Below are positions 1 to 64,000 of a stretch of DNA of 64,000 nucleotides, one piece after another. The first letter of the stretch is position 1. Every line of letters begins with the position of its first letter. The DNA comes from Dioscorea cayenensis subsp. rotundata. Lineage: Eukaryota; Streptophyta; Magnoliopsida; Dioscoreales; Dioscoreaceae. Made by a program: the position numbers and the translations under genes. The stretch covers positions 27,335,916-27,399,915 of the forward strand of contig NC_052489.1 in assembly GCF_009730915.1 (NCBI RefSeq), written 5' to 3'. The notes under the pieces were generated by a model, which was not told the DNA's origin, searched no databases, and worked only from the letters and a program-made list of their open reading frames with translations.

Positions 1-813
1 TATGCAGGGAAGAGTAAAAACATTAGTTAGTGACCTAATTGGATAAATGGTCTAATGAAAATGGCCAATATTTACAGGATTTTGGAACTCAAACGGATGC
101 TTTACCATGCAATTATTAGATTTTTTATCACACCTTAGCAGGTTGGTTAATTGTCACGCCCAACATGTTAAGAGGAACAACTATTAAGCAGTAACCTGGC
201 AGGCCCATCCATTGTCTTTGATGTTTGACTGATCATATGAATTGTGACGTGTGAATGGAGCAAAATATCCAAAATCAAATAAAATATAACACAGGTATTT
301 TTGGTCCAGATCGGTCCAAGTTGCTGGCTAATGGCAAGAGTGGTTGCCGGTGAAGTTCTAAATCCATGTTGACTTAGGAGTTTATTTGGAGGATGAACTA
401 GACTTCTACGGCAGATTCAACAGATGACGGATAGAAAATTATATCATATGCTTGGCTTGGAGAAACAAACATATAAAATTTGGGGGTTTGCCTAATTTTC
501 TGTCCATTTTCCTTTCAACTTTTTCTAGATGAAGTGAACATGCCCACCAACAAGTACCACTCCTTTCGAGTTTGAAAAAGACTTGCAACTCCTTTATAAA
601 GCCGTTTATCTGGATAAGAGTGATTTATAGTTTCTCATGGGATGAGAGTGAGGAACAGTCAATTCAATAACAAAGGCATATATAGCTAAAGTATACGGTT
701 TTATATTGGCTAAATCATGCATGGTGGAACATATTTCACAGCAACCTGATAAGCCTACAATAAATTTACAGCAAACACAACATCAAATATTGAAGTGTAA
801 CCTTAATTCAAGG
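1..813. other. No gene recognised at left edge
   Basis: This AT-rich stretch lies downstream of the decayed BTB gene. I see no open frame with recognisable family residues and no RNA gene. It may hold the rest of the BTB gene's 3' end or its former 3' UTR. Confidence 0.4.
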
Positions 814-1282
814 CTAACCTGTCCCGCATCCCAGAAGAAAACAGTGACCTAAAATAATCACAGCTGGATGACAGTACAACAAATGAGGCATTGAAAGTAG
901 GCAGATCGAGCAATTCCAAGCCACTCCTTCAGTTGCCTTAACTTCCAAGCTGATGACCCTGCAATGGATAACATACAGTGAAAAGATCGATATAAAATAC
1001 CACTTCGGAGGGGAAAAAAAGCCCACTGAGTAAGTAATAAGAAAATAGAGTTGCAAGCTTCGTGATCTAGCAATTGATCATCATTACTCAAAGAGTACTG
1101 GAAAATATGAATAACCATTCTCTTATTCACCTTTTCCATCAATTTGTTCTACAAGAGCCTAACATTGTCTTCTCTACAAGTACATTACTGTTTTCCTAAT
1201 GTGTCAGTTGATGCTATTGGACATGGTGAGGAGGACTTACGTAAATGTGTGGCAAGCTGGTTCAACTTCAACCGTTTCAAGT

Positions 1283-1330
1283 GCTTGTGTCAGGTCACAA
1301 ATTGGCGCTTGTGTCAGGTCACAAATTGGC
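1283..1330. repeat. 24-bp tandem duplication in BTB relic
   Basis: Two identical adjacent 24-bp units lie at 1283-1306 and 1307-1330. Read on the minus strand they duplicate eight residues (PICDLTQA). The unit length keeps frame. Perfect identity suggests a recent replication-slippage event. Confidence 0.85.
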
Positions 1331-2033
1331 GTATAAGGTCCCCATTTAGGTAATCCTCGCTGGAGCATGTACAATAATGACTTTAAGCCACAAAACTTGG
1401 CAATTTTTTCCACAGGCCCCACATACTCAACCTCCACTTGGATCATGCCCGAATAAACATATTCCAAAATCTTTTTGAAACCATTGCATCCACCTCCTCA
1501 GATAACGCCAACTTCACTTCTGAACTTACTTGGTTTTAGCTCAAATACATGCCTCTCTGTGGACACATCACCCAGTTTCTTGTGATTGAGATTTTTTTCA
1601 GAAGCCAATAGATGTGGGTATCTTGCCAAGATAATGACACTATGAGCGTTCAGAACTTGACCATTTGAAAATACAAATTGCAAGTCAGCAAGTTCATTTT
1701 CATCTAGTGTTCTTTCTAACCTTTTGCCAAGCTTGCTTGGAAACCCGTAAAAGTTGAAGAAGCTTAGAACATATGCAACATATGAATTTGTCCCTGGGCT
1801 AAAATTTTTGGACAAAACATATTGAAGGTTCTCAACAAGAAATTGAGCTTCAGAAATTTCACACAATGTACAGTGAACTTTGCCAATGGAATTTTTTTGA
1901 TGATTACATCTCCTGTCTAAGGCATTGCATAGCTGCGCAAGTGCCTGAAGACAATGAAATAAAACCAAGTTCTCCCCTTGGCAATCAGTGGCCAAAGATT
2001 CTGGTATCTTAATGATCTAATTTCTTGTGCATT

Positions 2034-3084
2034 GTAAGTTCTTTTTCTTTTTAGTTATTTTTGTTTTGAAATATTTACCATACCTGGAAGTTTTTTATTT
2101 GAATTGAAAATTAGCCTTAACTTTATTTATTTATTTTTTCCGATGTAATACTCTGCCCGAAAAATAACGATCGATAAAAGACATGTTGCGCTCCTTCGAC
2201 AATTTTGAGTTAGACCGTAGCAGACCTCAGATCTGTTCATGCAGCAGTACATTTCATCGCGACAAAACATCACTTTCATCCGGATATCTAGTCTATGGTC
2301 ACGAACATTTGGAGATCCACTGAGCTATCGACATTAATCGCAATCGAAGACGCTCTTTTACGATGAGATAGCTTTTTAAACGGTTAATATTATAGCCTGA
2401 ATCTATTCAACCTTTATCGAAGATGAAAATTCTATTTTGGAGAAGAGAGGTGTATATATCAGTCATTATCAACAGATGCTTACATAGTGATACAAAACTT
2501 AGTAGGTCAGTCATTCCTTCCCATATTGGCAAATGCATGCTTTTATATAAAGATATTTGTCAATATGGGAAGGATTGGCTAACCTACTAAGTTTTATATC
2601 ACTATATAAACATCTGTTAATAATAGATGATATAATATATACACCTATCTTCTCCAAAATAGGAATCTCATACTCTGATAGAGTTGAATAGCATCCCAAA
2701 CTTACAATATTAACCGTTGTTTGAAAACTATCTCATGTTAAAGAGATATCTCCAGTTGAAATTAATGTCAGTACTCTAGTAAATACTCCAAATGTTCATG
2801 ACCATAAGATTGTAGACATTCGGATAAATGGTATTCTGTCTGTGATGAAATGTACTTGTTTGGTGAACAAAGCATCTGAAGGGTTGCTCTTACAAGTTCA
2901 AACTCAAAGTTGCCAGAGAATGACAATTTAACATGTCTTTTATGCATCACTACTTTTGCAGCAAAGCTATTACATCGGAAAAAATAAATGAATAAAGTTA
3001 AGGCTAGTTTTCAACTCAAATCAGAGACTTCTAAGTATGGCAAACATTTCAGAACAAAAGTAATTAAGGTGAAAAAGAACTTAC
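2034..3084. repeat. Large imperfect inverted duplication (about 500-bp arms)
   Basis: The left arm (about 2034-2532) is the reverse complement of the right arm (about 2555-3084), with only about 20 bp between them. Near the centre the arms match at roughly 85% by eye, for example around 2425-2530 against 2555-2660. Further out they fall to roughly 70-75% with small gaps. The matching block starts next to a GTAAGTT donor-like site at 2034, mirrored by the donor of the 3086-3181 exon at 3084. The block covers intron, an exon (about 2768-2967 on the minus strand) and following sequence of the BTB relic. A transcript across it could fold into a long hairpin. The left arm carries noticeably more CG dinucleotides than the right. 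Confidence 0.88.
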
Positions 3085-3181
3085 CAATTTGTTTGTTGTA
3101 TCAGCAGTAAATCTTAGAACTCTCTCATTTCTTAAACAAAGAATAGCTTCCAGCGCAAGCAATATATCTGAGACAGAATCC

Positions 3182-4260
3182 TGCAAGGACAAGAGCAAGA
3201 ATTAATGGCATAAAACTTCATCTCTGGAAACAACTAGACTCCTGTTATGCTGTTAATTCTGACTTAAAGATCTGAGCTAACAATCACCATTCAAGATGCA
3301 GCATTCAATCAGAAATTGAATCACATGTCACAGCTCATTTCATTTAAAGGAAATTCTGAATTCAAATAAAGAAGCAACACTTCAATAACAAACAACTCTA
3401 AATCAGATATAAGATGATCTCCTCCACATCACTAGCTTAGCATACACACAGTAATATATCCATGATTTAACAGTTCAAAGAGAAATGAGAACAATCAAAC
3501 CTCAATGACTGAGAAGTATTACAAACATTAAGAAGATAACCAACTAGAAATCCAGAAGAACAGCTCTTCAGATTCCCAGAGAAACCCAAACATCCCTTCT
3601 CTCAAGCTTGAGATAAACCAGGCCCAAGTTCCATCAATTCACAGCTTGTACTCTTTCTTTCCTGTTTCTCTCCTCCCTTTATTGCTGATCCTTCCCGGTA
3701 GAATGTACCTGCGGAGTTGAGTGCTTAACTTCCTCTATCGCGTTGCCTTTCGACATGTGTCTCCCACTATCGTCTTTTCCCCTTGATCCAGCTCATCATG
3801 CATGTGAGCCTCACTCACACTTTTACCTTTGTTGACCACCTTGTTGACCACCTTCAAAGGATATATAACAACTCCATATTATTGTAAACAGCTTTCTGGT
3901 GTTCTCTAGCACACAATATCATAATCACCATATCCAGAAAACTCCACTTAAATAGAAAAATAAAAAGAAATAACAAGTCTTGAAACATTTGGCACAACAC
4001 TCAAAAAAAAACATACAAATAAAGAAAGAAAAAAAAAAAGGGGAGAGATTGACAGTGAAATCACTTGATGCCGAGAGCAAGGGCTTGCCCTTCCGGCCTT
4101 CGAGGACGACCTCATCGCACCGACGAGAATGAGACACTGATCGATGGGCTTGAGAACACGAGCTCCAAACGGGCTCGCCTTCTTGAATGATCTTGATGGG
4201 CCCAAACCGCTACTTAAATAAAACGAAAGAAAACAGGCCCAGTAACTGATTTCATGCCAC
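3182..4260. other. Upstream region of BTB relic; no certain gene
   Basis: It probably holds upstream introns or the 5' region of the BTB relic. Two minus-strand stretches look mildly coding. One is near 4070-4200 (read as VWSSCSQAHRSVSHSRRC and following), the other near 3710-3790 (ending at a CAG/GTACAT donor-like site). Neither could be tied to a family. A G-box core CACGTG lies at 4258-4263. The poly-A run near 4030 and AT-rich flanks are otherwise unremarkable. Confidence 0.3.
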
Positions 4261-4537
4261 GTGTCAGTATCTGGAAAGCGCTTTCTTGCCTCGTGATCAA
4301 TATGCTTATTTTACACACATGTAATTACTAATTACATTACAGGCAAATCAAAAAGGTAATTAAATACAATTAAAGGAATCAATTATTAAATTAGATATCT
4401 CTTGTTCATTGTCTATTGTTGTTCAATGAAACATATATCAAATGATCACCTGTGACTACAACTTCAGTATTAATTACATTCATTCTGATTCAGAGAATTC
4501 TGAAAAAAAAAAATGAAACAATGAAGATAGTGAAATA

Positions 4538-7211
<2,674 letters not shown>

Positions 7212-8259
7212 TTGAGACAATTTCACAGCCACAACAGGAAAAACAAAAAAACAGATCCTTTTATTTCACAAAGTTATCCTCTGCAGCAATGAAGCAAGAA
7301 GGGTGTTGCAAGCCAATCCAGTGATTTCTACACCAAAAAAATAAAAAGGATCAGCTCTAGAATTCAAATTTCACTAGAATAATTGAGACAGTAGAAAATT
7401 TTCCTACAAAAAAATTGAAAGTTCAGTCGTGGACAGCTAGTAAGATGGCCACTCAATATCAACCAATAATGGATGACAGTTCAAACCTCAATATATAAAC
7501 TAACATTGAAAGAAAGTCAACTATCAACAAGAATCAAATTTAGCAATAAAATGAAAATTCATCAAGAGAAGAAGAGAGAAACCAACTTTAATAAGAAGGG
7601 GGAAAATGAATATACTTCAAAGACGTGATTCTGAATAAAAAATGAACCAAATTTGAAGCACAATAAGAAGAAAAGAGAACTCCAAGCTCAAAGAATTCCA
7701 GAATAGGAGAAGAAAAATAAGGTTCAAAAAATAAACGCTCAACAAACAAGTTTAATTTCAAGTAATGACCACGCAATAACTGCCATTCAATAGAGAGCAA
7801 TAAGAACCCAAAAGGACAATTGGGCAGATGAAAGCATCAAAAGCCATAAGCCATTGTCATTGCAGTAACAACCCATTCAAATGCAAGAAAGAAATCTCCT
7901 TTAGGGATTCTGTAAAACAAAAAAGGAAAACCACATCGAATTGTAAGAAAGGCGCCACCTTTTTCGAATACCGGAGAGCAAAAAAGGAGAGAGGATGAAG
8001 AAAAAGGAAGGGAAGGGAAGGAGATCAAGTTTTAGTGTTTCAAAAGGAGGATTTCTGAAGATCTGAGTGTGTGAATTCGGGGAATTCGCATACGACCTCT
8101 CCCTAAAATAAAGGAGGGAATTCTATTTTGCTTACTCTTTCGTTTTCCGTGGCCGTTTGAATTTTGGATTTAAGGATAAATTAATAATAATAAGAAGAAG
8201 AAGAAGAAAAAAAACTCGTGTTATTATAAATTTGAAATTTTATTTTCCTCAAAATAAAA

Positions 8260-8261
<2 letters not shown>
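7212..8261 (-). promoter_or_regulatory. 5' UTR, leader intron and promoter of MUR4
   Basis: No other gene is seen here. Sequence between the MUR4 start codon and about 8090 looks like a 5' leader interrupted by an AT-rich intron. The pyrimidine-rich strip at about 7970-8040 (minus strand) is typical of plant leaders. A TATA-like stretch reading CCTTTATTTTAGGG on the minus strand is near 8100-8115. The exact transcription start cannot be fixed from sequence alone. Confidence 0.4.

Positions 8262-8294
<33 letters not shown>
8262..8294. repeat. (AAT)n microsatellite
   Basis: An uninterrupted run of about eleven AAT units lies between the MUR4 promoter and the next spacer. It is a likely length-polymorphic marker. 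Confidence 0.95.
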
Positions 8295-8296
<2 letters not shown>

Positions 8297-9225
8297 CAGG
8301 GAAGAAAGGGCAAAGAGATGAAGAGATATCAGTGTGTCACCACTGAGTGAGGCTATGGAAGGCTCATGAAAGCCTTTTTGGTCAGATTGGAAGTTATATC
8401 TAATGTAATGTGGAGATAGTTTATGGTGTTTGAGTAAAAGGAGACATACACGTGAAAATAGTTGTTGAAGAACAATGTTCTAGTTTTGGGAGTTTTTTTT
8501 TTAAATCTTAGGTCCTCTAAAATATTTGGGTGGGTTAGGTTGGAATTTGGAAACAACCAGGGCAGAAAGTCTTAACGCTCTTTGACTTCAAAAAACCAGC
8601 TCATGCCTTCAATTCAACTTTTGTCTTGATTCAATTGCCGTGCAATATTATTATTCTTTGATTTGTCTAACAAAATAAGACACTAATATTTAAACTTATG
8701 AGTAACATGCATGAGATGAGATGTATGATTGATGAGGGAGATTAGTGACAAGACATGGGCTAATCCTCCCATGATGGTACTTATAATTGCCATTGGGTAC
8801 TAGAAAATGTACTACTTGGGCATTGTTGCCGGTGTGGTTGAGAACCAGATTACTGCCACAACCAAACATCTCATCATACAGAACAGAAGTCAAAGCCCCT
8901 GAAAAGTACAGCATCACTTGATAATGCCATGATGCAGCAGTTGGAACACATTTAAAACTGCAGATAAAAAATCAAAATCCAAATCTGATGATATGAGCAG
9001 TAATATTACCGTCAAAGGAAGAGAACACAGATACATAATGCAGTGGATTGCAACATTTTTCTTAACGCTAAGAATGTGCTTAGGATTTGCTGAAGAAGCA
9101 ATCAAAGTTTACTGCTACATCAAGTACCAGAGAGACGACGACATCAGATAGCGAAAGATGTAAATAAAGGAGAAAATAGGATGACAAGAAAGAACCAGCC
9201 TACAGATTACAAGTTTATGAAGTAA
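8295..9225. other. Spacer between MUR4 promoter and PAT1 3' end
   Basis: AT-rich intergenic DNA. Short minus-strand frames near 8700-9100 show no family residues. Part of the right end is probably PAT1 3' UTR or downstream sequence. No RNA gene or clear transposable element was seen. Confidence 0.4.
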
Positions 9226-9681
9226 TCACAGGTCCCTGAGCAGCGCCGCACCAACCAAGAAGTACATTAAAACAAACTTGCTTGCAGTGCCCCACAATTT
9301 CCTTGAAAGCATAGGGACAAGGCTTCCAGTAATAGAACCTGTACAGTTTCTATCCCTAATATCACCTGAAGTTTCAATATGGAGCACCAAAATTAAGCTC
9401 CTTGGAAGACAACTTCCTGTTGCAAAACCCCACCATTTCCTACCACAGTACACATGTAACCATAACCAAGGTTCATCAAAAGGGAAGACGAAACAAACTC
9501 TTAATGTAATCATAACAACATCGGCCACTAGTTAGCCGACTCCTTGAGATGCTAGGCATACATTGCGTTTTCCAACAAGCTGCTTTCAGTGAATGATTTG
9601 AGTGAACAACCAAGATGGTGGCGGACTCTAGTAAAAATACCCCGCATTCCACCAACTTCAGCGGTAGTTTTAGCTGTAGTT
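9226..9681 (-). other. Probable PAT1 3' UTR
   Basis: Sequence just after the PAT1 stop carries a 100-codon minus-strand frame and an 85-codon plus-strand frame. Neither resembles a known protein, and they look like chance frames in a slightly GC-richer 3' UTR. No polyadenylation site could be fixed with confidence. Confidence 0.45.
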
Positions 9682-12600
9682 TTAGCTTGGCACTGACTCT
9701 GAAGTCCTTGGTCCACTGCTACCCCCATGAGAACTAAAACCGGTAACAGGCATAGATCTCCGAGCAAAATCAAGTAATTGCTTGCGCTGGCGCTCATCTG
9801 TGTGAGGAAGGCTAGCACGTAACAACTCCACCGGCATTTCTCGGCTGATAGCTCGAGTTGCCTCTGGGCCAAAGACTGCTGTATTTGGTGCCTGCATAAG
9901 TAGAGACTGCATTATACTGTCATATTTACTAAGGCAGTACTTTGTGAGAAGCCCAAAGAAAGCATCAAAGGAAGCCTGCCAGAGAGTTCGATTAGGCATG
10001 CCATAGTTGCTTGCAGCATGGCCATCACTGAGGAGCTCTGTAGCTCTCTCTAGGACAGATTTGATGATAATGGAAGCTCCATCACCGGCAGAACTTCCTA
10101 GAGGACGAAGTGGTGGTTGTTCTGATGAACAGACCACAGCAGCAAGACAGGCACTAAGCGCACTCAGATCCATACCTCGCACACATGTAGAAACAGTCTT
10201 TGCAAGGTTGATTGTTGTTTCTGCTGCATCAGAATCCATAGGTAGCCCACCAAACAAGAACCTCAGGTGGCGAAAAATGGCCATGCAGACAATACGCGTA
10301 AGCTCACTGCCAGGGAAGAGTAGCTGAAGATAGCGTGAAAGAAGTTTACGACCTTTAGGAAGAGATACTAAGCGAAGGAACACAAGGTCATCCTTGGGAG
10401 AGAGCCCATCCGAGTGACCAGCTTTGGCTGGGCCTAGCGGGTCAACTAGCTGCAGTGATGCTGCAAGTCCTTCAAGTAGGACCTGTCGCTTCCGCTTAAG
10501 TTGGGAGCCACCATCTTGCAAGGGGCTGAACTGTAATAGCCGATCAATGTCATCAACATCAAGAAGAAGACAAAGTCCATCCTCAACTGTAATTCTAGCT
10601 GCCAGCATCGGCTCCTGCTCTAGAGGCTTCACAGACGATTTTTGGTCAATGAAATCTCCAGATGCAGACTGTGCATCAACTTCTAGGAGAGGACGAGGAC
10701 GTCGAATGGAGGAGAATGAGATCCTCCCAAGAGCATCAACCTGAAGATATGGATGCTGTTCATTATTAGAACGGGCTCGTGAATGCAAATCCTTAACAGA
10801 ACTAGGAGCAAAATGGTGCTTCAGTCTTGACCCAGCAGATTTCTTTGCTAGACAAGCTTGATGGTAGTAATCGTCTACATAAGGATCATTGCTGTGGGTT
10901 GCCGCATGCTGCATTCTCTGTATGCTTTCAATCTCATCAGCTGACATATATTTGGATCGGAACTTAGGCCAACCACTATCATTTTTCAGGTTGCTGGCAT
11001 CTGCAGCCTGTGGAGGATAGCGTGTGTTCGGCCTTCCCCTGTGTGCAGGTTTAATTCTCTGGTCTCTTGTGTCATTTATCCCTAGTGTTGCTTCAAACTT
11101 GTTCATTATCTGAGGCTGCGAGAGATGTGGACCTATCAAATGGTGCTGCATTTGTGAGAAATGCGATAGAGGTGGTTGAAGTTGTGGCAGTCTGTGCTGT
11201 TGCTGCTGGAGCAATAGTTGTGAATGCAACAATCCGTTTGGAGGAAACTGTTGAGGTAATAAGTTAGGTAACATGTTGGAATGCTCCCCTGGAAATGGAC
11301 AGGGTTGGTTCAACCAATTGCTCTGCTGTCGACTGTTAATGGAAGAGCCAGGCCCAAATTGAGCCATATTACCACCATAATTAAATCCAGGATGTGGCCC
11401 TGCCAAAGGATGCTGAGTGCCAGAGAAAGCAGAGAGATTTGGTGAAGAAAAGGGCATATGGAGACCACTAGCAAGAGACGGAAGGCTTGATTGACGGGAC
11501 TGGCTTGGGGAAAGCTGTAACCTTGCCCCAGGTGGAGGGTATGAAGTAAAATTTGATTTTGGAACAAGAACCGGCTCACTCAAACTGTGTTGTTGCTGTT
11601 GCTGCTGTTGAGGATACGAAGATGTTCTGCACAAAGGTTTGGAATCCTGAAAACACATTTTAGAGGGAGAAGGCTGTGACCACCATCTTTTCCCCTCCTG
11701 CGCATTTTCAGCATCAAAAGTTTGCAGGTCTAACCAATTTAAGTCTGACTCCCTGGTCCAGTCTGCGGTCGAGGAACCTGAAAAGATACATTCTCATCAA
11801 CTCTTTAACGAATTTGAGAAGAACCCATATGTTTACAGGAATATTCACAAATTAGCCTATGAAGGCAAATAAGCAGCAGTGTGCATGTACAAGCTGAGAA
11901 ATACTTACTAAAATAAGATACTAAAAATTGAGCACAAGGTAGTAGAATATTTAGAATAAAAATAAAGAAGAATAGAAGAACAGAAGGTCAAAATCCTTTA
12001 TTTCAGGAATAGAAAATAAGCACCAAGTGAAACCGAAAACATATTAGGAATTTAGAATTTAAAGCATTTGCAAAATTAAATTCCCCCATAACCAAGCCAA
12101 ATTGTGCCACAATAGGGAGGGTGCCATCATTTTTTTTCCAGCAAGTAATTTGTGAATGTTTGGAGCCACAAACACCCAAGAAATGATCATGAATGCTTTC
12201 TGGAAACGGCAAATTGTGAATAGCATTTGGAAAAGCAATTTTACAGTCTCTGCGTACACTCAGTCAACAGAAACACTAGTAATAACATCTTGACAGTTTC
12301 ACCACTAGCAAAGGACACTCATCCTATTTCATTTGCACATCAAAATTGTATGCCTGTATCTAAATTTCAAATCCTAGTGCAACCTTTGCATGGGAGACTA
12401 AGCCAGTTAAAAGAAAACCATAATCATTTCCAGATATGCATCTCCGACAAAAGAATAAAGCTTTGTACACCAAATTCATTTACTTCGGCACCCAACCCCT
12501 CAGAGGAAGTCCTAGACATTAGAAGCAACAAAATAAATCCATAGCCCAAAATCGGCTGCTACAGGCCAATTCTGTCCATCCCTAAGAAATATTATGTCTA

Positions 12601-15600
12601 CTCTACTTTGATATCAATTATCTGCAACAAATCAGGAGATGGGATAGACAATATGTCGAGCAAGAAATGTGTTTTAACTTATACAACGGCAAACAATATG
12701 ATGCAGAGCATGGCCCGCTATTAATAGCAACCCATATTCTGCATTGCAATACTAAGACACATTCATCACATAAAGAAAGCTTTGCAAACCTCTTTGAGGT
12801 CCAAAAACAGTAGAAGATAAGAGGTAATAATATTTAAAAAGAAAGAAATTTACTCACTTTCCCTCGAGATAGATCCGCGATCACCAATCACACCGACATT
12901 CCTTGGATCACTCACAGCTCTATTTAACTGAAAGTGAAAATAGAAAATAAATGTAAATCCCAACGTCAAATTTAGAGAAATCAAGCCAACGAACCATCGC
13001 AAGCCTACCAGCTCAAATAGTAAAACAGTTAAAATTGGTAATAATAGTACCAGTGTCATGCAGCTAATGAGCAAAAATACACAAGCTGATAAACCTTGAT
13101 ACATACCAATAACAGGGAAAAGCAGCACCATCTTACAAATGGCAGTTAAGTACATAAATCCCAATCAGTTCACTTTTCTTAATTTCAGATAAAATGCAAC
13201 TACTACATCAATTCTTAATTTCCTCCAGCTTTTATATTCCTTAAACAACATTTTAACAAAAATCCTCTACCAAGTTATTTCAAACTTGTACAACTTTTCA
13301 TGTAGTCAACACAATAACCTGATAACAAACAATCCAGACAGTTCACCGAGAAAAAATCACACACAGAGTAATGCTAATTCATTAAGCTGCACAATTGGAG
13401 AAACCTTACTTATAAGACTAAATGACTCAAATAAGCTATCATCGAAATAAACCAAGGTAAAAGAGTATAATCAAAGATTAAAATTTCTGTAACCGTTTGG
13501 ATAGACAAAAACCAATAAATATAAACAAGGGCCAAACCAATATCCAACTCAGAACCAAAGGGCAAAAGTAAGACTGATAATTTATTTGAGGCTTCGAGCC
13601 ATTCTATTTAATCACTCTAATAATAATTTAGGCAGAGGATTAACCTTGGCAAAAGTACTAGTGAGATCATCAATATCGGATAAAGACTCCAAGACTTCAC
13701 CCTGCAAAATAAAAATATCTCAGATAATAGTTAAATAGGGGCAGATAAGGCAGATGACAACAAGAAATTTAACACACTGCATGCAAAAATGGAAGGTTGA
13801 TCATTAGGTGTAACTTCTCATATAAAAAAAAAAAAAACACAAAATCAAGAAATACAGGACAAAAAAAGAATAAATAAAAAATAGATGGAGTAACTTCTCA
13901 TATTCCACAAATAGAACAATCATTCATAGTGTGAGCTCTGTGGAAGAAACAGCGAAAAATAAATGCATCTTCATATTCCATGAATAATACCCAAGTAATG
14001 GCAGTATTCATAAAAAAAAAAAGGGGGCAAAAAACAGATCATCATGCACAAGCTGATGATGAGAAAGGATAGAAGCAGAAAAATTATTACAATATGCAAC
14101 TTGATGGAGAAAGGCTCTAATGAAGTTAAACCAAGTCAGAAGATTGTAGAATTCCTGAAATTCAACTGAAGTGAATTTGTTAGATCTGCAACAAAACTCT
14201 TAACAGGAGGCTGATGAAGATTTAACAATGAAACTAAAATAAGTAGGCCAAAAAATTTGATGGAAAATTGCAAAAAACCAGTTGGGATATCTACTTCTGC
14301 TAATTTCTTTTGTAAACTAGAAATAGTTCAGCTCAGAAATCACATCAACAGAAAGGTATGTTTTCCCTTAGATGCAATAATAGGATAGCTAGCCTAGTAC
14401 AAAGGGGTTAATGAGGTGAATGTAAAACAGAAACAAGGGATCTGGCTACCAATCCTTTCAAAATATGAAATCACCTCTTCTCGATCTCCAATAGCGGAGA
14501 AAGGATAGTCCTCTTCAAGACCCGACAAGGCAGCACTAGCGACACCATTGTCATCTTCCAAACCACCTAACTCGATCTCTTCCATAACACCCTTACCAAA
14601 AAAGGCATATTGCTTAGCATCAAATCGCATGCCATCTGCAAAAGTGGGAAAAATCAGTACATATTACAAACCACCATGAAACGACAAAGATGTCAATACA
14701 ACACGACAAAAGATAACCATGAAGGCACTTCGCATGCAAGAGGATACAACGTTTACTAAAATTTTCTCAGGGAAGCAGAGAAGAACACTCGCCTTGCAAA
14801 TCCACATCTAAATCATGATAAACAATACATAATGCAGTGTCTTGTTGAATAGTAAAAATGTGCCATGGCAACCATGATCACAGGAACATAGAAGACCAAG
14901 CTGGAGCTTTTCCATCAACCACCACCACAAGAAACTATAAATCAACACACTCAAGTACCCAATCTCAGTTGAAAAAAGGTGTATCTCAACAAAACAAACT
15001 CATAAAACAATTGAAGCAAGTAAATAGCATTGCAGCATCAAAATTTTTGCATTTAAACCTAGCGTCCATGAAGATCAATATACCAATTTCATCATCAAGC
15101 AACAAACTTCTCCAACTGAAACAGTGCTACCACAAATAATAACCATAAATTATCCAATAATTAAAGCAGTAAGAAGCTATAATAAACACAGCAACACGAA
15201 CAACGAAACACCATCAGTGAATCCACAAACAAACCATGAACATCTAAACAAAACCACATAAAGCAAACCCTAAATCAGAAGCTCTAAAACAGAGAAACCA
15301 CTCTCCATCCAAAACCAACCCAAAATTCGCCAAAAAGAACTCAACTTGAGCTCTCTCCCAGCTCGATCCAACACCAAACCCCACAAAACAAACACCAAAA
15401 TTCTCATCCAAGCAAACCCAATCAGCAGATCTACACACCACTCCCCAAACAAAATCACAAGCACAAAAACAAAGCAAAAATCCATTAAAGAAAAAAAGAA
15501 ACCAAAAAAGGAAAAGAAAAAAAAAACAATCACCTCCTTCCCCACCGCCGAACGCCACAAAACCCTTATCAAGATCCGAGTTCCGGCCCTCACCAGAGAG

Positions 15601-15609
15601 CCCCTCCAT
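9682..15609 (-). CDS. PAT1-type mRNA decapping activator
   Basis: It is a homologue of yeast Pat1 and Arabidopsis PAT1/PAT1H, a cytoplasmic P-body protein that links deadenylated mRNA to the LSM1-7 ring and decapping. Five coding exons join in phase: 15534-15609, 14475-14635, 13645-13701, 12858-12927, 9682-11777, giving 819 residues. The N-terminal block MRFDAKQYAFFGKG and GEVLESLSDIDDL is the conserved acidic region that binds the helicase and decapping factors. The middle of the large last exon is a Q/P/S-rich low-complexity segment (poly-Q, SQSRQSSLPSLASG). A conserved turn follows (KYMSADEIESIQRMQHAATH). After it comes the helical C-terminal domain (GRKLLSRYLQLLFPGSELTR, MDLSALSACLAAVV). 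The start at 15609 (MEGLSGEG) is preferred over an in-frame upstream ATG at 15675 because the extra residues look like 5' UTR. The gene appears whole. Confidence 0.92.
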
Positions 15610-15729
15610 CGAAAGACCTAAAACCCTACTCCCTCCGCAAACAAAGCAAAGATCGAAGAAACCCCAAGCCACCAAAGAACGAGATCGAAAGAAACCCTAA
15701 ACGAGATCCCAGAAAGTTTGTGGCGTGAA

Positions 15730-15820
15730 AGCCATCAGACTAAATAAAACTTAGCGAAGGGCCTTCTCGCACAATAATTCGCACCAAGAACCAAATCAAA
15801 TGATGATGAAATATAAAGAC

Positions 15821-15861
<41 letters not shown>

Positions 15862-16409
15862 CTTTTGTATAAAAAGTTTGGTTGAAAATAAAAAAAAAAA
15901 TATTAATTTTATTTATTTATTTTTGTTTTTTTATGATATTTTATGTGGGAATGGTACTCCCTCAACTCCATGGATATGATTGATCAATCAAATTATATTA
16001 TATATACCTATATATATATATATATATATGTATGTAATATATTTTTATTTTATTTTAAATATATTAGTTAAAATTTTTATTTATTTCAATAAAAATAGTT
16101 TACCCACTGATTTTTTTTAATACCTTGGACACTAATCAGGTTCTCAAAAGCGATAGACATTTATAATAATTTTTTTTTACAAATTTTATATTTTAAAATT
16201 ATTTATTTTAGTAATTCAAATCTCTACACTTGATCAAAACTTTCTAGTATGAAAAAATAATTCCACCTGCTTAAAATAATTTTAATATAAAAATAACTTT
16301 TATTCGAAAATCAAGCATTAAAATACTTCTCTATTAAATAAACATTTAAAGATTTTTATCAAGGTAAAAAATTATTAAAATATAAAAAATTATAAATTTA
16401 TTATATATA
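15730..16409. other. AT-rich spacer upstream of PAT1
   Basis: It contains the PAT1 promoter (about 15680-15800) and then very AT-rich DNA with a (TA)n run at 15824-15860 and a shorter one near 16011-16030. No gene is visible. Confidence 0.5.
15824..15860. repeat. (TA)n microsatellite
   Basis: About 18 TA units lie in the PAT1 upstream spacer. It is a likely hypervariable locus and possible cruciform. Confidence 0.95.
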
Positions 16410-16628
16410 CTCATCCGTTTTTTTTACTTGTTATGTTTTAGATCTCGTCTTTGTTCCTTTTTATTTGTCACGTCAGAAATTTTATACAGCATTAAATAAA
16501 TCATAATCAACTAAACATTAAATAATGAAATTTTTTATAAAATATAAGTAACCAACTAACTTTAATCAATTTTTTTTAATCAGTGTGAATTAGATAGGTA
16601 TGACATATAAAAAAGAACAAATAGAGTA
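16408..16628. mobile_element. Stowaway-type MITE (Tc1/mariner family)
   Basis: The left end (TACTCATCCGTTTTTTTTAC) and the reverse complement of the right end (TACTCTATTTGTTCTTTTTT) match as terminal inverted repeats. They are close to the plant Stowaway consensus CTCCCTCCGTT with the usual TTACTTGTYATG-like continuation. TA target-site dinucleotides flank both ends. At about 220 bp and AT-rich, it has no coding capacity. The degenerate TIRs suggest an old insertion. Confidence 0.65.
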
Positions 16629-19141
16629 TATATATATGTATATATATGAGGTCACGTCTTCCGAAAAAATCCAATGATTTCCACATAAATCATTAAATAT
16701 TTAAATCAACGTTTAATAACTCTACTATCCGTTCTTTATAAACCTCAATACTACCTATTATCTCTCATATTTTTTCATCTCTACAAATAATCACAAATGA
16801 CATATAATGTTATATATGTATATTGAATATAAAAGAAAAAAAGTTATCATTAATAATTTATATTTTTTAATCAAATAAAAGAAGAAATGGATAATAAATT
16901 GTTAATATTAATGTAAATACTTGGAGACAAGCAAATCTATTAATTAATAGATTGCTAGATATCTTTATATTATTTATGTTGCTTGCAAGGCTGAAGCACA
17001 TGCGAGTGCATTGACTCAGAACGGTCAAGAGATTGTTATTTTAAAATGATTTTATATGGAGAAAATTGCCATTAATAATCTCTCCAGAATTAGTTTGGTA
17101 TCCAAAAAAGACTAAAAAGTAAGTCGAAATTTTTTTTTTCTTCTTTTTTTTCTTATATTTTTCCATGAAAAGTATGGATTTGCATTTGATGTACAAATTT
17201 AGGTAAGAGCGTTGGCCTGCGCTGACCTAGACGTTTACTTGGAAAAATTGCATAAAAATAAATAAATAAAATAAAATAAAACACTGTTTTTTTATTTATT
17301 TATTTATTTATTTAATGCTTTCATATGGATGAAAAAGATGGATGGTGTATTTCTTATTTTTCTATGAGTACCATTGACATTTTATTTTAATTCTATTTTA
17401 TAATAATTGTGAATTAATTAGATTGTCCTTCGGATGAAGGCAAGTGAAAAACAGGAAGGAAAAATTAATTAAATAGTAATTAAAAAAATTGATGCACATG
17501 CTTGGCCTTGGCATTCATGCAATTAAAAGCACAGTGTTGTCCTGTCTGCATGGCAAGGTCGGCACGTTATTCATACAAAAACTGACCCACTTTCATTTAA
17601 TTCTTCTTCTTGTTATTCTTATTACTAATATTGTTATTATTATTAATATTATTATTATTGTTTTTGTTGTTATTATTTATTAAATGAGAATTAATTAATT
17701 GATTTTTCAACAGCATTCACAATCAAATGCCAAAATGAGGTATATTGAGAAACACATGGTTTGGTAGAACGAATTTGTTTTATTTTATTTTATTTTATTT
17801 TTATTTTTTTATGTTGCAAAAATAATAATAAAAAAAAAAGGCCGACAGAGATAATGAAAAAGCATGATCTGATCTTAAGAAACAGTAAACATTAATCAAG
17901 AATACCACCCCAAGAATAATTAGATAGTGACAAGAAACAACCAGGTGGGTCCATTTGAATGGATTGAATTGGAAACCAACCTGACTTGATTGGACCCTAT
18001 TGCCCTCACACCCAAAATTGGACTTCAAGTGATCATCATCACCTTCTTCTAACACCTACTTAAATAAACACTAAAATTGATTCTTAGTTGGCTTTAAAAA
18101 GAACAATATTCTCCATTAATACTTTTTTTTTTTTTTAATAGTCTTCGTTTCTCAAGAATCTCAAAGTCTAGTTCTAGCAAAATAGAGATTCAAACTCAAA
18201 ACCTCTTCCATTAATTTTTTAACACAAGAATATATATACACATAATATAAAAATTTGACTCAATTAATACTAATATTTTTTAAAATTTAAAATATATTAT
18301 TATTAAGAAATTTTAAAATAAATTATTAAATTAATTAGGGGAACAATGTTTATATCCAACCAAACGTTTAATTTATAAACTCATTTTTTTTTACAAACCG
18401 GATAAATAACATCAAAAGTGTGCACATGCAATTCATTAATATCTTAACCCATCAATATTTTCACCTGTGTGAGTTAAGATTTAATACTACCTTCTCAATA
18501 ATGATATTTAATGACGCCATAAAATATCTTATACAAAGGGCCTATCGCAATAAACTAAAAAGCCGTTGACATATACTCTAATTCATGTTCACTCTTACGT
18601 CAGATAATCCAGGCTTATAAACAGTAAACTCAAATGTATGTACAGAGAAATTGAAAAAAATCAATCATGGGTCAATAAAGAATTAAAATGAAAAACATAG
18701 TTTCATGGTGCCTATGTTACTTTAACCAGATGAGGATGGAGCCAAAAAAGAGTAGGAGCGCATCAAGTGACTCTTGGTTCACAACTTTAGCTTTTTCTCT
18801 AGCTTTATTGCTAGTAAAGTTAGGGCAGATAGAGTGGGAGATGGGGCCTAAAAGGAGACATGTGGTACTTTGGGCTCATAAAGTACTCTTAAAAACGAAG
18901 CTTAAGGACCACATGACAAATTAGACCTTCTCTCTTAAGCTATTGAAGATGCATCATGGGAATAACAGAAGATGTCCCCATACATGCTCAAACTCTATCC
19001 TTGGACATCAAACTATAGCCAATCAAACACTGTCATATATGCAAGGAATCATGAGCATGTTTTACTTTTATTTCTGTAATATTTCTGAACATAAAAGTTA
19101 TATAATAATAATAATAATATTGTCAAGAATGGAAATTATTT
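16629..19141. other. AT-rich spacer, no gene supported
   Basis: It holds simple repeats: (TTTA)n near 17283-17313, (ATT)n near 17625-17680 and (TTTTA)n near 17778-17810. The chance frames at 17489-17683, 17801-18055, 18688-18924 and 18943-19149 lack family signatures. The right end is presumably the 3' UTR of the PPR gene. Confidence 0.5.
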
Positions 19142-22100
19142 CTAAGTAATGCATGTTTGTGATTGTGGAGTATGTGAAAGAGTTTGATGTTCTACATATG
19201 TTGCAGAAGAAAGAAATTCCCGGCAAGCATTCAAGAGATTTTGATGAACAGGGTGTGGCTGATTAGTAGTTGCAAGAAAGTTATTCAACTCATGTTCTAA
19301 CCTGATTACCGTGTTTTTCTTGATGCGGTTTGCATTGATTTGTAGTAGGCTTAACCAAGACTTTTGGGAGAATGTGTTGTCGATCTCTGTCACTGCGATG
19401 CAGGAGATGGCAGCTGTGAATTCACCGTCACGCAATTTCATGCAGAACCTTTCCTTGATGATCGGAGGTGGTGGTACTCGCCCCGAACGAACCAGGTGAT
19501 CCCATGTTATCTCTAGGACCTGTGTCTGCACGGAATGAACACCTGAAATTATTGACAGTTTGATGATATCTATCTTTCATGGTCAGATATCATTCCATCA
19601 ATATCAACCACAAAAAACAACAGAAAAGATCAATGGCACAATTAGCAATTTATTGTTGATGATGATAAAATAGACACAAGGTTAGAAATTGAAGTATAAG
19701 ATATGTAAGATATCAGAAATGAAGTCGTAGCAGTACCTTCCCTTCTCTAAATGCATCTAGCACTAAGCGTAGGTGCCTCTTCTTGTCGAAGTAAAAGCCA
19801 TGATGCAACATTTGCATGTAGGTATTTGCAGAATCATCCCATTGTTTTGCCTCAGCAAATGCTTCTATCATTGTGTTGAATGTAAATTTATCAGGAACGG
19901 CAGCCAGTCTTGAATCTGCTTTACTACTTATTTGATGGCTCAAGTCTAGCATTTTCTTGAATAAAGCTTTTGCTTCTTCTAGCATTCCATGTTCTATATA
20001 TGATTTCAACATGATGTTAAATGTCACCGTATTTGGTGAACAGAAATTCTGCATTTGTTTAAAGATGTATGTTCCAGTCTCCATGTTTCCGGAGTCCAGG
20101 CAAGCTTGAATCAATCCGGTGTATGTTACAACCAGTGGCTTTTTTGCAACTTTGCATATTTTGTCAATCTGCGGTTTTTTGAAACAATTACTTTTCAGGT
20201 AGAGAACTTCACTTTTTCAAATGATCCATAATTTTGAAAGGGTTTTGTTTCAGTCAATCTAAAGGCGCTGCACATAGTGAATAGTATATAAATTGAACCA
20301 TTTTGGTAGAACCCCACAGACAATGAATGCATATTGAACTAAGCTGGGGATTTAGTTTTTTTTAAAACAAACCTGAAGCAGAGCTTCGTCGCATCTTCCT
20401 GCACTGCAGAGACAACGAGCAAGGTCATAATAAAGGCTAGCTGTACCAACTATCCCACGATTTTCCATGTCCTGTACTGCTAACACAGCTTCGTCTATTT
20501 TCCCTTCCCTCCATAAAGTATTCACCAGAACTAAAACAGAAAATGGGTCATTAGCAATTGAAAGAGGTATATAAAAGCGTGACGTGACATGAACATTCAA
20601 CTGATACCTTTGTAATTTAAAGCGCTAGGGATAGAGTTCTTCTCCACTTTCCGGAAAAACTCATGCACCAAGTTATACTTACCACAGGCAAGCATCACCT
20701 GTTGAAGGAGTGACCACGTGTTAATATCATTCAATGAGGTAATTCATCAAAAGAAGCAGCTTATTGAAGATAAAATAAGCAAAAGTAACCATCAGCTAAA
20801 TATTATTAATCAGCATGTACAAACCTTGCTAGAGAGGAAATAAGATAAAAAATAAATAATAATAATAATTATTATTATTATTATTATTATTATAAAAAAA
20901 AAGTATTGTGAAGCTCAAGTACTATATAGGTATCTCAGAACTTAAAATTCATCTCAGGTTATAGTACTGGTTTTCCTCAGCTTTGTATTGAGAATTAATG
21001 GCAAACAAGTCTCTTACACCTTATCTCCACATGATCAAAAGCAACAGCAGGAGATCCAGACCATCATTTTGCATTTTCAAGTAATACTTCAACACAACTT
21101 GAATAACTTGATCAACAATGCAGTTCGTAGAAAGAGAGAAGTCAGCTATTTAGATGTACCTCCATAACAAGACCATATGTAGTATTTGAAGGCTTTAAGT
21201 GCCGTATTTTTAATTGCTGCAACACCCAGAATGCTCCTTCCCACTGCTTTTGCTGAACACAGGCATTCAAAACCTAAATCACCGAAAAATTTATGATAAA
21301 AAAATCAGCAAAGCCCACTAGCTTATTTACTGAAACAAGAACACATTCCCTAAGCTGCTTCGAAAGAGCAAAACTACATTTAATCAACACCCAAATTGCT
21401 TACGGCATTGTATATCACAAGGTCTGGTTCCAACCGTGGATCCCACTTCTGGAGAGGACCCAAGTTAAACTTCTTTTTTGGCAGTGTTCGCATGCAGTCA
21501 ATAACATCAAATAGTTCTTTCATGAGACCTGCTTGCCCGAGAGTCACAGCAATACAACGATATGCCGCCAGGTCAGGATAAGATGATAATTCTTGCTGCA
21601 AATAATTAAATTTTGACTAATTTACATGTTCTTTGATCAGAACCAGCAGTAAAATATTAAATATGAGATGAAATGTAGATTAAATTTATTACACGCATAG
21701 TGTTAAAAACATTCAGGGCCTCAATCGGTCGCCTTGCCTTCCCAAGAACATCAAGTACGCTAGTGTAGATATACCTACATATCAAAGACAAATCCAAGCA
21801 AAGGCACAGATAAATATCGATCCAGGTTATAGTGTTCATAATCAGACATGAAAATTTGACCTTCATAAGAGAAAGATTTGTATCTCAGAGGGGATAATGG
21901 ATTTCTTTCCATGGATATGAAGAAAGATAGCATGCTATCAGGAAACGTTTATATTCATACACTACAATGTTTACCTTGCACTACCAGTTTTCTTATACAA
22001 AAGTAATTTGTGAAATATATACCTGCTTTTATAGGATTTGAACCGCTCGCGTGATTGAAGCCACTCAACCACTTGCAAAACACGCTTCCAGTTCCCTAGC

Positions 22101-23679
22101 GTACCCAATATCTGGACTAACCTCAAAATAGAGTGATCCGTAAATTTAATTTTTGCACTGTGAATCATCTTGGAGAACTGCCACTCAGGCATATTAACAT
22201 TTGTGGCATTCAACCTTCAAGAGTAAATATCATAAAGTCAGATCCTGAATAAAGTCAACATCCAGTCATTTTGACTAATGCCATTTTTTAATGTTAGCTG
22301 CAACAATGCTCACAAGAAAGCAGGCAAGTTGCCGGAATAAAAGTTGACTTTAATTTAGCATGAAATTTGGTCTATGATCAATTGTTAAACTCTGGGATGT
22401 CAAATGGGTGTGCGTTGATATATTAATAATACGCTTTGCCAAACTAGCCACAAGAAAATATAACAATCACTCGGTAAATTGATTACACAAACATTTTTCT
22501 TTCTTTGGCAACAATATCTTGCGCCAATAAATCTCTCTCCGAAGATTATGTCAACATGATTCCCAAATAATTTCACAACACAAGCAAAACAAAATTACAG
22601 TAATCATTCACACGCAAGGCATATGCACAAGAACAAATTTTACTCTAGAATTCGAAAACATACCACTTTGCCAGCTTTTCGATTTTCTCTTCCAGTTCCA
22701 TTCTCAAAACCCGTGGTCTGTTGTTAACATCAGTGAATACCTCAAAGGTCTTGAAAGCAGCTCTGTCCTCAAAATCATCATCATTAATACTCCTCCGAGC
22801 AAGCATACGCGATCGTGGACCATCTTTACCTGATCTTGGAGAAACACCAGCAGCTTTAGACACAATTTTCTCCACTTCAGTTGCATAACCATTCACAGTA
22901 TTAGCCACAAGTTCCTCTGACTTCCTCATGACCTTCTTTCCCTTAGAAACCTTTCCTTTTACTGAATTTGTAGTATTTTCTAATTGAACTCTCCTTCCAC
23001 TTTCATTGTTCAAATGTTCTACTCCAAATTTACCATCTGTTTCCACTCCTCTTGAATCAAAAGAATTCCCACCTCTTACAACTTTGTTGAATTTCACGTC
23101 TCGGCAATTCTTTCTATCCTCAAAACGAGATTTTTTCACAAGTTCTGTCCCACAACCCAACTGAGAATTCCTTCTTTCCCTGAAATCATCATCATTCCTT
23201 TTCATGCTCCTCTTCTCCAAGATCCCTTCCACTAAACCCCATCCACCACTACTTCTTCCACCATTACCATCATTCTTCTTCCTCTCTGAAACCTTCAAGT
23301 CCTTCACTTTGCCGTATCTCTTCGCTGGTCTCCTTCCTGGCCGATACCCATCAACACCTCCACTCCCACTATTACTCCTATCAGTCTTCACAGATTCCAT
23401 GACTTTCACATAATCATCAAACGTAGGACTAAACTTGAGCTCCTTCCCAAGAAACTCCATCGCACTAGGCCGAGCTTCAAGCTCCCCATTTGCCAAAGCG
23501 CCAGCAACCCTAAATCTAGCGTTTCTAACATCAAAATCCCATCTTTTTCTAACTACAAACGAATTGAAACTGATACAAGACAAGGGTTTTGAGGAATTCC
23601 AATACCACCGCGCCGGCGCCGGCGCCGGCAGGAAGACTCCATTGTTCCAACCAAGAGCATTCATTTGCAAACTAGCCAT
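19142..23679 (-). CDS. Long plastid PPR protein (EMB2279/At1g30610-like)
   Basis: It is a P-class pentatricopeptide repeat protein, a sequence-specific organellar RNA binder. The Arabidopsis counterpart (from memory, At1g30610) is needed for embryo development. Nine exons join in phase: 22664-23679, 22023-22214, 21693-21774, 21404-21595, 21160-21273, 20608-20698, 20373-20530, 19737-20168, 19142-19525, giving about 886 residues. The first 60 residues look like a transit peptide. A long basic, poorly conserved linker follows, then the conserved block DRAAFKTFEVFTDVNNRPRV at about 310-330. PPR motifs run from about 340 onwards (RFKSYKSRYIYTSVLDVLGK, KARRPIEALNVF, KWDPRLEPDLVIYNAVLNAC, PNTVTFNIMLKSYIEHGMLE). 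The start at 23679 (MASLQMNALG) is the first ATG. The last intron has tandem acceptors 6 bp apart (after 19526 or after 19520). The upstream one keeps family length. No damage is seen. Confidence 0.92.
20851..20893. repeat. Palindromic (AAT)n(ATT)n in PPR intron
   Basis: A run of AAT units turns directly into ATT units, making a perfect self-complementary stretch inside an intron of the long PPR gene. Confidence 0.9.
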
Positions 23680-23731
23680 CACTTCAGCTCAAGACTCATT
23701 TTCGGTTTCTTCCAAATAGAAGATATTTCTC

Positions 23732-23762
<31 letters not shown>

Positions 23763-23881
23763 TTATATAAAAAAATATATTTTTTTTTAAAAAAAAATCA
23801 GTTATATTAGCATTAAATAAACAAAACTTTGAAAACAGTTTCATTAACCTACATTATAAAGAGAAGAGAACCAAGGGATCC
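23680..23881. promoter_or_regulatory. Shared bidirectional promoter, about 200 bp
   Basis: Only 202 bp separate the start codon of the minus-strand PPR gene from that of the plus-strand DUF247 gene. The interval holds a (TA)n run (about 23740-23762) and an A/T-rich block. A TATAAA at 23855-23860 points rightwards but lies only 22 bp before the DUF247 ATG. Either the DUF247 leader is almost absent, initiation uses a different element, or the second in-frame ATG (23891) is used. Confidence 0.6.
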
Positions 23882-25410
23882 ATGGCATCCATGGCTTCAA
23901 GCTCCAACCTTCTCTCCGACGAGCTCAAATGGGTCATGCATATCCGTCGAGCTCTAGAAGAAGAGCTCGAAGATGCTGACGACCTTCCCATCTCCATCTC
24001 CGGCGTGCCTAAGCCATTGCTCTGCAGCAAGCCTCAGTGCTATGTTCCACAATCCATAGCTCTTGGTCCTTATCACCATTGTCGTTGTGATCTCCATGAA
24101 ATGGAGAGATTCAAGATCTCAGCTGCCAAACGATCCCAGCAATGGATTCCGGGCTTCAAGTTTCAAAACCTCGTTGATCTCTTTGCCAAGCTTGAATACC
24201 CAATCCGTGCACACTATCATAGGTATCTGGATTTCAATGGAGATACTTTAGCTTGGATGATGGCCATTGATGCCTCGTTCTTGCTTGAGTTCCTCCAAGA
24301 TGAGACCTTGCATCACTCTGTGCGCCATCTAATGCTTCGTGATGTAGTGATGCTAGAGAACCAGATTCCATTGTTCCTCTTGAGAAGGATGTTGGAAATT
24401 AGGTGTTCATCTTCTGGGATTGCAGATCAAGTCTTAGGCTCAATGTTGCTTGGATTCTTGAAGGAGATATGTCCATTTGAGGTGGTGAAGATCAATGCTT
24501 TGCAGCATTCTCACTTACTGGAAGTCATTTACTACTCTGTTGTACCAAGAACGAAAGATTCAATTTTTGACAAAATTAACGAAGATGATGAGAAGGAAAA
24601 GCAGGGAATTCATGAGAATTGTGGCAAATTAAACTCATTCATCTGCATTCTCATAGATTTTCTTACAAGCAGAGTGTCAGCTCTTGCCATTATAGTATTT
24701 AAATTCTTGGTGAAGATACCATGGAACATAGTCACAAAGTTTCCAATGTTCATGATCATCAAACAACCATTAGAGAACCTATTTTCCTCTCAAATGGAAC
24801 ACCAGAGCTCCAAGGACAATGAAGCGAGCAAAGACTCACCACCACTAGTGGAAGAAATTGCCATTCCTTCAGTCGCAGAGCTCATCGGAATTGGAATTGC
24901 TTTCGTCCCAGTAGACGGAGATTTATCAGTCATTAGCTTTGATGCAAACAAGGCGAAACTCCACCTACCTGTAATCAACCTTGACATGAACTCAGAGGTT
25001 GTTTTAAGGAACTTAGTTGCATATGAGGGGACAATCATACAAGGACCAATGTTGCTCACTAGGTACATTGAATTCATGAATGGAATCATAGACACAGAAG
25101 AGGATGCAAGGATTTTGAGAGAGAACAAGATTGTGTTCAATAGGATGAAGAGTGATAGTGAAGTAGCTGAGCTTTGGAATGGAATGAGTATGTCAGTGAG
25201 GCTTTGACAAAGGTTGCAGAACTTGACAAAGTCATAGAGGAAGTCAACAAGTATTACAACAATACATTGAAAGTGAGAATGAGTAGGTTGATCAATAAAT
25301 GCTTGCTCTGTTCATGGCTTCCTTTTGTTTGTATTGTTTCTCTGCTGGTTTTAATCATTGTTAGCTTGCAAGCTTCATGCGTTCCTTCTTCTCATTCAGG
25401 AAAACAATAA
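23882..25410 (+). CDS. DUF247 / UPF0481 protein, C-terminus frameshifted
   Basis: It is a plant-specific DUF247 protein similar to At3g02645-type UPF0481 members. The biochemical role of most is unknown, though DUF247 genes act in grass self-incompatibility. It is a single exon. The main frame runs 23882-25207 (441 residues). It has the conserved N-terminal LPISISGVPKPL, the CYVPQSIALGPYHH motif, the central MAIDASFLLEFLQ and VMLENQIPLFLLRRMLE, and the C-terminal VAELWNGMSMSVRL. A stop at 25205-25207 cuts it there. The family's usual continuation (LTKVAELDKVIEEVNKYYNN and then the hydrophobic helix LPFVCIVSLLVLIIVSLQAS) is present in another frame up to 25410. The difference is a net loss of one base (or gain of two) near 25200 at a CTTTG run. 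If real, the protein loses its membrane anchor. A sequencing error is the main alternative. Confidence 0.85.
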
Positions 25411-25997
25411 TGAACTTGTTTTGATTGAAAACATACAATTAAAAGAATAAAAACAATGTTCTTTAAGCTGTGATAAAGTTATATAATTAGTTGCACATGT
25501 TCCCGGTTTTAGTTGTTTCAAATTTCAAACTTCTAAAAAAAAACTTTTTCTAGAAAAGGCAAGTCTGGTTGCTGTTTTCCAATCTTGGCCGTTCTGTGAG
25601 TCTCGAGATTCGAGTTTGGCAATGACGAGGCTTTTCCGACGGTCAGGATGTCAGGGATAGGCTTCATGCTGTTTCCTTCAAAACAGCGTGATTTGGACAC
25701 ACTTGCGCATTCCCCAGTTCCCATGCTCTCGAACCCGGAGCTCCAATGTCTTGAAATCTGCTCGGGTAGATGAAAAAACCTAACGAAATCCGGAGAAAAA
25801 AAGATTTCGGCAATGATACGGTTCGTTTTCTTCCTTGTTTTGTTTGAAAAGTTGTTTTCTTTGGCCTGATTTCATCTTCCTATGGCTTTGAATGTCAGAA
25901 AGATTCCATTTCTTTTTGGTGTTTTTTCACTATTAACACTAAGGTTTTCAGTGAACTTTGCTTTTTCTTTTGTTTTTCTCTTGTGTTTGTGTTTGCC

Positions 25998-26035
<38 letters not shown>

Positions 26036-26555
26036 GATGTTTTGGAGCAGTAGAGATGAAGTATTAGTGTTCTTGATGAGTTCCCATACTTGAGCTCCAA
26101 TCACACTATTTCTCTGCATTTTCTTGTTTTCAGATTTCACAATGTCATATGTTTGGTTTGGTTGGATGTTTTTCTTGAGGCATTTGAAATTTCCAAGCAT
26201 AAAGTTTTGATCTTGTCATACTGATAGTTGTTTCTTGTTTTGTTGTTTTGACTGCATTAACTATTATGTTGTAGTTGTTAAAGTTTGCATTTTGTTCAGT
26301 AATTTTTTTGCTGCTTATTTCTGCATCATTTCAGATTATTTGAGCTTCTGGGAGAATAAACCTGGTTGGTGAACAAGTGATCATAGAGAACTAAGAAAGT
26401 GGTATGTTGCCCAAATGGATGAACTCTCATTATCTGCTTTTTATTCAACTGATCTTTGTCAATTAGTTTGATTATTTGCTTGTAAGAATATGGTTTTTAT
26501 TTTGTTACAACTTGTTTATGTTTAGGATTAGTTTGGTGACTATACTAGTTCCACA
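25411..26555 (+). promoter_or_regulatory. Promoter and 5' leader region of CHUP1-like gene
   Basis: No separate gene is supported. The GC-richer stretch at about 25550-25800 looks like a 5' UTR exon. The T-rich stretch after it, with a (GT)17 run at 26001-26034 and several AG acceptors (for example near 26396 and 26525), looks like a leader intron before the ATG at 26556. A 63-codon minus-strand frame at 25533-25724 is probably chance. Confidence 0.4.
26001..26034. repeat. (GT)17 microsatellite
   Basis: A perfect dinucleotide run lies in the presumed leader intron of the CHUP1-like gene. Confidence 0.95.
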
Positions 26556-29480
26556 ATGAGAGAGGATATATCAAATGATAACCGAACAAAGGCGTGCAAA
26601 ATCCCTGATCAAAACCAGAATCTTCGAGGAAATTGCAAAATATTGAAGCCCAAATCCAATTCTTCATGGGGATCTCAAATTGTTAAAGGATTCTCAATAG
26701 ACAAGAAAACAAAACAGCAACTTTCTGTTGTTGTTAACAAGAATCCACCTCTTCCTTGTTCAGACACCTCTAGTGAGACCAATATGTTGATGTCACAAAA
26801 TTCAAGGGTTAAACGTGCTCTCATTAGTGATTTTCCATGTTCGGGTAATGTATCTCAAGTTCATCCCCATGTTATGGATTGCCACCGGATAATGTCTCCT
26901 TCCTCTCGTGATCTATTTCTTGAGCTAGATCATCTTAGGAACATGCTTAGAGAGTCTAAGGAAAGAGAGTTGGTTCTGCGAGCAGAGCTTACAGAATATA
27001 AGGAAAATTCAAGACTTCTTGAACTCAAAGAAGAACTTGAAGTGAAGAAGATTGAATTGGAAAAACTTAACAGTAAAATCAGTTCACTAGAAACTGAAAA
27101 ATCAAATCTTTCAGAACAATTGGCTTCATTATCTTCAATGTTTGAACACTACAAGACTCATACTCCTGATCAAAGCACAGAAAAGAGTAGCATCTTCTCA
27201 TGGCGACTCTATGGAGGTCCTTGAGCTACGCCGTCTAAACAAGGAGCTTCAACTCCAAAAGAGAAATTTAGCAATCAGGCTCTCATCTGCTGAATCTCAA
27301 CTTATTGCTGTTGCAAAGGTACATTACTCATCCAATCATTGAAGCAGTTATCTTTCTGTTCTTGCTAATTGATTTCATTGTTTCTACATTGCATTTACTG
27401 CAGAGTGACATTGTGGCAAAGGTTGAAGCTGAGGCATCAGTATTAAGGCACACTAATGAAAATCTATCAAAGCAAGTTGAAGGTTTACAGATGAGTAGAT
27501 TGAATGAAGTTGAGGAGCTCGCATATCTTCGATGGGTCAACTCATGCCTACGACAAGAACTTTGCAACTCAGATAAACAATCAAGACAAGGTGTAGATTT
27601 TGATGAAAACTTGAGTAGCGAATGCTAAAAGCCATGACATAGTTGACGTTAGTAAAGATGAAGATAACTTGCATGTATCTCCATGTAAATCTTTCTCTTC
27701 CAGAAACCCGTAGTTCTAAGAAAGCTAGCCCCTTGAAGAAAACATCGAAATGGTCACAGTGTGGTGTAGATTGCCAGAGATTTGAATGTCAGGTTCTCCA
27801 AGATAGTCCTAGACGTCGGCATTCAATAAGCGGACCGAAGGGATGTCTCGAGGACTTGACTCTTAACAAAAGAAGACAATCTGATGGTTTTCTTATGTCC
27901 CAAAGGAGTGGAAAGTGAAGCAACTTCTAATGAAAACTGCCATGTTATCAAAGATACAAATCAGATGATTGCGCAAAAATATGATTTTGGTGCTGGCCAA
28001 AGCCCAAGGTTCTATGTGAGCAAACCAGAACTATGCAAATCTGCAACTTTGGACATTGAAAAGCGGGGGCTGAGGATTCCTAATCCTCCTCCAAAGCCTA
28101 CTGTTTCTGTTTCAGATGTTGCTAAGACTGATGCGCCAGCTGCTGTCCCTCCACCGCCTCCACCACCACCGCCGCCGCCCCCACCCCCACCAAAGTTTCT
28201 AAAACAGAATCCTGGGGTGATGCAGAGAGCTCCAGAGGTTGCAGAACTCTACCACTCACTTATGAAGAGAGATTCCCGAAAGGAGTCTTCTGGTGTAGCA
28301 GCTTTATGATCTTCCTAATGCTGCAAATGTTCGCAGCAGCATGATTGGTGAAATCGAAAACCGATCTTCACATTTGCTGGCGGTAAACAGCTCCATTCTT
28401 ATTCTTCCTCTACTAGTAGAATCTGGTTTATTCCTTGCTTAATTCGTAGACTCAATTGTTTGCATTCAGATAAAAGCTGATGTTGAGACACAAGGTGATT
28501 TTGTGAGGTCTCTGATAAAAGAGGTGAACAATGCAGCATACCAGGACATCGAGGATGTAGTTGCATTTGTGAAGTGGCTAGATGATGAACTCTGTTTTCT
28601 TGTAAGTAATAAACTTTGGGAATGTTTTGACTAAAGTTTTATAGTTGCATAGCAATTATCTTGATGTCTTGGCATGCTTTTGTCACACATGAAGGTGGAT
28701 GAAAGAGCAGTCTTAAAGCACTTTGATTGGCCAGAGAAGAAAGCTGACACTTTGCGGGAGGCAGCATTCGGTTATCGTGATATGAAAAGATTGGAATCAG
28801 AAGGTTTGCAATTACGAAGACGATCCCCGTCTTCCTTGTGATATTGCATTAAAGAAAATGGTTGCACTGTCAGATAAGTAAGAAACGAAAACTTTTCAGT
28901 TTCTAAACAATTAGTTACTTGCTTATCTAAAATCCTGGTTTTCAGAATTGAACGAGGCGCCTACAACTTACTTCGAACAAGAGATGTCATGATGCGGCAT
29001 TGCAAGGACTTTCAAATTCCAACAGATTGGTTACTTGAGACTGGGATTATCAGCAAGGTATGCATCTTAATGGGATTGCTTACTAACATTGTGTTTGATA
29101 ACTGTTAATGATGCAAAAACTATAGTATTCCTTTCCAATGATGTTTGCAAGATTTGCTGTCCACTGTTGCAGATAAAATTCGGTTCAGTCAAGTTGGCAA
29201 AGCAATACATGAAAAGAGTGGCCATGGAACTCCAGAACATGGGAACAAATGACAAGGATCCTGCTTTAGAGTACATGCTACTTCAGGGTGTGAGATTTGC
29301 TTTCAGAATCCACCAGGTAGATTTATAACAAATAGTACATTCCTTAGTACTGCAACATTGAAAAATGACTCATCCTTTGCATTTTACTTGCAGTTTGCAG
29401 GAGGTTTCGATGCAGAAACAATGCACGCATTCGAGGAACTTCGAGATCTTGCACATGAAAGACACAAGAACAGAGAATAA
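26556..29480 (+). pseudogene. CHUP1/IPGA1-family gene with about six frameshifts
   Basis: The family comprises coiled-coil, proline-rich cytoskeletal proteins. CHUP1 anchors chloroplasts to actin; relatives act on microtubules. Seven exons are clear: 26556-27318, 27404-28382, 28470-28601, 28695-28877, 28946-29057, 29173-29316, 29394-29480. The coiled coil is at about 26930-27310 (ELRRLNKELQLQKRNLAIRL). A poly-proline run lies at 28150-28192. The conserved C-terminal domain follows (NPGVMQRAPEVAELYHSLMK, DVETQGDFVRSLIKEVNNA, YQDIEDVVAFVKWLDDELCF, HFDWPEKKADTLREAAFG, KIKFGSVKLAKQYMKRVAME). Family sequence stays recognisable throughout, but the frame jumps by +1 near 27170, 27620, 27705, 27910, 28300 and 28803 (an extra G in GAAGGTTTGC). 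Splice sites are intact and there are few other lesions. That means recent pseudogenisation or local assembly error. Adjacent minus-strand genes show no such errors. Confidence 0.75.
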
Positions 29481-30639
29481 AATCAAAATCAACAGAAAAT
29501 GTACATTATATGTAGGAAGAAGAAGGCATCAGAAATTTTTTTGATGAAGCTTAAAAGATGTCTTCATATTGTTGCTATGATGCTTTTGCTGTTGTTGTTG
29601 TTGTCAATGAATCTGTTTTGATTGGAATCTGATCAACTTGATGTTATTCAGTACAAAGCACTTAAATTTTTGAAAAAAAAAGAAAAAGAAAAGAAAAAGT
29701 CCCAAGTTGTTGTTGTTTGATATTTTGTTCTCTGAGCAAGAGTGATTGCAGAGTGTCAGATAGCTGCACTGCAATGGCACCATTTCTGTTCATCAGAAAA
29801 GAGCACCATGCCCTGCAATCATATAAAGATCAGCTGAGCCAGTGCAGCCAAATTTGGCAGCTCTTTGAGGCCAACTGGGAGAGAATTCTTGGGACTTTCA
29901 CAGACCAAGAAAAGTGAGCCTGGATTTGACACCATGACATGATAGAACACATTCCCAACTTTATTTTTATTTTTTCTTATCCTCACATTTTGTCCATTTC
30001 TTTTCACCATTAAAAATATAGAAATGGACATACATTCATGCCAGAGCATCAGAAATGTTTTTAATGTTACAATGAATGGCACTAAAAAGTCAGAGACCAA
30101 AACTGAGATGACATATCAATCTCATCCTGATTAGTGAGATGAGCTCTAGAAGATGAAGAAGAAGAAGACAGTATCAAAGTTCAATCATGGTTGTCATTAA
30201 GGTTTGATTTGGTTTATAATTTGATGCCTTTGAGATCTTGTTAAGTGGCTGATCATTTGGCATTAAGGATCTAAGTAGTGACTGACACAGAGGTCCACTC
30301 ATTTTGTGGGAGTTTTATGGTGGACCATAGAATTACTTTTTCTTCTCCAACCTAATTAGACACCATGATTGTTACATGTTTTTTTTTAGTATATAAATAA
30401 ATCAGTCTGTTATTGACTAATTAATCACATTTCATTGAAACTAAAAAAGCAACATACAATAACTGGAGTTATAAACTGGTCATATTTTTATGTATGAGTG
30501 TGAAAAAAAAAACCAAAACTATCCTTAAACATGTTTAAATATGGTTATTTAACCATGGGAAGTGTATATAAAAAATCTTGATTTTGTCTCAGTAATTATA
30601 TATGGAGTTTTTGGAGTTGTATATGATAGATAAGTTTTA
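29481..30639. other. 3' flank of CHUP1-like gene; no gene supported
   Basis: It contains the probable 3' UTR (a TTGTTG run near 29590-29603) and a GC-richer stretch at about 29720-29930 that includes a short perfect palindrome GCCAAATTTGGC near 29850. I could not match it to a known protein or microRNA. Confidence 0.4.
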
Positions 30640-31090
30640 TAGAATAATTATTAACGTTGCTATGACGTACAAGTCTGAATGTTGGACTCTTAAGAAAACA
30701 TACTAAAATATTAACATGACTAAGAAGAAAATATTAACATGGAGGATTTTGGGTATTAATAAAAAAAACTGATTAATAAATGAATTTATCCTAAATAGAA
30801 TAAGCGTGATGTGTATCAGTGACAAATTAACGATCAATAGATGCAGCGTGATGTGTATCAGTGACAAATTAACGATCAGTAGATGCTCCTATCATGATAG
30901 TGGTAGTATTTTAGATAAAAGTGTCATAAAAAAATAGATGTGTAAATAAACCTAAAAAGTGTATAGTGAAAGCTTAAACTTAATGATACGTCTATTCTTA
31001 ATGTATCTAGCCTTTTGCCTTTTAATAAAAAAATGTGATAGGAAAAAATTCAAATAGCCAAACTCCAAATAATTGAGACTAATAGTTTTT
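30640..31090 (+). mobile_element. Degenerate LINE relic (RTE-like reverse transcriptase tail)
   Basis: Translated pieces echo the C-terminal end of RTE-type LINE ORFs. Around 30670-30700 a segment reads YKSECWTLKK (family: YGSECWALKK), then pieces resembling the motif RNEYIRNRIGV followed by a KL..NRLRWFGH-like block (here SVMCISDKLTINRC), and finally LRLIVFV near 31073. Many stops are present and no full frame survives. It is an old 5'-truncated copy in sense orientation. Confidence 0.5.
30804..30887. repeat. 42-bp tandem duplication inside LINE relic
   Basis: Units 30804-30845 and 30846-30887 differ at only a couple of positions, so the duplication is much younger than the decayed LINE that contains it. 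Confidence 0.9.
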
Positions 31091-32839
31091 GTTAATATTG
31101 TTGCTATTATTATTTATAAAAATTTCTACAATTTACATGGTATATAAAAAGACAAATGTATATAACATTCGTACAAATATCATACAGACTCTTCTATTTC
31201 TTCCCATAGAACTCATAAAAATAAAAATCATAAAAGAAAATACTAAGAATATTAACAGGGTTATTATAACACTATAATGCACATGCATAACTTCAAAAGT
31301 TTAGAACCAATAAACTATTTGATATTTGTCACTAATAAATATTAATTTAAACTACACAATTGTCATGCAGTCCTCATCATAATATTTAATAGAAATATAA
31401 AGTAATCATAATTAAATAAAATTAATAATTTAAAATTACAAAAATACAATTATTGTATTATTAACTTATGTCACTACACCACATACATGAAATCCTCTGT
31501 GGTCCATCAAAGTTTGCTCAATCAATTATGTTAACCTATATAATAATATATTAATTATAAAATATAGGACTCATGCAAATGCCTGAGAAAGTTGGAGGGT
31601 CAAATCAATGGCCTTACAGGATGATCTAAAGAATGAATTCATGCGGATCCGGAGCTAAAAAAAACTTTTCTAATTATCATAAAAGTTGATATTCATTTTT
31701 TTTTTCTAAAATAAAATTTAAACTTTATGACAAAAAGGATTAGTACTGACCTCTCTACATTTCAAGGATTTAATTTACAACCTGGCAATATTTAAATAAA
31801 TAATGTAAATAAATAAATAAATAAACAAATCACCATGTGCTTTAATTCTATATAATTTCTCAATAAAAAAAAGATTTAATTGCCGTTCAAGTCCCTCTAA
31901 TTATGTATTTTCTGTCTTTTTAGTTATTTTGATATTTTTAGATAGAACTAAGTCCTCATATTTGGTCGAATTGCGTTGTTCTAGTCCACTTCAATGTTTT
32001 TAGATACAATTAAATCTTTACATTTACACTTACGCATCTACACTACAAACTAGAATGACCTAACTCGACTAAATATGAGAATTTAATTGTACAAAAAAAT
32101 ATTACAAAGACTAAAAGGGCAGAAAGTACACAATTACAGAAACTCATACAGCAATTAAACCTAAAAAAAATATAACATTAATAATGCAATGTCAGAACAA
32201 TGTATTCCATTAGATAAAATTAACACCACACAATCCGCTATATAATTTTTAAAACATAAGCAAATATCAATCTATAAAAAAAATTGTTAATAACACTTAA
32301 AAAACAATTATCAGAAACAGATCATTCACTTTTATTAGCAGTGAAAATTATGAGAGAGTAACTATTTAATCAAATCCGAAATTCTACGTCTAAAATTTAT
32401 GGACTAGCTAAGAAAATTATTACTTCATAATCATAATGAACACTTTTGAAGTGGCAGATAAATAAATTTAGCTCATATATCTATAAATATATATATATAT
32501 TGATAACAATGAATTAATCGTATTTTATAAAAAACAAAAACAAAAGAAAGGAAAGCCACAAATAATAAAAATTAAAGAGGAAAAGAAACAAACACAAAGT
32601 CAAACAAGTTAGGATGTCATCACTAGAGGTGATGCACTTCTAACACCTAAACAACCAAAAAATATATATATAAAAAAAAAGCATTGCCGAAAATACGAAG
32701 CTCGCAAAAGATAATGATGACCATCTTCAACAGTCAAAGGAAAAAAATAAAGGGTAGATTTCTCCCGATGCAAATAGTTCATGTTGCCTCTATATACTCA
32801 ATCGGTCATGTGCGCTCAAGAAGACTAAGAAACACTTGA
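31091..32839. other. AT-rich TE-bearing spacer, no gene
   Basis: Apart from the foldback element at 31873-32161 no gene or RNA is recognisable. Chance frames (for example 31089-31277) are AT-rich low-complexity sequence. Confidence 0.5.
31873..32161. mobile_element. Foldback MITE-like element, about 290 bp
   Basis: The left end (GATTTAATTGCCGTTCAAGT) and the reverse complement of the right end (GGTTTAATTGCTGTATGAGT) are alike. Similarity continues inward for about 100 bp, including TTTTCTGTCTTTTTAGTTAT on the left against TTTCTGCCCTTTTAGTCTTT from the right, and CATATTTGGTCGAATT against CATATTTAGTCGAGTT. The element is therefore nearly all inverted repeat. It has no coding capacity. The superfamily is not assigned. 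Confidence 0.7.
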
Positions 32840-33112
32840 GCTTTTAGTTCATATTTTTTGTGTTTAATTTTCTTTTCCCAGCTATTCTCTCACTATATAT
32901 ATTCATCTACAAAGCTATTTAATTTTTTATGTTCATATTTTTGTCTACAAAGCTGCTTTATCTTTTCGTTGTTTTTCCTATTTTTATACTTCTAGTTGTT
33001 CTATGTCTCACTTTTGATGAGAGTTTTTGTTCTTTTTAGTAGTTATTTTTCCGGTACTAATTTGTACTTTTTTTAAAAATAAATTTATGATTTATTTATA
33101 TTTATAAAAAAA
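32840..33112 (+). mobile_element. LINE 3'-end relic
   Basis: This is a T-rich sense-strand 3' UTR-like sequence ending in AAAAATAAATTTATGATTTAT and an A-rich tail near 33105. It shares with the copies at 54530-54772 and 62205-62735 a short hairpin (here CTCACTTTTGATGAG, near 33008-33022) and the terminal TTTAT-ATTTAT motif. It is 5'-truncated and non-coding. Its left limit is uncertain. Confidence 0.45.
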
Positions 33113-33407
33113 ATTATATATATAATCTATAATTAATCAAAAGCAAGGAGAGGGAGGGGAGCAGGTCCAGCGAGACAATTACACAAATAAAAAAAAAACC
33201 CAAAAACATCCCCACATTCAGAGAAGAAGAAACAAAGTAGTAATAATAATAATAATAATAAAAACAACATGAAGTGACATTGGTAGTGAAGTTGAGAGCT
33301 GAGATGAAGTTGAAGTTGAAGTTGAAGTGAAGTGAATCGTCAGTCTGCCATGACACCAGTCCATCCCACGAGTTGGATGTCTACGTTGTGGCTCCCACCC
33401 TTCCTCC

Positions 33408-33434
33408 TTCTCCTCCTCCTCCTCCTCCTCCTCC
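33408..33434. repeat. (TCC)n pyrimidine tract in LSH leader
   Basis: Repeated TCC/CTT triplets at about 33400-33480 upstream of the LSH start form a strong pyrimidine tract, common in plant promoters and 5' UTRs. Confidence 0.85.
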
Positions 33435-33612
33435 CCTAATTCCTTCTCATCCTTCTCCTCCTCCCCCTTATCACCCTCTTCTTCCACCCACCCTTTAATC
33501 TCCTTCTCCATTCTTGATTCATGCACACCATTGTTATCTCTTAACCAACTCCAATATCCATCCCACAACAACAACAAAGAAGCAACAAAGAAGCAACAAT
33601 TAAAGAATCAAC

Positions 33613-34266
33613 ATGATGACATCTTCAGAACCAAACATGGACAACAGTAGTAGACCAAGCCGCTACGAATCCCAGAAACGCAGAGACTGGAACACCTTCG
33701 GCCAATACCTCAAGAACCACCGCCCACCACTAGCCCTCTCTCGCTGCAGCGGAGCACACGTCCTTGAGTTCCTCCGTTACTTAGATCAGTTCGGCAAAAC
33801 CAAAGTTCACAACCTTGGCTGCCCATTCTTTGGCCACCCTCACCCTCCTGCCCCTTGTCCTTGCCCTCTTCGTCAAGCTTGGGGTAGCCTTGATGCCCTT
33901 GTCGGCCGTCTCCGTGCTGCCTTTGAGGAGAACGGTGGCCATCCTGATGCTAATCCTTTTGGCGCTCGCGCTGTCCGGTTGTATCTCCGTGAAGTTCGTG
34001 ACTCTCAGGCTAAAGCTCGTGGCATTGCTTATGAGAAGAAGAAGCGTAAGCGCCCACCTCCTCCTCCTCCTTCTCTTTCTCCTCCTCATCCTCCTCCTTC
34101 TCATCCTCATCCTCATCCTAATTATCCTCCTTATCCTCTTTCTACTTCTCTTCATCTGCCGTCCCATCCATCATCGGACTTCACTGTTCACCCTCATCTT
34201 TTGATGATGCTCCCTGCTTCTGCTGCTTCTGATGATCTTATGCTTCCTTTGCCTGTTCTTCATTAA
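33613..34266 (+). CDS. ALOG/LSH-family nuclear regulator
   Basis: It belongs to the LIGHT-DEPENDENT SHORT HYPOCOTYLS / G1-like family, which are DNA-binding regulators of organ boundaries, meristem and inflorescence architecture. It is a single exon of 217 residues. The ALOG domain spans about residues 15-140: [40 protein letters not shown], the inserted zinc-ribbon-like part with [19 protein letters not shown], then [20 protein letters not shown]. The basic KKKRKR just after it is the usual nuclear localisation signal. The C-terminal 75 residues are an unusual low-complexity P/H/S tail. The start is the first of two adjacent ATGs. The leader contains TCC and AAGTTG repeats. No defect is seen. 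Confidence 0.95.
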
Positions 34267-35779
34267 TTAGCTGAACTTTTAGGTAATCCATTATTAGTTT
34301 TAGCAGTAGTAGCAGTACTACTATATATAGTTGTTGTTGTTGTTGTTGTTTTTTTCTTGTTTGATTTTCTGTTAAGATGAAGATGAAGATGAAGATGAAG
34401 AAGAAGGAGCAAGACATTGGTTTGTGGTTCTTTGATTGTATATGTTATCATGCATGCAGTTGTGGTCCTTGTTGATGAGATGAGCTCTTCTTAATTTAAG
34501 CATGGAAGACTTAAATGATGTTTCATTTGTCCTTAATCCCTTGCAGCTTAAAGCTACTGATGCTCTTCTCTAAACTAAACTTATAAACAAAACAAAACTA
34601 ATCTTGCAAAGTAACTGTTTGTTGTGACTGTGATTGGCATAGGCATTGGTGGAATTAATGCTCTTGATTCTGATTGTGATTGTCTCATGTATTTTAGTTT
34701 GCCCTCTTCTAATTGATTTAATTGATTTCATGTCGACATTAAAGTAATCCATCATTGTGTTTCTGCTCCTCAGTTTAATTTAGTGCAATATATAGTGTGA
34801 CTTCAAACACTACTATTGAAGGTTGTGATTTTTCCTCGTCATTACTTGGATGTAAAGAAGGAATTAGTTCTTACATCATTAAGTACTACAAAAGTTCTGT
34901 GACATATTCTGAAATTTCTTCAACTTGACATTGTCTCAAATGCCGTACAAAATAAGAAGCATTTTGTTCATCTATATATATTTTCTGCAAATCAATAACT
35001 ATGAAGTTCTGACATGCATTTTTACCCTAATTAAGCACATTATCATCCCAAAACAATCAATTATTGTTGAACCATTGAAAAAGCTAGCATGCATAACTTG
35101 AAAATAGTGAATATCTCTATCTATCTGTCTATCTATCCATACATGTCTCTAAGTTTGCTGAAAAGGCAAATGCCAACCAAAACAAGATCAAAAGCCACAA
35201 TTAATAGTTTATAATAAACAACCACACCTTCTTCTCTAATCTTAGTTTAAAGCCAAAGCTGGTGATTCATGTCCTTTAGAACGCTTATTATATAAATAAA
35301 CCATCACCAAACTGAATAAACTAGAAAAACAACCAAATTAGGAAATGTCTGGTTACAATAATCACATGATGAACAAGATCTAATTAAAGTTCTCACAAGA
35401 CTAATTGTGGTCCTTAATTAAGCTTCAACATTATCAAAACCACCATTAGAATTTGGTGGACATAAATTCATTGCAAACCCACCCACTTCCACATAAGTTG
35501 ACCATTTTGTTAAGTGCTTCCATTTATATCAACGTCTATTGGAAAACCTTCACTTTCCAAGCCAACTATCAATCTAATCAAACTACTCTAATCACATCAC
35601 TAGGCTCTTCCTAGATTTCACTTCGTTCTCTTTGTATTTTATGACTTTCTAAACTCGCTTCATTTTATCAGTAGGCTAACAACTTCATCTATTTTCCTTT
35701 TTTTAATAATAAATTATGTACGTAAAAAAATTTGTTTATAATGTTTTTTTTTTTTAAATCAAGAATACTACTGCTTTGA
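34267..35779. other. LSH 3' flank and AT-rich spacer
   Basis: The LSH 3' UTR carries a GATGAA-type purine repeat at about 34375-34404 and TTG repeats near 34330. A (CTAT/CTGT)n tract lies near 35115-35140. No further gene is recognisable. Confidence 0.5.
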
Positions 35780-36260
35780 AATGTGTGCCGGAGAAGTAGG
35801 AAACTTATGGCCGTTTGATTTGACGTTGATGTGATGCGTCGTGGCGGGAGGAGTGTCGAATAGGAAGTTACCACGTGTCCACATGACCCCTTTCCTGTCC
35901 CATGACTTCCCGACAAACTGGAGTCTCACCTCGCAACATCATCTTTATTACGATTTTACCCTTCATTATTTTTAATTGTTTTAATTTTTTAATTTTTCCT
36001 TAATTTAGCAATGATGTGAATACAAACAATTTTTTGGGGGATGATATAAATATAATTATTAAAATATTATGTGAGTTTTATTATGGTGGGTGTAGGGTCA
36101 ATAGGGGTAGATGGGGAAAATGAGTGAGAGAGTGGGAGCCACGTTTTGGAGTGTTGGGTTTCGGATCGTTATGAAATGTCTTGTCATGTGATGATAGCGG
36201 GTTCTTCTCGGATCTTGGGACTTACAGTGCCCTTGGATCCGCTTACCCGCTCAACTGCCC
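35780..36260. other. GC-richer block with G-box, function unknown
   Basis: It stands out from the AT-rich surroundings. It contains CACGTG at 35872-35877 within TTACCACGTGTCC and several GGG/CCC runs up to about 36250 (near TTGGATCCGCTTACCCGCTC). It has no long frame and no recognisable protein. It could be a promoter or enhancer of LSH, the remnant of a lost gene, or a non-coding transcript. Confidence 0.3.
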
Positions 36261-39200
36261 AAGTACTTTTGTATTTAATTTTATTTATTTATTTATTCCT
36301 TTTTTATTTGTAAAAAATAAAAAAAAAGTTTTGATAAATAAGTACCCATTAATCTCTTAAAAAAATTTAAATAAAATCATGTTGTTAATTAAAATATGTA
36401 TTTAATTTAATTTATATTTATAAAATTAAATATTCCATGCATTCGTTTATTTGTTGACTTACATTAAAAAAATAAAAAAAATGTGAAATAAAATTACTTT
36501 ATTTTACTAATAATTTTTATTTATTAATACCGAAATTTTTATATTGTGAACTTATATATTTTTTTAATAGACAAGTTCAAACTTCAATTTATGTAGATAA
36601 AGAGACAGTCACATAAGTGTTTTCATATATTAACTTTTTATTCGTGTTTGTTTTTGACGTGACTTATTAACATTCTTTAGTTAATATATATACATATATA
36701 ATTTTTTAGACAATTTCCGCTATAATTTTTATACATGAATATATTTTTTGAATTTAATTCAATGTAGGTGTCTTTAAATATATTTTGAGTAATATAGAGG
36801 GCATCGAATTGATGATGCAAGTATACAAATGAATCATGACAAGCATGCTACGTCCATCAAGGTGCATGCATGTATGTGCATAGCATTTGAAAAGCTTATA
36901 TATATATATATTTATTTATTTATGCATATTACTCCAACAAGATAACGCTACACAATTGCTGCTAATATTATCTTGCATGGGCCCATGTTTCCCAAATTCT
37001 CTTCTTTCCATCATCTCCTTCTCATATGCACAAGTGAGGTCAATGCATGTATGGCATCAACCTTTAGAGTTGGTTTGATGATCAATCAATGTCCAGCTCA
37101 GTCAGTGCCTTCCAACTCACAGAATAAAATAAAATGAAAAAGGAAAAATATCACACAGTGTAATTTGGCGAGAGATTAATTAAGAACCAATGGTACAAAG
37201 AAAAGCATGCATGGCATCAGACATGGAAAAAAAGCATACAAAGAGCTGCTGCTAAATTTAATGATTCTATTCTTCTTTAAAATGATTCCTAGAGATAAAG
37301 GATACTCCACTTACAATGGTCATAAGTCTTCAAAGGTAAAGTATTAAAAAAGTTAAGCATGATTTTTAACATGTTCTCTTAATCCTTGAACTAATGAAAA
37401 AGAATAAATTTGATGAAGATGATGATCACAACATATATATGAAAAATGAGATGTACTGATGTGTCTCTAAGATAGCCACACAAGAACATATATATATATA
37501 TATACACACACATTATATATATAATGTAACAATGAGGCTGTCAAGCATTTGGAGAAGATGTCTTGGTGGCTGAAATGAAAGAGAGTTATCATATATGGAA
37601 TTGACTCCACTGATAGCCACAAAGAACAGGCTGTATATCATGCCATTCGTTCTCACTAAGGAAAAGAAAGGCACTATATATATCATGCATCTATTGACTG
37701 GAGATATACATGATCAAGACAAACACTTTCTAGTTTCTATTATGTTGTTGCTTTATTTGAAATTTTTAGAAGACAGAAAGAGTGGCAACTGATCTCCACT
37801 AATTTATGAAGTTCTCTCTGATCTTTATATGTGTGTACAAACACAGAGATGGCATGGAGGTTCAAGTAGGAGACATGACATGTTTTTCCTTAATTTTCCA
37901 TTTTTCTCTTCACATAATAAAAGCTGATAAACTACTGTCTATTTGGGTACAGTAATTATGCTAATGTGAGAGTACTGGCAGAAAAAAGAAATACCAACAC
38001 AAAAAGAAGAGATCTCATGAATGTTTTGAAAATATTGTTTGAAACCCTCTTCAAAGATCAACTAGTAGTCAGGAGGATGTAAGTTTTTTGTTTTTTATTT
38101 TATTTTTTATTTTTTGACAGTGAGGATATATAGAAGAATGTTCTATATATTTCATATATAGTTGATATTTAATTACTTACAAGAAAAAAAAAACTAATAT
38201 ACAAAAGGTTAATTAACTCTATAAAATTTCAAAGGCAATCACAGAGAAGGGGTTTTTTTTTTTACTATGGAAATAATATAAAAATGGGTAAAGTTGACAT
38301 TTTATATGTGCCGTGACCATTAAAGTAATAATAATAACAAGAAGACAATATATTACAAAGTATTTCTCAAAAAGAGTTAGCAAATAAATTTTTTATTTTT
38401 TTTTAACATACGAAGTAAAAACCATTTTTTATATACTTTATTCAAATATTCCTCTGAAAAATATATATATAAATTGTTATATTAATTCATAGTAGATTAA
38501 TTATCGACTCTAACGATTTATTAACTCTGTTGTAAGTTTCATGAGATAATAAAAATATGTCATATGTATGTCCAAAATCTTTGTAATAACCATTCCGGCT
38601 TAATATATCCCATATTCATAAGAATTTTTTTTTTTTTTTTGAAATAAAGTTGTATTCTCACATTAATCAAGTAGAATATAACTCCAGCTAAATTTGTGAT
38701 TGCCTCCACACCGAAATGTGTGCATCAATCAATCTCCAGCAAATGATGGTGATCCCGGCATTCCTCCTGCTGGGGCTTATATATATATATAGCTTATGGT
38801 GAGTGGCATGATGTATATACATGGAGGTTTACTACACTGACAGTGACTGCCTTGTCTTCTCTGATGCTGTTGCATTCTTTGCCTCCTCGCTTTTACTCAA
38901 TTCAATCCTGCACGGGTCCTGGAGCAAACTTGTCTTCTTCTTTGCTGGTAATGAAAAAAATTACTTTTTTTTTTAAAAAAAAAAATTGAGCTACTGTAAT
39001 TAAATGCATGTGATTTGCATTAATATATATGCGTTGCATTTCTTTTTTATTAAGTAAATTGTTGTGATGCTCATCCAACTGGTGGTTTCCATATTTTGCG
39101 TTTGCTTAATTTTGTGCAATATTCTCCAATAATCAAGATTTTTGTTGCCAATTTTTATTTTGTTGTGAATAAATTAGCTAGGTGCTGGACAATTTGGATG

Positions 39201-41030
39201 TTTTTTCCAATACTTGAGAATGTTATATTTGACCTCAGGTCATTGAGAATCATGAGTGCCTGTTCATTGTCTGAAGTTGGTATATTCTAAATTCTAATTG
39301 GTTTTGGGATGTTGGAGTTATTTAGATTTTAAATGGTTTCTTGTGTGACAAATTTGCTAGTTGGTTTATTTATGGACGTTCTTTTGAAGCTTGGTGGTGT
39401 GCCTAGCTGATACTCTATAGTTGTTATCTGTTGCTGTTTGGCTTTCCAACCTTCACCATTGATACTTATGGGAAATTGTGAGCCTATATATTGTTTGTGA
39501 GATAATTCTATATACGGATTGTAATTTGTATCATAAATGGTGCAAGTCTTGCTTCTTCTTACAAATATTTGCATGTTTTTAATTTTTAAGTATGATTCAT
39601 TTCAGCAGGCATCTAAATTTTATTAATATTCATAGTTGGGCACATTTTTCTTCAGAAACTTTTTTAATCAAAATATATCAAAAGCTTTAAAAAAACACAC
39701 CATAGTAATACTTTGTTATATATTGCATGTGCGTTTCAATTATTAAAAAAAAGAAGAACATATTTTTTATTGTTTACTATCTCTCTAGTGTTGAAACAGT
39801 TAAAACATTCCTGTGGCTTTCTTAATTATAAATTGATTGATTCGGTATATTCATTTTGTATATGCATAATTGGATTAGTTCTGTATCTTAATTAGGATAT
39901 ATATATATGTCTAGTTGATGTGTAACATATATATATTACAGTAATTAATATATCATTTTATATCTGCAGCACCAGACCACAACTGTTTATGAAATCCTAG
40001 TGTGTCTAATCTCAAGTTCTTTTGAAAATAGTGGTGCATAAACAAGCATAAATATTGTGAATTATCAAAATACTACAACACCTGGGATGTGAAAGAAGAA
40101 AATCTATATATATAGATGCCTGTAATTCATATGCTCTTGAAGATAAATGTCAGATTGCAATTGTGTTTGCTTTCCTCTTTATTGTGTTACTGTCATCTGT
40201 TGCAGGAAAAGTGATTCAGTCTGCTTTTTGGTATGGCTTGTTAATTTGTGCATTTGGGAATCTATCCAATCATATATGCCTGTAGAGAAACTAATTATTT
40301 CCTTTCTGCTACCTCAGTTGATGGTGCAAGTGGCTCTCTATCTTCCATTATATATGCAGTGGACCTTCCATTCTACATCTGTCTTTTTCTACAGACTGTT
40401 GCTTTTGTTGCATTTATTAACAAGGTGAACATATAGCTAGTTTTCTTGCCCCTGATTCCAAATTTGCTTGTTTTAATGAAGAAAAAAAAAACCTCAAATT
40501 CCTCCAAATGTACTGCTTGTAAGAGTTATAAAGAAAAGACAACCATGCATTATCTTGAGTAGTGCATAAAGAAGCATCCTCTTTGTTTGTTGTCTTGTCA
40601 TTTACTAACAATGGGTTGCATTCCATGTTGATTGACAGGTGTGATCACTACTGTACAGTAGTTTGTGTGGTTCTTTTGCTTGTTGCCTTAAATAGTTTAA
40701 TTTTTCCATGGACCAGTATGAAACTCAAATGGAAAGATTTAGTTTGCATATCTTTGTAGATTTGATCTCAGCTTCACTGGCTTCTTTTGGGGATATTTTT
40801 TAGAATTCAAGGGCTGGAATGTCTTCATCCAGTTATGGCTGGCAACCTTACTATTTTTTCCTGCTAACACTTTCATCCTACTCATTGCTATCCATCACCA
40901 CAAATTTTCTACTATTGATATATCCATTTTTTAAAATAAAATAAAAAAAATAAATAAAAAAATAAATTTTTTTAGACTTTTACCCCCATCATTCACTACT
41001 GCTAAATCGACCGATTCAGATGCTAAAAGA
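36261..41030. other. Long gene-poor region
   Basis: No protein-coding gene could be supported. Many TA-rich simple repeats occur (for example 36898-36912, 37490-37502, 38782-38793). Two stretches, about 38740-38960 and 39960-40760, are less AT-rich. They carry possible splice-site pairs (a CTG/GTAATG donor near 38945 and a TTGCAG acceptor near 40205), so a non-coding transcript on the plus strand is possible. I found no match to conserved plant microRNAs that I know. Confidence 0.35.
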
Positions 41031-41039
41031 CGGATTAAA

Positions 41040-41140
41040 GCCAATAATCTAATAGTAAAGTGTAGGAGTCTCTGCAAAAGGGTGGAGAGTTTGAATACCT
41101 CACTTTTACAGTGAATAATGTAAAATAATAGTTTGTCCAT
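41040..41140 (+). mobile_element. Possible SINE-like fragment
   Basis: A TAGTAAAGTG A-box-like motif (41051-41060) is followed about 39 bp later by AGTTTGAATAC, a B-box-like motif. This is the spacing expected of a tRNA-derived SINE head. A T-poor, A-rich tail follows. No second copy was confirmed, so this remains tentative. Confidence 0.25.
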
Positions 41141-41594
41141 TTTATAAAATAAAAAAAATTAAGAAGTCTAGTTGGAACTCTATTTAATGCCATTTTTAGT
41201 ACTGATTCATCGGAAATTATTTTGTCTTATCTACTATTAACATTGTGTTTAAGTATGTTGAAGTTTGCCGAAGTTTGTTTTAAATTATTTTATAAATTGT
41301 TTTGTTATTTTTTGTAATTTTAATATTATATTTAAAAATATGTTTTTTTATAAAATAGACAAATTATATCAAAAATATACCAAATAAAAAATTAATACCT
41401 TAACCCACATCTACTTTCAATAGGCCAAGAGCCTAAGAGCTACCCTTTTTCTATTATATGTTTATAATTTTTTTTTTTATTTCACCTCAATTAAATATGG
41501 TTCACTAAATAAACTAAAACATAAAAATATAGACTTTTGGTTTAAATAAATTATATACACCATTTTTAAAAAAATTATATATATTAATTAACAT

Positions 41595-41595
<1 letters not shown>

Positions 41596-41648
<53 letters not shown>
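41596..41648. repeat. Palindromic (AAT)n(ATT)n repeat
   Basis: AAT units switch to ATT units, forming a perfect hairpin-capable tract of about 53 bp. It has the same architecture as the tract at 20851-20893. Confidence 0.9.
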
Positions 41649-41689
41649 GCTGTGGATATAAAATAAAACACATAAAAGTGACTATAAAA

Positions 41690-43010
41690 TCAAATCTCGA
41701 GGCAATGACCACTACATCCAGCCGTCCGATCAATGTCCGCGTGTACGGATAAGCCACTTCGGTCCGAAGCGCGTGAGGACCACAATGAGAAAAGCCCATG
41801 CATTTACGGCCCGTCACAAAGCTCCATCTACCGCCTCATCCCCCAAGGTCCTTCCCCCCTATCCTTCTGCCACGTGTCCTTTCTATACTACTTGCTCACG
41901 GATCCCGTCACCTTTTATCTCTCCATTTTAATTTTAATAAATTGACCCAACTACCCTTTCTATTTATTTACAAAATTTTAACATCAATTGCCGGTCCTTT
42001 GCGTTTGTTCACCTAGAGTTTTTTTTTAATTATTAAAGTCATAGAAAATCTACACAAAAGATATCATTAAAGATAAAAAAAACTTAATTACAGTAAAGAT
42101 TTTACATTTGGAAGGATTTTATTAGTGAAAGGTTCATCATTAGGAATTATAAAATATTATTTGAGATTCAATCAACTTTGATGTTATTAAAAGTAAAAGC
42201 AAAACTTTCTCAATTTATTTATATATAAATAATAATAGCATTAATGATTTAAGGTTAGTTTTAGTAATTTTAAGTTCATTTATATTCATATTTATATTAT
42301 TAGTGACATTTTTCTTTTCCGTTTTTTTTGTTGGGACGAGTAGAGGAAAGAGAGCGTAGTGGCGGGGAGTCAAAGCGATAGCCGTGATCCGATGATCTTT
42401 GGAATTCTTGAGTTTAGATCCTTTGTTCATTGGATTCTTCTCCTTTTTCTGCTGCGGTGAGTGAAAGGTGGGAGCTTTTGTGGGGTTTGATTTGATTTTT
42501 TTCTTTCTTTTTATGTGTTTTTGTTGGTAAAGATTGTTGATTTTTATTGGATGTAGAATGGGATTGATGATTGTTTTCTTATAAAGTTCGTTTTTTGGGG
42601 ATTTTAGATTGTTTTTGTGCCAAATCTGATGAAGAATTTCCCTTATGATGTGTTTATTTAGTGAATTTAGTGGTTAAATTGTATGTTTTTTGTGATTTAT
42701 GAGATTCTCAGAGCAATTTGTGAAATTTGAGTTTTTAGGGTTTATGTGTTAGAGATGCTGAAAAGTTTGTAAATTTTTGCTCATTTTGGTGATTTTTAGG
42801 CTTGTTTTCCTGTTCATATCCATCTTTTTTGGTTGTGGTAGGTGTGAAATGATCTTGTGCACTTGGGAGTGTCGTGGTTGGTGAAGCATCGCTTTTTCGT
42901 TGATTTGAAGGAAGGGTGATGATAAGTTTGCATAGTGTGGTTGTAGTATTATTGCCAGGAGAACCTCTTCATTTTGGTTGTTTTTGTGGATATCTTGTAC
43001 TGTGATTAAC
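41690..43010 (+). promoter_or_regulatory. Promoter and 5' leader of NDR kinase gene
   Basis: A GC-richer promoter segment (41700-41960) holds a G-box in GCCACGTGTCC (CACGTG at 41871-41876). A leader exon seems to end at a GCG/GTGAGTG donor near 42456. A T-rich leader intron follows, with a likely acceptor at GGTTGTGGTAG near 42840. A second leader exon then runs to the ATG at 43011. Short frames here lack family signatures. Confidence 0.5.
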
Positions 43011-47051
<4,041 letters not shown>

Positions 47052-47309
47052 AGCGTCAAATGGTTCTTGTCAAGTTACTGTACATAGCCGGATTCTGTTA
47101 TCTATGTTCTCAGTACAGTTTTCCTCACAACACTGTATAGTAAACAACCAAAAGAGTTGCATCCACAATCCTCTAATTGTCAAACTTATGTATCAATTTG
47201 CATCTTTTGATTATATATATTTCATTCTTTGCTTGTTTGTCAATAAATTAACTGGGCGTTGTGAATTCTAAATGCTATGTCAATGAGTCTATCGTTAAAC
47301 AAAAAAGGC

Positions 47310-47395
47310 CAATGACGAAGTAGTATATTGGTAGTTAAATTTTTATTAAAATTTTTTTATAAATGATGCAAGTTCAAATCATGAATAAAAAATAT
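47310..47395 (+). mobile_element. Possible SINE-like fragment
   Basis: TAGTATATTGG (47321-47331) resembles the A box, and AGTTCAAATCA (47371-47381) resembles the B box of a tRNA-type Pol III promoter. An A-rich stretch follows. It is only a weak candidate. Confidence 0.25.
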
Positions 47396-47459
47396 ACATA
47401 TCAATAATAATTATGTATAAATAGTTAAAAAAATATATAAATAGTGATTGTGTATAAAT

Positions 47460-48040
47460 ACTTTTAGTAATTATGGAGGGTTTGGAAGGGTTTTGGAGGT
47501 AAGGGTTATTTGAACCGTTAGTTGAGGTGAGGGGTTGAGGATGAAGTAAAGGTTTGGGAGGTAAATGGAGGGTTAAAAATACCCTATTTTACCTCCACTT
47601 CTCAACCCTCTACATTGGAGGGTTGAGGAGGGTTCATATTTTTTTATGACAAAAATGCCCTAAGTAGAATAATATAATGACTTAACAATAAATAGTGTTT
47701 TTCTTAAAATTATTATTTTTTAATTAAAAAATTATTATTTTGTTATTATTGAGTTTATATATCAAAAGGTAAACATCTTATTTTGGTAATATTTTAGGAT
47801 AACAAATATTGGAAGCATAAGACATATCAAGGATATTTTGATAATATTAGTACCAACCATTACTTTTTTTTACCTCCCATCCAAATACAAAAAGTTAAAT
47901 AACTTTTTTTTACTTTATTATTTTTGCCCTAAGCATGATATAAGTTCAATCTTTACCTTCTTTTTTTTTATCTTACTTTATTTTACCTTACTCTATAAAC
48001 TTTTTCTAAACTCCAACCAAGCAAAGCCTAAAAAAACTGT
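47460..48040. mobile_element. Possible MITE or nested MITEs
   Basis: The left part is G-rich (GGAGGGTTTGGAAGGGTTTT). The interval 47550-47635 holds an internal inverted repeat (TTACCTCCACTTCTCAACCC against GGAGGGTTGAGGAGGGTT). The right end reads CTAAACTCCAACCAAGCAAA. The purine-rich left end and pyrimidine-rich right end are typical of short plant DNA transposons. Family and exact ends are not fixed. Confidence 0.35.
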
Positions 48041-48187
48041 TGTTGAGGATTCTCTATTTATAATCGAATTCGGATTAATTTCCGCCACTTTCACGTACAG
48101 TCAATCATAAACTGACACGTGACCCAGGTGCTCAGTGGGTCCCCATTTGTTAGGGTCAACGTCAGCGTGGCAGCCAGCTATTCCATT

Positions 48188-51022
48188 ATGCTCCTGATTC
48201 TTCCTCACTTCACTGCCGCCGCTCGCCGACTATTCCGCCTCCCGTCGCAGCCACCGCTCGCCGCCGTCAAGCCCTATTCCCATCTCTCCTCCATGGCCGA
48301 CCTTGGGGCCCCTCTTCCTCCCCTTCTTCTCGTCCTCTGCTCCAAATCCCCTCGAGAATTCGATCTCGCACTATCGAGCAAGAACACCGGTTTCAAGCTC
48401 GAGGGCGTCGAAGAAGAGATTAGGGTTTTTATCCAATCCGATTTAGATCCTGGCATACAACAAACATTCCAAACCGATGTCTATATGGGCGCGCTCTCCA
48501 CCAATCTATTCGGGGAGGCTTCTCATTTGGTCTCCCAGGCTCCCGTCCACCCACGACGTCGTTTCTCAGTAATCAAAATCTCTCCTTTTCTTTGAGTTTG
48601 CTTCTCTCTCTTTCCCTTTTTTTTTTTTATGCTAACGAAGTGTCTACACAGGAATTTCTGTGAGATTCCATTGGGGACGGTTTGTGTTACTGATTTGCAG
48701 TTCAAAGGCAGAGGTTTTGATGGATATTTTAATGGAATTTTTCAGGGGTAATTGATTTTGAGAAAGATTATAACTTGATTGATGCTTTTGAACTGAAGGT
48801 CGATCGAAGAACGTGTGGGAATCACCCCCGGGTTGTGTTATGTTTTCCTTCACTTTGGAGATGGAGGATGGACGCAAGCTTCCGCTCTTGCAGTATGTCG
48901 TCTCTCTAGCGATCACTGAGGCAATCAAGGATGTGTGCCGAATGCAAGTGAGATTTTCTTTGTTTTGCTCCATTGAATTAGATTTTTGGTTATTCATCAA
49001 CTGTTGTTTGGGCCTGTATCTTGATGGTTTCTTGAGTTTGTGAATTGTTTTGCAGAATCTCTGTATTTGGTAACATCTTATTGATGAAAATTCTGGGATT
49101 TTAGGGCTTGCCAGAGTTGGATGTCAGAATAAAGTGGCCTAATGATCTGTACTTAAATGGGCTTAAAGTTGGAGGAATTCTTTGCACTTCAACTTACAGA
49201 TCAAAGAAGTTCCACGTTTGTGCTGGTAAACACTAGATAGGTCTCTTCTTTCATGGCTTTGTGTGTGGTCTAGAATGTTTTGACTATTTTATATAGGACA
49301 TCTAATTTATTTCATGTTGAATTTGAGTCCTTTTTTTGGTTTTATTACATGCACTTACACAAAGATGGTTTAAGTGAATTGCTTTGGTTTTGCAGGTGTT
49401 GGCTTGAACCTCGATAATGAAAAACCAACCACTTGCTTGAATGCAGCACTAAAAGAAATGATTTCTGATTCAGGTCAAATAAAAAGAGAAGACTTAGTTG
49501 CAGCATTCTTCAACAAATTTGAAAATCTCTTTGAAGTTTTCTCTGGTCAAGGTATGTCAGCAGCTTGTTTTGCTCCCGTCTTGTTCCACTGGTGGTGTTT
49601 GATTGCAGTAACTTGATTGCTTGTAAAATTGTTAGTTTCTGCCCTGTAGACTTGAAGCCATTTTTTAACTTTTCTTACCAGCACCTTCCAATTTCTTTCC
49701 TTATCTGTGTTTTAAGCTTGACTGTGGTCACTACTTGTCATAGTTAAAAAGTTCCTCCTATGAAATTGCATTAAAGGCATGTAAAAGTCATCCTGAATTA
49801 CATATGTTGGTTGATTGTCTAAAATCCCACATATTACCTTCCCTGTTTTTCATTTGTATCATCTCCCTTTCTAATCTCACCTAAAAGTCTGCTAAAGCAT
49901 GAAAATCTGCATGGCTCAAGCCAGTAATGAATTTTTCTATTTTCAGGTTTTCAGGCACTTGAGGAGCTGTACTATCAGACATGGTTGCATAGGTACGCTG
50001 AAACAATACACGCATGTCTTATGTGTGGTCAATATTTGGGTTTTGCATTTATAAAAGTATGTATTATTCTGGGTTCTATCTCATTAATGGTCTCTAAGTG
50101 GGCGCTTTTGTGATCATAATTGTGATGCGCTCTTCCTATTGCACACTCGCTCCCACACTTTTAGCTTGACTTTATATTTTATGGTGTAATGTGTTTAGTT
50201 ATTTTTTAATTTGCAGATAGCATGAACAATACCTAGAATGAATTAATATGCTTGATTTATGAGTTAGTTCATGTTCCTTTTGTTCGAAGATCTAAAAATT
50301 GGTAGCGCAGATAGTATATAACTGACTTTAGGCACATACTCGTTTCCAAACTGGATCCTATGCATTATTAGGCCATTATGTAAATCTTATCTAGATCGGC
50401 TTTGAATGATAATTGCTATATTTTGTCAAAAGTTGGAATTGCTTCATTCATTACAAGTACTGAAAACCTTGAGAACATGTATGGGTCATTGTTTGTGACA
50501 GTTACCGATATTTTTTGTGCAAAATTTCTCATGCATGTTACTTATGCACAGCGGTCCCGTTTAATCTTACTGTATGTTTTATCACTTGTTGTGTCAAGAC
50601 TTCTAGCAGCGCTCTTAATTATGCATCTACCAGTGAATGTACAATGGACTTAGCATGTTCTTCTCATATAATGCAGCGGCCAGAAAGTCGTCATAGAAGA
50701 GAAAAACAATGGATGCGTAGTAAACATTGCTGTTATTATTCAGGTAAACTGAAAACCTTGAATCTAGTACAACACATTTCTGTTGAATAATTTTGCGTAA
50801 TTCATGCAGGGCCTGACACCCTCTGGATATTTATTGGCAACTGATGAAGAAAACAAAGAGTTTGAGCTCCACCCAGACGGAAACAGGTATATATATAGAC
50901 ATACTCTTCTTAACTCCAGCTTCTCCATTTGCTTATCAACCTTTCTCCAACATTTGACTGAACTTGTTTTTGCTTGCAGTTTTGATTTCTTCAAGGGCCT
51001 GGTGAGGAGGAAGCTTGAGTGA
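48188..51022 (+). CDS. Biotin protein ligase (holocarboxylase synthetase)
   Basis: It attaches biotin to carboxylases and plastid acetyl-CoA carboxylase BCCP via biotinyl-AMP. Nine exons: 48188-48568, 48652-48713, 48799-48947, 49105-49225, 49396-49551, 49947-49992, 50677-50743, 50810-50886, 50980-51022. The catalytic domain shows LPSTHDVVSQ, FKGRGRSKNVWESPPGC (biotinyl-AMP loop), KWPNDLYLNGLKVGGIL with the key lysine, and GVGLNLDNEKPTTCLN. The C-terminal SH3-like domain ends FDFFKGLVRRKLE. Two in-frame ATGs (48188 and 48293, 35 residues apart) fit a long organellar form with an Arg/Ser-rich transit peptide and a short cytosolic form, as known for Arabidopsis HCS1. Anomaly: a GGGG run at 48512-48515 shifts the frame. 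Three Gs would give the family residues FGRLLIWSPRLPSTHDVV. All other exons agree in phase. Confidence 0.9.
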
Positions 51023-52402
51023 GTAACAACTATCTGATGCAACAGATGCCAGCAGATTCTCAATAACCTTGATACTTAGCATGGGTGTTTTGGATGAGTT
51101 TGTTTAGATAGTCTTATAATTTATGTTTTCAAGTGTGAGTAGGGATGACAATATCACAGATATGTTGTGAAAAATACAATTTCCAAACATATGCTACAGA
51201 TTGTTAATAAACTAAATATTTGCTTGAATTTTTGCAGTAATAATACGAAAATCAAATGAAGACAAATGTTTAAATGAAAGTAACATGATTGAAGACTTTC
51301 AAATAATAAAAGTAATTAATTAAGTATTCCACATCTTAATATACCCAAACCTTCTTGGTTTTTAATTTTTAATCTTAAGCCCGAAACAGTTGGCATAGTA
51401 GCTTCCAAGAATGTATGCTCCGGTTGAGCTTAAGATGTTTTCAATGGGATGATCAGTCAGGATTTAGTAGCCACCAGTGATCATGTACATTTTGGTCTGC
51501 CATCATCTCTGGTCCATATCATTAACTACAGCCTCTGTATGTAACATGACTATTCGGCATTCATATCGAGGAGTTCAGAGTTTACCTTGTGGGTCTCCAT
51601 GGCCATTCTGCAATTGTCTCAATTGCAGAAAGAATCACTCACATTCATGCCACCCCAAAATCAACGGTGAGATTGATTCTGCATAAAACAGTTAATATCA
51701 ATCTTTTTTCAGCTCAGATGCAAGATGCAATTTGTGTAAGCCAAGAAATAATCTCAACATTAAATTTCACTGTGCGGAGAAAGTAGGAAATCCTAGTCTG
51801 TTACACAGTATTAACGGGAATGATCAATGCATTATGAGAATTATTCTGTTCAAGAATTTTACTTTTATAGAAGTTCTAGTGAAAATTTTCCTACAAAAGT
51901 AAAAAAACAAACATAATAAAGTAGCTGCATACAACAAGAACAAGATTACTCATAAGAATGCAGGTGCAGTTACAGATATGCCTTGTTACGTTCTTGGTGC
52001 CATTTTCCTATGCGTTAATAATTAATGTGATAAGGATGCTGTACACAACATCAATGCTAGTTTGCAATTCACTGGTTCAAGGGGAAAGCCAAGCTTGGAT
52101 TTCAAATTAATGTCATCATCACAGCACAACAGATACAAACTGTGAATTAATCAATATAATGTATAAACCGCAATAAAATCAGTAGTCCATAGATCATGTA
52201 CCAAATTTTCACTTTAAGAATCATCTGCAGGTAAACAAGTAAAGCCAGCATATAGTATTATTACCTGCACAAAGATCACCACCAAACTTTTTATCAGCAA
52301 GATAATATGCCTTCAAAAAGCCCAAAGTCCAATCAATACGTGACCAGCCAAATCTTCACGTCACAGGCTACAGAATCACATTCATGACTCGTGTCTGCGA
52401 GT
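51023..52402. other. Convergent spacer between biotin ligase and PPR gene
   Basis: It contains the 3' UTRs of both genes and AT-rich DNA. Short frames at 51477-51686 and 51589-51786 have no recognisable family features. No repeat or RNA gene was identified. Confidence 0.5.
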
Positions 52403-53593
52403 TTAACCAGTCAAGCACAAGTTGATAGACTGGTGAAAATCTCTCTCTTGAAACATACACTCAACAATCTTCTTCCAAGTGCCCATCCGAGGAACGAATC
52501 CTTGATAAACCATTTGCTTTAAAACCACATCTACTTCATTCAACAGATTCTCACCGCAAAGGCCTTCAATTGCCAACTTATATGACAAACAACTTGGACA
52601 TTTACCTTCAGTAATCATCACACCAATAAAATCCTTGGCCTCTAGAAATTTTTTTGAGCTGAGCAATCCATAGAGAAGAGCTTGATAAGTTCCCGAATTC
52701 GGAGAGCATCCCTTGAGCTTCATTTTCTTTAAAAAAGTCAACCCCTCGGTGACTCTCCCTTGTTTACAAAGACCAGAAATCAGAACATTAAATGTTATGG
52801 TGTCCGGATAACAATCTCCGCTCTCCATTCTCTCGCAGATCTCAAATGCTTCATTTACCCTGCCGTTCCTACAGAGAGCATGCATCAGTGTCGAATAAGT
52901 AGTTGCATTAGGGCGGCAACCTTGTTTTGGCATTTCATGGAGCAAGGAAAAGGCAGCATCCAATTTGTCACACTGACACAAACCTTTGATAAGAATGTTA
53001 AAGCAACATGTGTCGAGGCTAACACCCAATTTATGCGCGCTCAAATAGACCTCATGAATGATCTCGTACTGCTTGGCACACACTAGCATGTTAAGTACAC
53101 AGTTGAAAGTTTTAACCGTCGGCCAACAATGAAATTCTGGCATTCTGAGGAGCGTCTCAATGGCTCGCTCAAGATGATTTGCTATATTCCCATAAATTTT
53201 GATCACCCTATAGAAGAACTCATCTGAAAGTCTGCAATTCTCAAATTTAGCAGTTTCCAATAGTTCGTCAATGGCACCAAAGTTTCGTGCATCAGCAAGT
53301 TTATCAATCAGCAATTGATATAAGGCCTCCCTCGGTTTATAGTCCATACGACCAGAAAGCTTCTTGAATGAATCCATAATCAACTCAGGGTCTCTCAAGT
53401 TAGTGAATATCTTCAAGACCTCATTCGGTGAAAGCCAGTCCTTGTGATCCAATCTTCGCAACCAGAAATTATCATCCTCCCTTTTGAAATTGAATCTAGA
53501 CAAAGAACCCACAGAGCGACTCGAAATCCTGATAATATTCACATTAATATAAACAGAGATTGCCAAGGGACCCCATTTCCGATAAAAGGCCAT
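52403..53593 (-). CDS. Short P-class PPR protein, probably mitochondrial
   Basis: An intronless coding region of 396 residues. About residues 1-30 are rich in Arg/Ser/Ile with few acids, as in a mitochondrial presequence. Around eight pentatricopeptide repeats follow from about residue 85: PTVKTFNCVLNMLVCAKQYE, LDTCCFNILIKGLCQCDKLD, PNATTYSTLMHALCRNGRVN, PDTITFNVLISGLCKQGRVT, PNSGTYQALLYGLLSSKKFL. There is no E or DYW domain, so an RNA stabilisation or processing role is more likely than editing. It resembles the small mitochondrial PPR group that includes At3g14580, but I am not sure of orthology. The leader appears spliced (donor at 53982/53981, acceptor before 53609) and carries an upstream reading frame. 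Confidence 0.9.
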   Translation of the reverse strand: MAFYRKWGPLAISVYINVNIIRISSRSVGSLSRFNFKREDDNFWLRRLDHKDWLSPNEVLKIFTNLRDPELIMDSFKKLSGRMDYKPREALYQLLIDKLADARNFGAIDELLETAKFENCRLSDEFFYRVIKIYGNIANHLERAIETLLRMPEFHCWPTVKTFNCVLNMLVCAKQYEIIHEVYLSAHKLGVSLDTCCFNILIKGLCQCDKLDAAFSLLHEMPKQGCRPNATTYSTLMHALCRNGRVNEAFEICERMESGDCYPDTITFNVLISGLCKQGRVTEGLTFLKKMKLKGCSPNSGTYQALLYGLLSSKKFLEAKDFIGVMITEGKCPSCLSYKLAIEGLCGENLLNEVDVVLKQMVYQGFVPRMGTWKKIVECMFQERDFHQSINLCLTG

Positions 53594-54260
53594 GTGTTGC
53601 TGACAGTTTCTGCATCAATAGACCATACCAAAAATCAATAAACAAAACTAATTATAAGATAATATTTGGCACAAAGCATCAAAGATGAAGATAATAGCAT
53701 ATACAAACACTAATCAAGCATAGTTTCTTAGTTCTCATTGCCAAGGAATCAGCTAAATGGACTTCACAAACATGACAGTTTAGCAGTTCAAATTGCAACA
53801 TTTCTTATCCCAGATAAAAACTGCATTCAAACACAAGCCAAATGCAACTACTTACAATAAAAACACTGAAAATGAACAACATAAAATGCAAACCAAGTCC
53901 CAATTGGACTGCTTCAGGAAAACAATTCATATATGAATTACATAACAACGAACAAATTAAGCAAGTAATTGATGAATCTTACCAGTAATCATGCCCGCCG
54001 CCATAACAAATATCCGGAAACCTCGATATCCATTTTTTCTTAGAAAAAAAACATGAATCCAAGTCCGATTCCCACAAAGATGCGAACTTTGTTCATCCAA
54101 ACAGAGGAAAGATTCAATATTTCTCCAACTCACACAAAGATTTGAACTTTATTCAACGAAACAGAGGAAAGATCTGATCTTGCTCCAACCCAATAAAAAT
54201 CCGAGCTTTCCTCAACCAAAGCAGAAGGAGAGAGAGAGAGAGAGACCCTTGGGGTTTAGA
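53594..54260 (-). promoter_or_regulatory. 5' leader of PPR gene with intron and overlapping uORF
   Basis: Minus-strand exon 1 of the leader ends at GATTACTG/GTAAG (exon end 53983). The next exon starts after TTGATGCAG at 53609. After splicing, an upstream ATG at 54004 opens a frame (MAAGMITETVSNTWPF...) of about 30 codons. It runs past the main ATG in another frame and stops inside the coding region, so it could damp translation. A (GA)n tract at 54228-54246 lies near the likely transcription start. Confidence 0.45.
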
Positions 54261-55293
54261 GTTAGGGTTTATTTATTTATTTATTATTATTAGGGAAAAT
54301 TACTGTTCACCCTGTTATTTTCAAAACTTCGGGTGTTTTTGGTAATATTGCAAACTTAGAGGGTGTTTTTGGCAATTTTCACTTTTTTTATTATCATTAA
54401 AAATTAAGATTAAGTGAGTAAGTCTTTACCACTTCTAACAAGAAAATTTGATAATTTTTTTTTAATATAGTTAATTATAAAGCATCCCAGAAAATAAGCG
54501 CTCACTTAATTTCTTAAGCGCTAGAGTCTCAAATCAAGCTGGCGATTCCGACCCTGATCTTGCGCAGGAGTAGACGTTTCTTCTGATAGTTTGGACAGGC
54601 CTGAAGGGCCAAACGGTGTCTTCCGTCTTTCCAGTAATTTCTTTTTGTATTTTATTTCCTGTTGTACTTAGTTCTATTCCTCACTTCTAGTGAGAGGATT
54701 TGTCTTATGTTTTATGTTGTTCCTTTTATTCAATAAACTTTACGGTTTATCTACATTTATTTTATTAAAAAAATTATATGATACTCTAGTTTAAATCAAA
54801 ATAACAATTACACCTCAAAATCCAAATTAAAATTATTTGGATAGAAAATAATGCTACAATTTAAATGATTACATCAATAAGAACATATTAAATATATCTA
54901 ATACATTAAGTCCAGATGATTGATATTTCATTTCTTTTCAAATTCAATAGTCTATCCAAAATTGTTAGTGGAGTTAAAAATATATATTGATATAATCTCA
55001 AATGTAAAAATCCAAATGATATTAACTTGAATTATTTTACCATTAATCTCAAGGTCAAATATTATATAACTCAAAAATTAAATTTTTCATCCAATAAAAT
55101 AATTTTTAAAAATTTATATATTTATTTGAATGCTCACTCAACAAGACAGAACCCAATTCAGATGTTAACCGGTCGGACCAATATCGGGCCGGTCTATATA
55201 AACATCGCTCTGTTCCACCCGAGTGCTCATCTGAAGGGATGATCAGAAAGCTCTCTTAGCTTCTCTCCCGATCTCCTTCTCCGATCTCCATAG
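54261..55293. other. Divergent spacer between PPR gene and STR1
   Basis: About 1 kb of AT-rich DNA contains a LINE 3' relic (54530-54772). The STR1 leader is near 55190-55293, where CTATATAAACATC supplies a TATA box (about 55195-55201). No other gene is seen. Confidence 0.5.
54530..54772 (+). mobile_element. LINE 3'-end relic
   Basis: This 5'-truncated fragment has a 3' UTR-like sequence, the hairpin CCTCACTTCTAGTGAGAGG (near 54680-54698), and the terminal AATAAACTTTACGGTTTATC followed by an A-rich tail. The same ordered elements recur at 62205-62735 (reversed) and, more weakly, near 33000-33112. No coding part remains. Confidence 0.6.
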
Positions 55294-58200
55294 ATGGCAT
55301 CATCTCTCTTAACCAGAGCTTTCTCCGGTCTGCGATCGATCCGTGCTTCTTCTAGCTTCGCCAAGGATGCGCGGCAATTCTCTTCTCATCTCAGGGCAAG
55401 CTCGATTCTACTTTTTGCGGGAGTTTTCTTAGTATCAGTTTGTGATTTTCTGTTTTTTAATGTTTTGATTGATTTTGTGAAGCTTTCTTATGGTTTTTGA
55501 GCTTATTGATGTGTTATTGTCCACAAATTTGATTCCTTATCTTTTGTGCAGTGTATTGGAGCTTGTGATCGTGATATGTGTTCCAGGTTTTCGCCTTTGA
55601 CTTATCCTGTTCCTTCTTTTGTTTGGCGTGCTTCAATGGCTTCGTCTAGTGAGACGGTCTCGACTTCTACAACTCAAGTGATGGCACATAATGCTGAGCC
55701 TGTTGTTTCTGCTGATTGGTTGCATGTTAATCTCAGGCAGCCGAACGTGAAGGTGATTGCTTGTGTATTCTTGATTTAATTGGCTTCTTTTGTTATAGTT
55801 CTTGAAGTTTTTGAGCTTCTTATGAACATATATGTATCGCTTGAATGGGGGTATTTATACCAAAGTCTTTGTTTTCCAGTATTTGGGACTGATAAATGTA
55901 TTTTTTTAATAATGCATTATGAGTTTTCCTTCTTTGTTGTTAATGATTAGATTGGAGTTATTAAATTGCAAGTAAAGTTTGGCCTTCTTCGGCTAAGTGA
56001 TGCTCAAAGTTGCTCTTCCAGCCTATCTATGACTTTTTTTTGGGGCTATTTGTGTACGCCAATTAAAAAAAAAAAGTTAAGGTTTTGGATTCACAAACGG
56101 ATATCTTAGGGTTAAAGGAGGTTCTTGCCTACTAACCAAAATTGCAATCGGATGCTTCCTGGTACATCAGTAGATTCCCGATGAAGAATGAGGCCTGGTA
56201 CTTGATTAGAGGTCTTTAATTTTGATTATCCTTTTTGAATCTGCATTTTATAGGTATTGGATGCTTCTTGGTACATGCCTGGTGAACAACGGAACCCATT
56301 TCAAGAGTACCAGGTGAGAAAGGCCTCATTGTTTTCAATTTTTTTTTGCAGTTGCATTCTAATTCCATTATCTTTGATAATTAATCAAGTATGCGTTCTT
56401 TGGCGAGATAGTCATCATACGTTATGTCCTATGTTATAATTGACCACTTTGAAGCTCTTGGTCAGTGGAGTTATCTTCTTTTTGTTTTTCATTTCAGGTG
56501 GCTCACATTCCTGGGGCCCTATTTTTCGATGTTGATGGGATATCTGACCGAACATCTAATGTGAGATTTCCTGCTAACTTATTTCTCTGTCCCCTTTGTT
56601 CCCGTAAATGATATATGATTATTGATGTGGCACCTGTCATTAGCTATTTGCCTCACAATATAGCTAGTCCAAATTTCCCTATTTATTGTTATCAATTATA
56701 TTACCTGAAAGGACGAAGATAAATAACAAGACATCTGTGTGCTTTTTGCTATGATTCACTGCTGACTATTTCATTAATATGATCTCTTTGCTTAAACAGT
56801 GAATTCTGTAAGGCTCATCTTTAATTTGATATGCAAGACATGGAACTGCTACTTTTTCTTTGGCTTTTAGTTTTGAAAGCGAATTTCTTTGACACTAGCT
56901 ATTGTCTCAGTTGCCACACATGTTGCCATCAGAAGAAGCATTTGCTGCTGCTGTTTCTGCTCTTGGCATAGAGAATGATGATGGGGTGGTTGTTTATGAT
57001 GGAAAGGGAATTTTTAGTGCAGCTCGAGTTTGGTGGTAAGATATTTTGTTGTCCCAAAATTGGTAGCCTTTGGATAGTTGTTTTGGAACTGAATTTGGCA
57101 TAGATTGCAACTTATCTTTTCAATTTTTTCTTTCTTTATTGAATATTTTCTAATATGATGTTTTTAGATCTAAATATGCAGGTGCATGTATGCACACATA
57201 TGTACATATGTGCCCTACTTACATATGTAGGTACACACATGCATACAGTTGCCTTCAAAAGATATTTTCTTAATATTCTTTCTTGTTGAATCCCGAACGA
57301 TTTTTTTTTTCTGTTATTGCTTCATTCGGGTAAATGTTGATGCAGCCTTTTTAACCCAGCTTAATAACTTATCAAATGCTGTCAATGATGAATAGGATGT
57401 TTCGAGTCTTTGGACATGAGAGGGTTTGTGTGTTGGATGGTGGCTTGCCACAATGGCGTGCTTCAGGGTATGATGTTGAATCTAGTGCCTCTGGAGATGC
57501 AGTTCTGAAGGCTAGTGCTGCCAGTGAAGTGATTGAGAAGATTTACCGTGGACAATCAGTAAGTTTATTGGTACATGCTTTTTAAAATTATTGAGATAAT
57601 CTTTTCCATACATGTGCTTTGCAAAGTATGCAATTTTCATTCTTAGTATACTGTGCTTACTTTTGGATTTAACATCTTCACCGCTCATATTTCTCGAGAT
57701 GATCAAATTATGAACTTTGATTGATTTAGGGAATTCAATTATTAATACTTTTATGAAGTTAAATTTTTTAATGCTATCCACTTACATTCACTAAAACATA
57801 TTTTGAGGTATAGATATGATTGAAAATTTTGTATGTTCATATGTTTTGTTTTATGCAGTAATATTTGACTTCAGCATGTTGTATGAATCTTTATTTTTCT
57901 CACAGACAATTTTTAGCATTAGTTTTTGAATTGCTGGTTTTTATGGATTCCTTGGTTTTTCTTTTGGAATTTTCAATCATTTTAAATTGCCAAGTCATGA
58001 ATCGCAGGTTAGCCCAATTACATTCAAGGCAAAGTTACAACCACATTTAATTTGGACACTTGAACAGGTTAGTGCAATTTTTATCACATTTAATTGTCTG
58101 AAAAGTTTACACTGTGAAAAGACAGATGCCTGGTCTTATTTATTTTCCATGTCTAGACTCTAGAGGTATTTAATTAAGTGAAACCATTTTCTTGATAGAA

Positions 58201-60601
58201 TTTGACTTGCGGAAAAACGACCTTCATGTCAATCTCATAAATATGTTTGGTAATCTTAAAACTGTATATCCATTTGGATATTTGAAATGTAATTTGCTTT
58301 ATCCCATTGGCGCTATATGGACACTCTTACTTGACATTGATTGCAATCTATGTAGATTTGAGGAATAGTTAGTGGAAATTTCGGTCTGATTGGTGCAGAA
58401 GAGAAACTGGCGGTGGTTGGATATAGAGTTACTTTCTTTACAAATGCAAAATCATCAATTCAGCAGCAATCTTAATTGTGAATACTCATCCTGTACCTCC
58501 ACAAAGTCTAGTGCTTGCTCCAAGCTGCTCTCTCTTTCTCGTCTTGCACAAAGTCAATAGTGCATAATTTAGCATTAGGTGTTCCCTGTTTATGTTCTTC
58601 ACTTTGTACTTTGTGGCTTTTTCTTATCCATCATTCTAGGTTGTCTTGGTTTACATCAACTGTTTGTCTCCCCAGGAGTAACTAGGTGGTTGAAATTGAC
58701 TCTTGATTAGTGGATGTTCAAATTTGAAATGCTGCCATGACCTTATTTGAACTTTTTTTTTACCTTGTTTCTTATTGTGCAGCCTATTACTTACAAAGCC
58801 TTGAAGAGGTGATAATTTTAATCTAATTTTATGAACTTTGAAAACTTTATTCTAAGCTATAATTTTAGATAGGCTCAATTTGCTGTTTATCCTCGAAGAA
58901 TACAAAATTGTGTTTCATGTTTCAGGTTAAACAGAACATTGATGCCCAAACTCATCAACACATTGATGCACGGTCAAAGCCTAGGTAATTCAGTAATTAT
59001 TTTCCTGGGTTACAATGTCAAAATGTCATATGATCACTTGTCCTTGAAATTCAAAATTGAACCCTTTTTGAAGGACATGCAATGATTATCTAATCTATCA
59101 TTTTAATTTGACTCAGTCACATTTTCACATTTGATTCTAATGGTATTAAGGTTTTTTCTTGCCATATAACTAACTTGTATAGATTTTTACTTTTTGATAT
59201 TGCATGAAGTGTATTTCGATATGAAACCAGTCTGCAAATTTGTCATTATGTGAAACAAACTGTTTACGCTGCTTCTTGATATCTGCCTTTATCTAAATCA
59301 AGGGCAATTTTCTACTCATTATCTTCCGCATGATACTAGGTTTGTTTGCCTTATTATTAGCTGGTACAAGCTAGCTGTTAATTTTTAAATTACCATGTTA
59401 AACATTAGCAAATGACAATATGAACTTATAATCTAGCATACTAGGATTCATTGCCTTCTCAGAGCTGGATTCACTGATTCCAGTATATCAACTGAATGGA
59501 GTCAATGCCAGTCAGATTTGTTACATTTGCCTCCACAGTAGTTGCACATGTTGGCAGATGTTACATGTATCTTGTACCATTCATTTTCAACCAGCCATAT
59601 GGATGTTGCGAGCTGCCATCTTAAGGCATCCGGAGTGAATATAGTTTGTGTTTTGAAATAATTGGTCCACCAGAGCATGCTGCCATAGCGACCTATATTA
59701 TGAGATAGTTACACACATAACCTTTTTGACTTTGATGAAGATGCCCCCTGTATCATATGATGAGATTATCTGATGCAGAAAGAACAGGAGCCATTATCAG
59801 ATCCTTGAAAATAATTAATTTTCTTAAGGTGGTTTATATGTTCTTGGTCAAGTTTTTTGTTTTGAAGAGTTGCTTTTTCATGCAGGTTTGATGGTGCAGC
59901 TCCAGAGCCACGCAAGGGTATAAGAAGTGGCCATGTACCTGGCAGTAAATGCATTCCTTTTGATCAGGTGGGTCAGTGAAATTTTGGTAAATTTAATCCC
60001 CTTTAATTGTGAATGTAAGTGAATTGACTGATTACATAATTAATACCACAGGACACATTATTAAGCAGTTCGCCTTTCCGAGCTGAGCTTCCTGGCTAGA
60101 ATAGAAATGCCATATTCTCTTCTCTTTTTGTGTAGATATCCTGCACCATTTGTTTGGGAAATGACATGTTTAAGTATCTGCAGATGCTGGATGGATCACA
60201 AATGCTTTTGTCATCAAGCGAACTTGTTAAACGGTTTGAGCAAGAAGGTGAGAATCCACCATCTGAACAAGGACAATGAAGCATTTTCCGACAATAATTG
60301 CTTTGCGCCTTATTTGTTCTGATGATTATATTATTCCACCAGGCATATCTTTGGATCGCCCTTTTGTCACCTCTTGCGGTACCGGTGTGACTGCATGCAT
60401 ACTCTCCCTTGTAAGATAGGCCTTGATCTTCTTTGAAATTATATATACTGATTTCCCACAAGAACCATGTTTTCCTAATCTCACATTGTGTTTTAGGGTC
60501 TCCATCGGCTCGGCAAGACTGATGTTCCAGTTTATGACGGGTCTTGGACAGAATGGGGAGCGCACCCGGAAACACCTGTCGCCACTGCTGAAACATCATA
60601 A
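55294..60601 (+). CDS. Thiosulfate/3-mercaptopyruvate sulfurtransferase (STR1)
   Basis: It transfers sulfur from mercaptopyruvate or thiosulfate to acceptors in mitochondria, as part of cysteine catabolism. Twelve exons: 55294-55395, 55552-55752, 56254-56313, 56498-56560, 56911-57035, 57396-57558, 58008-58067, 58926-58984, 59886-59967, 60184-60247, 60343-60410, 60497-60601. They give about 383 residues, normal for the family. The N-terminus is a mitochondrial presequence ([20 protein letters not shown]). Rhodanese domain 1 contains [20 protein letters not shown] and [16 protein letters not shown]. Domain 2 contains [12 protein letters not shown] and the active-site loop SCGTGVTAC, with the catalytic cysteine at about 338. 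The end of exon 1 is ambiguous: a GC donor (AGG/GCAAGC) gives the expected length, while a GT donor at 55432 would add 12 residues in frame. No damage is seen. Confidence 0.93.
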
Positions 60602-62204
60602 ATGTTAATTATTATCTGCACTTCGTTCTTGAACCTGTCCAGGTGATACTGATGTAAGAGATATTAGTTCCATTTAGAATTCTTCCTCCCATCCAAGTGA
60701 CAAATTTGCTTATTGTGAATGTCAATCATATTGCAAAGTTTACTGTGCTGTAAATGCTTGTTCAGAGTAATAAGCTGAAACTTTGGGGAGTATTTTTCAA
60801 TGAATCACAATGATATGCGAGAATCATGCTTAATCAGAATAAGCACGAACTTATAAAGATTTCAACAATGCCATTTGTCAACGCTACAAACACCTATCCC
60901 CTTTATTCACTCACCAGTACTGGCCTTAACTCTCTGTGATCACTACAACTTCCCAAAACCTTAAACTTCAATGCCATACCATACCCTTCCCTTATATATC
61001 TCCCATCTTTCACTCTTTGCCACCAAGTTATATATCCTCAGAGAACTTCTCTGTTCCCCTGGTTTCTTCTGCTTCTGAATTTGGAAGGTAAATAATTAAT
61101 CCGGTCTTGTCACAAACAAGCAATTAAAGAATATATATCCAACCAAAGTGACAACAAAAATTAGAACTCCAGCGTGGAGGAATATATATATATATATATA
61201 GATGTAGTGGCCTAGCTTAAAACCATGGGTTTTGGTTGAGTTCGTCCATGATGGGGGATGATAAAGAGGAGATGGTGAAGATGAAGATGAGAGGATGGTG
61301 ATTTTGAAGATGGTTGGGTGGAGGGAATGACAGCAAACGATGATGGTTGGATGTTTATTTATTTATTTGGTGTATTACTATTTGGCTATTTCCCAAAGAT
61401 TCCTTACTGTAACCCAAAAACAAAAAAATTCCCTATTGAAATAGTATAAATCATAAGCGTTGTTGGGTTTTACTCTATATATTTACTTAATTGAAAATTC
61501 AAATTATAAGAAATAATAAAATTCAAAGTTCAAAGTTCATTTGTATGGTTAAAATTACAATGCAAATATTTTTTTTAATTAAAATTCAGTTTAAATTATA
61601 TATGTGTGCGTGTGCGCCCGCGCTTTTACATAGTTAAAAATTATAAGAGTTAGGATGATAGAAGTTTCTAAAGCAAAAAAAAAAAGAAAAATAAGAAAGT
61701 TCTATTTTGACGATTAAAAAAAACTTAGAGTTTTTGAGATCCTATATGGCCAAAGTGAGTGATTGTGGAAATAAATCACCAATTTGAGCACAAACAATAT
61801 TTGAATAAGCAGGCCATAAGTCACATATTTGGAGTGATTTCTCACTTTTACATCACAACATTGCCAAGGACTTTGTTTTAGTATTTTTCTTTGGTTTTTT
61901 TTTTTCGATAAATCATACAGAACATTTATTTTTATGATTAAGTCTCAACCATGCATTGGGAGAGAATTGAATTTTCAATCTTCTGTATGGGAGTCATGAG
62001 TCATGAATCATAAGTCTTTATTTCTTTTTTTATTTAGTATGGTTTATTCTTTTTTTAAAATCTAAAAATTTTGGTTTTTATTTAATTTATCATAAAACAA
62101 TTTCTTTCCCAAAAATGATTTTTTCCCCTCAATTAGTCATGGCAGAAATTTTAGCTTAAAATTGAAATAAACACACATACAGAATTAAAAAAAAAATCTA
62201 TTTT
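60602..62204. other. STR1 3' flank and AT-rich spacer
   Basis: The STR1 3' UTR runs to about 60830. A GC-moderate stretch at 60870-61330, with a purine-rich GATGGTGAAGATGAAGATG segment near 61275, has no clear frame. The rest is AT-rich with poly-A/T runs. No gene is supported. Confidence 0.45.
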
Positions 62205-62735
62205 TTGAATAAGGTGGATAAACCACTAATTTATTAAAAAAAGAAATACGGGAAGTCATAGGTACAAAAAGTAGCAGTGAGAAAAAGCTAAAAAGATATA
62301 AAAGCAGTAAACCTCACTCGGGAGATGAGGAGAACAGGAGAGCGGAGGAATCATGAAAAAACACAATAAAAGGGAAAAAAATCCTGGAGCCTGCAAGTTA
62401 AACATCTGAAGACATAGGCCTGTCCAGAAATGGATGTAACGGATTACTCCTGGTTTGGGCTGGGCGCCAGCTCGCTAGAGAAGTCGGTGGATCCGGAGCT
62501 CGGGGAAGCTTTAAGGAGCGACTTGATCTTCCGAATGTCCTCCTGAAGCTTCCCCTGCAGATGAGATTCGAGTCTGCAGATAACCAAGTAAGAACCAAGT
62601 TAGCTGTTTTGTATAAGATAGAAGAAATAGTAGAACAACTATGATTAAAAATACGATTGTTGCGTTCCAGCCAAATAATCCAGAAATTTCGCTCGAACGG
62701 TCTATTAATATTACTACCAAAAATAAACATTTTTT
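62205..62735 (-). mobile_element. LINE 3' fragment with reverse-transcriptase zinc-binding end
   Basis: On the minus strand a 110-codon frame (62398-62730) contains NFWIIWLERNNRIFN and ILYKTANLVLTWLS, the hallmark of the zinc-binding domain after the reverse transcriptase of plant L1-type LINEs. A 3' UTR follows, with a CCTCATCTCCCGAGTGAGG-like hairpin and the terminal AATAAATTAGTGGTTTATCC before an A-rich tail near 62205. It is heavily 5'-truncated. It lies about 160 bp upstream of the TWINKLE start codon, in antisense orientation. Confidence 0.75.
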
Positions 62736-62893
62736 TAAATCAATAATAAAAAATAATAATAATATTTTATCTTGTCATACCTCAAACTCAAACAAATAGT
62801 AGCGCAAAACCCTTGGCTTCCCTTTGAAACAAAAATCTTCTCCTCCTCCTCCTCTGAATACGTCGCCATGCGATCTTGAGAAGCTCTTCTACA

Positions 62894-63974
62894 ATGCCGG
62901 CAATCCCTCATCGCCCTCTGCAAACCCTCCTCCATTCCAACCTCCTCATGGCCCTCTCCAAGAACCAACTTTTGTTCAAATGCCCAGCGGGAACAACCAT
63001 TCCCACCTATACCTTCCGCCTCCTTCGCCGTATCTCTTTCGCCCCTCATCCAGACCAGTGTCTCATTAAGAATCCAAGAAACTCTTCTTCTAAAGCTCTG
63101 TTCTTTGCTATGAAATCGTCCAGGGTTCAGTCTCCTGGCCCTCTAGTGCCTTCAAGAATCGGTGCTTGGCTTCAAAATCAAATCTTTTTCTGATTTTTGT
63201 GTTTTATTTTTGGAATAAATGTTCTAAAATTTGTAATATTTTTTTAATGGTTTTTGATGTTTTTTGTCGGGGGATTGGCTCAGTTCATGTGGCTTCAGTG
63301 GAAGAAGACACGTCCTTCGCCAAGCGCGTGGCTATGATGAAGTTGAAGCTTGAGCAGGCTGAGATTCGGTGCGCTTCCTTCGAGCCCGGACAGTACTCTA
63401 GCATGATATGTCCCAAGGTGCTTTTTTTGGCTATCTTTTTCTCTTTTCTTTTTCTATCATGCATTTTCTTGTTCAAGATGTGTTCTTGTATTGCTTATAT
63501 GTCAAATTGGACAAAATTGATCATTTATAGCTGTTGATTAGTAACTTGTATTTATAGTTCTTGATGGAATCATTCTGTTAAGTAAGAGTTCCATCTTTGA
63601 ATTAATGTTCTGCTGTAGAAAATATGTTCATGTTAGTTGTGAGCTCTGTCTAACACACAATGTAATCCTGCTATCTAGACGTTATCAGTGTCTAACAACA
63701 TCCATATTCACTAATTATATATTTATATTTGCTTAGTGTGAAGGAGGGACTTCAAAAGAGAGGAGCTTCTCTCTTTTCATTCGTGAAGATTGGTGAGTTT
63801 ATATTTTATCATATGCTTTCATGCTATATCTTTTAAAATTTTCTTATTTGCTATAGGTATTTAATATCTTGATTTTTTCTGTTGTCATATTGTGTTCACC
63901 TGGGCTGATTTTGTAGGGGACTGGCCATGTGGTCATGCTTCAGGGCCAAATGTGGATGGAGTGGTTCTATTGAG
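62894..63974 (+). CDS. TWINKLE primase-helicase homologue, 5' part
   Basis: This is the organellar DNA primase/helicase related to phage T7 gp4, dual-targeted to chloroplast and mitochondrion in Arabidopsis (At1g30680). Only the first four exons lie in the window: 62894-63161, 63284-63417, 63737-63792, 63917-63974. The gene continues past the right edge. Exon 1 encodes a basic, Ser/Leu-rich targeting peptide (MPAIPHRPLQTLLHSNLLM). Exon 2 has MKLKLEQAEI and EPGQYSSMICPK. Exon 3 has CEGGTSKERSFSLFIREDW. Exon 4 has MWSCFRAKCGWSG. The CPKC and CFRAKC pairs form the primase zinc ribbon. The ATG at 62894 is preferred because an earlier ATG at 62868 is followed at once by a stop. Phases agree throughout. 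It could instead be one of the short primase-only paralogues, which the window cannot decide. Confidence 0.85.
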
Positions 63975-64000
63975 GTATGGTTGCTTTACGGAATTCTGGC

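Follow-up and report, generated by a model that had tools for sequence, protein, structure and literature searches.

In the inverted-duplication model of plant MIRNA birth, the arms match the target beyond the 21-nt small-RNA site. That model starts, as does the locus described here, from the inverted duplication of a gene or pseudogene segment (PMC3237417), but here we are dealing with an aging 0.5 kb stem in a dead gene, with no significant sign of selection on pairing. In maize, the partial inverted gene duplication Mu killer has been proposed to produce a long hairpin RNA through read-through from a flanking gene (PMC3440606), and both the partial duplication of a gene and the possible read-through have their likeness at this locus; Mu killer, however, is derived from a transposon gene and silences MuDR, whereas the parent here is an ordinary gene. 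Pseudogenes formed by gene duplication have been considered as sources of small RNAs in rice (PMC2708354), as is the case here. Finally, the template-switch mutations described as creating hairpins (PMC8794818) likewise place a reverse-complement copy near its source and involve four switch points, but the RNA helices described there span 2 to 10 bases, and the copy here is far longer (about 0.54 kb).

The window is the whole 64,000-nt stretch of DNA analyzed (C19:27,335,916-27,399,915 of a 584 Mb assembly in 2,249 contigs), and it contains on its minus strand a decayed BTB gene (W). Comparison by BLAST of the first 8 kb of the window together with the 17.9 kb preceding it against itself (the coordinates of this joined stretch are given as ext) reveals a tandem copy of this gene (P) at window -9283 to -4498, about 9 kb from W and outside the window. 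Direct aligned pieces of the two genes are 86-94% identical, with the exception of one 77% piece at the 5′ end. The large exon of P has an open frame of 398 codons with zero stops, and 376 of its codons give a Pfam BTB match (E 1.4e-6). The BTB part of W contains one TGA and is frame-broken, whereas the same exon is open in P; the two W halves joined with an X match the BTB model at E 4.6e-4 (20.8 bits against a cut-off of 20.5), and none of six single ORFs is above the cut-off (best BTB match E 0.016). Upstream of this exon P has further open frames resembling earlier exons of the gene, and in two of them Pfam gives no domain above the cut-off. A protein search of the assembly with the 376 P codons finds six places, namely P itself, three pieces of W, the left arm of the palindrome described below and one place on C8 that is non-significant (E 0.97). 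P is the only other homologue found assembly-wide with a search tool that scores best candidates only, and it supplies the parent BTB paralogue that the initial annotation had expected elsewhere in the genome, 9 kb away and with its frame open through this exon. A PDB sequence search returned only two matches (E 0.05 and 0.06) and no lead, and a literature search on Arabidopsis At1g04390, which we take to be a possible relative of the BTB gene, also gave no lead.

Within W there is a palindrome; with blastn (word 11, dust on) no other inverted pair of the window reaches E<=1e-5. It had been described as two head-to-head arms of about 500 bp with a gap of about 20 bp, and this geometry holds: the left arm (L, 2034-2534) and the right arm (R, 2555-3084) are 20 bp apart and 75.5% identical across 1,092 columns (blastn). 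A fall of identity from roughly 85% near the loop to 70-75% outside had also been claimed, but complementarity is 86% both in the outermost 117 nt and in the 80 nt next to the loop, and the lowest-identity and most-gapped stretches sit between them. The outer limit of L is at about 1991, 43 nt past 2034. The arms do come from the BTB gene, as proposed, but with one intron and not several; they run from the end of one exon (in L only) through this intron into the beginning of the large exon that follows. A reading of the R exon as intact was rejected after comparison with P: relative to P, this exon has lost 1 nt and carries a nonsense change, and the same two changes are present in L. The features are listed in Table 1.

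Table 1. Positions of the palindrome and neighboring features of W in the window.
Feature	Position	Strand	Basis or comment
Left arm, inverted copy of exon end, intron and large-exon start	1991..2534	+ (gene-sense)	blastn to P, three-way alignment, uninterrupted P exon
Loop or spacer, 20 bp, still collinear with P	2535..2554	.	GCATGC at 2535-2540 is the putative switch departure point
Right arm, original W pseudogene sequence in collinear position, 90% identical to P	2555..3086	-	blastn, three-way alignment
Intron within right arm	about 2968-3084	-	followed by start of large exon
Anomalous middle of left arm	2148..2440	+	66 L-specific substitutions in 291 columns; 26 nt lost, 2 gained; CpG 2 to 17
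Deletion junction in W, about 1.16 kb missing	3083..3086	.	four common bases ACCA remain
Downstream part of W large exon with BTB domain	1240..1992	-	frame broken near 1498-1530
Remaining upstream exon piece of W	3085..3201	-	within W 3083-3242, homologous to P ext 12394-12553

There are several informative features of the junctions. First, the P exon reads ...AAAAGCATGC-TGTTGGAGTGAT-GCCACTGATTG... unbroken across the point at which L is inserted in W, and is thus an empty site; in the large exon of W, the middle 12 bp of this stretch are replaced by L. Second, L matches P in inverted orientation (window 1989-2550 corresponds to P ext 11281-10691, 77.6%, blastn), bearing out the earlier view that a BTB gene segment was duplicated in inverted orientation; L is an inverted copy of the segment adjacent to it. 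Third, the three-way alignment shows that L includes 43 nt of the preceding exon that are present in P and missing from R. R is without them because W has lost about 1.16 kb between P ext 11238 and 12394, with a junction that keeps ACCA, the bases common to both edges. As judged from P, the deletion removed from W the remainder of the upstream exon together with one or two further putative exons, as read from the open frames. The comparison with P also led us to reject two other readings, one in which the arms end by design at the splice donor GTAAGTTC, which is the edge of this deletion, and one in which a separate exon starts at 2016. Fourth, there is no clear microhomology at the departure junction and only 1 bp at the return junction, and no target-site duplication was seen by eye at the arm junctions.

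An inverted copy beside its source, a tiny spacer, little junction homology and an empty site in a relative are the marks of a template switch, and a local switch during replication is the simplest fit for the origin of L. On leaving its template after the GCATGC of the large exon, DNA synthesis would have resumed on the other strand, about 20 nt back. From there it would have run in reverse through the exon start, the intron and the end of the preceding exon before returning to a position 12 bp downstream of where it had departed; a deletion of about 1.16 kb would afterwards have trimmed the outer end of R. We consider it likely that this is an aging palindrome made when W, probably already dead, copied about 540 bp of itself in inverted orientation by template switching, that R was later trimmed, and that the structure most likely has no selected function.

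The order of these events can be read from the differences among L, R and P. L and R both carry a TCA>TGA change and the 1-nt exon deletion, and P has neither, which indicates that L was copied from W and that the frame of W was probably lost before the inverted copying, W then probably being a pseudogene when the copy arose. Both of these inactivating changes fall within 2148-2440, with the alignment at the 1-nt deletion being less sure; a third 1-nt difference common to L and R lies in an intron T run and is not polarizable. The 43 nt present in L and P but not in R place the deletion in R later than the copy, and the loss of about 1.16 kb would thus postdate the palindrome.

At the ordinary ends of the arms (208 columns) there are 12 L-specific and 15 R-specific substitutions, and five sites at which both arms differ from P, where the change could have occurred either in P or in W prior to copying. 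Such near-equal counts are as expected for two unconstrained sequences of one age. The initial annotation had pointed to the birth route of young MIRNA and hairpin-siRNA loci, but the corrected 0.060 and 0.076 substitutions per site in the ordinary parts of the two arms indicate that it is not very young. Across all 499 columns the L-specific, R-specific and both-arm counts are 78, 27 and 18. Within the exon, R-specific changes are 6 synonymous and 15 non-synonymous, L-specific changes are 23 synonymous and 47 non-synonymous with 2 to stop, and where the two arms jointly depart from P there are 8 synonymous and 7 non-synonymous changes in addition to the nonsense site. Differences fall almost equally on the three codon positions, and for this reason, together with the broken frames of L, we rejected the idea that the arms are two diverged coding copies.

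The middle of L departs from this pattern. In its 291 columns there are 66 L-specific and 12 R-specific substitutions, and 13 sites at which both arms differ from P; the L-specific rate is about four times higher in the middle than at the ends (66/291 vs 12/208, Fisher P 9.4e-8), and R shows no such contrast (P 0.16). Relative to the inferred source, this part of L has lost 26 nt and gained 2 (P 3e-6), and its CpG count has risen from 2 to 17, where random placement of the same substitutions (20,000 draws; substitutions only, indels not simulated) gives 8.9 +/- 2.4 (P 0.0017). Pyrimidine transitions also exceed purine transitions here (31 vs 13, P 0.0096), an excess that is not significant when set against the R and P counts (18 vs 16, P 0.16). 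On these counts, ordinary neutral decay does not explain the rate of change and the CpG excess in the middle of L.

The leading alternative for this region, which is compatible with the preferred origin by inverted self-copying, is that the middle of L is partly a sequencing or assembly artefact, with nanopore miscalls and missed bases in the second arm. Miscalls and missed bases after inverted-duplicate junctions are described for nanopore reads (PMC7229812), and an artefact would fit an excess of change that is sharply bounded and on one arm only, the preponderance of missing over added bases, the CpG-creating nature of the changes, and the finding that no third copy that could have acted as donor turned up in a DNA search of the 584 Mb assembly. 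We nonetheless consider it only a substantial minority possibility. First, such errors should strike either arm depending on the read strand. Second, two states common to L and R against P sit in this very region, and noise would not give these. Third, the ends of L have diverged normally, to the same extent as those of R, and L holds the 43 nt present in P but missing from R. This last pair of observations (ends diverged as in an old copy, and sequence of P in L but not in R) also led us to reject an artefact of the whole arm in the form of a fold-back read.

A long hairpin RNA had been anticipated, and a transcript of either strand is indeed predicted to fold in this way (-518.7 kcal/mol gene-sense, -486.3 plus strand). 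The gene-sense fold of 1991-3086 compares with -225.5 +/- 9.3 kcal/mol for 20 dinucleotide shuffles (z about -31), and pairs 904 of the 1,096 bases, with 441 pairs between R and L and 45 G-U pairs; the longest unbroken helix is 44 bp including G-U, obtained with a slightly longer stretch folded. Any RNA spanning the locus would fold into a hairpin with about 440 pairs, a possible substrate for plant Dicers. Similarity to the putative coding target extends beyond a small-RNA site, R being 90% and L 77-78% identical to P. Against the P exon pieces tested, 269 of 512 21-mers from R and 74 of 524 from L are within two mismatches (<=2), those from L falling mainly in clusters around 1991-2004 and 2432-2509, plus three windows at 2294-2296.

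It is possible that the locus acts against P through hairpin siRNAs. In its full form this reading would have W transcribed from its own promoter or by read-through, with dicing of the product into 21-24-nt siRNAs that reduce P mRNA or bring about methylation of P. The stability of the helix, the matching 21-mers and an open parent exon 9 kb off are all in keeping with such an active locus, and read-through transcription of W is conceivable given the epimerase-like gene upstream on the same strand and in the same direction. However, it seems improbable that the hairpin operates in this way. W-sense RNA is predicted to give siRNAs antisense to P from L only, the middle of which mostly no longer matches P. 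The P exon is still open, so any silencing has not caused the loss of P. The bias toward changes that favor pairing is not significant, L-specific transitions being 31 pair-keeping and 24 pair-breaking (P 0.42), or 27 and 17 in the middle of L alone (P 0.17), in both cases with low power; weak as this test is, nothing in it favors selection on the hairpin. The window has no match to Rfam 15 families at gathering score. The functional reading, with small RNAs targeting the parent, is not favored, and absence of a selected function at the palindrome is the most likely situation. A further, improbable reading is that the middle of L is real and records a sharply bounded, one-arm burst of change inside a natural palindrome, whether because copying at the template switch was error-prone or patchwork, or by escape of a once-active hairpin from silencing its own parent 9 kb away.

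It could also be supposed that L was derived not from W but by ectopic copying from P or from a third BTB copy since lost or unassembled. The middle of L looks foreign to both W and P, and L matches P slightly more often than it matches R, agreeing with P against R at 27 sites as compared with 18 at which R and L agree against P (P 0.23). This count does not favor a copy from W, but constraint on P would account for it. The nonsense change and the 1-nt exon deletion common to L and R and absent from P, the failure to find a third copy in the assembly, and the nearly even distribution of differences over codon positions, unlike that of a functional paralogue, make an ectopic source quite unlikely. 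A fold-back or MITE-like transposon with the arms as its terminal inverted repeats would be palindromic with a short loop, but we reject this as extremely improbable, since R is collinear gene sequence present in P, inspection by eye shows no target-site duplication, only W and P were recovered in DNA searches of the 584 Mb assembly, and this reading is contradicted both by the empty site and by the genic sequence within the arms.

With inverted self-copying of W as the preferred origin, the locus is a pseudogene with an inverted duplication that is ordinary in kind but well resolved. It is a clean natural case in which the source, the empty site and the order of events can all be read and the tandem pair includes just one parent copy, and it could be used to ask whether such palindromes yield small RNAs before decaying, and how the middle of one arm comes to change about five times more than that of the other.

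Other features of the tandem units were also observed. The gene upstream of W on the same strand is UDP-glucose 4-epimerase-like (TIGR01179 E 9.2e-19 for one exon, below the model's whole-protein cut-off), and its 3′ end is duplicated beside the BTB gene (window -858 to -143 and 4365-5066, 88% identical), so that the unit repeated in tandem consists of an epimerase fragment joined to the BTB gene. A stretch of about 3.3 kb (ext 13730-17064, window about -4186 to -852) that lies between this fragment and P has inverted ends of about 200 bp (78%) and no equivalent at the W counterpart; it is possibly a DNA transposon. Relative to P, W has a 628 bp insertion at window 3243-3870 that begins TGTTAT and ends ATAACA, is flanked on both sides by the 5-bp repeat ACTCC and looks like a solo LTR; two 82% copies are present in the same orientation 4 kb apart at C19:21,669,253 and 21,673,298. 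Lastly, the BTB exon of W contains a perfect 24-bp tandem duplication (window 1283-1330) that is in frame, and the corresponding segment is single in the P protein.
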